From the NCBI GenBank assembly GCA_016183065.1, contig JACPFF010000015.1, positions 86,796 to 150,795 on the forward strand: a stretch of DNA of 64,000 nt. Direction: 5' to 3'. Below, piece by piece: positions 1 to 64,000 of the stretch (the stretch's first letter is position 1; every line of letters begins with the position of its first letter). The notes beneath the pieces are model-generated. The model was not told where the DNA came from. It saw only the letters and a program-made list of their open reading frames with translations, and did not search any database. The stretch comes from Deltaproteobacteria bacterium. Lineage in GTDB: Bacteria; UBA10199; GCA-002796325; JACPFF01. Both the position numbers and the translations under genes were made by a program.

Positions 1-45
1 GGACTCATGGGATGCGTGTACGAACGCAAAGCGAATGCACCATAC

Positions 46-1686
46 ATGAAGATGGCCATTGCGCAGATTAACACCACGATCGGTGATTTTGACGGGAACG
101 GGCGTCGCATCGAAGCCGAAATGGCGTGGGCACGTGTGCAGGGCGCGAGGCTCGTGGTCTTTCCTGAATTAACGACCACGGGATATCCACCGCGTGACTG
201 CCTCGGTCGTCCCATCTTTGTCGAACAGAATCTGCGTCTGCTTGAGGCGTTGGCGAAGCAGGCGACGGATATCAGTGTGGTGCTGGGGTATGTAGGGCAT
301 GCCGCTGATGCTGAAGGCCCCTGGCGCACCAATAGCGTGGCCCTGCTGGCTGGCGGAAAAATCGCGGCCACGCGACAGAAGACACTCCTTCCGGCCTACG
401 ACGTCTTCGATGAAACGCGCTATTTTGTTCCGGCGACCACGTGGCAGCCGGTCGCCTGTGGTCCCTGGCAGTTGGGACTCACGATTTGTGAAGACGCGTG
501 GCATGATGCGACCGGGATTAACGGGCCACTGCGGTATCACGTCGATCCGCTGCAGGAATTGCAGCGGGCCGGCGCCACCTGCATTCTCAATATTTCGGCA
601 TCACCCTTCATGGTGGGGAAGCGGCGCATGCGCCAAGAGCTCTTGGCACAGGCCGCACGACGGTACGGACTTCCCATGGTCTATGTGAATCTCGTGGGGG
701 GCAATGACCAGCTGGTCTTCGATGGCGGGAGTTTTGTCGTCAATCGACGCGGCGAGGTGACGTGGTGCCTCGAACGCTTTGTCGAGGCCCATGGCGTCAT
801 CGATGCGGCAACGCTCGATGGCCCGGCCATGGTGCAACGCCTCTTGACACCGGTGGAAGCAACCGTGGAGGCCTTGCAATTGGGCCTGCGCGATTATTTG
901 CGCAAATGTGGTTTTCGGTCGGTCCTGATCGGGCTCTCTGGCGGCATTGATTCCGCGGTCGTTGCGGCGTTGGCCGTCGCTGCGCTCGGCTCTGACGCCG
1001 TTACGGGAATTGCCATGCCCTCGCCGTACAGCAGTGCCGCAAGCCTGGCGGATGCCGAAGCCCTTGCAAGGAATTTGGGCATGCATCTCGATGTCATGCC
1101 GATTGACACCATGTACGAGACCTATCGGGATCGGCTCGGGACCGATCGCCACGCAGCGCCCGATCTGGCCGATGAGAATTTGCAGGCACGCATTCGGGGA
1201 ACGATCCTGATGACCCTCTCGAACCGCACGGGCGCGATGGTCCTCTCCACGGGCAACAAGTCCGAACTGGCCGTTGGCTATTGCACACTCTACGGCGACA
1301 TGGTGGGCGGGCTGGCCTTACTCTCCGATGTCCCGAAAACGATGGTCTACGCGCTCGCCGCGTGGATCAATCGCGAGCAACCGCTCATTCCTCCGAGCAT
1401 TCTCCAGAAGCCGCCCTCGGCAGAATTGAGACCGGGACAGGTTGATCAGGAGACCCTCCCACCATATCCGCTGTTGGATGCCATTCTCACCTATTATATC
1501 GAAGACCACCGGAGTATCGACGAGATCATCGATATGGGACTCGATGCGAACATTGTACATGATGTCATCTATCGGGTGAATTGTAATGAGTACAAGCGTC
1601 GTCAGGCTGCTCCCGGGATCCAGATTAGTCGAAAGGCCTTTGGCATCGGACGGCGATTTCCCATCGCCATGCATCTCGATCGATAA
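46..1686 (+). CDS. nadE: Glutamine-dependent NAD+ synthetase
   Basis: Catalyses the last step of NAD synthesis, amidating deamido-NAD with ATP and ammonia drawn from glutamine. The N-terminal half is a nitrilase-type glutaminase: Glu in PELTTTGYPP near residue 39, Lys in KTLLPAYD near 111 and the nucleophile Cys in LTICEDAWHD near 146. The C-terminal half is an ATP-pyrophosphatase with the PP-loop GLSGGIDSAVV near residue 290. About 546 residues is normal for the two-domain form. The frame is open from base 7, but ATG 46 (or 52) places the conserved MKMAIAQINTTIGDF at the N terminus. The stop overlaps the ATG of the next gene by one base, so the two are probably cotranscribed. nadB, from the same pathway, lies 6 kb downstream on the other strand. 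Confidence 0.95.
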   Translation: MKMAIAQINTTIGDFDGNGRRIEAEMAWARVQGARLVVFPELTTTGYPPRDCLGRPIFVEQNLRLLEALAKQATDISVVLGYVGHAADAEGPWRTNSVALLAGGKIAATRQKTLLPAYDVFDETRYFVPATTWQPVACGPWQLGLTICEDAWHDATGINGPLRYHVDPLQELQRAGATCILNISASPFMVGKRRMRQELLAQAARRYGLPMVYVNLVGGNDQLVFDGGSFVVNRRGEVTWCLERFVEAHGVIDAATLDGPAMVQRLLTPVEATVEALQLGLRDYLRKCGFRSVLIGLSGGIDSAVVAALAVAALGSDAVTGIAMPSPYSSAASLADAEALARNLGMHLDVMPIDTMYETYRDRLGTDRHAAPDLADENLQARIRGTILMTLSNRTGAMVLSTGNKSELAVGYCTLYGDMVGGLALLSDVPKTMVYALAAWINREQPLIPPSILQKPPSAELRPGQVDQETLPPYPLLDAILTYYIEDHRSIDEIIDMGLDANIVHDVIYRVNCNEYKRRQAAPGIQISRKAFGIGRRFPIAMHLDR

Positions 1687-2372
1687 TGATGATGGCCGGG
1701 ACACTCTACATTGTTGCAACACCGATCGGGAACCTCGAGGATATGTCGGCGCGGGGGATCCGGATCTTGCGGACCGTGGATTATATTGCCGCAGAAGATA
1801 CCCGTCGGACCCGGAAGCTGTTGTCAGCGCTCGACATCCATACGCCGTTGACCAGTTATCATGGGCATAACGAACTCGAGAAGGGGGAGGCGCTGCTCCA
1901 AACGCTCGTTGGCGGGAAATCTATCGCCCTGGTGAGCGATGCCGGGACACCGGGCATCTCCGATCCAGGGACGCGGCTGGTCGAGGAGGCCCGTGGGCGT
2001 GGAGTGGCCGTGGTGCCCATTCCCGGACCGAGTGCGATCGTGACTGCCTTGTCCGCTGCAGGTGTTCCGACCACACGTTTCACGTTCGTCGGTTTTTTGC
2101 CGGGAAAACGAAGTCGCCGCCGCGTGCTTTTGACACAACTGGCCGCATTGCATCATACGGTTGTCCTCTACGTGGCGCCGTGGGATGTCGCCAAATATCT
2201 GCCGGAGATGGAGGAAGTTTTTGGCGATCGCGATGTGGTGCTCTGTCGTGAATTGACAAAGGTCCATGAGGAATTCCGGCGGAGCACCATGCGGGCCTTG
2301 CGGGTCTGGGCCACGCGGGAAAAAGTGCGTGGCGAAATCACGTTGATCATCGTTGGAGAGGACGCGGGATGA
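1686..2372 (+). CDS. rsmI: 16S rRNA (cytidine-1402 2'-O)-methyltransferase
   Basis: Tetrapyrrole-methylase-fold enzyme that uses SAM to 2'-O-methylate C1402 in the ribosomal P site. The family opening GTLYIVATPIGNLEDMS is intact, followed by AAEDTRRTRKLLS, SDAGTPGISDPG and PIPGPSAIVTALSAAG. At 228 residues it is shorter than the usual 270-290: it stops after the core and lacks the small C-terminal helical extension seen in E. coli. Three consecutive ATG codons (1686, 1689, 1692) could serve as the start. The first overlaps the nadE stop by one base. The last codons overlap the start of the next ORF as ATGA, indicating translational coupling. Confidence 0.93.
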   Translation: MMMAGTLYIVATPIGNLEDMSARGIRILRTVDYIAAEDTRRTRKLLSALDIHTPLTSYHGHNELEKGEALLQTLVGGKSIALVSDAGTPGISDPGTRLVEEARGRGVAVVPIPGPSAIVTALSAAGVPTTRFTFVGFLPGKRSRRRVLLTQLAALHHTVVLYVAPWDVAKYLPEMEEVFGDRDVVLCRELTKVHEEFRRSTMRALRVWATREKVRGEITLIIVGEDAG

Positions 2373-3013
2373 CGCGCATCGGGTGGGACATTATCGCCTC
2401 GCTTGGCGCGGGCGTCATGGTGTGGTGGTCCGTGCGGGTGCTACGGCGCCGTCATCGCCGCCACCGGCGGATCCTTGCGGCGTTGCATGCCATGAGCGGT
2501 CACCTCCTCTTGGAAGAACAACGGATGCAATCAAGGCCCATGCCGACATTGCATGGGCGGTATCACAGCTATTCTATGGCCATTGATGCGGATGATCGGG
2601 CAACGTCGTGGTGTTGGCGCGTGCATACCGAACTGCACAATGTCTGGGACGGTCGTCTTTTCCTGCAGGGCGATGACCGTCCCGGAAAAATGCGGGAACT
2701 CTATGGCAAAGACGTGATGTTCACGGGGGATCGTCTCTTTGACCGACAGGTCATTGTCGCCGGGAGCGACCGCGAGCGCATGCGGTTGCTCTTCACGCCG
2801 TATCTGCGGGCACGATATCAACAATTATCGGAAACGCATTTTCAGATCGAAATGCGGCAGCGGGCGGTCTATGCGGAGTTTGTCACCGGAATAGCACACC
2901 CCGAAGCCCGCGTTGCCACATATCTCGACCTCTTGGCAGTGACCTGCGCGGCGCTCGACCTTCTGTTGCAGGGTCCATTGAACACGGCGACGGACACGTC
3001 ACTCCAGGACTGA
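2369..3013 (+). CDS. Hypothetical membrane-anchored protein
   Basis: Not recognised. The 214-residue product has one N-terminal hydrophobic stretch (about residues 5-25, IIASLGAGVMVWWSVRVL) followed by a very basic run of Arg and His. That suggests an inner-membrane anchor with a cytoplasmic body by the positive-inside rule. The remainder is soluble, mixed alpha/beta in character, without a motif I can name. The start ATG overlaps the rsmI stop by 4 bases, so it is the third gene of the nadE-rsmI operon. The gene ends just before a GC-rich repeat with strong hairpins that could end transcription from both sides. Confidence 0.7.
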   Translation: MTRIGWDIIASLGAGVMVWWSVRVLRRRHRRHRRILAALHAMSGHLLLEEQRMQSRPMPTLHGRYHSYSMAIDADDRATSWCWRVHTELHNVWDGRLFLQGDDRPGKMRELYGKDVMFTGDRLFDRQVIVAGSDRERMRLLFTPYLRARYQQLSETHFQIEMRQRAVYAEFVTGIAHPEARVATYLDLLAVTCAALDLLLQGPLNTATDTSLQD

Positions 3014-3030
3014 CATCCGGGGTCCCACGA

Positions 3031-3166
3031 CCCAGCGCGCACCGCGCGCGCGAGGGGGAGGCTCCAGCGGCTTTGCCGCTGGAGGGGTCGGTGGCGACGA
3101 CCGAGTCCGGGGACCCAGCGAAGCTGGGTGGACGAGGAAGTACCCGGAGGCGGAGCCGCAGGGTAC
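3031..3166. repeat. GC-rich palindromic repeat related to the 9.6-kb array
   Basis: Lies between two convergent genes. It shares the core of the tandem array at 9639-9913, from the CCCAGCGCGCACCGCGCGC opening to CGAAGCTGGGTGGACGAGG, but carries about 28 extra bases forming a perfect hairpin (arms 3062-3071 and 3075-3084, loop TTT). A second hairpin is CCCAGC-GAA-GCTGGG at 3114-3128. A third pair of arms, GTACCC/GGGTAC, closes 3140-3166. It may act as a bidirectional terminator or be a REP-type element; no U tract is seen. Confidence 0.75.
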
Positions 3167-3195
3167 GTGAGCCCCTCTAATAGTATGCGTCCCGA

Positions 3196-5115
3196 TTATG
3201 ACATCTCTTCGAATTCGGCGTCGACGACCTTGCCATCTTTTGGCGGGGACTCGCCGCCTTCCTTCGGCTGCTTTTCCCCGCCACCCGCCGTCCCGGTCGC
3301 CTGTTGGGCCTGCTGGGTGCTCGCCTTGTACATGGCCTCGGCCATGGCGTGAGAACATTGCTGCAACTTCTCCATCGCTCCCTTCAATTTTGCGCCGTCT
3401 TTGGATTCAATGGCTCTCTTGCATTCTGCCACTGCGGCTTCGACCGGAGCGCGTTGCTCGGCGGGAATCTTCTCGTGATTCTCCTTCACCGTTTTCTCTG
3501 TGGCATAAACGAGCGAATCGGCCTGATTGCGCAGATCGATCTCCTCGCGTCGTTTTTTGTCGTCGGTTTCATGCGACTTGGCCTCGGTAACGAGACGCTC
3601 AACGTCCTCTTTCGCCAGACCGCTGGAGGCCGTGATGGTAATGTGCTGTTTCTTGTTCGTGGCCTTGTCCACTGCGCCGACGTTCACGATGCCGTTGGCA
3701 TCGATGTCGAAGGTGACCTCAATCTGTGGAATCCCTCTCGGTGCCGCGGGAATGCCATCCAGCATGAATTTTCCGAGCGAGCGATTGTCGGAGGCCATCG
3801 AGCGTTCCCCCTGCAACACATGCACTTCGACGGACGTCTGCCCGTCGCCGGCCGTGGAGAAGATCTGCGACTTCCGCGTGGGAATCGTGGTATTGCGCTC
3901 GATCATCGGGGTCATCACGCTCCCCTGCGTCTCGATGCCCAAGGTCAGCGGCGTGACATCGAGCAGCAGCATGTCTTTGACGTCGCCGGCCAGGACGCCA
4001 CCCTGGACCGCCGCACCGCAGGCGACGACTTCATCGGGGTTGACCCCTTTGTGCGGTTCACGACCGAAAAATTCCTGCACCAACTGTTGCACTTTCGGGA
4101 TCCGTGTCGAACCACCCACCAGAATGACTTCGTCAATATCGCTCGCCTGTTTGCCGGCATCCTGCAGGCAGCGCTTGCACGGTTCCAGCGTGCGATGGAC
4201 GAGATCGGCGACCAGGGATTCGAATTTGGCCCGCGAAATTTTCATCACGAGATGTTTGGGACCTGTCTGATCCGCGGTAATGAATGGGAGATTGATCTCG
4301 GTCTCCATGGTGCCCGATAATTCACATTTGGCTTTTTCGGCGGCCTCTTTGAGGCGCTGCAAGGCCTGTTTGTCCTTCGACAGATCAATGCCCTGGTCCC
4401 GTCGAAACTCCTGCATGATATATTCGGTCAAGGTGTGATCGAGGTCGTCACCACCCAGATGGGTGTCGCCATTGGTGGCGACGACTTCGACGACATTTTC
4501 GCCGACTTCCAAAATGGAGATATCGAAGGTCCCTCCACCAAAGTCGAAGACCGCAACGGTCTCGTCTTTTTTCTTGTCGATGCCATAGGCCAGTGCTGCG
4601 GCGGTTGGTTCATTAATGATCCGTTTCACCTCCAGCCCCGCGATTTTTCCGGCGTCTTTCGTGGCCTGCCGCTGACTATCGTTGAAATAGGCCGGGACGG
4701 TAATCACGGCCTCTTGCACGGATTCACCCAAATAATCTTCAGCGGCCTTTTTCAGTTTCCGCAAAACATGGGCGGAAATCGCCGGTGGGGCATACCGCTG
4801 ACCCCGCGCCTGAATGTGGGCATCGCCGTTATCCGCGGCGACGACCGTATAGGGGACCCGTTGTGATTCTGCCGTGACTTCATCGTGCCGACGCCCGATA
4901 AATCGCTTGGCGGAAAAAATCGTATTCTCCGGATTAATGGCGGCTTGCCGTTTTGCGGATTGTCCGATCAGGATCTCACCACCCTCCCCAAAGGCGACGA
5001 CCGAGGGGGTCGTACGGGCGCCCTCTTCGTTTTGAATGACTTTCGGTTGGCCGCCCTCCATGACAGCCACACAGGAGTTCGTGGTTCCAAGATCAATTCC
5101 GATGATTTTTCCCAT
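3196..5115 (-). CDS. dnaK: Molecular chaperone DnaK (Hsp70)
   Basis: ATP-driven cytoplasmic chaperone that works with DnaJ and GrpE. The N terminus [18 protein letters not shown] is the Hsp70 signature 1. [12 protein letters not shown] and [14 protein letters not shown] (signatures 2 and 3) follow, then the substrate-binding domain and a helical lid. The C-terminal tail is Gly/Glu/Lys-rich and ends EFEEMS instead of the usual EEVD-type end. Length 639 residues is standard. The frame extends 22 codons upstream, but ATG 5115 follows GGAGGAGC at a good distance and matches the family N terminus. It is divergent from dnaJ across a 157-bp intergenic region; grpE and hrcA are not in the window. A sigma-32-like promoter lies upstream. 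Confidence 0.98.
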
Positions 5116-5179
5116 AGTTGGCTCCTCCAATCGGGGTAAAATTTGCGAAGGCCTCTCGTGCCTCCAAGGGTAGGAGGGC

Positions 5180-5208
5180 ATATGAGGGTCACCGCGCTAA
5201 TGTCAAGG
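5180..5208 (-). promoter_or_regulatory. Sigma-32-like heat-shock promoter of dnaK
   Basis: On the minus strand the sequence reads CCTTGACA, a short spacer, then CCCTCATAT, about 65 bases upstream of the dnaK start. CTTGAC-N13-CCCTCATAT resembles the sigma-32 consensus CTTGAA-N13-17-CCCCATNT. A sigma-70 reading (TTGACA-N18-TATGCC) is also possible. No CIRCE inverted repeat was seen nearby. Confidence 0.55.
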
Positions 5209-5234
5209 AAGGACAGAGTTTTTTTGTTCATAAA

Positions 5235-5262
5235 TTGACTTTTTTCGTGAAGTTCCTATGTA
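5235..5262 (+). promoter_or_regulatory. Promoter of dnaJ with a very short leader
   Basis: TTGACT at 5235-5240, 16-bp spacer, TATGTA at 5257-5262, then 10 bases to the ATG at 5273. There is no Shine-Dalgarno sequence (the bases before the ATG are pyrimidine-rich, GATCCTCCCT). The predicted transcript has a leader of only a few bases. It sits back to back with the dnaK promoter. Confidence 0.5.
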
Positions 5263-5272
5263 GATCCTCCCT

Positions 5273-6337
5273 ATGAAAAACGACGATTATTACGAGGTGT
5301 TAGGTCTTCCTCGCGATGCCGATGCCGTGGCCATCAAAAAGGCCTACCGCCGAGTGGCCATGGATTGCCATCCCGATCGGAATCCGGGGGACCATACGGC
5401 CGAAGAGCGGTTTAAGGCTGCGGCAGAGGCCTACGAAGTCTTAAGCGACCCGGAAAAACGCCAGATTTATGATCGGTACGGGCGGCGTGGCCTCGATCGA
5501 CAGGGGATGCACCACGGCTTTCATGGAATGGACGATATTTTCAGCCACTTTGGCGATATCTTTGAGGGACTCTTTGGCGGGGGAGGTTTTGGGGTGCATC
5601 GCGGCCGTGGGAGACAATCCCAAACGGGGGAGCACCTGCAGACGTCGGTGGCGATTGATCTCCAGGAGGCCGCGGTCGGTGTGGAGCGGGAGGTGGCGAT
5701 CGAACGGCAGATGCCATGTGCGCGGTGTCAGGGGAGCGGCGCACGGCCCGGTTCGAAGCGCATTCCCTGTGTGGCCTGTGGAGGTGCCGGATATCAAACC
5801 GTCCGACAGGGTTTTTTTGTGATGCAATCCACCTGTGGCCATTGTCATGGGGAAGGGACGCGGATTGACGCGGCCTGCGACGAGTGTCGGGGACGTGGTG
5901 CGGTGCGTACAGAGCGCACGTTGAAGGTGAAAATTCCTGCAGGCGTGGAAGACGGGATGCACCTGGTCTTGCGCGGCGAGGGAGATGCCGGCCCACACGG
6001 CGGTCCTGCAGGGGATCTCTATGTCATGGTGCAGGTCGATCCGCATCCGCACTTCCAGCGCGAGGGTCATGATATTTTTGCACGAGTCACTCTCTCATTT
6101 CCCGAGATGGTGTTGGGGACGCAATTGACTGTTCCCACGTTATATGGAAAGGAGTCGCTCACCATTCCGGCCGGGACCGATGTCGGCAGCATCTTCCGAC
6201 TCAAGGGGAAGGGGATGCGGGATGTGCATACCGGGAAGATGGGGGACCACTGTGTGGAAATCATGATCACCATCCCGAAAAAGTTGACGCGCACGCAGCG
6301 GACGTTGCTCGAAGAGTTTCTCCATGAGACGACATAA
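5273..6337 (+). CDS. dnaJ: Co-chaperone DnaJ (Hsp40)
   Basis: Full-length class I J-protein of 354 residues that delivers clients to DnaK and stimulates its ATPase. Order of parts: J domain with the HPD motif (DCHPDRNPG, near residue 33), a Gly/Phe-rich linker with many His residues (about 75-115), a zinc domain with four CxxCxGxG repeats ([32 protein letters not shown], about 145-210) and C-terminal substrate-binding domains. All eight zinc cysteines are present. The start follows a promoter closely and lacks an SD. It overlaps the downstream hydrolase by 14 bases. Head-to-head pairing with dnaK, not the usual dnaK-dnaJ tandem, is a little unusual. Confidence 0.97.
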
Positions 6338-7277
6338 TCACGATGGCCAATGGGCGGTCCTTTCGCGGTTTCCCGTCACGAACCAGCTCTCGCTCTATTA
6401 TGAATGGTGGGTTCCGGCCGCGCCAAAAGGGATTCTGCTCGTCGCTCACGGCATTGGTGAACATTCCGGACGGTACGGTCCCTTTGCGCGCGCGTTCTAT
6501 CACCACGGTTTTGCCGTTGCGCTCTTTGACCAGCGCGGCCATGGCCAGTCTGATGGTCCCCGGGGGGAGCTCGTCCATATTCAGGAACATTTGGGCGACC
6601 TTGCGGCCTTTGTCCAACTGACGCGGGAGCGGTTTCCCCATCTCCCGATGTTTTTGGTCGGCCACAGTTTTGGGGGGCAACTGGCCCTCAACTTTGTGGT
6701 GCGATATTCAAAGGGGTTGCGGGGCCTCATTCTCAGTTCGCCCAATATCGGGCTGAAGTTGCAGCTTTCGTGGTGGCAGCAATGGCTCTGCCGCGTGGGA
6801 TCACGCTGGATGCCTTCACTGCCGCTGCGCGATTCCATCCGGCCGGAATGGCTGAGCCACGATCCGGCCATCGTCGAACAGTATCGCAGGGATCCCCGGG
6901 TTGTCCGTGTCTTTACGGTCCATGCGGTGATGGAGGTCTTGCGGAATCTCGATATTGTCATGGCATTGGCCCCACGCATCCATCTGCCGTCGCTCTTTCT
7001 CCATGCCGGTGATGACCGTATTTGCGATCCGGATGCGACCCGACGGTTCTATCGGCGCGTGCCGGTCGGCTACAAACGGCTGAAAATTTATGACGGCTTC
7101 TATCATGAGTTGTTCAATGAAGTAGAGAAGGGACAGGTCTTTCGCGATATTGTGCAATGGATTGACGAATATAGGTTGGAGGAGTTGCGCCCGTTGCCAG
7201 GCGTGACCCAGCATCGCACATACCGAGAGTCTGTAACAACCGAGGGGGCGACATGGTCCGGATCTTCACGTGGGTGA
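6324..7277 (+). CDS. Alpha/beta hydrolase, monoacylglycerol lipase / lysophospholipase-like
   Basis: Serine hydrolase of the Hydrolase_4 type, 317 residues. It has the oxyanion segment [14 protein letters not shown], the [13 protein letters not shown] loop and the nucleophile elbow [11 protein letters not shown] (Ser near residue 112). The acid is probably Asp in [11 protein letters not shown], and the catalytic His lies in [11 protein letters not shown]. The HGxGEHSGRY and RGHGxSxG motifs are typical of monoglyceride lipases and PldB-like lysophospholipases. No signal peptide, so probably cytoplasmic or membrane-associated. The gene starts inside the 3' end of dnaJ (14-bp overlap) and its own end overlaps the following lipoprotein gene by 25 bp. 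Confidence 0.88.
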
Positions 7278-7804
7278 GTAGTCTCTCCCTCTTGGTGTCC
7301 CTTGCCCATTGTACGGAAGTGGGGTCGAGCTATAAACATTCCCTGCGGGCATGGCATCGCCATGCCGAGGTCTTCGATGTGAATTCGTTGCGGGCCGAAC
7401 TCCTGTGGGATGCCGTGCATGTGACGCCCACCTTGCGTGACATCCGGATGGATCGAGAGGCCCAGCTACGGCACACCTCGGTGAACGATGTCCGTCGGCA
7501 CATTGATGCAGCATGGTGGTGGGAAGGGACGCTCTTTTATATCAACTTTTTTGCGCCACGGGATGCGAAAGACCTTCTCGCGCCGGATGGCTATTGGCGT
7601 TTGGAATTGACGGATGGCCATGGAACACCATATGCGCAGGGACGGATCGTCGAGGTGCCGGTCACGCCGATTGCCCGAAAACTCTTCCCCTTTCTCACGC
7701 ATTGGTCCAAGACGTATCTGGTGGTCTTTCCCCGGGTTGGCCCGGGTCCGCTTGCCTTGACTTTGTATGGGCTCAATGCGACTTCAACGCTCCGATGGGA
7801 ATAA
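7253..7804 (+). CDS. Putative lipoprotein
   Basis: 183 residues with a short signal peptide ([20 protein letters not shown]) ending in a plausible lipobox LAHC, so probably lipidated at Cys20. The mature part is rich in Trp and Arg, has no motif I can name, and looks like a beta-strand periplasmic domain. ATG 7253 follows GAGGGGGCGAC, a good SD, and lies inside the end of the hydrolase gene, so this is the third gene of the dnaJ operon. It is followed by a convergent gene, nadB, after 32 bases. Confidence 0.72.
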   Translation: MVRIFTWVSSLSLLVSLAHCTEVGSSYKHSLRAWHRHAEVFDVNSLRAELLWDAVHVTPTLRDIRMDREAQLRHTSVNDVRRHIDAAWWWEGTLFYINFFAPRDAKDLLAPDGYWRLELTDGHGTPYAQGRIVEVPVTPIARKLFPFLTHWSKTYLVVFPRVGPGPLALTLYGLNATSTLRWE

Positions 7805-7836
7805 CAACGCGTCATACCATGAGATGAGACACGCTG

Positions 7837-9447
7837 TCAGGGACCATCGGCACGGTTCCAGTGGGAGTCTTTCGGCGCTTCCCACGTCTCAACCGTATTG
7901 ATATTGTAATGGAGACCGCGGCTTTCGCGGCGCCACTGGGCGGACCGGATGATCAGCGCCGCCACCAGGGCAATGTTGCGCAATTCAATCAGGTCCGCTG
8001 TAATCGAAAAATTCCAGTAGTACTCATTGATTTCCTGCTGCAGCAACGTGATGCGCGCGGCGGCCCTGGCCAGGCGCTTATCCGAGCGGACAATCCCCAC
8101 ATAATTCCACATCAGGCGCCGGACTTCGTCCCAGTTGTGGGAGATGACGACCGATTCGTCGCTATCCGTCGTGCCACAAGGGTCCCACTGGGGGATGGCC
8201 GATGCGGGAAGCGCCCGTGCGATCGGTACATGACGGATCGTCTCGGCAATATGTTCGGCCATGACGATGGCCTCCATCAGGGAGTTCGAGGCAAGGCGAT
8301 TGGCGCCATGGAGACCGGTATGGGCCACTTCACCGCAGGCAAAGAGCTGGGCAATGTCCGTGCGACCATGGAGATCGGTCGCGACGCCGCCACAACAGTA
8401 GTGGGCGGCCGGGACCACCGGAATCGGCGCTCGGGTGATATCAATGCCATAGTGGAGGCAGGTGGCATGGATCTGCGGAAATCGCGCGCGGATCTCGGCA
8501 GCGGGTCGATGCGAGAGATCGAGGAGCACGTGGGAATGGCCGTGACGTTTCAGTTCGGCATCAATGGCCCTTGCGACAATATCGCGCGTTGCCAACTCGC
8601 CGCGCGGATCATACCGTTCCATAAAGGGTTCGCCGGTGAGCAACCGGAGTTTTCCCCCTTCACCACGGACGGCCTCCGAGATCAAAAATGACTTGGCCTG
8701 CGGATGATAGAGACACGTGGGATGAAACTGGATGAATTCGAGGTTCGCCACGGTCGCCCCCGCGCGATAGGCCATGGCAATCCCGTCACCCGTGGCGATG
8801 TCCGGGTTGGAGGTGTAGAGGTACACTTTCCCGGCGCCGCCGGTCGCGAGGCAGGTCTGCCGGGCATTGATCGTCCAGATCGTCCCGCTGGGCCGGTGCA
8901 GGGCATAGGCCCCAAAACACGTGGTGGTGCGGCAATGCCGTCGTTGGTCTTGCTGCGTGAGTGTCCGATCCGTGATCAGGTTGACGGCGAGCATCTCCTC
9001 GAACAGCGTGATCCGGGGTTCTGCGGTCACCCGGGCGAGGAGGGCCCCCATGATGGCGCGGCCCGTTTGATCGGTCGCATGGAGCACGCGACGATGCTTG
9101 TGGCCCCCTTCTTGATGCAGATCAAAGTGGTCATCATGGCGCGTGAAATCAACCCCCCAGCCGAGGAGGCGTTCAATGGCCTTGGGGCCTTCCCGGACAA
9201 TCATCTCCACGGCCGCGGTCTTGCAGAGACCGTCCCCGGCACGGAGGGTATCGTCCACATGGGATCCCAGGCTGTCGGTCGCTTCCATGACGGCCGCAAT
9301 GCCGCCTTGGGCACACGCGGTATTGGTCTCTGCAGCACGGCGTTTTGTCAGGACCGTGACGCGGCGGGTGGGGGCGAGCAGGAGGGCAAGGCTCAACCCC
9401 GCAATGCCACTCCCAATGATCAGAACATCGGTCTCGGTATACGCCAT
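7837..9447 (-). CDS. nadB: L-aspartate oxidase
   Basis: FAD enzyme that oxidises L-aspartate to iminoaspartate, the first step of de novo NAD synthesis. The N terminus carries the dinucleotide-binding fold [18 protein letters not shown], followed by [12 protein letters not shown]. Later come RAVRGEGG-type and [15 protein letters not shown] segments, the latter typical of the family, and [20 protein letters not shown] near the C terminus. 536 residues is normal. nadA and nadC are not in the window. The ATG at 9447 has no SD but is only 9 bases from a -10-like element. Confidence 0.95.
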
Positions 9448-9456
9448 GACCCGGTG

Positions 9457-9485
9457 CCGCTACCATGGGGCGCAGGACGAGACAA
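9457..9485 (-). promoter_or_regulatory. Probable leaderless promoter of nadB
   Basis: Minus strand: TTGTCT (9480-9485), 17-bp spacer, TAGCGG (9457-9462), 9 bases, ATG at 9447. The -10 match is weak, but the geometry equals that of other genes in the window. The 101-bp hairpin element begins 7 bases upstream of the -35. Confidence 0.4.
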
Positions 9486-9491
9486 CGCCTA

Positions 9492-9592
9492 TAGTATTTC
9501 AACGTGTAATGAGTACAAATGTGCTCATTACACGTTAGAAATACTTATGGTACCGTAAGACGCATGTACTCAGGAAAAGTTAACGCACCATA
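9492..9592. repeat. 101-bp hairpin element, copy 1
   Basis: One of two copies of exactly the same length; the other is 53621-53721, with 8 differences by hand count. The left half is a near-perfect palindrome with arms of about 24 bp (AGTATTTC, then AACGTGTAATGAG on one arm and CTCATTACACGTT on the other) around a 4-base loop. The right half holds TATGGT ... ACCATA as short closing arms and, read leftward, an open frame ending in a stop (peptide YGALTFPEYMRLTVP). It has no recognisable gene of its own. Confidence 0.8.
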
Positions 9593-9638
9593 TCGCAGAA
9601 AGGATGCCTTCAAGCAGCAGGCACGTGGGGCCCCACCA

Positions 9639-9913
9639 CCCAGCGCGCACCGCGCGCGAGAGGGGGAGGCAGTGGCGACGACCGAGTCCGGGGACCCAGC
9701 GAAGCTGGGTGGACGAGGGAGTCCCCCAGCGCGCACCGCGCGCGAGAGGGGGGGCAGTGGCGACGACCGAGTCCGGGGATCCAGCGAAGCTGGGTGGACG
9801 AGGGAGTCCCCCAGCGCGCACCGCGCGCGAGAGGGGGGCAGTGGCGACGACCGAGTCCGGGGATCCAGCGAAGCTGGGTGGACGAGGGAGTCCCCCAGCG
9901 CGCACCGCGCGCA
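9639..9913. repeat. Tandem array of an 85-bp GC-rich unit
   Basis: Three complete units start at 9639, 9725 and 9810, and a partial fourth starts at 9894, giving periods of 86, 85 and 84 bp. The shrinkage is mostly loss of one G per unit in the run after CGCGAGA. Each unit opens with CCCAGCGCGCACCGCGCGC, itself palindromic, and contains the hairpin CCCAGC-GAA-GCTGGG (GATCCAGC in later units). Open frames cross the array on both strands, but this follows from the GC-rich periodicity. A related single unit is at 3031-3166. Confidence 0.88.
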
Positions 9914-9941
9914 ATAGTGGGGCACGTGTGCCGGGATCATT

Positions 9942-9970
9942 TTGACTTCTCGCTATGAATCTTCTACTAT
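9942..9970 (+). promoter_or_regulatory. Leaderless promoter of pgsA
   Basis: TTGACT (9942-9947), 17-bp spacer, TACTAT (9965-9970), 7 bases, then ATG 9978. No SD is present, so transcription should start at or next to the initiation codon. Confidence 0.6.
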
Positions 9971-9977
9971 CCGCGGC

Positions 9978-10580
9978 ATGCCTGCCACGCGGTTTCTGAA
10001 TGTCCCGAACCTGATCTCCGTCTTGCGCGTCGGCACCGTTCCAGCCATCGTCATTTTACTGGCCAGTATTCCCCGAGGACACCCCGGGAATCTCTCGTGG
10101 GATCGCACCGCGAGCTTCTGGGCGGCGTTCCTCTTCGGCGTTGCAGCGGTCTCGGATATCATCGATGGGTTCTTGGCCCGTCGATTCCAGACCGTGACCA
10201 CCTTTGGGAAGTTCTTTGATCCCCTAGCCGATAAACTCCTGACGTTCGGGGCGCTCGTGATGCTGATTCCCCTGGGCCGCATGGCCGCATGGGTCGTGGT
10301 GCTCCTCCTGGCCCGCGAACTCGCGGTCACGACATTGCGGGGGATTGCCAGCGGAGAAGGGATTGTGATGGCCGCAGGCAAGTGGGGGAAGATGAAGAAT
10401 GCCTTTGGCAATGTGGGCATTCCACTCGTGATGCTCCATTATCCCCACGGTGGCATTGCTTGGGCATCAATCGGATGGGTCCTCTTTTTCTGTTCCATAG
10501 TGTTGGCGATATGGTCTGGGGGAGGGTACCTGATCAGTTTTTTCCGGACCATGGGCCTTCGACAGCAGATGTTTGCATAA
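9978..10580 (+). CDS. pgsA: CDP-diacylglycerol-glycerol-3-phosphate 3-phosphatidyltransferase
   Basis: Inner-membrane enzyme that makes phosphatidylglycerol phosphate, the precursor of PG and cardiolipin. The CDP-alcohol phosphotransferase signature DxxDGxxARxxxxxxxxGxxxDxxxD is complete in SDIIDGFLARRFQ ... FGKFFDPLADK. The 200-residue protein is strongly hydrophobic with several membrane segments. The frame opens at 9942, but that region is the -35 element; ATG 9978 gives the usual N terminus (RFLNVPNLISVLRVG). plsB, earlier in the same lipid pathway, lies convergently downstream. A second CDP-alcohol transferase is at 45034-45606; this copy is the closer match to PgsA. Confidence 0.9.
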   Translation: MPATRFLNVPNLISVLRVGTVPAIVILLASIPRGHPGNLSWDRTASFWAAFLFGVAAVSDIIDGFLARRFQTVTTFGKFFDPLADKLLTFGALVMLIPLGRMAAWVVVLLLARELAVTTLRGIASGEGIVMAAGKWGKMKNAFGNVGIPLVMLHYPHGGIAWASIGWVLFFCSIVLAIWSGGGYLISFFRTMGLRQQMFA

Positions 10581-10591
10581 AGGGGGGGTCG

Positions 10592-10840
10592 ATGAAACAG
10601 CGAAAAGGGGATGGCGGACGGATTCTCTATCCTGGATTGATCATTCGGGGGGGTGGTGAGGCGCTCCTGATGATGGGATCAGCTAATTCGTCACCCCGTC
10701 AGGGGTTTACTCGGCGCACACACGGTCTGGTGCAAATTCTCAGGGAAGTTGGTGGGGTGCACAAATCCTCATTTTCTGTGGATAACCCTGTGGATCATCA
10801 GAGAAATCCGCATAGTAATGCTTGTAAGAAGTTGGTTTAA
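10592..10840 (+). CDS. Possible small protein of unknown function
   Basis: An 82-codon frame that begins 11 bases after the pgsA stop with a strong purine run (AAAGGGGGGGTCG) ahead of ATG 10592. The product is basic and has no hydrophobic segment or motif I recognise. Its 3' end runs over two DnaA-box-like sites, and the codon pattern looks less regular than in neighbouring genes. The context (SD, position directly behind pgsA) favours translation; lack of any family likeness argues against. It may be spurious. Confidence 0.3.
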   Translation: MKQRKGDGGRILYPGLIIRGGGEALLMMGSANSSPRQGFTRRTHGLVQILREVGGVHKSSFSVDNPVDHQRNPHSNACKKLV

Positions 10841-10960
10841 ACGGATTGCCTAAATAGTAATCAGATAAAACACTATTTAATTCAGGATCTATCAAAAATG
10901 AACCTCAGGTAGTCTTTCCAGACTTCTTTAGATTTTTGGGGAACATATTTTTGTGGATAA
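10777..10960. other. AT-rich gap with DnaA-box-like sites
   Basis: TGTGGATAA (the reverse of TTATCCACA) occurs at 10777-10785 and 10952-10960, and a one-mismatch copy TGTGGATCA at 10789-10797. Between them lies about 110 bp of markedly AT-rich sequence (10841-10950), unusual here. The gap separates two convergent genes, so no promoter is needed in it. It could be a DnaA-binding regulatory site or an origin-like region. No dnaA, dnaN or other origin-associated gene is near. Confidence 0.4.
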
Positions 10961-10988
10961 GAAGTCAATTGCTGTATTGATAAAGGGT

Positions 10989-13658
10989 TCAACGCCATTC
11001 TTGAAGTTTTTCTTGAAGAATGGTTCCTGTAGTGGACTCGGTCCACTCCACCCGGATGATCGGTCGACCCCGGGAGAGCTCTTCGTGGACGGTCAATACC
11101 CCCATGGCTGTGAAGGCGCGAATGGCATTCCGGAAGGTGACTTCAGAAATGGCCTCGGGGTCGCCCAGTCTCCCGAGCCGTAAGAGATGGGTCCCATAGG
11201 CCCTCGCCTCCCGACAGAGTTGTCGGACGTCGAGTGGCGCTTCTGCACACTGCACCGCGGTCTGCAGGAGCACATGGTAGGAGGTGAAATAATTGCGAAG
11301 GACGTTCGCAAAGATCTGCAAGGTGTCGAGCGACTGGGGGATGACCTCAATCCCTGATATGATGGGATCGGTCGCAAGGTCGGTTTCGTGCCTCAGGGTA
11401 ATCATCCCACGCTCCACCAAGTAATTGAGATCTCTTTTGAGATGCGGTCGTAATTCCCTGTGCGTGGCGAAGACAAACTCCTCCCGAAAGAGGCTCTGAC
11501 AGAGACGAAAGTCCTCCTCAAAGGCGGCGAGTGAGACCGCACGACTGGCGCCAGGGCGGGCACTCGCCTTGAGCACGGTCGCTATGGTGCTGATCGTCAC
11601 CAGGTAATGGATCATGGTGTTTTTGCTCAAGTCGAGGGCCGGTCGATGACGATGGTCGAGCAGATAGTAGATCGGTTCGAACTGATCATGATAGTCAAGG
11701 AGCCGTTGTCGGCGGAGCTGCACGAGGACTTCGTCGATGGTCTGCTCCGGGTCGCGTTCGAGACGCTTTGTGCATTCCACCGTCCGCCACCGGAGATAGT
11801 CGAGGAGGCCATGGACTGCTGCGGTAATCTCCTGCCGTGTAATCGCGGGCCTCTGAGAGAGGAGGAGTGCCGTGGCCGTCAATGCCATGGGGGTCACGAG
11901 GATCCCGCGATTGATCTGTCGCATCAGGGTCGTGGCCAGATGTTGCGTGACCGCGCGGTGGTCATGATCCGCAAGGTCGGTGGCCTTGATCGATGGCCCC
12001 ACGACCTCCTGCAGCACGGTGTGGTAGCGCACGGGTTCACCGAACGTGAGGTAAATCCGCCCATACCGATGCCTGAGGTGTCGGCCCAGTCGGATCATTT
12101 CCCAGAACGATTCGCGTTTCTTCTGGTCGCCGGCAATTTCCGACAAATAGGCCCGCTCTTCCGCCACTTGATCATAGGTCAGCGACACGGGAATGTAGCG
12201 GAGATCGGTCAGCACGCCACGCCGCAGGGTCTCCCCCATCATGGAAAGGATGCCCATCCGGGGCATCAGGGGTTTTCCCGTTCGGGACCGTCCTCCCTCG
12301 ATAAAAAATTCGACCACACTCCCTTCACGCAACAGGAGGGTGAGATAGGCGGAAAAAACGGCACGATAGAGGGGGTTGCCGCGAAAAGAGCGACGGACGA
12401 AAAAGGCCCCGCAGCGGCGCGCAATCTGTCCAAAGGGCCAGAAGGCGAGGTTCATGCCTCCGGCCACATAGGGGAGAGCCAGCTGATGTTGATAGAGAAA
12501 GGTCGAGAGGAGCATATAATCGACATGACTGCGGTGGTTGGGGACAAGGACGATCGGTCCCTCGGCCATGGCCGTGCGAAGGGTTTCCAGGGAGCGTGGA
12601 TCATGCTCGATCCCGTCAAACATGAGCCGGAAGATCCACCGGACGATCTTGCCGACGATTTCGACGTACCGATAATTGACGTCTGCAGCAATTTCCCCGA
12701 CATATCGACGGGCAAGGAGTTGGAGGTCGTCGACCGATCGCTGCTGCTCCTGGGCGATTGTGTAGAGAGCCCGCTGGAGTTGGGGGTCTTCCAGCGTCTG
12801 TTCGATCATCCAGCGTCGCGGTTTCAGTCGGGGTCCGGCAATCGCCTTTCGTTCGCAAAAGAAACGATGGAGAAGCTGGTCACGCAAAAGTTGTGCCCGC
12901 GCTCCTTGATCGCCCTCCGGGTGGCGTGCCAGAAAATCGGTCAGGAGGATCGGTTCGCCACATTGGACCAGGGTGCGCGTCTTGTAATTGCGGAGGAAGA
13001 GGAGGCACTTGCGTAATCGCCCCGGTGTGATCCGGTCTCCAAAGAGGAGGTCGAAGAGGGACTTGGCGCTCTTTTCGGGCCGTCGGTCCCAGAGAAACTG
13101 GATCGGCACGACCGTACACGGGGAAGCGATGGTCCCGGCGGCAGTCAGAACGGCCTCAAGCGGGTCGGAGCGGCTGCTCTCCCAAAAGCGGTCATCGTAG
13201 AGTCGCGAGGTCCGGATGCGAAGCAGCACCGCATGCCCCTGGGTGATGAGCTGCTGGAGGTGGCCACTCGTCACTGGATGGGGGATGGACTGCCGTTGCA
13301 GCCACTGCCGACAGCGTTGCCACCATTGCGCACGATACGGCCGCCAGCGCTGCCAATGGGTGGTATGGACATTCGGGGCGTAGGCCGTGAGCGGCAGGCG
13401 GTGTTCGAGAAACAACCAGTTGAAATAGTGATACTCGAAGGGACCGAGCAGCGGGGTCACAAAGATGAGGGGTCCTTGAGCCGCACGCGTTCGGAGCTCT
13501 TCCATGGCATACCCCGTGATGGTGATCTCACGGAAAAATGGGGCGATCAGCCGGTGGTGGAGCGGCGAGAGGGCGGGTGCCATGGCCGATGTATACGGAT
13601 CGTGGTCTGGCATGGCGGGGGGGACTGCCGGAAAGAGGCGCAATGTCGGTTGGGTCAT
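10989..13658 (-). CDS. plsB: Glycerol-3-phosphate 1-O-acyltransferase, PlsB type
   Basis: Inner-membrane enzyme that adds the first acyl chain to glycerol 3-phosphate. The acyltransferase block holds NHRSHVDYMLLS (the HxxxxD catalytic pair, roughly residue 375), then GGMNLAFWPFG, RRCGAFFVRRSF, EFFIEGGRSRTGK and PVSLTYDQV, in the order expected for PlsB. Length 889 residues is somewhat above E. coli PlsB (about 807), with a long N-terminal region. The start has no SD; TACCAT lies 6 bases upstream with no good -35. pgsA is convergent, so phospholipid genes meet here. Confidence 0.92.
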   Translation of the reverse strand: MTQPTLRLFPAVPPAMPDHDPYTSAMAPALSPLHHRLIAPFFREITITGYAMEELRTRAAQGPLIFVTPLLGPFEYHYFNWLFLEHRLPLTAYAPNVHTTHWQRWRPYRAQWWQRCRQWLQRQSIPHPVTSGHLQQLITQGHAVLLRIRTSRLYDDRFWESSRSDPLEAVLTAAGTIASPCTVVPIQFLWDRRPEKSAKSLFDLLFGDRITPGRLRKCLLFLRNYKTRTLVQCGEPILLTDFLARHPEGDQGARAQLLRDQLLHRFFCERKAIAGPRLKPRRWMIEQTLEDPQLQRALYTIAQEQQRSVDDLQLLARRYVGEIAADVNYRYVEIVGKIVRWIFRLMFDGIEHDPRSLETLRTAMAEGPIVLVPNHRSHVDYMLLSTFLYQHQLALPYVAGGMNLAFWPFGQIARRCGAFFVRRSFRGNPLYRAVFSAYLTLLLREGSVVEFFIEGGRSRTGKPLMPRMGILSMMGETLRRGVLTDLRYIPVSLTYDQVAEERAYLSEIAGDQKKRESFWEMIRLGRHLRHRYGRIYLTFGEPVRYHTVLQEVVGPSIKATDLADHDHRAVTQHLATTLMRQINRGILVTPMALTATALLLSQRPAITRQEITAAVHGLLDYLRWRTVECTKRLERDPEQTIDEVLVQLRRQRLLDYHDQFEPIYYLLDHRHRPALDLSKNTMIHYLVTISTIATVLKASARPGASRAVSLAAFEEDFRLCQSLFREEFVFATHRELRPHLKRDLNYLVERGMITLRHETDLATDPIISGIEVIPQSLDTLQIFANVLRNYFTSYHVLLQTAVQCAEAPLDVRQLCREARAYGTHLLRLGRLGDPEAISEVTFRNAIRAFTAMGVLTVHEELSRGRPIIRVEWTESTTGTILQEKLQEWR

Positions 13659-13708
13659 GTGGCCATGGTACTGAAGGCGCAGGGCGCTGGCCAGCTGAAA
13701 AAGAGTGA

Positions 13709-15898
13709 CTACTCGCCATTGAGTTGCTTTTCGAGTTTCTTCTTCTCGGCCTCTTTTGCCGCGATCTGCCCCTTGAGATCATCGATCTCGTCGGCGAGTT
13801 CCTCGTTTTTCTCCTCGAGTTGTTCTTCGTCGGAGAGCTCGTTGTAGGCTTGTTCTTTTAATCCGAGTTCCTGTTCAAGGTTGGTAATTTCGTCCTTCAG
13901 CGTTGCCAACTTGTCTTGATCGGAGACATTTTCATCAACCATGGGGGTGAAATCAAAGGGATAGGTCCCGGTAATGGTGTCCCCTTTCACCTCACTCACA
14001 TCGACAGAGGTCCCCGAGGCAATGACCGTATTATTCCCCACCTTGTCGTGGACGTGGGTGATGCCGCCGACCACTTCGACCGGGCTCCCATCGACCAGAA
14101 TGGGTGTGCTGGCGGGGATGCCATGCAGTTCGACCACGAGCTGCTCGTAGCCCTCCATGGTCTGTTGGATGAAGACGAGCTGGAGGACGCCATTATGTTC
14201 CATCAGAATGGCATCGGTAAATCCCTCGGGCATGGCAAAATCGAGACTCGACGGGTCGGACCCGGCGCCGGTCAGGACGATCTTCTCGCCAACGATGAAA
14301 TCTTCAAGGTCCTCCGAATCATAACTGGCCCAATGGAAACTGTCGTCATCGGCGTTCTGAGTACCCCAGGTCATGAGACTCGTTTCCACGCCCTCGTCAT
14401 CCGTCGAGATCTCGAGCTGTTGTTCGAGGACCTCTTTCATCCCACTTGTGCTGAGGGTCGTCTGTCCCAATTCATCGAGAGGAATCCCGAGCGAGTCCAG
14501 ATAGGTCTTCGGGGCGAGAATCACGTCATTCCCGACGGTATCGAAGATCCCCATCGATGTCCCACCGGTCAACGTGACCTGGCTGAAGTCGATCATGTTC
14601 GTCTCGCCATTGCCATAAAAGTTGAGTGTCAATGCCTGGTCGGGATCAAAAAAGCCGTTGATCTTGATGCGCAGCGTCCGTGGGGTGCCATTGGCATCAA
14701 AGCCGACCATGGTGATGATGAGCGCATTGCCACTGCTGGCCGGCTCCGCGCTCGCCATGGTGTAGCCCTTCGGCATATCGATCGAGAGCGTGCCGTTGGT
14801 GACATCATCGGCGTCGATCACGAGGGTGCCACTCTTGTAATCGCTCTGGGAGAGATCCACACCGGTGATAAATGAGGAAGGTGGCGGGGTCTCCAGGATC
14901 TCGGTCGCCCCGGGATTTTCATGTTCCGAGACTGCATCGCCGGCGGAGTTGACGACCTTGTCCTGACTGCCGCCACCGGCACGGATGATGTCGATCCCCG
15001 CACCGCCGTCGATCGTGTCATTGCCGTCGTCGCTCCCAAAGCCGATGGCGCCATTTTCGTTGAAGCCATCGCCGAAGAGACGGTCCTTACCTGCGCCGCC
15101 GTAGATCTTGTCGTTGCCCGCACCACCGACGAGGACATCGTTCCCCTGTGAACCGAGAATGACGTCATTGCCTTGACCACCGAAGACCACAATGCCCCCT
15201 GGTTCACCAAAGGGCGTGCCCCAATTACCATCGCTGACGCGGGCCAGGAGGTGATTGTCGGAGACCAGTTTTTGCGCCTTGTCCGCGCCATAGATGTAGA
15301 ACATCTCCGGCCGGACCGCCATGTTCTTGAGGACGTAAACCTCCTTGGTGCCATCGGTCTTGACGACCTGCACATGGATGTCTTTCCCCACGGTCATGGT
15401 GTTCACTTCTGCAATCGAATCATCGGCCACAAAGGCCAGGGCATTCGAGGTGGCGGGATTGTTCGGATCGTAGCCACTGTTTTCGAGCATGATCGTCCCG
15501 GCATAGGTCCCGCTCATGGCATGCGGGACCCCGGCATCCACGGGATAGGTCTCGAGGGCACCACTCATGTCGTTCCATCCGACCGACATCTGCGCGAGTT
15601 CCTCTTTCACCGCATCAAAATCGACGTCCGTGCCATCGGGATATTTGCCGGTTTTGACAAAGGTCTCGTAGTTGTCCACGAGGGCCTGTTCTGCCTCGAA
15701 GAGTGCCATGGTCTCGGCATATTTGGCCTGGTCTTCCATGGAGAGATACGCGGAAAATTCCCCCGCGTTCTCGAACTCCTTTTTTTGCAGTTCGAGGTCC
15801 TGCTTGAGCTGCTCCAGGGTCAACTGTTCCTCTTGCGAGAGGACGTTGCTCTCCGTCTTTGGTGCTGCTCCGGCCTTGGCGATCCCTTTGATACTCAT
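13709..15898 (-). CDS. RTX-repeat calcium-binding protein
   Basis: 729 residues. A block of RTX nonapeptides (GGxGxDxxx type: GGQGNDVIL, GGAGNDKIY, GGAGKDRLF, DGGAGIDII) spans about residues 239-310 and would form a Ca2+-binding beta roll. The N terminus (about 20-95) is acidic, helical and rich in Glu, Gln and Lys. The last 60 residues are a strong coiled coil (EEQLEEKNEELADEIDD). There is no Sec signal peptide. RTX proteins usually leave by a type I system reading a C-terminal signal, but here the C terminus is a charged coiled coil and no T1SS genes are in the window. It overlaps the upstream 811-residue gene by 4 bases, so the two are coupled. Confidence 0.8.
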   Translation of the reverse strand: MSIKGIAKAGAAPKTESNVLSQEEQLTLEQLKQDLELQKKEFENAGEFSAYLSMEDQAKYAETMALFEAEQALVDNYETFVKTGKYPDGTDVDFDAVKEELAQMSVGWNDMSGALETYPVDAGVPHAMSGTYAGTIMLENSGYDPNNPATSNALAFVADDSIAEVNTMTVGKDIHVQVVKTDGTKEVYVLKNMAVRPEMFYIYGADKAQKLVSDNHLLARVSDGNWGTPFGEPGGIVVFGGQGNDVILGSQGNDVLVGGAGNDKIYGGAGKDRLFGDGFNENGAIGFGSDDGNDTIDGGAGIDIIRAGGGSQDKVVNSAGDAVSEHENPGATEILETPPPSSFITGVDLSQSDYKSGTLVIDADDVTNGTLSIDMPKGYTMASAEPASSGNALIITMVGFDANGTPRTLRIKINGFFDPDQALTLNFYGNGETNMIDFSQVTLTGGTSMGIFDTVGNDVILAPKTYLDSLGIPLDELGQTTLSTSGMKEVLEQQLEISTDDEGVETSLMTWGTQNADDDSFHWASYDSEDLEDFIVGEKIVLTGAGSDPSSLDFAMPEGFTDAILMEHNGVLQLVFIQQTMEGYEQLVVELHGIPASTPILVDGSPVEVVGGITHVHDKVGNNTVIASGTSVDVSEVKGDTITGTYPFDFTPMVDENVSDQDKLATLKDEITNLEQELGLKEQAYNELSDEEQLEEKNEELADEIDDLKGQIAAKEAEKKKLEKQLNGE

Positions 15899-18330
15899 AC
15901 CGTACTCCCGGATGTGTCACCCGCTTCGAATTCTTTTTCGAGCAGGGCCTCTTCCCCCTCGAGGCTTTCGTCCATTGGGACGGATATGCCAAAGACATTG
16001 CGATATTCATCGAAGAAGGCCGTGATGTTATTTTGTGTCTCCTGATAGACCGGGCCGTATTCGTTCCAGGCCTCTTGTTCAAGGAGGTCGCCCTCTGCCA
16101 CCAGGGTCGGGTCTTTGTTGATCTCCTCCAGGAGTGCATTGCGCGCATCGGTATAGGCGTCGACCATCTCCTGGTCGGAATTGGCACTCTCGCCGCTATA
16201 GCCGGTCGGGAGATCATAGACCCCTTCGGTCACGGTAAACTGCAGGTCGCCGCCGGAGATCTTGTATTCATCGTCGTTATACATCCGTTCATTCGAGGCA
16301 TTATCGCCGACGTACTCATCGGCTTCGTCTGTCCCCACCTTGGTCTTGATCGTCCCACCGATCACTTCAATGTCATCGCCCGGTTTCCCCGGTTCGGTCG
16401 GATTGTCGATCATGGTGAGGCCTTCCGGGGTATCGTTTTCCACATACACGCCGGGATTCTCCAGATATCCCTTGGTGGTGCCGCGCTTGCCGTCAGACTC
16501 ATCGAGATATCGTCCCTCAATCTTGCCCAAGGTATGGATGTAGTTTTCATCCCCTTTGCCACCGTTCGTGATCGTCACGTGGGTGACATTGCGGAGGTGC
16601 TTGTTCCCATCGTGTGCAAACACCGCTGTATGGGCATTGCCCGACCCGTTCACAATCGTCGTATACGCGGGATCACCCTTGGTGATGTCGAACTGCTCCT
16701 TCGGGGGGATATCGATGATGCTATTATATTTATCGACATCAATAACCCCATCGATACCGGCAATAATGGGGCCATTGCGGTTGATGACGTCGGCACTTTC
16801 TTTCCAATAGCCATCTTCTGTTAATGTCGGGCCGACATAGCGACCGCCATCGCCAAAAAAATGTCCGAGCGCGTCGCTGTAGCTCCCGCCTGGTGTATTG
16901 AAATATCCCTGATTGGTCGTCGAGAAGAACCCGCTATCGACCGTGAGATGAATGGGGCTCCGGAGCATCCGGTTGGGATCATCTTTGCTCCCCCCAATAT
17001 CGTATCCGCTCGTCAGGGCGATGGACAATGAAGAGGCGTAGACTTCGTCATTGACCGTTCCCCCGCTCGGACTGGGATGTTTGAGCGGCTCGAGATACTG
17101 CTGGTTGCTGGGCGTGATGGTGGCACTGCCGATCTGCATCTTGAAGAGCTGGTTCCCGTCGGCATCATTGAAGATCAGCAGATGGTCGGCCCCGAGTTCG
17201 ATCGCATCGTTTCCTGGCGCGGTATATTTTTTCGACGTGAGGACAACGTCCGCGACCTGTATCTGCATATAGCGGTCGCGGATCTCCTCGGGCGGGGCCG
17301 CGAGCTCGCCGTTTTCCATCCCCCCGGTGTAGACGACATACCGTTCGTCGACGATTTTTGGGGTCCCATCGGCATAGGTCTCGACCCAGAAGGAATTCGG
17401 GATCGGAATCGTGAGAGATGTTTTGAAGGTGTTCGTTGACCCTTCATACGTGTCGACCCATTGAGAGGGCGCGTTTCCCGTGGCATTGACAAACAGGTCA
17501 ACACCTTCCTCAGCATTCGCTGGTGTGGTCTCAAAATTTTTCACACCGGAAGCGCTTAAATCCCAGACGAAATTCGGATTCATGGCATTGCCTTCAAGAA
17601 ATTCTCCCGTCACTGAGTCAAACCGGACTGGCTGCATCGTGCTCTTATTGAGCATGGCGTATTCATCCGTCCCCTGTTCGGTCAGTCGGGTGCCGATGAG
17701 ATACGAGGAGGTCATGGGATTGCCAATAATTCCGTCATTGTTCACGTCGTAGTAGTCGATCTGGGATTCCGGGACGCCGTGGTCATTGCCATATTTGAGG
17801 CCATATTCTTTGGCACGCTCGATCTCGATGGCATAGAGCTTGAGCTGTTCGAGTCGGACCTGCTTCACTTCGGCAATGGCGATGTCGATATTGAGGATTG
17901 CCTTTATGAGCGAATCAAGGGTCTTGACCTCATCCGGCGTGATGGTCCCCTGATGGAGGCGTTCTTCGAGGGCAATTTTTTCGCTCAGATAAATGATCCG
18001 GAGGTCTTCATACTGCTGGAGCACGGTGCCGTCGGCGAACGTGTTCCCCGTAGGGTCCGCCGATTTGCGCAACTCGGCGACCGTGGGGACGCGATAGTCA
18101 GGCGCCATCCCTTGCGAGGCCGCAATAGCCGCATGGAGGGCACCCAAGGGACCGGTGTTCGGATTCTCCACCGGCGGGACGGTCTCGGACGCGACAAATT
18201 GAAACATATCTTCCACCGGATCCACCGGGGTGTCGGCGGCGGTGGACCCCCCACCCAGCGGGAGGGTCTCAGTCCCTTTTGCCGAGGCGGGTGAGAGTAG
18301 AGAAACGGCCTTGAGTGGCTTGATCTCCAT
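15895..18330 (-). CDS. Large acidic protein with an EF-hand-like loop, unknown function
   Basis: 811 residues from ATG 18330, chosen because TCTGGAG precedes it; the frame extends 16 codons further without an SD. The N-terminal 180 residues are low in hydrophobicity, with a Pro-rich stretch and then a helical region. DVNNDGIIG near residue 195 matches an EF-hand/dockerin Ca2+ loop. The rest is Asp/Gly/Asn/Thr-rich and probably beta-structured. No signal peptide or membrane segment. It shares the acidic composition and Ca2+ theme of the RTX protein that follows with a 4-bp overlap, suggesting exported partners. I cannot assign a family. Confidence 0.65.
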   Translation of the reverse strand: MEIKPLKAVSLLSPASAKGTETLPLGGGSTAADTPVDPVEDMFQFVASETVPPVENPNTGPLGALHAAIAASQGMAPDYRVPTVAELRKSADPTGNTFADGTVLQQYEDLRIIYLSEKIALEERLHQGTITPDEVKTLDSLIKAILNIDIAIAEVKQVRLEQLKLYAIEIERAKEYGLKYGNDHGVPESQIDYYDVNNDGIIGNPMTSSYLIGTRLTEQGTDEYAMLNKSTMQPVRFDSVTGEFLEGNAMNPNFVWDLSASGVKNFETTPANAEEGVDLFVNATGNAPSQWVDTYEGSTNTFKTSLTIPIPNSFWVETYADGTPKIVDERYVVYTGGMENGELAAPPEEIRDRYMQIQVADVVLTSKKYTAPGNDAIELGADHLLIFNDADGNQLFKMQIGSATITPSNQQYLEPLKHPSPSGGTVNDEVYASSLSIALTSGYDIGGSKDDPNRMLRSPIHLTVDSGFFSTTNQGYFNTPGGSYSDALGHFFGDGGRYVGPTLTEDGYWKESADVINRNGPIIAGIDGVIDVDKYNSIIDIPPKEQFDITKGDPAYTTIVNGSGNAHTAVFAHDGNKHLRNVTHVTITNGGKGDENYIHTLGKIEGRYLDESDGKRGTTKGYLENPGVYVENDTPEGLTMIDNPTEPGKPGDDIEVIGGTIKTKVGTDEADEYVGDNASNERMYNDDEYKISGGDLQFTVTEGVYDLPTGYSGESANSDQEMVDAYTDARNALLEEINKDPTLVAEGDLLEQEAWNEYGPVYQETQNNITAFFDEYRNVFGISVPMDESLEGEEALLEKEFEAGDTSGSTV

Positions 18331-18503
18331 CGCGACTCCAGAAGGAGCAATTTCCTTGCCAAGATGAAAGGGGAGCATCAGAAATAGTGTATTCTATATG
18401 ACTGAAATTATTGATGAAATTTGTCGAATATTCCAGTCGACGTCTGTCGCAACATCTGCAGGAGGGGGTATTCGCTCCATCATGGGACCCAAAGTCCCAG
18501 GTT

Positions 18504-18684
18504 AGGGTCTGACCGGAAATACCTGTTCTGTTTTGGCGCTCAGCTTGGGGCCAGATTTGCCCGATCTGAGAGAGCAAAACCGGAGGCATAGCCGGGCTAT
18601 GTTGAGGATTTTGCGAGTGAAGATCGGGAAAAGATGGTCCCAAGATGAGATGCCAAAATGAATAGGTATTTCCGGTCAGACCCT
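18504..18684. mobile_element. 181-bp palindromic MITE-like element
   Basis: Perfect 21-bp terminal inverted repeats beginning AGGGTCTGACCGGAAATAC (18504-18524 and 18664-18684). The interior continues as an imperfect palindrome: TTTTGGCGCTCAGCTTGGG pairs with a segment near 18640, and GCAAAACCGGAGGCATAGCC with a segment near 18610. The whole could fold as one long hairpin. It encodes no protein. Its right end coincides with the stop codon of the 208-residue gene. A further small hairpin, GGGAC-CCAAA-GTCCC, lies directly to its left. Confidence 0.8.
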
Positions 18685-19310
18685 TAAGAGGGGATTTTGT
18701 ACAGCGTCCGATGCTCGTGGACCTTGCCGATTTCGGCGTCTAATCGGAGGAGGGCATCTTTCAGGAGTCCCAACATATCGCGGGCATATTCCGTCGTGGC
18801 ATAATTGCTCCCCTGCAGCTGCCCCTGATATTCGGTGATCAGCGCTCTCAGTTCGTCGCGGCGGATCCGGTAATGGTCCTCGATATCGCGCAGGAGCGAA
18901 GGACGCTGTTTGGCATCTTTCCAGGCATCTTCTGAAAATTGCATGAGATCGCGAAAGAGAGGGACAGCGGGGAGTGCGGCCTCACTCGAGAGGCCAGGGC
19001 GTTCCACCGTCGCACGGATCCCCTGAAACGTCTCGAGCATCGTCTGGCCCGTCCCGTTCTGCAGGAGCTTCATCTTTGCCTCGTAGAGCGACAGCGCATT
19101 GCTCAGTTCAGAGAAGGCGGCATGATCCGGTTCCAGTGCGGCAGTCCCACCGGCAACAGCGGTGGCCTTGGGCCAAAACCCTCCATCGACCATGAAGTGA
19201 TCCCCCGGCACGGCAGTCTCATGCGCGGGAGAGGCCGTGTCAGGCGCGCCAGCCGGCGGGAAGAGGAGCTGACTCCCCTTCGGCTTGCCGATCGAGGGGT
19301 CAAAGCTCAT
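18684..19310 (-). CDS. Hypothetical protein, 208 residues, helical
   Basis: Not recognised. The first 60 residues are Pro/Gly/Ala-rich and look unstructured. From about residue 65 the sequence is helical and charged, ending KVHEHRTLYKIPS. No signal peptide or membrane segment. The start overlaps the stop of the 91-residue gene by 4 bases. The stop TAA (18684-18686) falls on the boundary of the 181-bp palindromic element, so the element may have supplied the stop or trimmed the original C terminus. The Pro/Gly-rich head and helical body resemble secreted or chaperone-bound proteins, but this is only an impression. Confidence 0.6.
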   Translation of the reverse strand: MSFDPSIGKPKGSQLLFPPAGAPDTASPAHETAVPGDHFMVDGGFWPKATAVAGGTAALEPDHAAFSELSNALSLYEAKMKLLQNGTGQTMLETFQGIRATVERPGLSSEAALPAVPLFRDLMQFSEDAWKDAKQRPSLLRDIEDHYRIRRDELRALITEYQGQLQGSNYATTEYARDMLGLLKDALLRLDAEIGKVHEHRTLYKIPS

Positions 19311-19582
19311 TCGAGTCCCCCTCCCTCTGCGAGCAGTGCCGTGAGAAGGCCTTGGGCCTCCTGGAGGGCAGCCTTGAGGGCCTCCCCCTCGCCCCCGATG
19401 GCTGTTTTTCGTTCGAGGATCTCCAAGATCTTGGCCTGCGACTTAAACTGGCACAGGAGGGTCTCCGGGTCGTATGCACGGTCCTCCTCTGGTTGGGGCG
19501 CAGGCGCGGTCTCCGCTGTCGCCCCCCCATAGGGGGTATTCGACAATGGACGCCGATCGATGTGGGCGATCTCTCTTCCCAT
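19307..19582 (-). CDS. Small helical protein, 91 residues
   Basis: Not recognised. Residues 1-35 are polar and low-complexity. About 40-88 form one amphipathic helix region (LLCQFKSQAKILEILERK, then EALKAALQEAQGLLTALLAE) likely to be a coiled coil. ATG 19582 follows GAGGG by 4 bases. The sequence upstream (about 19625-19675) is AT-rich with a TATAGAT-like -10, a likely promoter for this gene and the three leftward genes behind it. Small size and overlap with the 208-residue gene would fit a chaperone-partner pair, unproven. Confidence 0.55.
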   Translation of the reverse strand: MGREIAHIDRRPLSNTPYGGATAETAPAPQPEEDRAYDPETLLCQFKSQAKILEILERKTAIGGEGEALKAALQEAQGLLTALLAEGGGLE

Positions 19583-19718
19583 ATGCCCTCAGAGAGTGAG
19601 CAAGAAAAGTGCCAAACCTGTTTGGAGGGGCAAAATTGTATCTATAGAGTATTATTGTGTTTTTTAACTATTTTTCCTGAACGAGCGATGGGCAATGAGG
19701 AGAAAATTCCCGGCAACC

Positions 19719-20327
19719 CTATGGTTTGGGGCCTCTTTTCCCCAGCGATGCCCCCACAGTTTCGAGGTGCTGACAGATCTCTCCAAGGCGGAGGGTGAGT
19801 GGATCGTGTGGCCCACGGCCCAGCGTGTTCGGATCGTGCAGGATCGTATCGAGTGCACGGAGCATACGATGCCCAAGCACAACGGCCGGCGCGGTTTCCG
19901 CAGGAGAGTGGAGATGCCGACTCTTGCGTTGACGCAAGAGCTGTGTGATGACGGGAACCAGTTTTTGCAGGGTGTCGGGGGTCTTGACGAGGTATTCATC
20001 GGCACCGCATTTGATGGCATCCGCGGCCGAAGCGGGATCGCCACTCCGCGAGAGGACCAGGATCGGCGTGCGTCCTGCAGCCATGCGGAGTTGTGGGAGT
20101 TCATCGAGGATCGGTCGCCCGCCCAGATAGAAGCTCGTCATGAAGAGGGCCGGTCGCAATCTCTGCAGGGCCTCGATGGCTTCATCGGGGGTATAGACCC
20201 GCTGTACGATGAACTCCGGATGTTCTGCGGTCATAGCGCGGCGCACCAGCTGCGCATGGTCGTCATTCTCTTCCAGATAGAGGATCCGGGGTGGCACCGG
20301 TTTTTTCCCCGCAGCGTCTCCGATCAT
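19719..20327 (-). CDS. Response-regulator receiver-like protein lacking the acceptor Asp
   Basis: 202 residues with a CheY-like fold at about 13-130. The acidic pair is present at the start ([15 protein letters not shown]), as are the Ser/Thr position ([10 protein letters not shown]) and the conserved Lys (EYLVKTPD). Where the phosphoacceptor Asp is expected (normally LxDxxLP) the sequence reads [11 protein letters not shown], so Asp is replaced by Ser. It is therefore a pseudo-receiver, probably a phosphorylation-independent interaction domain. The C-terminal 70 residues have no recognised output domain. The start overlaps the metK stop by 4 bases. Confidence 0.75.
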
Positions 20328-21496
20328 GCCAGATTTAAGAGATGCCGGAGGGGATCGACCCGATCAAGCCGTTCCCAGGTAAAGGACGGTTCATTCCGTC
20401 CGAAATGGCCATACGCCGCAGTCTTTTTGTAGATTGGACGTCGCAGATCAAGCTGCTCAATAATCGTCCGCGGCTTGAGGGGAAAGATCTCCCGAATGGC
20501 GGTCTCAATGGCCTCCGGATCGACCTGATGCGTGCCAAAGGTGTTGATCAACAATGAGACCGGGTCTGGATATCCAATGGCATAGGCAATCTGCACCTCG
20601 CATCGCCGGGCTGCGCCACTGGCCACGACATTTTTTGCCACGTATCGTGCCATGTAGGAGGCGGAGCGATCGACCTTGGTCGGATCCTTGCCGGAAAATG
20701 CACCGCCACCATGACTCCCCATCCCACCATAGGTATCGGCGATGATTTTCCGGCCGGTCAGGCCGCAATCGGCATGGGGGCCGCCCAACACAAAGCGCCC
20801 CGTGGGATTGATCAAAAATCGGGTCTCTGTGCTGAGCATGTCCTCTGGCAGGACCAGCCGGATCACGTGACGAATGACATCGTCTTGCAGGGTATCGTGC
20901 GAGACCTCCGGGGTGTGCTGGGTCGAAATGACGACCGTATCGATCTGCGCGGGGGCACCATTCTCGTAGCGGACCGTGACCTGCGACTTTCCGTCGGGCC
21001 GCAGATAGGGAAGCGTCTTTGCCTTGCGGACCTCCGCCAACTGGCGGGTCAGCTGATGGGCGAAGAGAATCGGCAATGGCATCAATTCCGCGGATTCATC
21101 GGTCGCATATCCGAACATCAGGCCCTGATCTCCCGCGCCCTGTTCGGAAAAGAGGCCGGTTCCTTCATCGACCCCTTGCGCAATATCCGGGGATTGTCGA
21201 TCGATCGAGGTCATGACGGCACAGGTCTCCCAATCAAACCCCATCGAGTGGTGGTTGTAACCGATCTCCTTGATGGTCTCGCGGACAATGTCGGGATAGT
21301 GGACCTGGGCGGTGGTGCTGATCTCTCCGGCAATCATGGCAAGGCCGGTGGTGACGAGCGTTTCACACCCCACGCGGGAAGTCCGATCCTGTGCCAGCAG
21401 GGCATCGAGTATGGCATCGGAGATCTGGTCCGCGACTTTATCGGGATGCCCCTCGGTTACGGATTCTGACGTAAAAAGATATCGGCGTTTGTTCAC
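20324..21496 (-). CDS. metK: S-adenosylmethionine synthetase
   Basis: Makes SAM from methionine and ATP. The 390-residue protein starts [31 protein letters not shown], the ATP-site signature. [12 protein letters not shown] and [17 protein letters not shown] follow, both diagnostic. A 134-bp gap upstream holds a sigma-70-like promoter with a leader of about 70 bases. I looked for SAM riboswitch signatures in that leader and found none I could defend. The downstream pseudo-receiver is translationally coupled. Confidence 0.98.
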
Positions 21497-21570
21497 GTGT
21501 GTGTACCCCTTTCACAGAGTTGACGTCATCCCCGGACACGGTGCTGACGAGCGTGCATGGAATTTCCGCA

Positions 21571-21600
21571 TCCATAGGGAGAATGGCGTCCATTTGTCAA
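21571..21600 (-). promoter_or_regulatory. Promoter of metK
   Basis: Minus strand: TTGACA (21595-21600), 18-bp spacer, TATGGA (21571-21576), leaving an untranslated leader of about 70 bases. GAAAGGGG lies about a dozen bases before the ATG and may serve as SD. Confidence 0.55.
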
Positions 21601-21630
21601 GGTGTGCGGAGAATCACGCTCTTGCCACTA

Positions 21631-23367
21631 TCACAGGAGGTGTGCGACTTCGGCCCGGACGAGGGCCTCGACGGCATCGGCCGTGTCGGCCTGCAGGGCC
21701 GAGGCTGCCAGTGTCTTGGCATTGCGAAATTCCAGGGCGCGCAGGAGGCGCCGGACACGCGGAATCGTGATGGAGTTCATGCTCAGCGTGTCAATGTCGA
21801 GTCCGAGCAGCAGCGGAATCGCCATGGGGTCTCCGGCCATTTCTCCGCAACAGGTCACCGGAATGCGATGTCGCTGTGCGGCGAGTGTGGTCCGATGGAT
21901 CATGCGGAGTACGGCCGGGTGGAGCGGACGTGACAGGAAGGCCACATGTTCATTAGCACGATCGACGGCGAGGGTATATTGGGTCAGGTCGTTGGTCCCG
22001 ATGCTGAAAAAATCGACCAGCGACGCCAATTGATCCCCGAGCATGACTGCCGCGGGGATTTCGATCATGATCCCGATGGGAACCTCCGGATCGAACGGTA
22101 CCTCCTGCCGTCGCAGCGTTTCCTGCACCTGCGCAATCAGTTGGAACGTCTGACGCACCTCCTCCACACTGCTGATAAACGGCAGGAGAATCCGCAGGGG
22201 GCCATGGATGCTGGCGCGATAGAGGGCGCGCAGTTGGGTGGCAAAGAGGTCGGGATTGTGGAGGCAAAACCGGATGGCCCGGAGGCCCAGCGCGGGATTG
22301 GTGTGGGCCGCCTGATCGCCAAAGCCGCTGATGTTGTCTCCGCCGATGTCGAGCGTGCGGATGGTCACCGGGCGGGGGGCCATGTGGCGGAGCGTCTCCC
22401 GATATTGCAGGAACTGTTCCTCTTCGGTGGGGAGCGCAGGCCGGTTCAGAAAAAGATATTCGGTCCGGAACATCCCGATCTGCTCGGCCCCATGTTCCAG
22501 GGCCGCGGGGACCTCATCGAGCAGCTCGATATTGGCCCCGAGCGCCATGGTATGTCCGTCGACTGTGGTCGCGGGGAGAGCGCGCTCCTTGAGCAGATCA
22601 CGCAGGGACTCCCGCTGGCGCGTGCGGCGATTGCGATACGTGGCGACCTCGGTCGGCGAGGGATCGAGGATCACCTCTCGGGCGTCGGCATCGAGAATGA
22701 CGGTGCCTCCCTCCGTGATCTGCTCGAAGAGATCGCCGATCCCCAACAACGCTGGAATTTCCAGTGAACGCGCAATAATGGCCGTATGCGACGTCTGTCC
22801 GCCCTGGGCCGTCAGCATCCCCTTGGTCGTCCGGCGGGGGACGGCCGCCACTTCCGCCGGAGTCAGATCTCGGGCGACGAGAATCGTCGAGGCATAGGGC
22901 ATTTTGGTGAGCGTCCGCTCGGGGGTCCCGAGCAGATTCCACATGAGACGCTGGCCGATCTGTTCAATGTCTTCCCGTCGCTGCCGGAGGTAATCGTGAT
23001 GCATTCCCCCGAAAGTCCCCATCAGGCTGTCGAGTGTTTTGGCCAGCGCCCACTCGGCGTTGATGGCCTGCTGCGTCATCGTCGTCATCGTTTGTGTCAC
23101 CAACAACTCGTCTTTCAGGATCAGGATATGGGCTTCAATGATCTCGCCCTGTTCGCGCTGATGAAAAAGGGAGAGGCGCGCCCGGGCCTCGGTGAGCTGG
23201 GCAATGCTCTGTTCCACGGCGCGCTGAAATCGCTCGATTTCGGCCTTGCATTGTTGATCGGTGATCCAGTAGCTCGGCCGGTCCGCGATGAACGGGTTCA
23301 TCACATGGGCCCGACCGATCGCAATCCCCGGGGAGGCCCCGGCATGCGTCAGGCAATGGCGCGCCAT
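21631..23367 (-). CDS. ptsI: PTS enzyme I (phosphoenolpyruvate-protein phosphotransferase)
   Basis: Autophosphorylates from PEP and passes the phosphate to HPr. The active-site His is in GGQTSHTAIIARSLEIPALLG (near residue 200). The PEP-binding segments FRTEYLFLNRPALPTEEEQ and IGMIEIPAAVMLGDQLA and the Cys region PVTCCGEMAGDP are present. 578 residues is standard for EI and lacks the GAF domain of nitrogen-type EI (PtsP). Start and HPr stop overlap by one base. The operon order HPr-EI behind EIIA-Man and HprK, without a sugar EIIBC, points to a regulatory role. Confidence 0.96.
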   Translation of the reverse strand: MARHCLTHAGASPGIAIGRAHVMNPFIADRPSYWITDQQCKAEIERFQRAVEQSIAQLTEARARLSLFHQREQGEIIEAHILILKDELLVTQTMTTMTQQAINAEWALAKTLDSLMGTFGGMHHDYLRQRREDIEQIGQRLMWNLLGTPERTLTKMPYASTILVARDLTPAEVAAVPRRTTKGMLTAQGGQTSHTAIIARSLEIPALLGIGDLFEQITEGGTVILDADAREVILDPSPTEVATYRNRRTRQRESLRDLLKERALPATTVDGHTMALGANIELLDEVPAALEHGAEQIGMFRTEYLFLNRPALPTEEEQFLQYRETLRHMAPRPVTIRTLDIGGDNISGFGDQAAHTNPALGLRAIRFCLHNPDLFATQLRALYRASIHGPLRILLPFISSVEEVRQTFQLIAQVQETLRRQEVPFDPEVPIGIMIEIPAAVMLGDQLASLVDFFSIGTNDLTQYTLAVDRANEHVAFLSRPLHPAVLRMIHRTTLAAQRHRIPVTCCGEMAGDPMAIPLLLGLDIDTLSMNSITIPRVRRLLRALEFRNAKTLAASALQADTADAVEALVRAEVAHLL

Positions 23368-23642
23368 TATTCCTCCCCGAAGCGCTGTTGCACCAAGTGA
23401 CAGAGGGTATGGACCGCTTCCTGGGCATCGGTCCCTTCGGCATGAATCGTAATGGCGGTCCCTTTGGCCGCGGCCAGCATGAGGACGCCCATGATGCTCT
23501 TGCCATTGACAGAGACCGTCCCCTTTTGCACAGAGACCGTGCAGCGGAACCGGTTCGCCATTTTGACAAAATTGGCTGCCGCCCGTGCGTGCAGTCCGAG
23601 CGTGTTCGTGATCGTCACGGCTTGTCGATGCCGCTCATTCAT
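23367..23642 (-). CDS. ptsH: Phosphocarrier protein HPr
   Basis: 91 residues from ATG 23642 (MNERHRQAVTITN); the frame is open 30 codons upstream, but that part lies inside the EIIA gene. His15-type site: NTLGLHARAAANFVK. Ser46-type regulatory site: VNGKSIMGVLMLAA, the target of HprK, which is encoded two genes upstream. So HPr can receive phosphate from EI on His and from HprK on Ser. The start overlaps the EIIA stop by 8 bases. Confidence 0.95.
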   Translation of the reverse strand: MNERHRQAVTITNTLGLHARAAANFVKMANRFRCTVSVQKGTVSVNGKSIMGVLMLAAAKGTAITIHAEGTDAQEAVHTLCHLVQQRFGEE

Positions 23643-24057
23643 CGAGTTTTCCCTGCAAGACATTGCTGGCATTGACAATATTTTTTTGGCCATAGATCTG
23701 GAGAAAGGGGATGATTTTTTCAAAAGGCTCACGTTGGAGGCCTCCCGCCAGCTTGATCAACATGGGGAGGTTCACGCCGCTGATGACCTCGAGTAATTTG
23801 GGCTGCAGAAAGGAGAGACAGAGATTCGACGGCGTGCCACCAAACATATCGGTCAGGAGGACAACGCCATGTCCCAGATCGACTTCGCGAATGGCCGACG
23901 CAATCTGCTGCCGATTCAATTCGACGGGCGCGCTGGAATCGATAGCGACCCCCACGACATGGGAAATATCCCCGAGGATCGACCGGGCGGCCTGCACCAT
24001 GGCCGGGGCAAAATTGCCGTGACCGACCACAACAACACCGATACATGGTTGTGTCAT
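23635..24057 (-). CDS. PTS EIIA component, mannose family
   Basis: 140 residues with the EIIA-Man fold. It starts MTQPCIGVVVVGHGNFAPAMV with the phosphorylatable His near residue 13, followed by LGDISHVVGVAID and VVLLTDMFGGTPSNL. No EIIB, EIIC or EIID is nearby, so it is probably a regulatory acceptor and not part of a transporter. It overlaps hprK by 4 bases (ATGA) and ptsH by 8 bases. Confidence 0.92.
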   Translation of the reverse strand: MTQPCIGVVVVGHGNFAPAMVQAARSILGDISHVVGVAIDSSAPVELNRQQIASAIREVDLGHGVVLLTDMFGGTPSNLCLSFLQPKLLEVISGVNLPMLIKLAGGLQREPFEKIIPFLQIYGQKNIVNASNVLQGKLDE

Positions 24058-25022
24058 TCGAGCATCTCCCAGACGGACTGCTGCGCGTCATGTTGGGCCA
24101 CAATTTCCTGGTTCAGCCGCTCCTGGAATTCGCGGGCCGAGTAGTGGCCGCCGAGTTTGAGTAACTGGTTCCGGGCCGCCACCTCAATAATCGTCGTGAT
24201 ATTGCGTCCCGGACGGACGGGGATCTGGATATACGGCACATGGACATCGAGGACGGTATATTTTTGATCATCCACCCCCAGCCGATCATATTCAATCCGC
24301 GGATCCCATTCCATCAGTTCGACCACGACTTCAATCAACTTCCGGTCCCGGATGGCGGCAATCCCGAAAAGATCCTTGATGTTGATAATCCCCAATCCCC
24401 GGATTTCCATGTGGTATTTGATGATTTCCGATCCCGTGCCATACAATTGCGCCGGGGGACGTTTCTTGATGTTGACGATGTCGTCTGCAACCAAGCGATG
24501 GCCGCGAAGGATGAGATCGAGGGCGCATTCGCTCTTCCCAATCCCGCTTTTTCCGATGATCAAAATACCGACGCCGAACACGTCGAGGAGGACGCCATGA
24601 ATACACGTGGACGCTGTCAGATGATCTTCAAGAAATCGGGAGACGCGATTGATAAAGGTGGAAGTCAAGAGATGCGTGCAAAAGAGCGGGATATTATTTT
24701 TTTCGCACTCTTGCTCCAGTGGCACCGGCGGTTCCAGATTGGAGGTGACGACAAACCCCGCGATATCAATCTGGCAGATGGCGGTAATAATGGTGCGACG
24801 ATCCGTGGCCGAGAGGCGGCTGAGATAGCCGATCTCGCTTTGTCCCAAGACCTGCAACCGGCCCGTGTGAATCCCGGAGGTGTCGCCCGTAAGCGCCAGA
24901 CCGGGCTTTTGAATCCTCGGGATGGTGATTTTCTTGCTTAAGCCCCGTTCACCGGCAATGAGTCGGAGGTGGAGTTGGTGTTCCTGATTTTTCGCCAACT
25001 GGATGATCGGAATGGCCAGCAT
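24054..25022 (-). CDS. hprK: HPr kinase/phosphorylase
   Basis: Phosphorylates and dephosphorylates HPr on its Ser. 322 residues from ATG 25022 (MLAIPIIQLAKNQEHQLHLRL); the frame is open upstream only because it crosses hpf out of frame. The C-terminal kinase half has the P-loop GVGILIIGKSGIGKSECALDL near residue 150, RLVADD after it and the HprK signature EIRGLGIINI. The gene follows hpf and precedes EIIA, an order common in Gram-negative bacteria that retain HprK. Confidence 0.95.
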   Translation of the reverse strand: MLAIPIIQLAKNQEHQLHLRLIAGERGLSKKITIPRIQKPGLALTGDTSGIHTGRLQVLGQSEIGYLSRLSATDRRTIITAICQIDIAGFVVTSNLEPPVPLEQECEKNNIPLFCTHLLTSTFINRVSRFLEDHLTASTCIHGVLLDVFGVGILIIGKSGIGKSECALDLILRGHRLVADDIVNIKKRPPAQLYGTGSEIIKYHMEIRGLGIINIKDLFGIAAIRDRKLIEVVVELMEWDPRIEYDRLGVDDQKYTVLDVHVPYIQIPVRPGRNITTIIEVAARNQLLKLGGHYSAREFQERLNQEIVAQHDAQQSVWEMLE

Positions 25023-25071
25023 GCGACCGCTTCTAGCCCACTCTGGAGGTGGGATGCAACTCCCGAATATG

Positions 25072-25389
25072 CTACACAGTCGAGGAGGTGGCCGTGTGCC
25101 CCTTGTGATGGGTCTGCCGTTCTTTTTTCCGCCGCAGCTGTGCCTCCAAACGATGGAAGGCGAGGTCAATGGAGGCGTACATGTCCGGTGAATTCGCGTG
25201 GCTGACAAAATGCTCACCGTGGTCCACAAAGGTGATTTCCGCAAAGTGGTCGAGGTGCTCCACGCGGAGGACAATATGGGCGGACTCCGGTTTGAATGAG
25301 TATTTTTGGAGACGATCGAGTTTTTCTTTGGTGTGCGTCTTTAAGCCATCCGTGGACTCGATATTTCGGAATGTAAAGGTTGGTTGCAT
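25072..25389 (-). CDS. hpf: Ribosome hibernation promoting factor, short form
   Basis: 105 residues of the HPF/RaiA family, which bind the 30S decoding region and inactivate ribosomes in stationary phase. Family features: FTFRNIESTDGLKTHTKEKLDRL at the start, HIVLRVEHLDHFAEITF, and NSPDMYASIDLAFHRLEAQLRRKKER. It lacks the long C-terminal dimerisation domain, so it is a short form. It starts 10 bases after the rpoN stop, the classic rpoN-hpf arrangement. Confidence 0.93.
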   Translation of the reverse strand: MQPTFTFRNIESTDGLKTHTKEKLDRLQKYSFKPESAHIVLRVEHLDHFAEITFVDHGEHFVSHANSPDMYASIDLAFHRLEAQLRRKKERQTHHKGHTATSSTV

Positions 25390-25398
25390 ATTCTTCCC

Positions 25399-26862
25399 CT
25401 AATCTTCCATGCGGCGGCGTTGTGACGAGGGTGGGATGGTCAGGTTTTCTCGGTATTTTGCCACCGTCCGCCGTGCAATCATGATCTGCTCTCCTTGCAA
25501 GATTTTGGCGATCGCCTGGTCGCTCAACGGGTGACGGGGATCCTCGGCATGAATAAGTTTCTCGATGCGACTTCGGACCGCTTCCGCGGCCATATCGCCG
25601 CCCTCGGTTTTTTGGACGGCACTATTAAAGAAAAACTTCAGTTCGAAAATGCCGCGGGGCGTGTGGAGATATTTGTTCGTGGTAACGCGGCTGACGGTTG
25701 ATTCATGCATGCCAATATCCTCGGCCACATCGCGGAGAATCATGGGACGGAGCACAGCAATGCCGCGGTCGAGAAAATCGCGCTGGAATTTCACGATACT
25801 CTGGGCCACCTTGTACAAGGTGCGTTGCCGTTGGTGGATGCTCTTGATCAACCAGAGGGCCGAGCGGAGCTTGTTGTGCAAGTATTCGCGCTCTTCGCTC
25901 TTGATCGCGGACTCTTTATTGAGTGCCTGGCGATAAAACTGGCTGATCTGCAACTTGGGGAGTCCATCTTCATTGAGAAAGATTTCATACTGGTCGCCCA
26001 GTTTGACGACGTAGACATCGGGGATGATGTATTGGGCGGTCTCTCCGGCATACGGGCGACCCGGTTTTGGTTCCATATGATGGATGATTTCGACCAATTC
26101 CCGGGCGCGCTCATAGGGAACTTTCAGCTTCTTTGCGATCGGGGTGTAGTGGTGGCGTTCCAGCTCATGCATGTGATTGTCGATAATGGCATGGAGCAGT
26201 GCGGCATCCCCAGCGGGATACTGCCGGGCCTGGATGTGGAGGCATTCTTGCAGATTCCGCGCCGCCACGCCCGGCGGATCAAAGCGTTGGATTTTGTGGA
26301 GGACCGTCACAATGTCGTCGACCGCCACGGTACATTCGACGGCGATCTCGTCGACGGAGGCCGCAAGATAGCCATCGTCACTCACATTGCCGATGATTTC
26401 TTCCCCGATCAGGCATTCCTTGGGCGTGAAATTCGAGAGATGCAGCTGCCACAAGAGGTGATCCTGGAGTGATTCCGTGGAGGTGACGAGGTTCTCGTAG
26501 GTCGGCCCCTCTTCGGCGAGCGGCGGCGGTTGCCCCGCCGGGTAGGGACTGTTGTAGATGCCGATATAGGTCTCCCAATCGAAGTCATTCGGTTCCTTCA
26601 GTTCCCCTTCCTTGGAACCGACTTCCTCGACCTGCTCTTCCGGCGCGGCGTCCTGAGTCTCTCCCTCCGGCTGTTCAGGGCCTGCCGCCTCGCCATCGCC
26701 TTCAGTCTGTTCTTCCAGTGCCGGATTTTCTGTCAATTCCTGTTGGACGAGATTTTGGAGTTCCAGGCGCGACAGTTGCAACAACTTGATCGCCTGCTGC
26801 AGCTGCGGGGTAATCACGAGCTGCTGGGCCAATCTCAGGTGTTGTTTGATCTCAAGTGCCAT
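25399..26862 (-). CDS. rpoN: RNA polymerase sigma-54 factor
   Basis: 487 residues. Region I is Gln/Leu-rich (LAQQLVITPQLQQAIKLLQLSRLELQNLVQQEL). An acidic linker follows (about 55-95). The core-binding domain holds DPPGVAARNLQECL. The HTH is MHESTVSRVTTNKYLHTPRGIFELKFFF, and the RpoN box ARRTVAKYRE is near the end. It heads the leftward rpoN-hpf-hprK-EIIA-HPr-EI block. A short leader contains AGGTGAG as SD. Confidence 0.97.
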   Translation of the reverse strand: MALEIKQHLRLAQQLVITPQLQQAIKLLQLSRLELQNLVQQELTENPALEEQTEGDGEAAGPEQPEGETQDAAPEEQVEEVGSKEGELKEPNDFDWETYIGIYNSPYPAGQPPPLAEEGPTYENLVTSTESLQDHLLWQLHLSNFTPKECLIGEEIIGNVSDDGYLAASVDEIAVECTVAVDDIVTVLHKIQRFDPPGVAARNLQECLHIQARQYPAGDAALLHAIIDNHMHELERHHYTPIAKKLKVPYERARELVEIIHHMEPKPGRPYAGETAQYIIPDVYVVKLGDQYEIFLNEDGLPKLQISQFYRQALNKESAIKSEEREYLHNKLRSALWLIKSIHQRQRTLYKVAQSIVKFQRDFLDRGIAVLRPMILRDVAEDIGMHESTVSRVTTNKYLHTPRGIFELKFFFNSAVQKTEGGDMAAEAVRSRIEKLIHAEDPRHPLSDQAIAKILQGEQIMIARRTVAKYRENLTIPPSSQRRRMED

Positions 26863-26878
26863 GGAGTCTCACCTGGTA

Positions 26879-26908
26879 ATGATACGGAGGGCCCTGGGGA
26901 TTTGTCAA
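26879..26908 (-). promoter_or_regulatory. Promoter of the rpoN-PTS operon
   Basis: Minus strand: TTGACA (26903-26908), 18-bp spacer, TATCAT (26879-26884), 16 bases to the rpoN ATG. The predicted leader of about 9 bases contains AGGTGAG. Confidence 0.55.
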
Positions 26909-26949
26909 GAAAAGGCGGAGATCGGTGCCGGGGGTGAGAACCGGAAAAA

Positions 26950-28691
<1,742 letters not shown>

Positions 28692-28785
28692 GCGATCAGC
28701 ACGTTTTTTTTGCTGTCGGTTGTACGCGTCCTGTATGTTATGGTAGGATCCATTCCCTCATTGTGACACTGAACGAGGAGTCGGC

Positions 28786-29881
28786 ATGCAAGCGTTAAAG
28801 GAACGATACGAGACGGTGCACACATCGATGGCCGCTTTGCGGAGGCATCTTTGACATCGAACAGAAGATCGCGGAATTACAGCGACTGACCGAGGCCTCC
28901 CAGGCCCCTGACTTGTGGAACGATCAGGCGGCGGCAAAAACGGTGACACAACAATTGACGGCAGTAAAAGAGATGATGACGGAGTGGCAGCGTGCGGAAG
29001 GCGCATTGCACGATGTAGAGGCCTCATTCGAATTGCTGGAGGAGGCGGGGGATGCCGAACTCGAACGCGAAGCCGAGCTCAAACTCGATCAGGTCGCCCA
29101 GACCGTGGAACGGTTTGAGTTTCGCCGGATGCTCTCCGGACCACATGACCATGGCGATGCCATCGTGCAAATCAATGCGGGGGCCGGAGGCACCGAGGCC
29201 TGTGACTGGGCAGCGATGTTACTGCGGATGTACGCCCGGTGGGCGGATACGCAAGGATTTCGGGCCGAGCTCGTCGATTTCACGCCGGGCGATGAAGCCG
29301 GGTACCGCAATGTGACGATGACCGTGGCCGGACCGTATGCCTATGGCTATCTCCGCGCGGAAGTGGGGGTCCATCGACTGGTCCGCATTTCCCCGTTCGA
29401 TGCCAACAAGCGGCGGCACACCTCCTTTTGTTCGCTCTTTGTCTTGCCCGATATTGGCGATGAGGTCGAAATCGAAATCAATGAAAACGATCTCCGGGTG
29501 GATACTTTTCGTGCCGGCGGGGCGGGCGGTCAGCACGTGAACAAGACCGATTCGGCCGTCCGCTTGACCCATCTTCCCACCGGCATTGTGGTCGCCTGTC
29601 AGAACGAACGCTCTCAGCACAAAAACCGGGCCCGCGCGATGAAACTCCTGAAGGCGAAGTTGTATGAGGCGGAAGAAGAGAAGAAACGAAAGGCGCGGGA
29701 GGCATTAGAAGCGGAAAAATCCGAAATCGCGTGGGGTTCTCAAATTCGGTCCTACGTGCTACAGCCGTACCAAATGGTGAAAGACCATCGCACCGGCGTG
29801 GAACTCGGGAATGTGCAGGGAGTGCTCGATGGGGCGTTAAACCCGCTCATGCGGGCCTATCTGCTGCAGTCAGGGACCTAG
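28786..29881 (+). CDS. prfB: Peptide chain release factor 2, with programmed +1 frameshift
   Basis: RF2 recognises UGA and UAA. Translation starts at ATG 28786 after GAGGAG, and 22 codons later meets TGA (28852-28854) in the context GGAGG-CAT-CTT-TGA-C, the classic autoregulatory frameshift site with an internal SD 3 bases before CTT. A +1 shift at CTT reads CTT GAC and continues to the stop at 29881, giving 364 residues, the family's length (E. coli 365). The SPF anticodon tripeptide is in [15 protein letters not shown] and the GGQ motif is in [17 protein letters not shown] plain ORF search misses the first part. Confidence 0.96.
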
Positions 29882-29942
29882 ATCGACACCGTATCACGTC
29901 ACAAGACGGAGCGACAGCTGTCACATGACAAGGGGGGATACC

Positions 29943-32105
29943 ATGCGTACCATCGTGATCTGGGGAAGTCTGGTGGTCTTCCTGGCGATCGGATGCCAGC
30001 GGAGAGCGCCTGTGACTCCGGTCCCCACTCCCGACACCGCCTCTCTCTCTGCGGAAGCCATACAACCGCCGGCAAATGCCGCTGAGGCCTCCGCCGACGT
30101 TGCACCCTCTGTGTCAGCCGAACCCGCCGGCGATGTTGCCGACAATACCGAAGCCGAAGCCGAACCACAGGCGGTCGATATTCCGGCGCCGACGGAGGAG
30201 CTCAATGTGACCGATGCGGGCATCACCACTCCTGGAGAAAGCGAGATGCCTGTCGAGACAGCGCCATCGGCAGTGCCGCAGGTGACCACGCCGTTGTTGC
30301 CATCGCCACCGAGCGAACGGCCCCCACAGGATTCCCGACGGCATCGCACCCTCTTTAATCAGGTGGCCGCCCTGTATGTCCCGTTGCAATGGGTGCGTGA
30401 CGTGGGGACACCCCATCAGGTCGATATTGATGCCGAGGAATTGTCGCTGCCGGATGTCCTGCGCCCTGCCTTCGGGCTTTCCAGCGAGGGATGGAGCGAG
30501 ACAACGCCGGTACGACAGGCGATCACCGTCGTGCGCGAGGAGTTAGAAAGACGGAGAGTGCATGCGTTGGAGACGACCGTGGCGCGATTCCACCCGGTGG
30601 TCGAGTCGCCTGCCATCAAGCACCTTTCCGCCGCCGACCAGACCGCTGTGAAAATACTCGCCACGATGGGGGCGCATATCGATCAACTCTACGCCCGGCA
30701 GCTCCATGACGAGGGGCCGACGCTCGTGGCGGACATCTATGCGGCGGGAGCGCCACATGCCCTGCGTCTCTTGCAGTGGCAGGGACTTGCGGCGTGTGAA
30801 CGGATGCGTGCGGGTGACTACTGCAGCCTTCTCCCGACATTCCCGACGATTCGGCCAGGCGGAACGCTCTGGCCGGAGACCGTCTCTTCAGTGCTGTTGG
30901 ACGATCTGAGGGCCCGCGAAGAAACACCCAACCCCTGGCTCTCTTTCGCCACCGTGGTCTCGCGCGATGAGGACGGGACCCTGCAGTGGACGCCCTTTGG
31001 CCGGATGGAGGGCTGGCACGATGATCTTCATCAGATTGCGCAACGGTTTGACGAACTCGCGGCGGTGGAAGGGGCGGAAGCGCTGCGGGAGATGGCCACG
31101 GCCTTTGCCGCGGCATTCCGTGCAGAAACGCCATTCCCTTTTGCCGACGCCATGGCCGCCTGGGGACGGGCCCGGGGGACCATTGAAGTCGTGGCAGGAC
31201 CATTCGCTACGCACGCAGATCCGTGGCAGACGAAAGGGTTCTTCACCTTTCTCCTTGGCGTGCATGATCCAGACACGGCCGCAACACTCGTGACCGCCTA
31301 TCCGCAGCTCCGTCAATCTTTGGAATCCCGCCTGAGTGGACTCGCGCCGCAACAGTATGCGGCACGCACGCTCGGTGCGGCCTCACTGGTCCGACCGATC
31401 ACCGTGCTGGCCGCCGCCGGCGACGCCCGCGGACTGGGAGAGCCGACCTATGCCATGCCGCCACTCGACGCGTTGATTGAGGCTGGAGAGGGGAAACGCC
31501 TCATTTTGCGCAATGTCGCGGCAGCGGTCGGGCCGCTCTATCGCCAGCTGGCCGATCAGCTGCTCGCCGCCACCGATCGAGAGGATGTGACCGCAGAGGG
31601 CATTCTCTCTAATGCGGTGGCAGAGGCCTTGGTTAGTGATGTCGGGCCACAGATGGCCCGCGATCTCCCCTTGGCCGAGACATGGAAGACCCTGCAGCGC
31701 GAAGTAATTGCGCAGTGGGCGTTCGCCTTCTTTGTCCAGCACCAGGTGATCGATGAGCGTCTTGCGGCGCAGTGTACGATGACGCATCTGGTCTCGCTCA
31801 TGCATCGCGTGCGCCAGTCCGCGTCCCCTGTGGCCGCGGTCCAGCTGACCCATCTGGTACGGCAGGGGGCGGTACGGTTGGACGCGGGAGAGATGGTGGT
31901 CGATCGCTCCCGCCTGACACCCGCGTACGAATCGCTCCTCCGAGAAATCATCCGTGTCGCCGCGCGTCCCGAATCCGCCGAGATGGCGACATTGATCAAC
32001 GGGTACACGACCCTGCTCCCCGGGCCAATAGCGCAACGGCTCCACGCACTCGAAAATGTGGCGATGCCGCAACGCCTGGTCGTCCTTTTCACACCTCTTG
32101 AGTAA
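29943..32105 (+). CDS. Large putative lipoprotein
   Basis: 720 residues from ATG 29943, which follows AAGGGGGGATACC (an upstream ATG at 29925 overlaps this SD). Signal peptide MRTIVIWGSLVVFLAIGC with lipobox LAIGC, Cys18. Residues 20-130 are Pro/Ala/Glu/Thr-rich and probably a flexible tether. About 135-720 form one large helical domain without a motif I can name. No HEXXH or other obvious catalytic motif. It ends 3 bases before glnD, so it may be cotranscribed with it. Envelope location is inferred from the lipobox only. Confidence 0.75.
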   Translation: MRTIVIWGSLVVFLAIGCQRRAPVTPVPTPDTASLSAEAIQPPANAAEASADVAPSVSAEPAGDVADNTEAEAEPQAVDIPAPTEELNVTDAGITTPGESEMPVETAPSAVPQVTTPLLPSPPSERPPQDSRRHRTLFNQVAALYVPLQWVRDVGTPHQVDIDAEELSLPDVLRPAFGLSSEGWSETTPVRQAITVVREELERRRVHALETTVARFHPVVESPAIKHLSAADQTAVKILATMGAHIDQLYARQLHDEGPTLVADIYAAGAPHALRLLQWQGLAACERMRAGDYCSLLPTFPTIRPGGTLWPETVSSVLLDDLRAREETPNPWLSFATVVSRDEDGTLQWTPFGRMEGWHDDLHQIAQRFDELAAVEGAEALREMATAFAAAFRAETPFPFADAMAAWGRARGTIEVVAGPFATHADPWQTKGFFTFLLGVHDPDTAATLVTAYPQLRQSLESRLSGLAPQQYAARTLGAASLVRPITVLAAAGDARGLGEPTYAMPPLDALIEAGEGKRLILRNVAAAVGPLYRQLADQLLAATDREDVTAEGILSNAVAEALVSDVGPQMARDLPLAETWKTLQREVIAQWAFAFFVQHQVIDERLAAQCTMTHLVSLMHRVRQSASPVAAVQLTHLVRQGAVRLDAGEMVVDRSRLTPAYESLLREIIRVAARPESAEMATLINGYTTLLPGPIAQRLHALENVAMPQRLVVLFTPLE

Positions 32106-32108
32106 TGC

Positions 32109-34688
32109 ATGCACGATCTCCCACGGCAGCAGACACTCCGCGAACGCCTCACGCAACACCGTGACCGCCTCCGGGCAGCCTATGCGGCCCATGCCACCAT
32201 TGCGGAGTTGCTCCGAGGCCAGACGACATTTTTTGATGCCCTCCTGGCACTTGAATATGCCAGGCTCCAGACCGCGACCGTCCCGCCGGAATCACTGAGC
32301 ATTGTGGCCATTGGCGGTTATGGACGATCGGAATTATCGCCGCATTCAGACCTTGATCTCCTCTTCCTTGCCGAAGGTTCCGCAGCGGAATCCGCCGCCA
32401 GTGCCCTGTTGTATGCCCTCTGGGATGGGGGCGTGGAGGTCACGGGGGTCGTGCGCAGTCTGGCCGATTGCGAGGTGATTTTACGCACCGGGGAGATTCG
32501 GGCGCAGACCGCCTTGTTGGATGCCCGATCGGTTGCCGGCGGGAGAGTACTCTGGGAGGCCTGGCAGACGCGGGCGAGTCGGTTGATGGAGAGCCGCCGA
32601 TGGCAGCAATACTTTGTGCGCGGGAAGCGCGCGGAAATGGCACAGCGGCGGCAACAGTATGGGGGATCGCCATTTCTCCTCGAGCCGAATGTCAAGGAGA
32701 GCGAAGGGGGTCTGCGGGACTGGCAGACGGCCTGGTGGATCGGGCGGGCCCTCCACACCGTCACGCGACCGGAAGATCTGGTGGGCCGATGGTGTCCGCG
32801 CGATGACTGGGATGCGCTGCACTGCGCGCTCGACTGGTTACTCTCGGTCCGATGGGGACTCCATACGATTGCCGGACGGAAACAGGATCGCTTCGGATTT
32901 GATCAACAGACCCAGTTGGCTGCCTTTCATGAGGGAGATGTCGTGTCGCCGGTGCCGTTGCCACCAGAGGCCGAGTTGATGCGGCGATACTATGCCGCGG
33001 CCGCCACGGTGCGCGACATGAGCAATTGGTGCATTGCGCAGTGGTGCCGTTCGCGTTGGCAACGGCGCTATTGGGCTGTACGACTGGCAGCGGTGTCACG
33101 ACCGTGGGCCATCGTGCATGGGACCATGGTGCTTCGGCCGCGGGCGGCGTGGACCGCTCTGGACATCGAGCAGTGCTGGCAGGCCATTGCGCAGCGTGGA
33201 GCGGTCTGTCCGCCAGAGACGCGATATCAATTCCGGCGGTTGCATCAGACCCTCCACGCATTTACCCCCACCACAGGGATCGGTCGGTTTTTTCGCCACG
33301 TCGGACGGATTGCCCCCCTCTTGCGGGAGATGCACCGGACCCTCTGGCTGGAACGGTTCATTCCGGAATTGACGCGTCTGCGCTACCGCATGCAACGGGA
33401 CGCCTATCATTGTTACACGATCGATATGCATCTGATCGAAACCGTGGCGCAGTGTGAGTGGCTCCTGACAGCGCCTCCGCAGGATCTGCCGCCGCACGCC
33501 GATATGGCACGCCGACAGCTAGAGGATCCGCTCCCCGTCGTGCTCGCCGCACTCCTGCATGACATCGGCAAGGGCCGCGGACGTCCGCATGCCCAGGAGG
33601 GGGCGCGACTCGCGGGGGAGGCGGCACAGCGGTGGCGGTTGCCACCGGAGACCATCGCGCTCCTGCAATTTCTCGTCCGATCGCATCAGCTGATGAGCCG
33701 ACTGGCATTTACGCGAGATCTCACGGATGCCGTGCTCATCGAGCAGTTTGCCGATACGGTCGCGTCGCCCGAGCGATTGTCCGCCCTCTTTCTCCTGACC
33801 CTTGCAGATATCCGCGCGGTGGGTCCCAAAGTCTATTCTCCGTGGAAGGGGGAGTTGTTGGGAGCACTCTATGCACGGACCTACCGCTTTATACAACCCG
33901 AGGAGACCACGACGGAGGATACCGGTCTGCGGCGGCAGGCGTTGGTACAGGCCATTACGGCATTACTCACACCGACCGAAAGCGCTCCGCTCGTCGAGCG
34001 GTGGATTGATGGCATGCCGGAACGGTATCTGCGACAGATGTCCCCGGAGGAGATCGCTGCGCATGTGGCCCTCTGGTACACCTTTGGCGAGGTCCCCGTC
34101 GCCCTCTCGCATCGCACCGGGAGCGATGGACGGGTGACGATCGATATCCTGGCGCACGATGCGCCACGCCTGTTTGCCAAGATCTGTGGCGTGTTGGCTG
34201 CACGGGGCATGAATATCGTGGAGGCCCATGCCTTCACCGGGACGCACCACTTTGTCATCGATCGCTTTCTGGTGCTCCCGACTGACCGCTATCAGTATGC
34301 CGCCACCTGGGACGTGGTGCAAAAAGACCTTGCCGATGTGATCCACGGATATCGACAGGTCGCGCCGCTGATCGATCAGCGCAGGCGGGGATTCTTGCGC
34401 CGGCCACGGCGTATTTCCGTGTCGCCGGCGGTCACCGTCGACAATGCCATTTCGGAGGACTATACTGTTTTTGATATCCAGGCGCATGATCGACTCGGTC
34501 TTCTTGCGGCCATTGCGGAGGCGATCTATCAATGCGATTGCCATATTGTGATGGCCAAGGTGTTGACCATTGGAGAACGGGTACAAGACGCTTTTTATGT
34601 CCAGAAGGTGTCGGGCGAAAAAATGGTCGAGGCCGGGGAGATCGCGCAGGTGACCGAGGCCTTGCGTCAGGTAGTGCGGGAGGGGTAG
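32109..34688 (+). CDS. glnD: [Protein-PII] uridylyltransferase / uridylyl-removing enzyme
   Basis: Glutamine sensor that uridylylates and deuridylylates PII proteins. 859 residues. Domains in order: nucleotidyltransferase (VAIGGYGRSELSPHSDLDLLFL near residue 65, with the DxD metal pair), central helical part, HD domain (LAALLHDIGKGRGRPHAQEGA near 475), and two C-terminal ACT domains (RVTIDILAHDAPRLFAKICGVLAARGMNIVEA near 680 and TVFDIQAHDRLGLLAAIAEAIYQ near 790). The set is complete. With rpoN in the window this indicates standard nitrogen control; no glnB or glnA is seen here. Confidence 0.95.
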   Translation: MHDLPRQQTLRERLTQHRDRLRAAYAAHATIAELLRGQTTFFDALLALEYARLQTATVPPESLSIVAIGGYGRSELSPHSDLDLLFLAEGSAAESAASALLYALWDGGVEVTGVVRSLADCEVILRTGEIRAQTALLDARSVAGGRVLWEAWQTRASRLMESRRWQQYFVRGKRAEMAQRRQQYGGSPFLLEPNVKESEGGLRDWQTAWWIGRALHTVTRPEDLVGRWCPRDDWDALHCALDWLLSVRWGLHTIAGRKQDRFGFDQQTQLAAFHEGDVVSPVPLPPEAELMRRYYAAAATVRDMSNWCIAQWCRSRWQRRYWAVRLAAVSRPWAIVHGTMVLRPRAAWTALDIEQCWQAIAQRGAVCPPETRYQFRRLHQTLHAFTPTTGIGRFFRHVGRIAPLLREMHRTLWLERFIPELTRLRYRMQRDAYHCYTIDMHLIETVAQCEWLLTAPPQDLPPHADMARRQLEDPLPVVLAALLHDIGKGRGRPHAQEGARLAGEAAQRWRLPPETIALLQFLVRSHQLMSRLAFTRDLTDAVLIEQFADTVASPERLSALFLLTLADIRAVGPKVYSPWKGELLGALYARTYRFIQPEETTTEDTGLRRQALVQAITALLTPTESAPLVERWIDGMPERYLRQMSPEEIAAHVALWYTFGEVPVALSHRTGSDGRVTIDILAHDAPRLFAKICGVLAARGMNIVEAHAFTGTHHFVIDRFLVLPTDRYQYAATWDVVQKDLADVIHGYRQVAPLIDQRRRGFLRRPRRISVSPAVTVDNAISEDYTVFDIQAHDRLGLLAAIAEAIYQCDCHIVMAKVLTIGERVQDAFYVQKVSGEKMVEAGEIAQVTEALRQVVREG

Positions 34689-34691
34689 GGG

Positions 34692-34913
34692 ATGCGGTAC
34701 TCGATTCTGCTCACACTGGTGCTATTGGTCCTGATCAGTTGGATCGCGTTCCTCGCCCATCGTGATCGTCGCCGCCGTCATCAGCGCGTGCGTGAGGTGA
34801 TCAGCCCAGAGGTTGTGGCCGAGCTTGAAGTCGAAAGAGAAACGGCGTTGTTGCGGAAGGGACACTTTGAACAGGTACTCCATGAGATGGCTGACCGACA
34901 TGACCCCTCGTAA
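34692..34913 (+). CDS. Small single-pass membrane protein
   Basis: 73 residues: one N-terminal membrane helix (ILLTLVLLVLISWIAFLA, about 5-22), a basic patch (HRDRRRRHQR), then a charged helix of about 45 residues. Topology would be N-out, C-in. Starts 3 bases after glnD (GAGGGGTAGGGG supplies an SD) and overlaps the next gene. No family recognised. The size and layout resemble small membrane scaffolds such as cell-division or heme-exporter accessory proteins, without evidence for either. Confidence 0.6.
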   Translation: MRYSILLTLVLLVLISWIAFLAHRDRRRRHQRVREVISPEVVAELEVERETALLRKGHFEQVLHEMADRHDPS

Positions 34914-35565
34914 CCTGCTCCACGCACTCTCGCTGCTCCTCCCCGCGATCTTGGGGAGTGCGGGGTGCGGCGGATGCCCCCATAACGGGGCGGTGACGGT
35001 GGTGAGCAGTCCTCCGGTGCAGTTGACCTATGCGCCGCCGCCTCCACCACCCCCACCACCGATGAAAAAGGTGCAAGAGAGCCTTGTCAGCGCCTCGCCG
35101 CCAAAAAAAGCGCCGCCGCGTGTGGCCGAAGTTCCCCCAGATGAAATTTTGTCAGATCTGACCTCGAGCGGGCCACCCCCGGTGCCGCCATCGGCATTTC
35201 AGGCCGACGATCTGACGATGCGGCTGCGGGAGAAGATGGCCGAGGCCTATGGGGGTGACGTCAGTCGGGTCCCCAATGCCACCATCTATCTCTCGAACGA
35301 TACGATCGAGGGCTTCATCGATTTTTATGAGGAACGCGGATATACGGTCACGCGCATTGCCGTGCCGGTGACGCGGATTTTGCAACCGGTCCTCCGCGAC
35401 AAACCGGAGCTGGCCGAGAAGATTCATCTCGACGATTATGAGGGGATCACCATTCACCAGGTCATGGTCGAGGGGACCGGCGTCAGCGCGGCGGACAAAT
35501 ATATTGACCCCGACACGTATGAAGTGGTTGATCGGCTCTTTGTGACGGAGATGCCCCTGAAATAA
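34900..35565 (+). CDS. Putative lipoprotein with Pro-rich linker
   Basis: 221 residues from ATG 34900; ATG 34882 is an in-frame alternative, and the frame is open further upstream inside the 73-residue gene. Signal peptide NLLHALSLLLPAILGSAGC ends in a Cys that fits a loose lipobox. After a Cys/Gly patch comes a run of nine prolines (about residues 45-55), a spacer able to cross the periplasm or the cell wall. The C-terminal 130 residues are globular with conserved-looking NATIYLSNDTIEGFIDFYEERGY. Function unknown. It lies 9 bases before lysC. Confidence 0.68.
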   Translation: MTPRNLLHALSLLLPAILGSAGCGGCPHNGAVTVVSSPPVQLTYAPPPPPPPPPMKKVQESLVSASPPKKAPPRVAEVPPDEILSDLTSSGPPPVPPSAFQADDLTMRLREKMAEAYGGDVSRVPNATIYLSNDTIEGFIDFYEERGYTVTRIAVPVTRILQPVLRDKPELAEKIHLDDYEGITIHQVMVEGTGVSAADKYIDPDTYEVVDRLFVTEMPLK

Positions 35566-35574
35566 GGATGGACC

Positions 35575-36816
35575 ATGTTGATCGTGCAAAAATATGGCGG
35601 AACGTCTGTCGGATCTGTCGAGCGGATTGCGGCCGTGGCCCGTCACATCCGTGACACGCAGGCCGCCGGTCACCGGATCGTCGTGACCGTGTCGGCCATG
35701 GCCGGCGAGACGAATCGGCTGCTGGCCTTGGTGGGTCGCATGGGGGAGCATCCGAGCGACCGCGAATCCGATGTCGTGGTGAGCACGGGCGAGCAGGTGA
35801 GTGCGGGACTCGTAACACTGGCCGTGCAGCAATTGGGCGTGCCGGCGATTTCACTCCTGTCGCACCAGATCCCGATTATCACGGATGGCATTTACGGCCG
35901 CGCGCGGATCGAGTGGATTCACGCCGAACCGATCCAGCAGCAGCTCGCGGCGGATCAGATCGTCGTCATTCCGGGATTTCAGGGGGTCGATAGCGCTGGT
36001 CACATGACCACGCTGGGCCGTGGCGGGTCGGATACCTCCGCGGTCGCCCTTGCGGCGGCCTTGCAGGCGGATCGGTGCGAGATCTATACGGATGTGGACG
36101 GGATTTTCACCACGGATCCACGCGATTGTCCCCATGCACGGATGATTCAACGGATGGACTACGAAGAATTGCTCGAAATGGCCGGTGCCGGGGCCAAGGT
36201 GATGCATACCCGCGCCATCCAGTTGGGTGCGCGATACCGGATTCCTCTGGAGGTCCGCTCCGCGATGGAGACCGCGATGTCGGGGACGTGCGTGGAGGCG
36301 GAAGACCCCCGGGTCGAGGCGACACTGGTCACCGGCATTTCTGCCACCCGCAATGAAGCCAAGGTGGTGTTGCGTGGCGTCCCCATCGGGACGGGGATTG
36401 CGCACCGGTTCTTTTCTCCCCTGGCGCGTGCCAATATTAATGTCGATATGATCGTCGCAACGACGAATGCCGATGGAGAATCGGAGATCGGCTTTACGGT
36501 CGCCAAGGAGGATTTGCGAAAGACCATGCAGATTACGGAGGGTGTTGCGCGAGAACTCGGCGTGCGCAATGTCGAGGCCGCCGGCGATATCTCCAAAGTC
36601 TCGATTATCGGTCTGGGGATGCGGTGTCACGCCGGCGTGGCGGCGCGCATGTTCGATGCCCTTGCGCAGGCCGGGATCAACATCCAGCTCATATCGACCT
36701 CGGAAATCAAGGTCTCGGTGGTCGTCAATATGGATGAAGCCGCCGCTGCCGTGCAGGCCCTGCACACGGTTTTTGGCCTCGATGCCACCACCGCGGTGCT
36801 CCCTCGGACATCATGA
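35575..36816 (+). CDS. lysC: Aspartate kinase
   Basis: First step of the Lys/Thr/Met pathway: ATP-dependent phosphorylation of L-aspartate. 413 residues. Kinase signature [17 protein letters not shown] at the N terminus; [16 protein letters not shown] and [15 protein letters not shown] in the catalytic domain; two C-terminal ACT domains ([19 protein letters not shown] and [19 protein letters not shown]), the usual sites for feedback inhibition by Lys and Thr. SD AAGGATGGACC precedes ATG 35575. It overlaps the next ORF by 4 bases. Confidence 0.96.
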
Positions 36817-37301
36817 AACAGCGCTGGGTGGTCATGGTCACACTCCTCTGGCTTGGCGCGCTCATGACGCTCGACAGGCCGGGATCGGGTTGTCGCGGAG
36901 AGAGGTCGTTTGCGATGCCCTCACGGGCACCGACGGCCGACACCGATTTTCTCCTGTTCGGACACCCGATTGATCTGAATTGTGCATCGACAAGTCTCTT
37001 GCAGACGCTGCCGACGATCGGTCCGACACTGGCGGGGCGCATTGTGCGCGAGCGGACTGTTGGTGGGCTGTTCACCACCGTTGCGGGGCTCCGTCGTGTG
37101 TCCGGCATCGGACCGGTCCGGTTCCGTCTGCTCCAACCCTACGTCACGGTGTCGACAGGGGAATGTGGCGGCGGGTGGAATCGAACCACCGACCTAGGGG
37201 TTATGAATCCCTCGCTCTCACCACTGAGCTACGCCGCCAGGAAGGCCGTGATCTCCGCAAAAACCCCCGACCAGAGGCTGCTACGCGCTTGGCGGGGATG
37301 A
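36813..37301 (+). CDS. Helix-hairpin-helix (ComEA-like) protein, 3' end antisense to tRNA-Met
   Basis: 162 codons overlapping lysC by ATGA. N-terminal hydrophobic stretch ([15 protein letters not shown]), then a DNA-binding helix-hairpin-helix domain of ComEA type at about residues 50-110: DLNCAS-type opening, [16 protein letters not shown] and [15 protein letters not shown]. From residue 118 the frame runs through the complement of a tRNA-Met gene (37166-37238) before its stop, producing a tail ([15 protein letters not shown]) typical of tRNA-antisense translation. The tail may be real, with mRNA and tRNA overlapping antisense, or the original stop was lost. The role in DNA uptake is by family only. 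Confidence 0.6.
37166..37238 (-). tRNA. tRNA-Met (CAT), elongator type
   Basis: Folds as a full cloverleaf on the minus strand: acceptor GGCGGCG/CGCCGCC, D arm GCTC-GAGC, anticodon loop TTCATAA, T arm GGTGG-TTCGATT-CCACC, discriminator A. The 1:72 pair is G:C and the GGG/CCC anticodon stem of initiators is absent, so it is elongator Met; a lysidine-type Ile-CAT cannot be excluded. The base pair at the foot of the anticodon stem is A:C. CCA is not encoded. It lies inside the 3' end of the ComEA-like ORF on the opposite strand. Confidence 0.93.
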
Positions 37302-37337
37302 CATCACCGTAGCGTATTCGGCCGGGAGAATCAAATA

Positions 37338-38993
37338 TTAATACCGGAACGCGCTCCGCCCGATAAATTCGCGCAAGATCGAGGTATGCGGGACATCCTC
37401 GGATTGGAGCGGGACAAAGAGGTCGAGGAATCGGAAGAGCCGGAGGGCTTCCACATAGGAGGGATGCTCATTCGGGACCTCGGTCAGGTACCGCTCGGCA
37501 TAGTTCTTGAGAACCGCCTGCTCATAACAGAGTGCGGAATCAAACATGACGTCGGCGTCCTCCTGGAAGGGGTAGATCCACCGCTCTTCGCCCGCACGGA
37601 CACTCGGCCAGATGGTAATGGTCTCTGCGGCATTGGTGCCGCGAAACTTCCAGTCGCGCACGATGCGGCGGATCAATCGGCAATCCGAGGTAAAAATCCG
37701 GTTATGATCATCGATACAGATCTGTGTGAGCGCCGAGACAAAAATCTTGAAGCAACTCTCTCGCGGAATGGCCTCGGCAATGCGGGGGTTGAGGGCGTGA
37801 ATCCCCTCGATGAGGATCACCTGTCCAGCGTGGAGTTGCAATGGATGCGTTTTATGGATGCGTCGACCGCGCGGAAACGAGAAGATCGGGGTCTCCACGA
37901 GCGCGCCCTTGAGCAATTGTTGCAGCTGGGTGTTGAAGAGCCCCAGGTCGAGGGCCTCAACCGATTCAAAGTCATAGCTTCCGTCCGGATGGAGCGGCGA
38001 GTTTTCGCGATTGCGATAATAATTGTCCATGGAGAGGGCCACAGGTTTGAGGCCGATCACCTGTAGCTGAATGGCCAATCGTTTGCTAAACGTGGTCTTG
38101 CCGGACGAGGAAGGGCCGGCAATAAAGAGAAATCGGACATCCCGACGCGCCTTGATCGTATCGGAAATGGCCGCGATCTTTTTTTCGTGCAGGGCTTCGG
38201 CCACGAGGACCACTTCGGACACGGTGCCACCACTGACCATCTCGTTGAGTCGGGCCACATTGGCGACGCCCATGAGCTGTTGCCAGGCCTTGGTCTCCAT
38301 GTAGGTGGCAAAGAGCTTTGGCCGCTGCGGGACCTGATCGGGAAATTCGCCGTTCTTCCCCGGGAACTGCAGGAGGAGTCCGGAGGCATAGGGATGGAGG
38401 CGGAAGTGGTTGATCAAGCCTGTCTGCGGGGCCACGGGCCCATGGACATACCCGATGTATTGATCGATCGTCAGGAGGGGGAGATCGGACCGGCGCATCT
38501 GTCGGAGCAAGAGGACGCGGTCTTGGCGACCGAGGCGCTCAAATATCTGGATCGCTTCCTCGATCGGCGTCCAGACCGGATCGAGTGGGAGGTCGGCGCC
38601 CACATAATCGCGCATGATCTCTTCGAGTCTGGCAATATGCCCGGCGGTCGGTGAAAAACCGATCGGTTCAAAAAAGTAGCTGTCATCGATCGATTGCCCG
38701 ATGACCACGCGGGCCTCCGGATCGAACCGGGCGAGTGCCGCGTAAAAGATCATCCCTGCCGTGCGGCGGTAGATTTCCATCCCCTCGCGCATGGTCGTGT
38801 CGATGGTCGTGATGCGGGCTGCGTGCTGGATGGCACGGTTGAGCCCGCCGATCCGGTTATCGACGACCGCGCCAATGGCCGGTGCCGTGCCAGGATGGGG
38901 GTGGAGTGCCAGCATCTGGGCAATCGTGGTGCCACTGAGGATGGTGATTGGTCGATCATTGAGCAGGACATGCAGCGGCGGGATCGGTGGCAT
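37338..38993 (-). CDS. Nucleoside (uridine) kinase-like protein with TGS-like N terminus
   Basis: 551 residues from ATG 38993 (GAGAGG precedes it). The N-terminal part (about 1-70, LHVLLNDRPITILSGTTIAQML) resembles a TGS/ubiquitin-like domain, and the following region resembles the second domain of ThrRS. The C-terminal half is a P-loop kinase of the phosphoribulokinase/uridine-kinase family: FLFIAGPSSSGKTTFSKRLAIQL near residue 290, VALSMDNYYRNRE, and VILIEGIHALNPRIAE. Proteins with this fusion are annotated as nucleoside kinases of unclear substrate. It converges on the tRNA-Met and lies 89 bp after the caspase-like gene. Confidence 0.82.
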   Translation of the reverse strand: MPPIPPLHVLLNDRPITILSGTTIAQMLALHPHPGTAPAIGAVVDNRIGGLNRAIQHAARITTIDTTMREGMEIYRRTAGMIFYAALARFDPEARVVIGQSIDDSYFFEPIGFSPTAGHIARLEEIMRDYVGADLPLDPVWTPIEEAIQIFERLGRQDRVLLLRQMRRSDLPLLTIDQYIGYVHGPVAPQTGLINHFRLHPYASGLLLQFPGKNGEFPDQVPQRPKLFATYMETKAWQQLMGVANVARLNEMVSGGTVSEVVLVAEALHEKKIAAISDTIKARRDVRFLFIAGPSSSGKTTFSKRLAIQLQVIGLKPVALSMDNYYRNRENSPLHPDGSYDFESVEALDLGLFNTQLQQLLKGALVETPIFSFPRGRRIHKTHPLQLHAGQVILIEGIHALNPRIAEAIPRESCFKIFVSALTQICIDDHNRIFTSDCRLIRRIVRDWKFRGTNAAETITIWPSVRAGEERWIYPFQEDADVMFDSALCYEQAVLKNYAERYLTEVPNEHPSYVEALRLFRFLDLFVPLQSEDVPHTSILREFIGRSAFRY

Positions 38994-39081
38994 AGGCCTC
39001 TCATTGTGCCGAAAAGATGACGAAATGTCACGAGACAATACTGCGCGCGTTGGTCAGCGCAAAACTGAACATCTTTTCATT

Positions 39082-41526
39082 TCATTCGGGAGAGGATATT
39101 TCTGGCGGTATCTCCTCCAAACCCTTCTGATACCTGGGCACTCCTCTTCCATGTTCAAAATCGAGCTCCGAAAAAACAGAAACCGGTGGTGCATAAATGG
39201 TGATCCCCGGTACCCCGCGAAAGATCCGTCGAAAAAACGTGAGGATATTCTCCAGCGGTGCATCATCTGGTGCAACACCTCCACGACCGGCACTACAGGC
39301 AGTCAAAATGACCACGCTCTCCGGTTTCAGTTTTTTCGCGACGATCTTCCATCCCTCGTCGTATAGATCGCCAAAATCAATGGCTCCCTCTTCGTCGGCG
39401 TTGCTGTTCGCGGCACTTCCCAGGGTGATGCGACTGGCCTTCCCATGTCCGGAAATCACCAGGAGGTCAAGGCTTGCATCCGGTAACTGCTGAAAGTGTC
39501 GATAGAGGGTCTCTTCAGAGCGCGTTTCCAGCAGATCAATGTTATATCCGGCATCGCTGGCCGCTTTCATCTGTTGGTGATCCCAGTAGAAAGCCCCATT
39601 CCAGTCGTCATAGGCCGTGGCAAAAAGCGCTGTCGGTTTTTCAGGCACATTTTTCGCCAAGAGCTCTCTGGCCACTGCAATGGAGACGCGGCCAAAATAG
39701 TGGAGCCCTTTCTCCGTTCTCAGCCGTGCAGAGAGCTCCAGCAAAGCCTCCGGAGAGATCTTTTTCATGTCGTCTTCGTCTGAGTGCTGCAATAATTTTA
39801 CCATCTGGCCAATGCCGCCCCCACCTAACCGGGAGTAAAATTCTCGGCGCAGAGTGGGAGAAAAGAGGGTGTTGAACCGTTCAATACCGGAGCCATAGTC
39901 TATGGCCCCCATGTTGGTTTCGACGATGGTGTCCAGTTCCGCAGCGGCTTCCTTCCACGGCAATGGCGCAAGTCCCAAGGTATCGAGCATGTGAAGTCCC
40001 ATATCTAACAAACTGAGGGGATCTTTCTCTTTCGAGGCATGACGGGTGATGGTCTCATACATATAGCGGTCTCCGTCTGCCGGCGTGATCCGCATCTTGA
40101 GCAATAGGCCTCTTGTGGAGTGCAACCTCCGTCGGTCGTACAATGAAGAACGGAAGAGGCTGACGATCAAGTCTCCCTTTTCTGTATCGGAAAGATGCAT
40201 GTTCTGCACAATCGTTGCGGCATCTTTGGCCGCTGAAATGTGCATATGGGGATTGTCCTCAAACACCTCGAAGAGAAGAGACCATCGGTTCTCCAGCGGA
40301 ATCCCAAAGTCCATCAACATCGTGTCAAGCGCAGCAAATTGCTCGAAATCGAGGCCGGCATCAAAGGCATGGAAAAGGAGGTCGCGTTGTCTCTCTCGTG
40401 ACGCCGGGGCATTATTGAGCCAATCTTTTATCTTTGGCAGAGATGCGAAGGGATCGACACGATCGTGCTCCGTCGTTTTTTTCATGGTGAGCATCCGAAA
40501 CCAATCACCTTGTTTTTCGGCGGGAATGCAGTCCAGTCCCTTGAGCGTTTCAACCATGGCTGGAATCGTTGCGATAATGTCCTCTGGATGCGCGTAGGAG
40601 GCCAAATCTTCAAAGAGCGTCATCCTCAAGAGCGTATCCGTTATACCAAGTGCGCTGATGGCATCGACTGCCGCCGGTAAATCCTTTGAAAAGAGAGATA
40701 ATGCGGCTTCCTCTCCCTGCAAGGCGGACTCCGTAGCCGCGTGAAGAAAATGAGCGATATCGCGATCTGGGAGGACCTCGCGCATTTTTTTTATCCCATC
40801 GGAGAGATTGTCGATAGTATCGACCGTTCCGCGGTGCATGAGGGCGATGCTCACTGTCGAGAGGATTTCATGGTTGGTGAATCCAATCTCGCGCAAGAGA
40901 GCGACCAGGACTTCCGCATTGCGAAACAATCGCTCGAAATCTTTGGCCGTGAAGTCTGCCAGCGGTAGACTCCTCATGAAAGCGCTCTGCGCGGATGGCG
41001 ACGAGAGCCCCAACTCGGTGAGGAGATGTGAAAATTGGAGGAACGCGGCAGTGGGGGGGAAATGAGCCATTTGATCCATCGGTCTGTACTCAAGGGCCAG
41101 TGCGAAGATCTCGTCATCACTCATCCCTAGCAACCGAAAGGCCCCTGAAAATTGCCGATATTTTTCCACGATCTGCGAAAAATCGGGAATCGCCCCTTGA
41201 AAGAAAAACGGGGCAAAGAGGAGGAAAATGGTCTGGTATTCGCCATGCACGCCGACCGGTTTCGCCCTGGCGGAGAGATCTTTCAAGGTCTCGTCGGAAA
41301 AGAGTCTCCCGACCAACTGGTGAACGGTTGTGTCATGTGACGTTGCCGTGACCCATTCTGTGAAATGGATGCGGCCATCGCCGTTCAGGTCCACTGCGGT
41401 AAACGCGTCTGACGTCTCGATCCCTATTTCGCTGGCATGCTGGGGCGTGACCTGAAAATCGCGCGTTCCGTCGGCCACGTCGGCCTTTTCAAACGCACGA
41501 AAGCGCTCAATGCGAAAGTCTGCCAT
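39082..41526 (-). CDS. EF-hand / caspase-like (clan CD) protein
   Basis: 814 residues from ATG 41526 (MADFRIERFRAFEK); the frame opens 20 codons earlier without an SD, and the SD at 41526 is also weak. An EF-hand loop, DLNGDGRIHFTE, lies at about 46-57. The middle 550 residues are helical and charged with no family I recognise. The C-terminal 180 residues contain a clan CD-type pair: LDLLVISGHGKASRITLG (His near 694) and VVILTACSAGRGG (Cys near 744), each after a hydrophobic beta-strand, as in caspase-like and CHAT proteases. No signal peptide or membrane segment. Calcium-controlled proteolysis is a reasonable inference. Upstream, TATAAT at 41601-41606 gives a good -10. Confidence 0.7.
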   Translation of the reverse strand: MADFRIERFRAFEKADVADGTRDFQVTPQHASEIGIETSDAFTAVDLNGDGRIHFTEWVTATSHDTTVHQLVGRLFSDETLKDLSARAKPVGVHGEYQTIFLLFAPFFFQGAIPDFSQIVEKYRQFSGAFRLLGMSDDEIFALALEYRPMDQMAHFPPTAAFLQFSHLLTELGLSSPSAQSAFMRSLPLADFTAKDFERLFRNAEVLVALLREIGFTNHEILSTVSIALMHRGTVDTIDNLSDGIKKMREVLPDRDIAHFLHAATESALQGEEAALSLFSKDLPAAVDAISALGITDTLLRMTLFEDLASYAHPEDIIATIPAMVETLKGLDCIPAEKQGDWFRMLTMKKTTEHDRVDPFASLPKIKDWLNNAPASRERQRDLLFHAFDAGLDFEQFAALDTMLMDFGIPLENRWSLLFEVFEDNPHMHISAAKDAATIVQNMHLSDTEKGDLIVSLFRSSLYDRRRLHSTRGLLLKMRITPADGDRYMYETITRHASKEKDPLSLLDMGLHMLDTLGLAPLPWKEAAAELDTIVETNMGAIDYGSGIERFNTLFSPTLRREFYSRLGGGGIGQMVKLLQHSDEDDMKKISPEALLELSARLRTEKGLHYFGRVSIAVARELLAKNVPEKPTALFATAYDDWNGAFYWDHQQMKAASDAGYNIDLLETRSEETLYRHFQQLPDASLDLLVISGHGKASRITLGSAANSNADEEGAIDFGDLYDEGWKIVAKKLKPESVVILTACSAGRGGVAPDDAPLENILTFFRRIFRGVPGITIYAPPVSVFSELDFEHGRGVPRYQKGLEEIPPEISSPE

Positions 41527-41739
41527 ATTCTCATTATCGGCTGAGAACTTGGGTGGTGTTGCCTGAAATGATGTGCATATAACCACTGGATATTGTTTAG
41601 ATTATATCCCTATTTTCTTGTGTGACCCGCACGACAGAAGCCGTCTGGTAGCCTACCAGCCCGGCAGGATAATCCTTGCATTATCCGAACAGGAGGGTAG
41701 GAGACGCTGGCAGAACGTGAGGATGCGCCAGGAGTGCCT

Positions 41740-43065
41740 GTGAAGCCGGTGATCGCCATCATTGGTCGTCCCAATGTGGGAAAATCGACCCTCTTTAACC
41801 GACTCATTGGTCGTCGACAGGCCGTGGTCCATAATGCACCCGGCGTAACGCGCGACCGCCTCTTTGGGACGTGCGAATGGAATGGCGCCCGGTGGCAGGT
41901 CGTCGACACCGGGGGGATGGCGATGGGGGAAGACACGCTCTCGCGGCAGGTCATGCAACAGAGCCGGCAGGCCATGGCCGATGCCGATGTCATTCTCTCC
42001 CTCTTCGACGGACGATCCGGCCTGACACCACTCGATGCAACGGTCGTGGAGGCGGCACGCGGCACGGGTCGGCCCGTCCTCTTTGCGGTCAACAAGTGCG
42101 AGACGGACTGTCAGCCGCCCGAGGAGTTTTACCGGCTCGGCGTCGATCCACTCTTCGGCATTTCCGCAGAGCATGGCCTGGGAATTGATACCTTGCTCGA
42201 CGGGATCGCAGAGGTATTGGCCACACACCACCCCATACCATCGGACGAGGCGACAGCGGGAGAGGAAGGCCTCCTACGGGTGGCGCTCATTGGACGCCCC
42301 AATGTGGGGAAATCGACGCTCGTGAATACACTCGCCGGGGAAACCCGAGTGGTTGCCCATGACCTGCCGGGGACCACGCGCGACGTGATCGATGTCGATA
42401 TTACGCGGCGAGGGGAGCGGGCATTGCTCCTCGATACCGCCGGCATTCGCCGCCGGGCGAGGATCCCGGAGGCGATCGAAAAATTCTCCGTGATCAAGGC
42501 GCTCCGGGCCATGGAACGCGCGGATGTCGTGGTCATTCTCACCGACGCGACGGAAGGGATGACGCATCAGGATCGCGCATTGGCTGCAGAAGCAGTGGCG
42601 CACGGTCGCCCCACGATCCTGGCGCTGAACAAATGGGACAGGGTGCAACAGCAGCCTGAGGCGCCGTCGGCCAGGGAGTATATCGAGGGAGTGGCCCAGA
42701 TCATGGGCGCCCTGCGACGGATTCCCACGCTCCTCCTCTCGGCAAAAGAGGGGACGGGTGTCGATCCCTTGTGGCAGACGGTCCAGAGCCTCGGAGGGGC
42801 CTCGCAGCGTCGACTCCCCACCAGCGTCCTCAATACGGTGATCGAACGTGTACAGCAGCAACACCATATTCCGGTCCATCGTGGCCATAATGTCAAACTC
42901 TACTACGCCACGCAGACCGGTGTGCATCCCCCCCGCGTCGCCTGTTTTACGAATTTCCCGGACGCGATTCCGCAGAGCTATCGCCGGTACCTTCTGCGCG
43001 CGCTCGAAGAGGCCTTTGAAAGCCCGGGCCTCCCGATCCGCCTCACATTCCGCAAAAAATCGTGA
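41740..43065 (+). CDS. der: GTPase Der (EngA), 50S ribosome assembly factor
   Basis: 441 residues with two consecutive GTPase domains, each with a complete G1 motif (IIGRPNVGKSTLFNRL near residue 7, LIGRPNVGKSTLVNTL near 185), VDTGG / LDTAG G3 motifs and NKCE / NKWD G4 motifs, then a KH-like domain. GTG 41740 is preferred over GTG 41734 because AGGAG lies 5 bases before it and the protein then begins with the usual MKPVIAIIGRPN. It overlaps by 4 bases the frame that leads into the diadenylate cyclase, whose better start is 72 bases downstream. Confidence 0.96.
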   Translation: MKPVIAIIGRPNVGKSTLFNRLIGRRQAVVHNAPGVTRDRLFGTCEWNGARWQVVDTGGMAMGEDTLSRQVMQQSRQAMADADVILSLFDGRSGLTPLDATVVEAARGTGRPVLFAVNKCETDCQPPEEFYRLGVDPLFGISAEHGLGIDTLLDGIAEVLATHHPIPSDEATAGEEGLLRVALIGRPNVGKSTLVNTLAGETRVVAHDLPGTTRDVIDVDITRRGERALLLDTAGIRRRARIPEAIEKFSVIKALRAMERADVVVILTDATEGMTHQDRALAAEAVAHGRPTILALNKWDRVQQQPEAPSAREYIEGVAQIMGALRRIPTLLLSAKEGTGVDPLWQTVQSLGGASQRRLPTSVLNTVIERVQQQHHIPVHRGHNVKLYYATQTGVHPPRVACFTNFPDAIPQSYRRYLLRALEEAFESPGLPIRLTFRKKS

Positions 43066-43100
43066 CCGTCCGCCTCGGGAGAGAGGACCCGGGGATTTTT

Positions 43101-43129
43101 TTGACTTTTCATGTGGGCTCTTGTACCCT
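43101..43129 (+). promoter_or_regulatory. Leaderless promoter of the diadenylate cyclase gene
   Basis: TTGACT (43101-43106), 17-bp spacer, TACCCT (43124-43129), 7 bases, ATG 43137. The bases before the ATG are pyrimidines (CCCTCTT), with no SD. Confidence 0.5.
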
Positions 43130-43136
43130 CCCTCTT

Positions 43137-44030
43137 ATGCAGGCGGAAAATATCGTCATTTTAAAATCGGCGTTTGCCATTGCCGCCAAGACCGGTGTGA
43201 AGACGGTCTTTATTTATATCGACCCGCTCGACGACCTGATCTACCCCCATCCTATCCCCCGGAAACTGAGTCTCGTCCTGGTCACCAAGCGCCGCAAGCC
43301 AGGCGTGACCGATGAGGCGCACCATTCGCTCGCCGGCCGCGCCAAGGCCGTGGTGACCATCCCCAAGTTGTCATTGTCGCGGACATCGCTGATCAAGATG
43401 GCCGTGATGGTCGCGATGTCACGTCAGGAGATTCCGACCGATGAAGTCATGCTCTGTATTGCCGGGCATCGGGATCAGGACTGTCTCGACTGCATTCAGC
43501 GCATCGATCCCCAGCGCGAGACCGAGCTCCTCACGTCACGGGCCGGGTTCCGGGTGAGTGAAGCCATTGAACCCGCGGTCTTCGAGACGATCCTGAATCT
43601 GACGGTGGAGCTAGCAGAGAAGGGACGCGAGGGGAAGCCGATCGGCACCATTTTTGTGGTCGGTGACTCGGAGCGGGTGATGCAGCTTTCCAAGCAGATG
43701 ATTATCAACCCGTTCAAGGGTTATGATGAGGCCGACCGCAATATTTTAAGCCCCGGCCTGAAAGAGACGATCCGCGAGTTTTCCGGCCTGGATGGGGCCT
43801 TTGTCGTGGCCGCGGATGGGACAGTGCTGACCGCGGGGCGGTATCTCGGCGCGGCCGCGGATGGCGCCCATTTGCCGCAAGGACTCGGGAGCCGGCATAT
43901 GGCCGCAATCGGCATCACCGCATTGACGAAGGCGGTCGCCTTTGTTATCAGCGAATCGTCCGGCGATCTCCGTCTGTTCAAGGATGGAAAGATCGTCATG
44001 GAAATCGAAAAAAGCCAACCAAAGAAATAA
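43137..44030 (+). CDS. Diadenylate cyclase (c-di-AMP synthase), DacZ-like
   Basis: 297 residues. The C-terminal 120 residues are a DisA_N/DAC domain with both catalytic signatures: DGAFVVAADGTVL (DGA) and GSRHMAAIGITALTKA (RHxAA, Met in the middle where Arg is usual). The N-terminal 170 residues (MQAENIVILKSAFAIAAKTGVKTVFIY) form an alpha/beta domain like the pyruvate-kinase-C-like part of archaeal DacZ, not the membrane helices of CdaA or the HhH domain of DisA. Soluble cytoplasmic protein. ATG 43137 is chosen over the open frame at 43062 because the promoter lies between them. It makes c-di-AMP from two ATP; effectors are not in view. Confidence 0.82.
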   Translation: MQAENIVILKSAFAIAAKTGVKTVFIYIDPLDDLIYPHPIPRKLSLVLVTKRRKPGVTDEAHHSLAGRAKAVVTIPKLSLSRTSLIKMAVMVAMSRQEIPTDEVMLCIAGHRDQDCLDCIQRIDPQRETELLTSRAGFRVSEAIEPAVFETILNLTVELAEKGREGKPIGTIFVVGDSERVMQLSKQMIINPFKGYDEADRNILSPGLKETIREFSGLDGAFVVAADGTVLTAGRYLGAAADGAHLPQGLGSRHMAAIGITALTKAVAFVISESSGDLRLFKDGKIVMEIEKSQPKK

Positions 44031-44064
44031 GTGATCACAGATGAGGATCACGGAGGAGGCCCCG

Positions 44065-44310
44065 ATGGGTTTGAGTCGCTTCGAGGAACATTTATTGACC
44101 GATCAACGGCTGCATCAGCGGTTTTTACGCGATGGCGTCCTGACGCCCAAGGACGTGGAGAGACAAAATGCCGAGCTCCCCGATGTGAAACCCGAGGCGA
44201 CCGAGCTCGTTATTCAGGAAGAACCGGGTGTCCAGATTACGTCAGAGGCGATCGCCATTGCTCCCACGTTTTCAGCGGTCGATGATGATGAGCCATATCG
44301 CGCCCATTGA
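44065..44310 (+). CDS. Small acidic protein of unknown function
   Basis: 81 residues from ATG 44065, which has a strong SD (GGAGGAGGCCCCG); an upstream ATG at 44041 would bury it. The product is acidic and mainly helical (LSRFEEHLLTDQRLHQRFL), with a Pro-containing tail and no membrane segment. It lies 34 bases after the diadenylate cyclase and could be cotranscribed with it. Its last 97 bases overlap the opposite-strand end of lipB. No family recognised. Confidence 0.6.
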   Translation: MGLSRFEEHLLTDQRLHQRFLRDGVLTPKDVERQNAELPDVKPEATELVIQEEPGVQITSEAIAIAPTFSAVDDDEPYRAH

Positions 44311-45026
44311 TTGCCTGCGGGCGTCGTGCATGGCATGGCAGGCGAACTTCCAACCATCGGGGAAGAAACCACGGTCTGCAATTGGTGACAGAGTGCCGAT
44401 ATGAGCGCGCTCCGGGGGGGTGGCGTGGCGCAGAGGCGATGCAGAGAGGTGACGCCGTGCGCTGAGAGTCCGCAGGGGACAAAATAGCGGTAGTGGGAGA
44501 GATCGACGGCGTAATTGAGCGCAAAGCCGTGTTGCGTAATGCCGCGACGGACATGGAGCCCCAAGGCCGCAAGCTTCTCGCGTCCCACCCAGAGACCAGG
44601 ATTGAGCGGATCGCGATCGGCCCGAATGCCAAATGCTGTGACCGTCGCAATGAGGAGTGACTCGATCATCCGCACAAAATCGCGGATGCCGATCTGTCGT
44701 GCCGAGAGATCGACAATCCAATAGCCGACGAGTTGTCCCGGCCCGTGATAGGTCATGCGACCGCCACGATTCGTTTCGACCACGTCGATGCCGGCCTCGC
44801 GCACGGTCGCGGGCGTTGCCCGCCAATCCCCCGCGCACGGTTGTCGCCCAAGGGTGATGACCGGCGGATGCTCACAGAGGAGGAGGACGTCGCGACACGT
44901 CCCCGCGGCCCGGGCGTGACGCTGCTCCTCTTGCAGGGCCCATGCCGCTCGATAGGGGATGGCCCCGAGGTCTCTGACGTCGATGCCCGCGAGGGGATCA
45001 ATCTGGGTAACATGTGGGAGGATCAT
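44214..45026 (-). CDS. lipB: Octanoyl-[ACP]:protein N-octanoyltransferase
   Basis: Transfers octanoyl groups to lipoyl domains in lipoate synthesis. From ATG 45026 (MILPHVTQIDPLAGIDVRDLG) 270 residues. Family motifs: LLCEHPPVITLGRQ, NRGGRMTYHGPGQLVGYWIVDL, the catalytic Lys in GREKLAALGLHVRRGITQHGFALN, and the Cys in RYFVPCGL. The conserved part ends near residue 215. The last 50 residues are Ser-rich, low-complexity, and overlap antisense the end of the small acidic gene, so the stop may have been displaced. It starts 8 bases after the PgsA-like gene. lipA is not in the window. Confidence 0.92.
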   Translation of the reverse strand: MILPHVTQIDPLAGIDVRDLGAIPYRAAWALQEEQRHARAAGTCRDVLLLCEHPPVITLGRQPCAGDWRATPATVREAGIDVVETNRGGRMTYHGPGQLVGYWIVDLSARQIGIRDFVRMIESLLIATVTAFGIRADRDPLNPGLWVGREKLAALGLHVRRGITQHGFALNYAVDLSHYRYFVPCGLSAHGVTSLHRLCATPPPRSALISALCHQLQTVVSSPMVGSSPAMPCTTPAGNQWARYGSSSSTAENVGAMAIASDVIWTPGSS

Positions 45027-45033
45027 CGAGGCC

Positions 45034-45606
45034 TCACACCGACGAGGGAGCACGCGTCTGGAGGAGTTCAATTCCGCGGCTGACATATTGCAACATGGTA
45101 ATGACGATCAAACCGGTCGTGATGAAAATCCCGCCAAAGACAAAGTCTCCCAATGGATAGACGCCGATCGCTACGCCGGGGACCACGAGATCGAGCAGTG
45201 CCATGGTCCCGATGAGAATGAGAAAGAGTGTGGTCGCTTTGCTCCAAAAAACTGGGGCATAGCGAATTTCCACCTTCGAAAGCCGCAGGATGCCCAGTCC
45301 GCCGACGATGAGGAGATCTTTGGCAAAGATCAGGATCACAAACCACCACGGGATGATGTGGACCGTGGCGAGGAGGAGATAGGTCACGGCCATCAGCAGT
45401 TTGTCCGCGAGGGGATCGAGGATGGCGCCGGTCTTCGTCCGCTGATTCAGACGGCGTGCGATATATCCATCGATGAGGTCCGACCCTCCGGCGCAGAGGA
45501 AGAGGAGAAAGGCCACCAGATACCACTGGGCGAGAAAGGCCCAGAGAAAAAACGGGATTGCCGCCAACCGAAAATAGGTCAAAATATTCGGGATGTTATA
45601 ATTCAT
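45034..45606 (-). CDS. CDP-alcohol phosphatidyltransferase family protein
   Basis: 190 residues, several membrane helices. The signature DxxDGxxAR ... GxxxDxxxD is intact: SDLIDGYIARRLNQRTKTGAILDPLADK. A second phosphatidyltransferase besides pgsA at 9978. It could be a PgsA paralogue, a phosphatidylserine or cardiolipin synthase of the CDP-alcohol type, or a specialised phospholipid enzyme; sequence alone does not decide. It lies divergently from guaB (87 bases between starts). Confidence 0.85.
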   Translation of the reverse strand: MNYNIPNILTYFRLAAIPFFLWAFLAQWYLVAFLLFLCAGGSDLIDGYIARRLNQRTKTGAILDPLADKLLMAVTYLLLATVHIIPWWFVILIFAKDLLIVGGLGILRLSKVEIRYAPVFWSKATTLFLILIGTMALLDLVVPGVAIGVYPLGDFVFGGIFITTGLIVITMLQYVSRGIELLQTRAPSSV

Positions 45607-45658
45607 GCGCGCTGCTATCTATGCAAACTTGCCGAGAGTGTCAATATCGCACATGGAG

Positions 45659-45685
45659 TTGACAGGCGGAGTGTGCTCGTATAAA
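45659..45685 (+). promoter_or_regulatory. Leaderless promoter of guaB
   Basis: TTGACA (45659-45664), 15-bp spacer, TATAAA (45680-45685), 8 bases, ATG 45694. Best -35/-10 pair in the window, and there is no SD. Confidence 0.6.
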
Positions 45686-45693
45686 ACTCGTCC

Positions 45694-47175
45694 ATGGAAC
45701 TCCAGAACACCGCACAACAGATCCCGGAAGCCCTCACCTTTGACGATGTCTTGTTGGTGCCGCAGGCCTCGGCCGTCCTCCCCACCACTGTCGAGACCGC
45801 CACGCCCGTGGGGCGCGAGTTCACGCTACAGGTGCCGCTGATCAGCGCCGCCATGGATACGGTCACGGACGCTCGCATGGCCATTGCCATGGCGCAGGTC
45901 GGCGGATTGGGGATCATCCACAAAAACATGTCGATCGAGGAGGAAGCGGCGGCGGTTGCGCGGGTGAAGAAGTTTGAAAGTGGCCGTGTGGTGCAGCCGG
46001 TCACACTCGGTCCCGATGAACCAGTGTCGCATGCCATGGAAATGCAGCGACAACATCAGATCACCGGCTTTCCAATCGTCGATCGCCAAGGGATCCTCGT
46101 CGGCATTCTCACCAATCGCGATATCCGTGCGGCAGGAGATCCCGCACGGCCGATTCATACCGCCATGACGCCACGGTCGGCACTTGTGACCGCGGAGGAA
46201 TCCGTGACCATTGAAGAGGCGACCCGTCTGATGCATGAACGCCGGGTCGAAAAACTGCCGATCCTCCATCGCGACGGCCGCCTCCACGGACTGATCACCT
46301 TGAAGGACCTCCAGATGCGGCGGACCTATCCCAAGGCGAGCAAGGACCCGGCGAGTCGCCTCTGTGTCGGTGCGGCCGTCGGTGTCGGCGGGAGTGCCGT
46401 GGAACGTGCAGCGGCCCTGATCGAGGCCGGTGTCGACCTCCTCTGTATCGACACGGCCCACGGCCATTCGACGCATGTGATGGAGACGGTGCGGACCGTA
46501 CGACAGCGATGGACAACCGTGGCGGTGATGGCCGGCAATGTCTCAACAGCCGAAGGTGTGGCGGCCTTGTGTGACGCCGGGGCCACGGCAGTGAAGGTCG
46601 GGCAGGGGCCCGGCAGTATCTGCACGACGCGTATTGTCTCTGGCTGTGGCATGCCGCAGCTCTCGGCGATCCTTGACTGCGCGCCTGTCACTCGTGCGCG
46701 GGGGGTCACGTTGGTGGCCGATGGCGGGATCAAGTTTTCCGGCGATATCGTCAAAGCCTTGGCTGCCGGGGCCGATGCCGTCATGATCGGCTCGCTCCTC
46801 GCCGGCACCGACGAGGCCCCGGGAGAGGTCATTCTCTATCAGGGGCGTCGGTACAAGATCTATCGCGGCATGGGATCGATTTCCGCCATGATGGATGGCG
46901 GTCGCGACCGCTACGGACAAGGCGACATCACCGACACGGCAAAGCTGGTGCCCGAGGGCATTGAGGGACGCGTCCCCTATCGGGGCCGTGTTGCCGACAC
47001 GGTGTTTCAGCTGGTGGGCGGAGTCCGTTCCGGGATGGGTTATGTCGGTGCGGCTTCGCTCGCCGAGTTGCGGGCGCGGGCACGGTTTGTGCGCATCGGG
47101 TCGGCCGGGCTGCGCGAGTCGCATGTCCATGATGTCATGATCACCAAAGAGGCCCCCAATTATTCGATCGAATAA
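45694..47175 (+). CDS. guaB: Inosine-5'-monophosphate dehydrogenase
   Basis: NAD-dependent oxidation of IMP to XMP, the committed step to GMP. 493 residues. TIM-barrel start [15 protein letters not shown]; a Bateman pair of CBS domains at about 100-210 ([41 protein letters not shown]); active-site Cys in [18 protein letters not shown]; flap with RYGQGD. The gene is followed by guaA after 15 bases in a guaBA operon, as usual. Confidence 0.98.
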
Positions 47176-47190
47176 TGGTCACGACACCCT

Positions 47191-48780
47191 ATGGATAAGA
47201 TACTGATCCTCGATTTCGGTTCGCAATATACCCAACTGATCGCCCGGCGCGTGCGTGAGGCCAAAGTCTATTGCGAAATCCATCCGTGTACGTGGCCGTT
47301 TGAGGCCGTCCGTGCGTTTGCACCGTGCGGGGTCATCCTCTCCGGCGGGCCGTCGTCCATTGCAGGGACTCACGGACCCTCCGACGCTCGCTCGCCGTGC
47401 GCGCCGCAAACCATTTGAGGCGCGGATGCACCGCAGCTCGATCAGCGGATCCTCCAGCTGGGGGTGCCGGTGTTAGGGATCTGCTATGGCATGCAAGCCA
47501 TGGCCGCCCTTGAGGGGGGGAAGGTGGGTGGCGGCACGCGCCGGGAATATGGCGAAGCGCATGTCCACTATGTCACCAACCACCCGCTCTTTCGGGGAGT
47601 CCCAGCGGGACCGCAATCGGTCTGGATGAGCCACGGCGACCATGTGGAGCGAGTGCCGCCAGACTTTTCCGTACTCGCGCAGAGCACGTCGGTTCCGGTC
47701 GCCGCCATGGGTGATGACACCCGGCGGCTCTATGGATTGCAATTTCATCCCGAGGTGATGCACACACAACACGGCCGAGACATCCTCCACAACTTTCTCT
47801 TTCCCCTCTGTGACGCGCATGCGGAGTGGACCATGGGGTCGTTCATCGAACGGGCCATTGCCAAGATTCGCGAGACCGTGGGGACGGCGCACGTCGTCTG
47901 CGGTGTTTCCGGTGGTGTCGATTCCTCGGTGGTGGCGACACTGCTCCATCGTGCGATCGGGGACCAACTCAGCTGCATTTTTGTCGATACGGGGTTGTTG
48001 CGAAAAAAGGAGGGAGAGAACATCCCCCGTTTTTTTGCGCAGCATCTCGGGATCCCGCTGCAATCGATTGCGGCAGGGCCGCGGTTTTTGGCGCGCCTTG
48101 CAGGTGTGGTCGATCCCGAAGAGAAGCGGAAAATCATCGGGCACGAGTTTATTGCGGTCTTTGAGGAGGCTGCCCGGCAGATCCCTGGTGTCGAATTTCT
48201 GGCACAAGGGACGCTCTATCCCGACGTGATTGAGTCCGTGTCATTCAAGGGACCTTCGGCCACCATTAAGTCCCATCATAACGTCGGCGGACTTCCAGAG
48301 GCGATGGGATTGCGGTTGTTGGAGCCCCTGCGGGAGTTATTTAAAGACGAAGTGCGGCAGCTCGGTGAAGAGCTGGGCATGCCACGAGAAGCGGTGTGGC
48401 GCCATCCGTTCCCCGGACCCGGGCTGGCCGTACGCATTCTCGGCGCTGTCACACCGCGCGCGGTGGCCATGGTGCAGGAGGCCGATGACCTCATGATGGA
48501 CGAAGTGAAACGTGCCGGATGGTATGACCACGTCTGGCAGATGTTTGCCGTCCTCCTCCCCGTCCAAACAGTCGGCGTAATGGGCGATGCCCGCACCTAC
48601 GAACACGTCATCGCCATTCGTGCGGTCACCAGCCATGACGGCATGACGGCCGATTGGGCGAAACTCCCGGCCGAACTCCTGGGGTGCATCTCCAACAGCA
48701 TCATTAATGAAGTGACTGGCGTGAACCGAGTGGTCTATGATATCACCTCGAAACCGCCCGGGACGATTGAGTGGGAGTAG
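47191..48780 (+). pseudogene. guaA: GMP synthase, interrupted by a 54-bp insertion with an in-frame stop
   Basis: GuaA aminates XMP to GMP, using ammonia from its own class I glutaminase domain. The first 58 codons are normal ([21 protein letters not shown] ... [11 protein letters not shown]). Then a 54-bp insertion in the same frame ends in TGA at 47416-47418. After it the frame resumes ([28 protein letters not shown]) and runs to 48780 with the glutaminase Cys, the PP-loop [17 protein letters not shown] and the C-terminal dimerisation domain all intact. Without the insertion the protein would read ...SSIAGADAPQ..., a typical GuaA of about 511 residues. A GTG-started ORF from 47464 (438 codons) could still give an ammonia-dependent synthetase. 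Assembly error, real mutation or recoding are the options. Confidence 0.85.
47367..47420. other. 54-bp in-frame insertion in guaA
   Basis: Flanked by imperfect direct repeats CCATTGCAGG (47357-47366) and CCATTTGAGG (47411-47420). Removing exactly 54 bases restores a continuous GuaA reading frame. The insert contains weak inverted repeats (CACGG/CCGTG) and supplies the TGA at 47416-47418. It does not match the other repeat families in the window. Confidence 0.75.
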
Positions 48781-48795
48781 GGCGTGGAGCACGTC

Positions 48796-49755
48796 ATGAG
48801 CGGCCGGTCGCATATCCATCATCCAAAGGTTGACCAGCACGAAGGCCATCATGATCATGCGCATGGCGGGATGACGCCCCACGAGCACCATCATCGACAC
48901 GCTCATCCCTATCGTCCGGAGGAACGACGCCGTCTCGGAATCTGCATGGTGTTGACCGGTCTCATGATGCTCGGTGAGACCGTGGGGGGCCTGTGGAGCA
49001 ACAGCCTGGCGCTCCTCTCCGACGCGGGCCACATGTTGACCCATTTTTTTGCGTTGGCCGTCAGCTATCTGGCCATCCGGTTTGCCGCTCGACCACCCAC
49101 GAAATCGGCGACTTATGGATACTATCGCATTGAAGTCCTCTCGGCACTGCTCAATGCCGTCACGCTCGTCATAATCTGTGCATGGATCTGTTACGCGGCG
49201 ATCGGCCGTTTGCGTCATCCACAGGAGGTCCAGAGCGTCCAGATGGTGGTGGTCGCCGTGGTCGGACTGATCGTCAATCTCGCCACCGCGATGATTCTCC
49301 ACGGCGCGAGCCGAGAAGATCGCAACATCAAGGGGGCGTATCTGCACATGCTCGGCGACACACTTTCTTCGGTTGCCGTGATTCTGGGTGGCATTGCCAT
49401 GACCATGTGGAATACCTACATTATTGATCCGCTCTTGAGCATCCTCCTCTGTGTCATCATCCTGCTCTGGGCCTATGGATTGACACGCGACGCCATTCGC
49501 GTCCTGATGGAAGCCACGCCGGAGCATATCACCGTCGATGTGGTCGCAGAGACCCTGCAACAGGCCATTCCCGAGATTGCGGCCGTGAATGACCTCCATC
49601 TCTGGGAGATCACGAATCGGATGTATGCCCTGACAGCGCACGTGCACGTGGGGAATATTTCCGTGGCAGAGACCATGCGGATTCGGCAAACAGCCGAGCA
49701 ACTCCTCGACGAGCGCTTCGACATCACCCACGCCATCCTCCAGTTCGAATGCTAG
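48796..49755 (+). CDS. Cation diffusion facilitator (zinc/cobalt/cadmium efflux, CzcD-like)
   Basis: Inner-membrane metal/proton antiporter of 319 residues. A long His-rich N terminus ([26 protein letters not shown]) is a likely metal sensor. The membrane part holds [18 protein letters not shown] with the HxxxD-type metal site, repeated in [17 protein letters not shown], and six predicted helices. The C-terminal cytoplasmic domain ([17 protein letters not shown]) is typical of the Zn/Co/Cd subgroup. ATG 48796 follows GTGGAG; GTG 48784 is an alternative. It lies just behind guaA. Confidence 0.92.
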
Positions 49756-49844
49756 GGGGGGTACGTCATACACCGTGCAACCAATCGAAATCATTTGTTG
49801 TTTTATTGATATTCACTGGTTTGCGCGCCTATGACGTACCCGGC

Positions 49845-49873
49845 TTGACATGGTGGACCGGGGCGATTAGGGC
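49845..49873 (+). promoter_or_regulatory. Leaderless promoter of folE
   Basis: TTGACA (49845-49850), 17-bp spacer, TAGGGC (49868-49873), 7 bases, ATG 49881. No SD. Confidence 0.55.
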
Positions 49874-49880
49874 GCCTCTC

Positions 49881-50426
49881 ATGCAGCAGCACATTGCGGC
49901 CATGTTACGGGCGCTGGGTGAGGATCCCGCGCGTGAAGGATTGCAACGCACCCCCGAACGGATGGAGCGTTCGCTCCGATTTCTGACGGACGGGTACCGC
50001 CAAGATCCGATGCAGTTGTTGCGAGACGCGGTCTTTACCGAGCGCTATCGGGAGATGGTCGTTGTGCGCGATATCCCGTTCTACAGTCTCTGCGAACACC
50101 ATCTCCTTCCGTTTTTTGGGAAGGCCCACGTGGCCTATCTCCCCAAGGGGAAATTGGTCGGGCTCTCAAAAATTCCCCGCATGGTCGATCTCTTTGCGCG
50201 GCGTCTGCAAGTGCAGGAACGGATGACGCAGCAGATCGCCGAGACCCTGCACGAGATTCTTCAGCCGTACGGCGTGGGCGTCGTCCTCGAGGCCCAGCAC
50301 CTCTGCATGCAGATGCGTGGTGTGGAAAAAGAGGGGACGACGATGACCACCTCGACCATGCTCGGCACCTTTGAATCCGTGCACCGCACGCGCGAAGAAT
50401 TCTTAAGCCTCATCCGCGCCAGATAG
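49881..50426 (+). CDS. folE: GTP cyclohydrolase I
   Basis: First step of folate (and pteridine) synthesis. 181 residues from ATG 49881 ([28 protein letters not shown]), the standard beginning; the frame is open from 49749, but the promoter lies between. Zinc-binding Cys and His in [22 protein letters not shown] and the second Cys in [11 protein letters not shown]; the [23 protein letters not shown] signature is intact. The last 24 bases overlap trmB on the opposite strand. Confidence 0.95.
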
Positions 50427-51020
50427 CGCCTGACGGCGATAGTGTTGGGAATAAATCGTTCGGCCTGCGGCGATCCATTTTTGTGCAAAATAGGTGGGAA
50501 AGGTGTCAACGCCGCCGGTGCGAATGGCTGGCGTGTGGCAGCTCTGCAACCGTGGCTCGTCCGCAATGACCCGCGCGACCTCCTCTGCATAGTCGTGGAC
50601 GTCGGTGGTAAAGTAGAGCGTGCCATCAGAGGCGAGGGTATCGGCCAGGAGGGTCAGCATATGCGGCTGCATCAGCCGGCGCGGCGCGTGCCGTCGCTTG
50701 GGCCACGGATCGGGAAAGTTGATATAGATGCGCTGCACCGGCGCCTCGTGCTGCAGGGATGGCAGGATCATGCGGGCATCGCCGAGGAGGAGCGAGACAT
50801 TGTCCAGGGTCCCGCGTCGATGGCACAATGTGATAAACCGTCTGGTCTTGATTTCGATACCGATGATATGCACCGCGGGATGCGTCCGCGCGAGGTGAAA
50901 GAGAAAATCGCCGCGCCCTGGTCCAATTTCGACAAAACATGCTGTATGGCCTCTCGGTTGTGCAGGGAGCAGGACGGTCGGCGCTTGCCACCCGAGCCGG
51001 TTTTCTCTCATCATAGACAT
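50403..51020 (-). CDS. trmB: tRNA (guanine-N7)-methyltransferase
   Basis: SAM-dependent methylation of G46 in tRNA. 205 residues from ATG 51020 ([14 protein letters not shown]); the frame is open farther upstream through xerC, a shadow. SAM loop: [19 protein letters not shown]; family motif [22 protein letters not shown]; then [16 protein letters not shown]. It converges on folE (24-bp overlap) and diverges from xerC with only 39 bp between the start codons. Confidence 0.93.
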
Positions 51021-51028
51021 GCGACGCC

Positions 51029-51056
51029 CCCATAACATAGTCTCCCCGCGAGGCAA
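51029..51056 (-). promoter_or_regulatory. Leaderless promoter of trmB
   Basis: Minus strand: TTGCCT (51051-51056), 16-bp spacer, TATGGG (51029-51034), 8 bases, ATG 51020. It lies entirely within the 39 bp between the divergent trmB and xerC starts, and its -35 covers the likely xerC SD region. Confidence 0.45.
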
Positions 51057-51059
51057 GGG

Positions 51060-51950
51060 ATGGACCAACTGATTGACCGCTATATGACGTATCTGCGGGT
51101 CGAACGTCGCCTTGCGCCAAATACCATTCTTTCCTATGCACGCGACCTCGCACGTCTCCGGCGTTCGTTGGCGCGGCAACAGATCGACGATCTCTCGGCC
51201 CTGACCACGGCAGCCATCCGCCACTGCATGGCCGAGACCTTTGATGCCGGGCTCTCGCTCCGGTCCATGTCCCGCATGCTCACCACGATTCGCACATGGT
51301 GCCGGTATCTGGTCGCGCAAAAGCTCCTGGGCGACGACCCCACACGCATTATTGAATCGCCGCGCCTGCGTAAAGCACTTCCCACAGTGCTCTCCATGGC
51401 CGAGGTGGATCAACTGCTGGCCGCCTGTCCGTGCGATTCTCCGGGTGCCATTCGCGACGAGGCCATCCTGCAACTCTTCTATGCCAGTGGTCTGCGCGTC
51501 TCGGAACTGTGCAGTCTTGAGCTCTCACAACTCAATCTCGATGGAGGGTATCTCCGTGTCATCGGCAAGGGAAACAAGGAGCGCGTCGTTCCGATGGGAC
51601 AGGTGGCCTTGCAGAGCGTGCAACGCTACCTCGCCGAGGCGCGTCCGCCACTGACGGGTCGGCGGCAGACGGAGACCCTCTTTCTTTCGCGCACGGGTCG
51701 GCCATTGACGCGCCAAGACGGCTGGCGATGCATCAAGGCGACGGCGCGGCGCGCAGGGATCGCCAAGCCCGTCACCCCACACACGTTGCGCCATTCCTTT
51801 GCCACCCACCTGCTGGAACGTGGGGCGGATTTACGCGCCGTCCAGGTCATGCTGGGGCATAGCAGTATTGCCACGACACAGATCTATACCCACGTGAGTC
51901 GGCGACATCTCGTCGAACTGATCCGCAAATACCACCCGCGGAGTGAGTAA
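51060..51950 (+). CDS. xerC: Tyrosine recombinase XerC/XerD-like
   Basis: 296 residues. N-terminal SAM-like DNA-binding domain (about 1-90, [26 protein letters not shown]). C-terminal catalytic domain with Arg in [14 protein letters not shown], Lys in [32 protein letters not shown] (His, Arg), [20 protein letters not shown] (His and the nucleophile Tyr). All six catalytic residues present. Its position between folE/trmB and miaB and its normal length favour the chromosome-dimer resolvase over a phage integrase; XerC versus XerD cannot be separated here. GAGG before ATG 51060 may serve as SD. Confidence 0.88.
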
Positions 51951-51962
51951 TCGGCCCGCTCA

Positions 51963-51991
51963 TTGACGCACCGGTGGGGCTCTGCTAGGCG
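51963..51991 (+). promoter_or_regulatory. Leaderless promoter of miaB
   Basis: TTGACG (51963-51968), 17-bp spacer, TAGGCG (51986-51991), 6 bases, ATG 51998. The -10 is weak, but the spacing is the same as at the other leaderless sites. Confidence 0.45.
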
Positions 51992-51997
51992 AGTCCC

Positions 51998-53434
51998 ATG
52001 GATCAGCGGGGCATCAATCTGTTGAACCGGCACGAGCCCGGTCCTACGCGGCGCTACGTGGTGCGGACGTTTGGGTGTCAGATGAACGAGCACGACAGCC
52101 TCACCATTCGTGGACTGCTCGCCCAGCATGCCTATCTTCCCGCCACAACGCTCGACGAAGCGGATCTGATCATCTTCAACACCTGCACCATCCGCGAGAA
52201 GGCCCACCACAAGGCTTTCAGCGAGATCGGCCGCACGGCGCAGCTCAAGGAGGAACGCCCCCATGTCGTGGTCGGTGTTTGTGGGTGTGTGGCGCAGCAG
52301 GACCGCGAAGGGCTCTTTCAACGCTTTCCGCACCTCGATCTCCTCTTTGGACCCGATCAAATTCAGGAACTGCCTCGACTCCTCGACCAGCTGCACAACG
52401 GGGAGTCGCACGTCAGCGCATTGCAATGCATCAATAGCGCCGATGACTACCACTTTCTCGATCTCATTCCATGGGCAACCGCCGTGGAACAGGGGCGACC
52501 CACGGCACCGCCGGCCACGGCGTTTGTGACGATCATGAAGGGGTGCGATGCCAACTGTGCCTATTGTATTGTCCCGAGCGTCCGGGGAAAAGAGGTCTGT
52601 CGTCCGGCCGAGGCGATTGTGTCGGAAGTGGCTGCGCTCGCCGTCCGCGGCGTGCGGGAAGTGACGTTGCTGGGCCAGACCGTCAACACCTACGGCAATC
52701 GGCGTCATCCGGGCGTGATCCCCTTCCCAGACCTCTTGCAGCGCCTTGCCGACGAGACCACGATTGCGCGGATCCGTTTCACGAGCCCGCACCCCAAAGA
52801 CGTGAATGCCGCCCTGGCAGGGGCATACCGCGACAATCCGAAACTCGTTCCCCACATCCACATGCCGCTCCAAGCGGGGTCTGATGCGGTCTTGCGGCGC
52901 ATGCGGCGGAGTTATTCGCGGCAGCAATACTTGGACAAGGTCGCCCTGTTGCGTGCCGCCTCTCCCGATCTTGCCCTGACGACCGACCTGATTGTCGGTT
53001 TTCCCGGCGAGACCGAGGCTGATTTCCTCCAGACCTGCGGAGTCGTTCGCGACGTCGGTTTTTCCGGCATCTATGCCTTCAAGTATTCCCCGCGACCTGG
53101 AACGTCGGCGGCCGAAGCCCTGCACGACGATGTGACGGAGAGGGAGAAGCGCGATCGCCTGGACCGGTTGTTGACCATGCACAATGCCATGCTCCAGCGC
53201 CAATTGGCCGCCAACGTGGGGACGATGCAAGAAGTGTTGATCGAGCGCTACGACGAGGGCTCGGCGCAGTGGACCGGACGCACCCCGCACAACACCCTGG
53301 TCCATTGCACAGGGGCCTCACTGGCCATTGGGCAGCTCGCGATAATCCATATCACCCGTGCGTACGGACATTCGTTGGAGGGGAAGGAACGAGAAGTGAT
53401 CCGTCGAGAGTTGGCAGGGGGAGGGGGGGTGTAG
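51998..53434 (+). CDS. miaB: tRNA-2-methylthio-N6-dimethylallyladenosine synthase
   Basis: Radical-SAM methylthiotransferase acting on A37 of tRNAs. 478 residues. N-terminal UPF0004 domain with its cluster Cys in TFGCQMNEHDS, NTCTIREKA and VCGCVAQQ; radical-SAM Cys triad in MKGCDANCAYCIVPSVRGKE; EVTLLGQTVNTYG; C-terminal TRAM domain. Without the first 10-15 residues the family start (RRYVVRTFGCQMNEHD) is normal. Confidence 0.93.
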   Translation: MDQRGINLLNRHEPGPTRRYVVRTFGCQMNEHDSLTIRGLLAQHAYLPATTLDEADLIIFNTCTIREKAHHKAFSEIGRTAQLKEERPHVVVGVCGCVAQQDREGLFQRFPHLDLLFGPDQIQELPRLLDQLHNGESHVSALQCINSADDYHFLDLIPWATAVEQGRPTAPPATAFVTIMKGCDANCAYCIVPSVRGKEVCRPAEAIVSEVAALAVRGVREVTLLGQTVNTYGNRRHPGVIPFPDLLQRLADETTIARIRFTSPHPKDVNAALAGAYRDNPKLVPHIHMPLQAGSDAVLRRMRRSYSRQQYLDKVALLRAASPDLALTTDLIVGFPGETEADFLQTCGVVRDVGFSGIYAFKYSPRPGTSAAEALHDDVTEREKRDRLDRLLTMHNAMLQRQLAANVGTMQEVLIERYDEGSAQWTGRTPHNTLVHCTGASLAIGQLAIIHITRAYGHSLEGKEREVIRRELAGGGGV

Positions 53435-53465
53435 TATTTGGTCTGGTAGGTTTTACCGTCGGTGG

Positions 53466-53492
53466 CAGTATGTGCAATATTTGCACATACTG
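53466..53492. repeat. 27-bp palindrome downstream of miaB
   Basis: Arms CAGTATGTGCAA and TTGCACATACTG, perfect over 12 bp, with a 3-base loop. No U tract follows, so a Rho-independent terminator is less likely than an operator or a processing hairpin. Confidence 0.6.
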
Positions 53493-53620
53493 AATGCTTC
53501 TGTCATTCCCCTTCATGAGAGATATTGCGCCACACCTGCCCCAACGGTAGCCGAATAGATGCAACTGGTGAGCGGTTCCGGCCTTCTCGGTATCATCGTC
53601 ATCGCCCTCCAGAGCTTATG

Positions 53621-53721
53621 TAGTATTTCAACGTTTAATGAGTACTCACGTGCTCATTAAACGTTAGAAATACTTATGGTACTGTACGACGCATGTATTC
53701 AGGAAAAGTTAACGCACCATA
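53621..53721. repeat. 101-bp hairpin element, copy 2
   Basis: Same length and boundaries as 9492-9592, with 8 base differences. In the hairpin stem AACGTTTAATGAG and CTCATTAAACGTT replace the pair AACGTGTAATGAG and CTCATTACACGTT, so both arms changed together and pairing is kept. It lies in the 400-bp gene-free gap between miaB and the AT-rich ATPase gene. Confidence 0.8.
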
Positions 53722-53838
53722 AAATCGGTGTTTACTCGAAAAGCGTGACGCGGAGAACCTGCAGCTCTCATTTGTTGTATCCACTCCCTATAGAGGATGT
53801 TTGAATGGCGTATATAATATGCGTAATTTAATAATAAA

Positions 53839-53866
53839 TTGACATTTTCCGCAAATAAAGTATTAT
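53839..53866 (+). promoter_or_regulatory. Leaderless promoter of the ATPase gene
   Basis: TTGACA (53839-53844), 16-bp spacer, TATTAT (53861-53866), 8 bases (TACTTCAT), ATG 53875. Surrounding sequence is strongly AT-rich and there is no SD. Confidence 0.6.
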
Positions 53867-53874
53867 TACTTCAT

Positions 53875-55287
53875 ATGCGGAATTTTATTGGCAGGGAGAG
53901 TTATACTAAAAGGCTGCAAGGCCTCTGGAACGAACGTAAGACCAAACTCCTCTCGATCTATGGTCGGCGTCGGGTTGGAAAGACCGCCTTGATCAAGGTC
54001 TTTTCCGAGGGGAAAAATGGGTGGCTCTTTGAGGCTATTGAGGGAGAAGAAACGGCGCTACAGGTGAAGCATTTCCTTCACCAATTGAGCCTGATTACAG
54101 GAGAAAACCACCTTCGTGATTTGGGTTACCATGACTGGCCCCCCGTTTTTGAATTATTGACTCAAAAAATGGCCCGAGAAAAATCGCTGGTGCTGGCTTT
54201 TGACGAGATCTCCTGGATGGCGGCGGGACGTTCCCGACTCATTGCTTACATCAAATTTTATTGGGACAAGCATTGGAAACACCACCCCCATCTGATCCTG
54301 ATCCTCTGCGGTTCCGTGGCTTCCTGGATGGTCAAGAACGTCGTCCGTTCCAAGGCCCTCTATGGCCGGATTAGTGAGAATATGCTGATTGAACCCCTCA
54401 AGCCGTTTGAAGTGGCAGAATTTATCGAACGACGGCGCGGGCGACGCGAAACATTGGAATACCTCCTCTGCTTCGGCGGTATCCCGAAATACCTGGAGGA
54501 GTTCGATTTTAGTCGGTCGATTCAAATCAACATCGGGGAGACCTGTTTGCAGCCGTCAGGTTTTTTTGTCAGCGAAGCGGAGAAAATATTTTACAATCAA
54601 TTCAAGGAAACACGGATCTATCAAGCGATCGTCAAACATCTTCTCAAGGGTCCCGCTTCACTCAAGGAAATTTCCGAGAGACTGAAGATACCGAGTGGTG
54701 GAGGATTGAAGCTCTATCTGGACAACCTTGGCGCTGCGGGTATTGTCGAAAAGATCCCGGAATTGCGCGATTTTGAGCTGAGTCGAACTTTTCGGTACCA
54801 TCTGGTGGATGAGTTCCTTCGTTTTCATGCTCAGTTTATCCGACCTCACCTGACAGAGATACGGAATAGCGACCAGGGTGATCGTTTTGCAAAATTTGTA
54901 CGTCCCTCCTGGTTCCCATTTTTGGGGTACGCATTCGAGCGGTTTTGTTTCCGGTTTCGCTACCGGATCGCCCGCCATCTCGGTTTTGAAGATAAAATCC
55001 TTGGGGCCGGCTCCATGGTGGACCTTACCCCTGATGGCTATCAGTACGACCTGATCTATCTCAGAAATGACGGCGTTATCACGCTCTGCGAGGCCAAGTA
55101 CCTGACGGAGCGCCCCTCCACAAAATACATCAAGGAATTTGAGCAAAAATTGGCTCGAACCCGACTCCCAAAGGGAATAACGGTGGAAAAGGTCCTCATT
55201 GTCAACCAGGAACCATCTGAGGCCTTAGTCGAAAGCAGCTATTTTCACCATATCCTCCCGATAGGGCGTCTTTTGGATAAAGCTTGA
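53875..55287 (+). CDS. ATPase with DUF234-type PD-(D/E)XK-like C terminus
   Basis: 470 residues from ATG 53875. N-terminal AAA/STAND-type ATPase (archaeal ATPase family): RNFIGRESYTKRLQ, Walker A GRRRVGKTALIK near residue 30, Walker B SLVLAFDEISWMA near 120, and LILILCGSVASWM (sensor strand). A winged-helix part is near 260-310. The C-terminal domain has YDLIYLRNDGVITLCEAKYL, an Asp ... Glu-x-Lys pattern of the PD-(D/E)XK nuclease fold. Such genes are common in mobile or defence-related segments, but their function is not established. Codon use is more AT-rich than in the neighbours, suggesting transfer. The 101-bp element lies 150 bp upstream. Confidence 0.82.
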   Translation: MRNFIGRESYTKRLQGLWNERKTKLLSIYGRRRVGKTALIKVFSEGKNGWLFEAIEGEETALQVKHFLHQLSLITGENHLRDLGYHDWPPVFELLTQKMAREKSLVLAFDEISWMAAGRSRLIAYIKFYWDKHWKHHPHLILILCGSVASWMVKNVVRSKALYGRISENMLIEPLKPFEVAEFIERRRGRRETLEYLLCFGGIPKYLEEFDFSRSIQINIGETCLQPSGFFVSEAEKIFYNQFKETRIYQAIVKHLLKGPASLKEISERLKIPSGGGLKLYLDNLGAAGIVEKIPELRDFELSRTFRYHLVDEFLRFHAQFIRPHLTEIRNSDQGDRFAKFVRPSWFPFLGYAFERFCFRFRYRIARHLGFEDKILGAGSMVDLTPDGYQYDLIYLRNDGVITLCEAKYLTERPSTKYIKEFEQKLARTRLPKGITVEKVLIVNQEPSEALVESSYFHHILPIGRLLDKA

Positions 55288-55369
55288 TAAGGGAGAGCCG
55301 TGTTCCGTAAAGAAACCGGCTCGTTCCGCCAAGGCCGATCAGTGAATTGCCGAGCGTGTTTGCCGCGGC

Positions 55370-55999
55370 TTATGCCGTCTTTGCCGGGTTGCCGTAGAAA
55401 CGGCTCGCGAGGAAGAGTTGTTTGCGGGCCTGGGCGTTGTAGAGGGCCTTTTTGGTGTCCGAGGCGATCTCGGCCAACGCGACGTCTTTCTTGGCCATGA
55501 TCTTCAGGGCCTTCTCCTGGAACGAGGCCGCAACTTCGACCGCCTTTTCCTTGAAGGCGATCAGCTTTTCGTTCAGGAAGCGCGAGTCTTTGCGCATATC
55601 GTCGGCGATCTCGGCCTTCTTGTCCTGGACGTCGTAGTAGCGCTCCATGGCCTCTTGTTGAATGGCTGTGGTCCAGATCTGGCCGATCAGATTCGCCACG
55701 TCTTTTCCAAGACTGACCCACGGTTGGACGTGGGCGTTGTACCAGGAGAGTTGGGCGTTGTTCTCCTTCATATCGGCATCGGCGATTTTTCCACGATTGT
55801 CCGCTTCCAGACCTTGGAGGGTCGATTCACCAAGGGCATTTGCCCGCTCTGGTGTGACCTCAACTTTCAGGGGATCCATATTCAACTTCCCATCAGTGAA
55901 TGTCAGGGTCATAGGATCCCCTGACGTACCGAGCGTGGAGTTTCCAACGGAGCTCGCTAATGGATAATCTGCCAGTGCGCTTGGTGTTGAACTTCCCAT
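55370..55999 (-). CDS. Hypothetical helical protein, 209 residues
   Basis: Not recognised. Residues 1-55 are polar and probably disordered. From about 60 to 200 the protein is almost entirely helical and charged (IADDMRKDSRFLNEKLIAFKEKAVEV), including one short hydrophobic stretch around VSLGKDVANLIGQIW. No signal peptide. A strong SD (AAGGAG, 6 bases before ATG 55999) is present. It follows the 134-residue gene by 54 bases on the same strand, forming a pair. Composition resembles the 208- and 91-residue proteins near 19 kb and may indicate secreted or translocator-like proteins; this is an impression, not an alignment. Confidence 0.6.
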   Translation of the reverse strand: MGSSTPSALADYPLASSVGNSTLGTSGDPMTLTFTDGKLNMDPLKVEVTPERANALGESTLQGLEADNRGKIADADMKENNAQLSWYNAHVQPWVSLGKDVANLIGQIWTTAIQQEAMERYYDVQDKKAEIADDMRKDSRFLNEKLIAFKEKAVEVAASFQEKALKIMAKKDVALAEIASDTKKALYNAQARKQLFLASRFYGNPAKTA

Positions 56000-56053
56000 A
56001 ACTTATCTCCTTTATGTGTGTCGTGGAAAAACGTTCCCCTCATCGTCCGTCGA

Positions 56054-56458
56054 TTATGACACGGTCTTCCCATAACTCCGTGGCGGCAGGGCCTTGTTGA
56101 ATTGACCGACCACCCGGTTTTCGGCTTGGAGCGGTGCGGATTTGGTCTGTGCACGCCGATACGGGACCTGCTTGTGGTGGCGGTCGGCCACGCTTTGCAG
56201 TGTGTTTTCATCATTTCGCCCCTTGATCATGGCCTCGGTATAGCCGCGGGCAAGCTGCTTGAAGGTCTCCACGGCCTGCTCGCGATCGATGGCCTTTTTC
56301 TCCTGGCGCTGCCGCTGCAGTTGCGCGACCTGTTTTTCCGCCTGCGCGTCCTGCTTCTCTGCCGCTTCCTCGGCGGAGTAGATGCTATAGCCGGTACCGA
56401 CGATGGCCACGGCAAGACTCACTGCGCCCAAAATGATGGATGTAATAAGACCGAACAT
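56054..56458 (-). CDS. Small membrane protein with coiled coil, 134 residues
   Basis: Not recognised. An N-terminal membrane segment (FGLITSIILGAVSLAVAIVGTGYSIY, about 2-27) is followed by a long coiled coil of charged helix (EEAAEKQDAQAEKQVAQLQRQ ..., about 30-90), then a basic tail. GGGGAGGG lies just before ATG 56458. Its partner downstream, the 209-residue gene, is also helical. A membrane-anchored scaffold with a soluble partner is a reasonable picture but has no direct evidence. Confidence 0.6.
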   Translation of the reverse strand: MFGLITSIILGAVSLAVAIVGTGYSIYSAEEAAEKQDAQAEKQVAQLQRQRQEKKAIDREQAVETFKQLARGYTEAMIKGRNDENTLQSVADRHHKQVPYRRAQTKSAPLQAENRVVGQFNKALPPRSYGKTVS

Positions 56459-56536
56459 ATTCCCTCCCCAGTGCTCCCTTGACTCTCACTATGATTATCG
56501 AAATGCCGGGGTCCCGGAGTTGCGCAGTCAGTCTCC

Positions 56537-56673
56537 CCAGAACGCATTGATGGATCGGATGGACGGGTGGCATGGGCGGAGGGGGCTCCCCCGTCAGCCC
56601 GCAGCGAAGCGAGGACTGCCGGGGGAGGAGCCCAGGACAGGACCCGTCCATCCGATCCATCAGTGCGTTCTGG
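56537..56673. mobile_element. 137-bp inverted-repeat element
   Basis: Arms of 32 bp (56537-56568 and 56642-56673) match with one difference; the arm begins CCAGAACGCAYTGATGGAT. The interior (GGCTCCCCCG ... CGGGGGAGGAGCC) also pairs, so the element can fold into one hairpin. No coding capacity. It sits between two leftward genes and may serve as a terminator or be a miniature mobile element. Confidence 0.75.
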
Positions 56674-56705
56674 TTGTTTACGCAAGCACAACTGGTTCCG
56701 GGAGA

Positions 56706-57347
56706 TTACGGGATTTTCTGATGCGGAATCCGGCGATAGCTCTTGATAAAGACCCGCATCTGCCGCAGGGGGAACGTCAGACCCCAGGTCAGGACGCGGT
56801 CGACAAAACGCCTTGGCGGGACCTCGAAAAAGCCGAATCGCTGGAGTTTTTCCGGCGCCACCACGGCGGTCACGGTGTAGGCCGCAGCGGCCCCCAAGCG
56901 TGCCGCGATCTCGTCGAGGAGCGCAAAAAGGGTGGCGTAGCCGTTGCGGCGGACCTCACCCACCTCGGGAGCGACTTCCGGGTCGCCACGGGCCACGATC
57001 TCGTCCCACGAGAGGAAGGCAATGCTCGTGAGGAAGAGGAGGCGGGCCCGGCGGACGTAGTGAAACTGGCGGGCGCCGATTAGCTCACCGCGCGGGCGCG
57101 ACCGGGCCGCGGCCAACGTCCGCCGGGCGAGTGTCGCATAGACGCGATCTTGCCGGACGAGGAGCGTGATCCAACTCGTGTTGTGAAACCAGGGGGTGAA
57201 TCCGCGATGCCCCAGTTCCATGGTGACCTTCCCGTGCCGATCGAGATAGAGGCACCCCTTCGTGACCCGCGACCAATCGACGTGGTCCATCTCTTCCGGG
57301 GATAGCACGAGGATGTTGCGGCGAAGGTGGCGGCGGATTATTTGCAT
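56706..57347 (-). CDS. Hypothetical protein, 213 residues
   Basis: Not recognised. From ATG 57347 (MQIIRRHLRRNILVLSPEEMDHVDW) 213 residues, basic and Arg-rich, with no signal peptide. A segment from about 95 to 115 (LLFLTSIAFLSWDEIVA) is moderately hydrophobic. The frame is open 17 codons upstream, but the promoter lies there. It is divergent from meaB with 69 bp between the start codons. Function cannot be inferred beyond that neighbourhood. Confidence 0.6.
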   Translation of the reverse strand: MQIIRRHLRRNILVLSPEEMDHVDWSRVTKGCLYLDRHGKVTMELGHRGFTPWFHNTSWITLLVRQDRVYATLARRTLAAARSRPRGELIGARQFHYVRRARLLFLTSIAFLSWDEIVARGDPEVAPEVGEVRRNGYATLFALLDEIAARLGAAAAYTVTAVVAPEKLQRFGFFEVPPRRFVDRVLTWGLTFPLRQMRVFIKSYRRIPHQKIP

Positions 57348-57356
57348 AATGACACC

Positions 57357-57386
57357 AGTATATCTGATGCACTGTGGACTCGACAA
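57357..57386 (-). promoter_or_regulatory. Leaderless promoter of the 213-residue gene
   Basis: Minus strand: TTGTCG (57381-57386), 18-bp spacer, TATACT (57357-57362), 9 bases, ATG 57347. Its -35 overlaps five bases of the meaB -35. Confidence 0.5.
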
Positions 57387-57408
57387 CATGCATCGCATTC
57401 AGTACGAC
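57380..57408 (+). promoter_or_regulatory. Leaderless promoter of meaB
   Basis: TCGACA (57380-57385), 17-bp spacer, TACGAC (57403-57408), 8 bases, GTG 57417. The -35 is shared with the divergent promoter. Confidence 0.4.
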
Positions 57409-57416
57409 AGATCGGT

Positions 57417-58439
57417 GTGAAACGACCGCGTCCATCATGGAATCCGACCGACATCCGCGGGCTGGCGCGACTGATCAGTCGCGTCGAAAATCGGGATCCG
57501 GGGACGCTTGCCACACTCGCGCAGATGCACGACGCCCAGCACGGGGCACACCGGTTGGGGATGACCGGTCCACCGGGCGCCGGCAAGTCGACGCTGGTCG
57601 ATCAATTGATCCGACGGTTTCGCGAGTCGGGCGAGCGGGTCGCAGTCCTCGCGATCGATCCCTCGAGTCCGTTTAGTGGCGGCGCGCTCCTCGGGGATCG
57701 CATCCGGATGCAGACCCATGCAGGCGATGACGGTGTCTACATCCGCTCGATCGGGAGCCGCGGGGCCCGTGGCGGGCTCGCCCAGGCCGCGCGCGCCATC
57801 ACCGAAATTTTTGACGCCTACGGATATGACCGTATTTTGATCGAGACCGTGGGCGTCGGGCAGTCGGAATTTGACATCATGGAACTCGCCGACACGACCC
57901 TCGTCATCCTCGTCCCGGAGGCCGGAGATACGGTACAGACCCTCAAGGCCGGACTCCTGGAAATTGCCGACGGCTTCGTGGTCAACAAAGGCGATCGCCC
58001 GGGGGCCGATGCCATGGCGCAGGCCTTGGCGGCCATGATTGCCCTCGATGCCCATGGGGATCATCCCATCCAGGAAGAACACGACGCAGCCCATCGCGTG
58101 ACGAGGGAGACGATCGCATCCCCATCATCGGCGACCGGTGCGTGGGCGATCCCCGTCCTCACCACGACCGCACTCACGGGCGACGGCATTGATCGCCTCT
58201 ACGCAACCATTCGCGCGCATCAATCGTGGATGGCGCACCATCCGGCGGCCTCGGAAAAAAAGCGGGCCGTGCGACGCGCGGCGTTTTATACCCTCTGCGC
58301 AACCCTCTGGCTCGAACGCGTGGAGCAGGCCGTTGCGGACAACCCCGCCCTGGCGCGGATCGTCGACGCGATCGCCAGGGGGAAGGCCAATCCCTATGAC
58401 ATGGCACAAAAAATTCTCGCACAGTGCGCGACATCGTAG
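57417..58439 (+). CDS. meaB: MeaB/ArgK-type GTPase (methylmalonyl-CoA mutase chaperone)
   Basis: G3E-family GTPase of 340 residues that protects and loads B12-dependent acyl-CoA mutases. P-loop MTGPPGAGKSTLVDQLIRR near residue 45, DPSSPFSGGALLGDRIRM, SRGARGGLAQAAR and DRILIETVGVGQSEFDI are diagnostic; the G4 motif is VVNKGDRPGAD. Starts with GTG 57417 and no SD. No mutase subunit is in the window, so the client is elsewhere. The last 44 bases overlap the VCBS-like gene. Confidence 0.9.
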   Translation: MKRPRPSWNPTDIRGLARLISRVENRDPGTLATLAQMHDAQHGAHRLGMTGPPGAGKSTLVDQLIRRFRESGERVAVLAIDPSSPFSGGALLGDRIRMQTHAGDDGVYIRSIGSRGARGGLAQAARAITEIFDAYGYDRILIETVGVGQSEFDIMELADTTLVILVPEAGDTVQTLKAGLLEIADGFVVNKGDRPGADAMAQALAAMIALDAHGDHPIQEEHDAAHRVTRETIASPSSATGAWAIPVLTTTALTGDGIDRLYATIRAHQSWMAHHPAASEKKRAVRRAAFYTLCATLWLERVEQAVADNPALARIVDAIARGKANPYDMAQKILAQCATS

Positions 58440-59433
58440 ACACGGGAGTCTCTGCGCACTCCTCCTCGTGGTGACGGGGTCTGCGCGCGGTGCGGCGGCA
58501 GCGCCAACGATCGAGCCGCTGCTGGCCGTCGATGATGCCGTGGTCGACGTCGATGCCGTCGGCGATCGCCTGCTGGTGGTTGGCGAGCATTCCTGCACAT
58601 GGTACCGCTGGAACCATCCCCAGATGATTCGTGGCGGAGTCTGGTCTGATTCCCGGCTGCTGTTTCTCCACGGCGATCTCCTCGATCTGACCGGCGATGG
58701 GCGGCCGGAGATCCTCATCACCGCCCTGCGCGGGGCGCGCCTTGCCTCGTTCGTCCTCAGCATGGACGAACGACCCCGGCGGATCGCGAGGGATCTGCCG
58801 TGGTATCTCCGTGTGGAGGAGGGGACGCTCTATGGCCAGCGTCGCGGGACCCATGCGGTCTTTCACGGTCCGGTGGAACAACTGGCATGGCATCGGGAGA
58901 CGTTGCGTGCCGTGGGCCGCCACGACCTCCCCCGCGGGACGACGATCTACCACTTTCAGCCGGTGAGCGAGACGGAGGTTGTTCGGGTCATGACCGACGG
59001 TCGGCAGCAGGTGTGGGAACGGCGCAACGGGCGATGGCACCGGGCGAAGCGGTTTGCCTCGTCGTGGCGGGGGATCAGCGCGCGCACACTCCCGGCCACA
59101 ACGTCGCTCTATGGCGATGCCATCGCGACGCCGCTCTCGCTCGGCCTTCCCGCACTTCCGCTGCACGATGGCTGGCTCGTCGCGACACAACGGCCGGTGC
59201 TCGGAGAGATGATCGGTCGACGCCCCTACTTCACATCGTGGGAACTCCATTGGGTCTCTAATCCCGCGTCGTTCGTCTCAGCACCGGGCTGGCAGCGACG
59301 TGGCGAAGGGGGAGTGACCGCCATGCGCGGCCTCGATGACCACCGGGCGCTGTTGGCCGTGCGCCAAGGGGATGCCGGCCCACTCGACACCGATGCGGGG
59401 GGCGTGCTCTTCCTCTTCACAATCTCCCGATAG
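58396..59433 (+). CDS. Secreted VCBS/FG-GAP-like protein
   Basis: 345 residues from ATG 58396, inside the end of meaB. A signal-peptide-like start (HGSLCALLLVVTGSARGAAAA) precedes the mature part. LLDLTGDGRPEILITALRGARL resembles the FG-GAP/VCBS repeat. The rest is beta-rich with many Trp and Arg residues and reads like a beta-propeller of short blades. Envelope or secreted location is inferred. The true start is uncertain because the nearest in-frame ATG forces a 44-bp overlap; a GTG or TTG farther in would shorten the signal peptide. Confidence 0.6.
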   Translation: MTWHKKFSHSARHRRHGSLCALLLVVTGSARGAAAAPTIEPLLAVDDAVVDVDAVGDRLLVVGEHSCTWYRWNHPQMIRGGVWSDSRLLFLHGDLLDLTGDGRPEILITALRGARLASFVLSMDERPRRIARDLPWYLRVEEGTLYGQRRGTHAVFHGPVEQLAWHRETLRAVGRHDLPRGTTIYHFQPVSETEVVRVMTDGRQQVWERRNGRWHRAKRFASSWRGISARTLPATTSLYGDAIATPLSLGLPALPLHDGWLVATQRPVLGEMIGRRPYFTSWELHWVSNPASFVSAPGWQRRGEGGVTAMRGLDDHRALLAVRQGDAGPLDTDAGGVLFLFTISR

Positions 59434-59445
59434 TAATGGTACCAT
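59416..59445 (+). promoter_or_regulatory. Leaderless promoter of the Ser/Thr kinase gene
   Basis: TTCACA (59416-59421), 18-bp spacer, TACCAT (59440-59445), 7 bases, ATG 59453. No SD. Confidence 0.45.
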
Positions 59446-59452
59446 ACGCGAT

Positions 59453-61297
59453 ATGGCCGGAGAGGCTTCACACACAACGTGGCGACGTGGCGAGGCGGTC
59501 GGGCAGTACTACCTCCTCGAACGGATCGCACGCGGCGGCATGGCCGAGATCTATCGCGGCATTGCGGAAGATCTCCACGGGATTCGCCGGAATGTCGTGA
59601 TCAAAAAAATCCTCCCGCAGGTGGCCGCCAATCGGGAGTTCATCGACATGCTCATCGCGGAGGCCAAGATTGCCGTCCTTCTTTCCCATGGCAATATCGC
59701 GCAGATCTACGATTTGGGCAAAGCGGGCGACGATTATTTTATCGTCATGGAACATGTCGATGGGCCCTCGCTGAGCCAGATCCAACGCGAGTGTGCGGCG
59801 AGGCGCCGCTATATCCCGGTGCCGATCGCCTGCTATATCGGCGCGGAAATCGCCGCCGGCCTCGACTACATGCATCAGCGGACGGACGAGCAGGGCCAGC
59901 CGCTCCACATCGTCCACCGTGATGTCAGTCCGCAAAATGTCATGGTCAGTTATGGCGGCACGGTCAAACTCATTGACTTTGGCATTGCCAAGGCCCGGAC
60001 CAAACTCGAGACCACGGAAGTCGGAATCCTCAAGGGGAAGTTTGCGTACATGTCCCCAGAGCATGCGCGGGGGAACCCGATCGACTGGCGGAGTGATATT
60101 TTCTCCCTCGGGGTCATCCTGCATGAGATGTTGACCGGGAAGCGGCTCTTCAAGGCCAAGGATCACCGGGAGACCCTGCACAATGTGCGGACGCAAGAGG
60201 CCTCGCCCCCGTCATCGGTCCGGGGGGAGGTCCCGGCATCGCTCGATGCCATTGTCCTGCAGGCCCTGGTGAAGGATCCGCAGGCGCGCTTCCATCGAGC
60301 CATCACGGTGCACGACGCCTTGGTGAAGGTGTTGCACCAGTGTGCCCCGCAGTTTCGGGAACAGCAGCTGAGCGAGTTTCTTGCGGAGTTGTGTGTCCGT
60401 CCCACCGGGGAGCCATCGCATGAAGAAAAAACACCGCTGCTGATTATGGATCGCACGCATTCCGCCATCGCGGTCCCGCGCCAGGACGATCGCGTGGCGA
60501 TTGAGACCATGATCCCATCGGTCATGGCCGAGTTCATGCTGCCCGAGCCGATCGCGCCGCAGGAGGCGCAAGCGACGGTGGAGGAAGCGGCTTTGCCAGT
60601 GCCGGATGGAGAAGAGGACGAGGGAAGCGTCACCTCTGCGCAGTGGCTTGACTGGTGGTGGCGTCTCCGTCACGCCATGGCCGCCCGCTCGGGCCGATGG
60701 TGGGGGCGCTGGGGGAGCGCCTGTGTTCTGGGCGGTGTGCTGCTCGGAGGCGCGGTCTTGTGGTGGCACGGGACGTGGTCACCGCTGGCCGTCTGGCAGG
60801 TCATGCGCCCACCATGGATCGTCCGACATATCCCTCCTTCCGCGATCGATGATCCGCACGTGATGACCCTCCGTATCGAGTCTGCACCGTCCGGTGCGGC
60901 CATCTATCTTGACGATCGGAACACCGGCCTGACGACACCAGCGATGCTGGACCGGTTGCCGGTCGGGGCGCACTACCGGCTTGGTCTCCATCTCCCCCAG
61001 TACCGCTACATCGAGCAGACGCTCTCGATATCGCCGACGATGCCGGAGGTCGTCCGCCAACCGCTGGCGCTCGATTATGGCCGATTGCACATTATCACGA
61101 CCCCTGCCGGGGCAGACGTCGAGCTCAACGGGCATTCTGCGGGGAAGACGCCGCTCGTCCAGGAGGAGATGGAACCCGGCGCAGTCGTCGACGTACGCCT
61201 GACGATGGAGGGGTATCATCCTGTGGAGAAAATTGAACGGGTCCGACCGGGACAGACACTTGATATTCGTGAGGTCCTTGTGCGAAAGAGGCCATGA
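59453..61297 (+). CDS. Ser/Thr protein kinase with C-terminal PEGA domains
   Basis: 614 residues. Eukaryotic-type kinase domain at about 20-300: glycine loop ARGGMAEIYRG, catalytic Lys in RNVVIKKILPQV, HRDVSPQNVMVSY (HRD loop in the form common in myxobacteria), KLIDFGIAKAR (DFG) and MSPEHARGNP. An acidic linker is followed by one membrane helix (SACVLGGVLLGGAVLWWHG, about 425), then two PEGA-type repeats outside (LRIESAPSGAAIYLDDRNTG and LHIITTPAGADVELNGHSAG). Signal receptor across the inner membrane. ATG 59453 is chosen by the promoter; the frame is open to 59336. Confidence 0.9.
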   Translation: MAGEASHTTWRRGEAVGQYYLLERIARGGMAEIYRGIAEDLHGIRRNVVIKKILPQVAANREFIDMLIAEAKIAVLLSHGNIAQIYDLGKAGDDYFIVMEHVDGPSLSQIQRECAARRRYIPVPIACYIGAEIAAGLDYMHQRTDEQGQPLHIVHRDVSPQNVMVSYGGTVKLIDFGIAKARTKLETTEVGILKGKFAYMSPEHARGNPIDWRSDIFSLGVILHEMLTGKRLFKAKDHRETLHNVRTQEASPPSSVRGEVPASLDAIVLQALVKDPQARFHRAITVHDALVKVLHQCAPQFREQQLSEFLAELCVRPTGEPSHEEKTPLLIMDRTHSAIAVPRQDDRVAIETMIPSVMAEFMLPEPIAPQEAQATVEEAALPVPDGEEDEGSVTSAQWLDWWWRLRHAMAARSGRWWGRWGSACVLGGVLLGGAVLWWHGTWSPLAVWQVMRPPWIVRHIPPSAIDDPHVMTLRIESAPSGAAIYLDDRNTGLTTPAMLDRLPVGAHYRLGLHLPQYRYIEQTLSISPTMPEVVRQPLALDYGRLHIITTPAGADVELNGHSAGKTPLVQEEMEPGAVVDVRLTMEGYHPVEKIERVRPGQTLDIREVLVRKRP

Positions 61298-61298
61298 G

Positions 61299-62252
61299 AT
61301 GATGGTGAAACGGAAAAAAGGGGAGATCTCCACGGATCACACGATTGTGACCGCCATCGATGCCGTCGAAGAAACGGCACAGAAACGGGCGTATATCCTC
61401 TTTCTCACGGGCCCGCTGGTCGGGAAATTGCACATGCTGGTGCAGGGGGAGTCGACCATGGGCCGGACGCCGGACTGCACGATCATGGTCAATGACAATC
61501 GCGTGTCGCGCCAACACGTCGTCATCCGTCTTGAGGGTGAACGGGCCTGGTTACACGATGTCGGGAGTACGAACGGGACGTTTGTGAACGGCGAGCGACA
61601 ACGCACCTGTGAATTGCAGGATGGCGACAAGATCCAGATCAGCTCGTCCACCATTTTCAAGTTTGCCCTGCAGGATCGCACCGAAAATGTTTTTCACAAG
61701 GAACTCTACCGGATGGCCGTGGTCGATGCGGTCACGAATGTCTATAACAAACGCTATTTCATGGAACGGTTGCGGGAAGAATTCAGTCATGCCACACGGA
61801 CGAAGAAACCGCTCTCCGTGGTCATGATCGATCTCGATCATTTCAAGCAGATTAATGACCGCTATGGTCATCTGGCCGGAGATGTGGTCCTCCATCATGT
61901 GGCGCAGAAACTCCAGGGGATCATCCGGACCGAAGATCTGCTGGCGCGCTATGGGGGCGAGGAGTTCGTCATTCTCCTGCGGGGGGCGGAGGCGGCAGGA
62001 GCGCTCTTTCTGGCCGAGCGGATGCGGAGTCAAATGGCCGCGTATCCCATCCGCTATGAGACGCACGACATTGTCGTGACCATGAGTCTTGGCATTGCCA
62101 CGCACAGTGTCGACCAGCTCTTTCCCGATCTCTCGGCGTTGGTTGCCGCCGCCGATCAGGCACTCTATCTCTCCAAGCGCGACGGGCGCAATCGGGTCTC
62201 GACCTATCCGCCCCCGGAGTCTGTGGAGGAGAAGCTCGATGGCCGCCCCTGA
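61299..62252 (+). CDS. FHA-GGDEF diguanylate cyclase
   Basis: 317 residues. N-terminal FHA domain at about 45-120 (MGRTPDCTIMVNDNRVSRQHVVIRLEG, VGSTNGTFVNGER) able to bind phosphothreonine. C-terminal GGDEF domain with YGGEEFVILLRGAE (active GGEEF) and the product-inhibition I-site RTED five residues upstream, so it should be an active, feedback-inhibited c-di-GMP synthase. Starts 2 bases after the kinase stop; an FHA domain next to a Ser/Thr kinase suggests the kinase controls this enzyme. ATG 61299 or 61302. Confidence 0.92.
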   Translation: MMVKRKKGEISTDHTIVTAIDAVEETAQKRAYILFLTGPLVGKLHMLVQGESTMGRTPDCTIMVNDNRVSRQHVVIRLEGERAWLHDVGSTNGTFVNGERQRTCELQDGDKIQISSSTIFKFALQDRTENVFHKELYRMAVVDAVTNVYNKRYFMERLREEFSHATRTKKPLSVVMIDLDHFKQINDRYGHLAGDVVLHHVAQKLQGIIRTEDLLARYGGEEFVILLRGAEAAGALFLAERMRSQMAAYPIRYETHDIVVTMSLGIATHSVDQLFPDLSALVAAADQALYLSKRDGRNRVSTYPPPESVEEKLDGRP

Positions 62253-62988
62253 ACTGCTCTATGGTGTCCATGCCGTGGCAGAGACGCTGCGCGCGGGTCG
62301 GCGGCAGGTCTCCGGGCTCTGGTATCATCGCCAGAAGAGGAGACCAGAGATCGAGGCCATTCTCGGCATGGCCGCGGCGGCACGGATTGCCGTGACCGTT
62401 ATGGAGCTTGCGCACCTGACACGGCTCTGTCACTCGCCCCATCACCAAGGGATGGTCCTCCGGGCGAGTGCGTATCCCTATACCCCGTTTGAAACGCTCG
62501 TCAGTCAGGCCCAGGCCGCGGGGCCTCCGCTCCTGATCGTCCTCGACCACGTCCAGGATGTCGGTAATTTTGGTGCCATGATCCGTCTGGCCCTCTGTTG
62601 CGGGGCACACGGGCTCATTGTGAGCCGGGATCATGCCGTGGGAGTGACGCCTGCCGTGGTGCGGGGAGCAGCAGGGGCCACCGAATGGCTCGGGATTGCA
62701 CAAGTGGTGAATGTCAGAAATGCCATTACCTATTTGAAAAACCATCATATTTGGACCGTCGCACTCGAAGCGGGCGCGGCCACACCCGTCTATGCGCATG
62801 ATTTCCGCGATGGAGAGGCGATCGTCTTGGGCGGCGAGGGGAAGGGGGTGCGACGGCTCGTTCGTGACGAATGTGATGCGACCTTATCCATCCCGCAGGT
62901 CGGCCCACTCGATTCACTCAATGTCACGATGGCTGGCGCGATCGTCTTGGGGGAAGTTCTTCGGCAGCGACAGCCGAAAACCACCTGA
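62239..62988 (+). CDS. rlmB: SpoU/TrmH-family RNA methyltransferase (RlmB-like)
   Basis: 249 residues from ATG 62239 (MAAPELLYGVHAVAETLRAG), preceded by GGAGGAG. N-terminal L30e-like substrate-binding domain, then the SPOUT domain: LIVLDHVQDVGNFGAMIRLALCCGAHGLIV, VLGGEGKGVRRLV and LSIPQVGPLDSLNVTMAGAIVLGEVL, the TrmH knot motifs. Most similar in layout to RlmB, which methylates G2251 of 23S rRNA, though other family members share the fold. It overlaps the GGDEF gene by 14 bases. Confidence 0.87.
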   Translation: MAAPELLYGVHAVAETLRAGRRQVSGLWYHRQKRRPEIEAILGMAAAARIAVTVMELAHLTRLCHSPHHQGMVLRASAYPYTPFETLVSQAQAAGPPLLIVLDHVQDVGNFGAMIRLALCCGAHGLIVSRDHAVGVTPAVVRGAAGATEWLGIAQVVNVRNAITYLKNHHIWTVALEAGAATPVYAHDFRDGEAIVLGGEGKGVRRLVRDECDATLSIPQVGPLDSLNVTMAGAIVLGEVLRQRQPKTT

Positions 62989-62994
62989 AACTGC

Positions 62995-63023
62995 TTGACA
63001 TTGCTATACGCATCGCCTAACCG
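62995..63023 (+). promoter_or_regulatory. Probable promoter of the tRNA-tuf operon
   Basis: TTGACA (62995-63000), 17-bp spacer, TAACCG (63018-63023). The -10 is weak; a 180-bp leader containing a strong hairpin precedes the first tRNA. Confidence 0.4.
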
Positions 63024-63118
63024 TGCTCCGCTCTGGACCTCTTGTGCGAGCGGTCTTGTGCCAAAAATACTGCGACATCAGTGGTGAAGTTGATGATCCG
63101 TATCACAGAATCATGACG

Positions 63119-63157
63119 CGACAGTCTAGACGTCGATGCAAGTCGTCTAGTCTGTCG
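63119..63157 (+). other. Hairpin in the leader of the tRNA-tuf operon
   Basis: Arms CGACAGTCTAGACG and CGTCTAGTCTGTCG pair except for a central T-T mismatch, with a loop of about 11 bases. No U run follows. It could be a processing or attenuation structure. Confidence 0.55.
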
Positions 63158-63201
63158 TCTGTTGTTCTTTGAGAACGATGCAAGGGCTGTAAGGTGGGTG
63201 T

Positions 63202-63274
63202 GCCGACGTAGCTCAGTTGGTAGAGCAACCGCCTTGTAAGCGGTAGGTCAGCGGTTCGAACCCGCTCGTCGGCT
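63202..63274 (+). tRNA. tRNA-Thr (TGT)
   Basis: Acceptor GCCGACG/CGTCGGC, anticodon stem ACCGC/GCGGT around loop CTTGTAA with anticodon TGT, T arm GCGG-TTCGAAC-CCGC. CCA is not encoded. First tRNA of the Thr-Tyr-Gly-Thr-tuf cluster. Confidence 0.95.
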
Positions 63275-63364
63275 CGGTGACCGTAGGTCACTCCTCTATT
63301 TTCCGCTTTCTCTTTTGCAGTGCAGATGTGCGAGAGCATAGCAGATCGAGGGCGCCTACGGCAC

Positions 63365-63447
63365 GGAGGGGTGCCCGAGCGGCCAAAGGGAGCAGACTGT
63401 AAATCTGCCGGCGTATGCCTACAGAGGTTCGAATCCTCTCCCCTCCA
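63365..63447 (+). tRNA. tRNA-Tyr (GTA)
   Basis: Class II tRNA: acceptor GGAGGGG/CCCCTCC, anticodon stem around CTGTAAA with anticodon GTA, a long variable arm (CGGCGTATGCCT) and discriminator A. Confidence 0.95.
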
Positions 63448-63535
63448 CAGCACCGAAGGTCCCCGCTCTTCTCTATGCTCTCGTGCGGCAGACTCGAGAA
63501 AATCGTGGGGAGAAAATGGAGGATGCCTCCGGCGT

Positions 63536-63606
<71 letters not shown>

Positions 63607-63720
63607 CAGCACCGAAGATGCCCTCGATGTTCTATTTTCTCGTGGTGCTGTTTTCTCGTGCGGGAGACCAGAGAAAATAGTTGATGGAAAATGGAGGGAA
63701 AAATTCCTTCAGAATTTTTC

Positions 63721-63793
63721 GCCGGGATAGCTCAGTTGGTAGAGCACCTCCATGGTAAGGAGGGGGTCGGCGGTTCGAGTCCGCTTCTCGGCT
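63721..63793 (+). tRNA. tRNA-Thr (GGT)
   Basis: Acceptor GCCGGGA/TCTCGGC (one G-T pair), anticodon stem CCTCC/GGAGG around loop ATGGTAA with anticodon GGT. Last tRNA before tuf. Confidence 0.95.
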
Positions 63794-63794
63794 C

Positions 63795-63819
63795 ACACCT
63801 TTCGCAGAGCGAAAGGTGT
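63795..63819 (+). other. Hairpin between tRNA-Thr and tuf
   Basis: Arms ACACCTTTCGC and GCGAAAGGTGT with an AGA loop. No U tract follows; likely an RNase processing or mRNA-stabilising structure within the operon. Confidence 0.55.

Positions 63820-64000: not shown

What the first reader, a model, noticed from the sequence alone, without database searches (positions are those of the whole stretch)
39082..41526. EF-hand protein with a caspase-like His/Cys pair
An 814-residue protein joins an N-terminal Ca2+ loop (DLNGDGRIHFTE) to a C-terminal ISGHG ... TACSAG pair, with a 550-residue helical middle part of unknown type. Such an arrangement would make a Ca2+-responsive protease. It stands alone with its own promoter (TATAAT at 41601-41606) and a GGATAT/ATATCC inverted repeat over the -10. 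It could be an effector of regulated cell death, defence, or secretion. The RTX and EF-hand-like genes near 14-18 kb share the Ca2+ theme.
Basis: partly seen in the sequence, partly recalled or inferred. Interest (0 to 1): 0.6.

Follow-up and report, generated by a model that had tools for sequence, protein, structure and literature searches.

The report
Calcium-loop protein with caspase-like protease end
This bacterial gene encodes a large protein that joins a calcium-binding loop and a long helical arm to a caspase-like cysteine-protease domain; it belongs to an apparently undescribed protease family found in half of the sequenced relatives in its phylum, and is probably a protease switched by calcium.

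Summary
ORF 39082-41526 (-) encodes 814 aa with one canonical EF-hand loop (aa 46-57), an all-helical middle and a C-terminal GH(694)G...AC(744)SAG domain. The window protein matches no Pfam or NCBIfam family above cut-off, but its C-terminal domain defines a family: 31 places in 23 of 46 genomes of the phylum. In a 30-row alignment only four residues are invariant (D641, E667, H694, C744). In a low-confidence AlphaFold model these follow strands 1-4 of a beta-alpha-beta sheet, as in clan CD. Family profiles align His to His and Cys to Cys with C14 caspases, and with DUF4347 protein Tce1 (PDB 9qpe), a putative cysteine protease. Most of the best structural matches are caspases, though Z (about 8) is near background. 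Clan CD is well supported, not proven.

An EF-hand recurs at the N-terminus of about 12 members, so the calcium link is real at family level; calcium control itself is inferred. The promoter is weakly supported (no -35), and a co-directional gene starts 43 nt downstream. The role (own-cell protease or exported effector) is undecided. EF-hand modules also cap a deaminase, a serpin and HExxH proteins in this phylum.

The parts
39082..41526 (-). coding sequence, 814 aa, EF-hand + helical arm + caspase-like domain
   Evidence: relatives
41356..41391 (-). canonical EF-hand loop DLNGDGRIHFTE (aa 46-57)
   Evidence: same place in full-length relative L067 (DANGDKIITLEE)
41434..41487 (-). probable degenerate first EF-hand (aa 14-31), opposite DSNEDFRIDEAE of L067
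   Evidence: by inspection sequences; alignment; inference
39652..41304 (-). all-helical middle (aa 75-625), probably an alpha-solenoid
   Evidence: AlphaFold secondary structure, low confidence; no Pfam family
39127..39645 (-). clan CD (caspase-like) domain, aa 628-800
39604..39606 (-). D641 (DxNGAF), invariant, after strand 1
39526..39528 (-). E667, invariant, end of strand 2
39445..39447 (-). H694, predicted catalytic histidine, after strand 3
39295..39297 (-). C744, predicted catalytic cysteine, after strand 4
41601..41606 (-). -10-like hexamer TATAAT without a -35; promoter unproven
41588..41609 (-). dyad GGATAT-N10-ATATCC over the -10-like hexamer
   Evidence: 5 matches with up to 2 mismatches in the window, 1.5 expected; this one is perfect

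Best explanation
The gene encodes a clan CD cysteine endopeptidase of a family that no searched library names, distantly related to DUF4347. H694 and C744 form the catalytic dyad at the ends of strands 3 and 4. The invariant acidic D641 after strand 1 probably lines the S1 pocket, which would favour cleavage after Arg or Lys (inference by analogy with gingipain Asp163 and with metacaspases). The N-terminal EF-hand and the ~550-residue helical arm are a regulatory and binding part: the protein is made latent in the cytoplasm, where Ca2+ is low, and Ca2+ binding by the EF-hand releases or aligns the protease. Shown: homology, invariance of the dyad, recurrence of the EF-hand. Strongly inferred: clan CD fold. 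Inferred: proteolytic activity, Ca2+ switch, specificity. Undecided: whether Ca2+ enters the own cell on envelope damage (own-cell protease, about 40%) or the protein meets Ca2+ after export (effector, about 35%).
For: Family found in 23 of 46 genomes at 31 places; D, E, H, C the only invariant columns in 30 rows, each at or after the C-terminal end of strands 1-4 in the model, i.e. on one edge of a parallel sheet. Element order b-a-b-a-b(H)-a-b(C)-a-b is that of the caspase/haemoglobinase fold (PMC4357240). Caspases fill most of the top VIA-align rows (Z up to 8.5); the caspase-1 and caspase-2 alignments end at model residue 156 = caspase-1 286 and caspase-2 321, which would put C744 (model 155) on the catalytic Cys. 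hhalign with C14 proteins of the same phylum: E 2e-4, His on His and Cys on Cys. Profile hit to 9qpe_G (Tce1/PA0256) with H694 on His186 and C744 on Cys240 (residue identities and TcdB-like dyad in PMC13323088). DUF4347 matched by 9 of 30 members, best E 2e-8. EF loops in the first 130 residues of 7 family ORFs by regex against 5 of 361 neighbouring ORFs.
Against: Model confidence is low (pLDDT 53 for the domain, 48 full length). Z about 8 is near the background level stated by the tool, and flavodoxins and dehydrogenases score alike. The window protein alone hits no peptidase family. More than half of the family lacks an EF-hand, so Ca2+ cannot be essential to the domain. Only one of the two EF-hands of this protein looks intact.
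Confidence: 0.62

Rival explanations
1. It is an exported or injected effector: the protease acts in or on another cell, and the EF-hand folds or activates it in the Ca2+-rich exterior, as RTX repeats do.
For: The nearest solved relative, Tce1, is a type VI effector without an evident immunity gene. No conserved neighbours, patchy distribution, variable N-terminal halves, and the same kind of N-terminal EF-hand module on a deaminase, a serpin and HExxH proteins.
Against: No signal peptide by eye; no secretion system was looked for or shown; the relation to Tce1 is distant (E 0.012).
Confidence: 0.35
2. It is a prokaryotic orthocaspase-like protease that acts on the own cell under stress or damage (maintenance or regulated death), with Ca2+ influx as the signal.
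For: Metacaspases are commonly activated by Ca2+ (PMC9622860), and archaeal orthocaspases include some with EF-hands (PMC6426788). C14 proteins of this phylum also carry an EF-like loop.
Against: No partner gene or known death effector near any member; no PADLOC hit.
Confidence: 0.4
3. The domain has the fold but a non-proteolytic role (binding or scaffold), the EF-hand being structural.
For: Dead copies exist: the paralogue in the same genome (L084) has His to Gln and Cys to Ala.
Against: His and Cys are invariant in 30 sequences at about 15-30% identity to the window domain, which is hard to explain without catalysis.
Confidence: 0.12
4. The domain is a different alpha/beta hydrolase or flavodoxin-like fold, and the caspase resemblance is a chance pairing of GHG and CS motifs.
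For: Flavodoxin and dehydrogenase rows score close to the caspases.
Against: Dyad placement, invariance, and register with three separate clan CD sets.
Confidence: 0.07

Closest known systems
DUF4347 (PF14252), with Tce1/PA0256 (PDB 9qpe chain G)
   Same: His and Cys fall in the same profile columns; 9 of 30 family members match PF14252, some above its cut-off
   Different: The window protein itself does not match; it adds an EF-hand and a long helical arm, and conserved DxNGAF and E667 positions
Peptidase family C14 (caspases, metacaspases, orthocaspases; PF00656)
   Same: Strand order, dyad at the ends of strands 3 and 4, Ca2+ theme
   Different: No Pfam C14 match for the window domain (2 of 30 members, E 0.007 at best); no recognisable p10 part; domain at the C-terminus
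CHAT (PF12770)
   Same: Caspase-like domain at the end of helical repeats (general knowledge of CHAT proteins)
   Different: Only 1 of 30 members matches, E 0.015; CHAT occurs in 1 of 46 genomes of the phylum
DUF4116 repeat proteins (PF13475)
   Same: Several family members place DUF4116 repeats before the protease domain
   Different: The helical middle of the window protein shows no DUF4116 match and no profile similarity to it

Membership tests
Clan CD (caspase/haemoglobinase fold) | Core sheet b1-b4 with helices 1-3, His after b3 and Cys after b4 | tested here: met
   Element order and placement of H694 and C744 in the AlphaFold model, fold definition from PMC4357240; low-confidence model, coordinates not available for distances
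Clan CD (caspase/haemoglobinase fold) | His-Cys dyad conserved across homologues | tested here: met
   Invariant in 30 rows; lost only in paralogue L084
Clan CD (caspase/haemoglobinase fold) | Structural match to solved members | tested here: inconclusive
   Caspases dominate, but Z about 8 with unrelated folds close behind
Clan CD (caspase/haemoglobinase fold) | Thiol peptidase activity | not testable with these tools
   needs purified protein
Peptidase C14 (PF00656) | Match to the Pfam model above cut-off | tested here: not met
   No hit for the window protein or its domain; none in its genome
DUF4347 (PF14252) | Match to the Pfam model above cut-off | tested here: not met
   No hit for the window domain; relatives match, best E 2e-8
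DUF4347 (PF14252) | Dyad in register with Tce1 His186/Cys240 | tested here: met
   hmmsearch alignment of A5 to 9qpe_G with residue numbers from PMC13323088
CHAT (PF12770) | Match to the Pfam model | tested here: not met
EF-hand | 12-residue loop with D1, D/N3, D5, G6, hydrophobic 8, E12 | tested here: met
   D46 N48 D50 G51 I53 E57; PF00036 E 0.0014, below curated cut-off
EF-hand | Ca2+ binding | not testable with these tools
   needs calorimetry or a shift assay
ING-type N-terminal EF-hand module of this phylum (profiles A7/A8) | Window N-terminus found by a profile built without it | tested here: not met
   Profile without window and L067 finds neither; A7 finds no match in G000

The most novel reading that the evidence does not exclude
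In this phylum, N-terminal EF-hand modules cap a repertoire of effector enzymes (caspase-like proteases, adenosine deaminase, serpin, HExxH and transglutaminase-like proteins), so that Ca2+ serves as a common on-switch or export tag: a modular, calcium-gated effector system.
Probability: 0.18. Interest if true: 0.8.

Novelty: new variant of a known kind. Interest (0 to 1): 0.5.

Why it matters
If true, a phylum known here only from draft genomes holds a large, unannotated family of caspase-like proteases, many with a built-in calcium sensor. It would widen clan CD, give DUF4347-type domains a regulated form, and offer a bacterial test case for Ca2+-switched proteolysis outside metacaspases. 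The invariant Asp, Glu, His and Cys give direct targets for testing.

Tried and rejected
Pfam, NCBIfam, PADLOC and PHROGs on the window protein: no family above cut-off. Peptide-pattern search of genome contigs with the window protein: nothing; with profile A2: 3 loci. Viral contigs, plasmids, phages: nothing. Conserved gene neighbours: none. That the window N-terminus belongs to the ING-type EF-hand module: not supported when it is left out of the profile. That the helical middle is made of DUF4116 repeats: no profile similarity. Sigma-70 promoter: no paired hexamers. An apparent DUF4347 hit in the own genome (L096) is a helical protein without the dyad. CHAT and C80 do not appear in the 50 rows of the fold comparison, which does not exclude them.

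Full report
What is there. The minus-strand ORF 39082-41526 encodes 814 aa from an ATG at 41526. It lies between a divergent Der-like GTPase gene (41734-43065, +) and a co-directional uridine-kinase-like gene (37338-39038, -), only 43 nt downstream (both named from their sequences by general knowledge). Its G+C (53.1%, GC3 0.60) is the lowest of nine window genes sampled, as expected for a lineage-specific gene. The genome is a 2-Mb assembly in a phylum with 46 held genomes; I did not establish its name.

Family. The window protein alone matches only EF-hand models, below their cut-offs. tblastn in the phylum gave eleven genomes (own included) with matches, mostly to the C-terminal 150-200 residues. 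Only one relative, L067 (= L003) in another family of the same order, aligns in both the N-terminal and the C-terminal part, and it has two EF-hands at its start. A profile of the C-terminal domain (A1) then found 31 places in 23 of 46 genomes, and one more relative turned up in a metagenome-derived genome, L087. N-terminal parts vary: helical arms, DUF4116 repeats, EF-hands.

Active site. In the 30-row alignment A5, the only invariant columns are D641, E667, H694 and C744 of the window protein. The exception in the wider set is L084, a DUF4116 protein of the same genome, with His to Gln and Cys to Ala: probably a dead copy. In the AlphaFold models the order is b1 (632-638), helix, b2 (662-668), helix, b3 (686-693) then H694, helix, b4 (733-743) then C744, helix, b5. 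The four invariant residues sit after or at the ends of strands 1, 2, 3 and 4, one edge of a parallel sheet, which is where clan CD enzymes keep their dyad (PMC4357240). The domain model is of low confidence (mean pLDDT 52.9; most core strands are at 65-84), since only four sequences could be used.

Clan. Foldseek and VIA-align list caspase-3, -7, -1, -2 and -11 most often, Z up to 8.5, with flavodoxins and dehydrogenases close behind; taken alone this is only suggestive. The alignments to caspase-1 and caspase-2 end one residue after model residue 155 (C744) and one residue after their catalytic cysteines (caspase numbering from general knowledge). Profile comparison with six C14 proteins from the same phylum pairs His with His and Cys with Cys (E 2e-4 for a single comparison, probability 46%); a DUF4347-type protein of the phylum, L090, also aligns in register (E 7e-5). 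The profile also finds PDB 9qpe chain G (E 0.012), with H694 and C744 on chain residues 77 and 131 (counted from the alignment). That chain is the C-terminal domain of Tce1 (PA0256), resolved from residue 110, so these are His186 and Cys240, the dyad its authors align with the clan CD protease domain of TcdB (PMC13323088). Nine of 30 members match DUF4347, best E 2e-8. Several lines of modest strength agree; I put the clan CD fold at about 0.85.

Calcium. The loop DLNGDGRIHFTE has every standard ligand position save a His at position 9. An EF-loop pattern occurs in the first 130 residues of 7 family ORFs against 5 of 361 neighbouring ORFs; by eye about 12 members have an N-terminal EF-hand. 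On the tree the EF label needs at least six changes (two forced by well-supported branches), so it has probably been gained or lost repeatedly. C14 proteins of the same phylum also carry an EF-like loop after the catalytic cysteine. Ca2+ control of proteolysis is known for metacaspases (PMC9622860). It remains an inference here.

Role. There is no signal peptide by eye, no conserved neighbour, no defence-library match, and no copy in phages or plasmids. This fits either a free-standing own-cell protease or an effector. A second profile, of an N-terminal module 'M..F.ING' plus EF-hand pair seen in eight protease members, also found proteins with an adenosine deaminase domain (Pfam E 7e-29), a serpin (3e-68), HExxH motifs and a transglutaminase-like end (the last two by eye). 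This suggests EF-hand modules as a shared cap on enzymes. But a profile built without the window protein and L067 finds neither of them, so the window gene cannot be filed with that module on present evidence.

Verdict. It is a new variant within clan CD, most likely a Ca2+-regulated cysteine protease; activity, Ca2+ control and role await experiment.

Noticed in passing
L133, L140, L117, L139, L113, L119, L114 (genome-search loci): An N-terminal EF-hand pair module (M..F.ING...) recurs in this phylum on an adenosine deaminase, a serpin, two HExxH proteins, a transglutaminase-like protein and giant helical proteins, none with an evident signal peptide.
   Followed up: partly
L084:6264-7775 (own genome, contig C9): DUF4116 protein with a degenerate copy of the caspase-like domain: catalytic His is Gln and Cys is Ala.
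   Followed up: partly
L101, L102, L103, L104: C14-like proteins of the phylum that join a caspase domain, in three of the four an EF-like loop, and a thioredoxin-like domain (Pfam-checked in L101 only); L102 and L104 also seem to carry helical repeats.
   Followed up: partly
window 41667-41686: Perfect dyad GGATAATGCAAGGATTATCC in the same spacer as GGATAT/ATATCC at 41588-41609; the two resemble each other and could be operators. 0.11 such matches expected in the window.
   Followed up: partly
window 13709-15898 and 15895-18378: Two adjacent, slightly overlapping minus-strand genes, one with RTX-type GGxGND repeats, the next with a DVNNDGIIG loop; neither starts with an evident signal peptide.
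   Followed up: no
L081, L082: Family members whose N-terminal part holds DFDHNGLVDFAYV / DWNGDGRIDMAYV stretches (FG-GAP-like, Ca2+-type loops) instead of EF-hands.
   Followed up: no
L069:8955-10235: Caspase-like gene split by an in-frame TAG just before the GHG motif (G037), possibly a pseudogene or a sequencing error.
   Followed up: no
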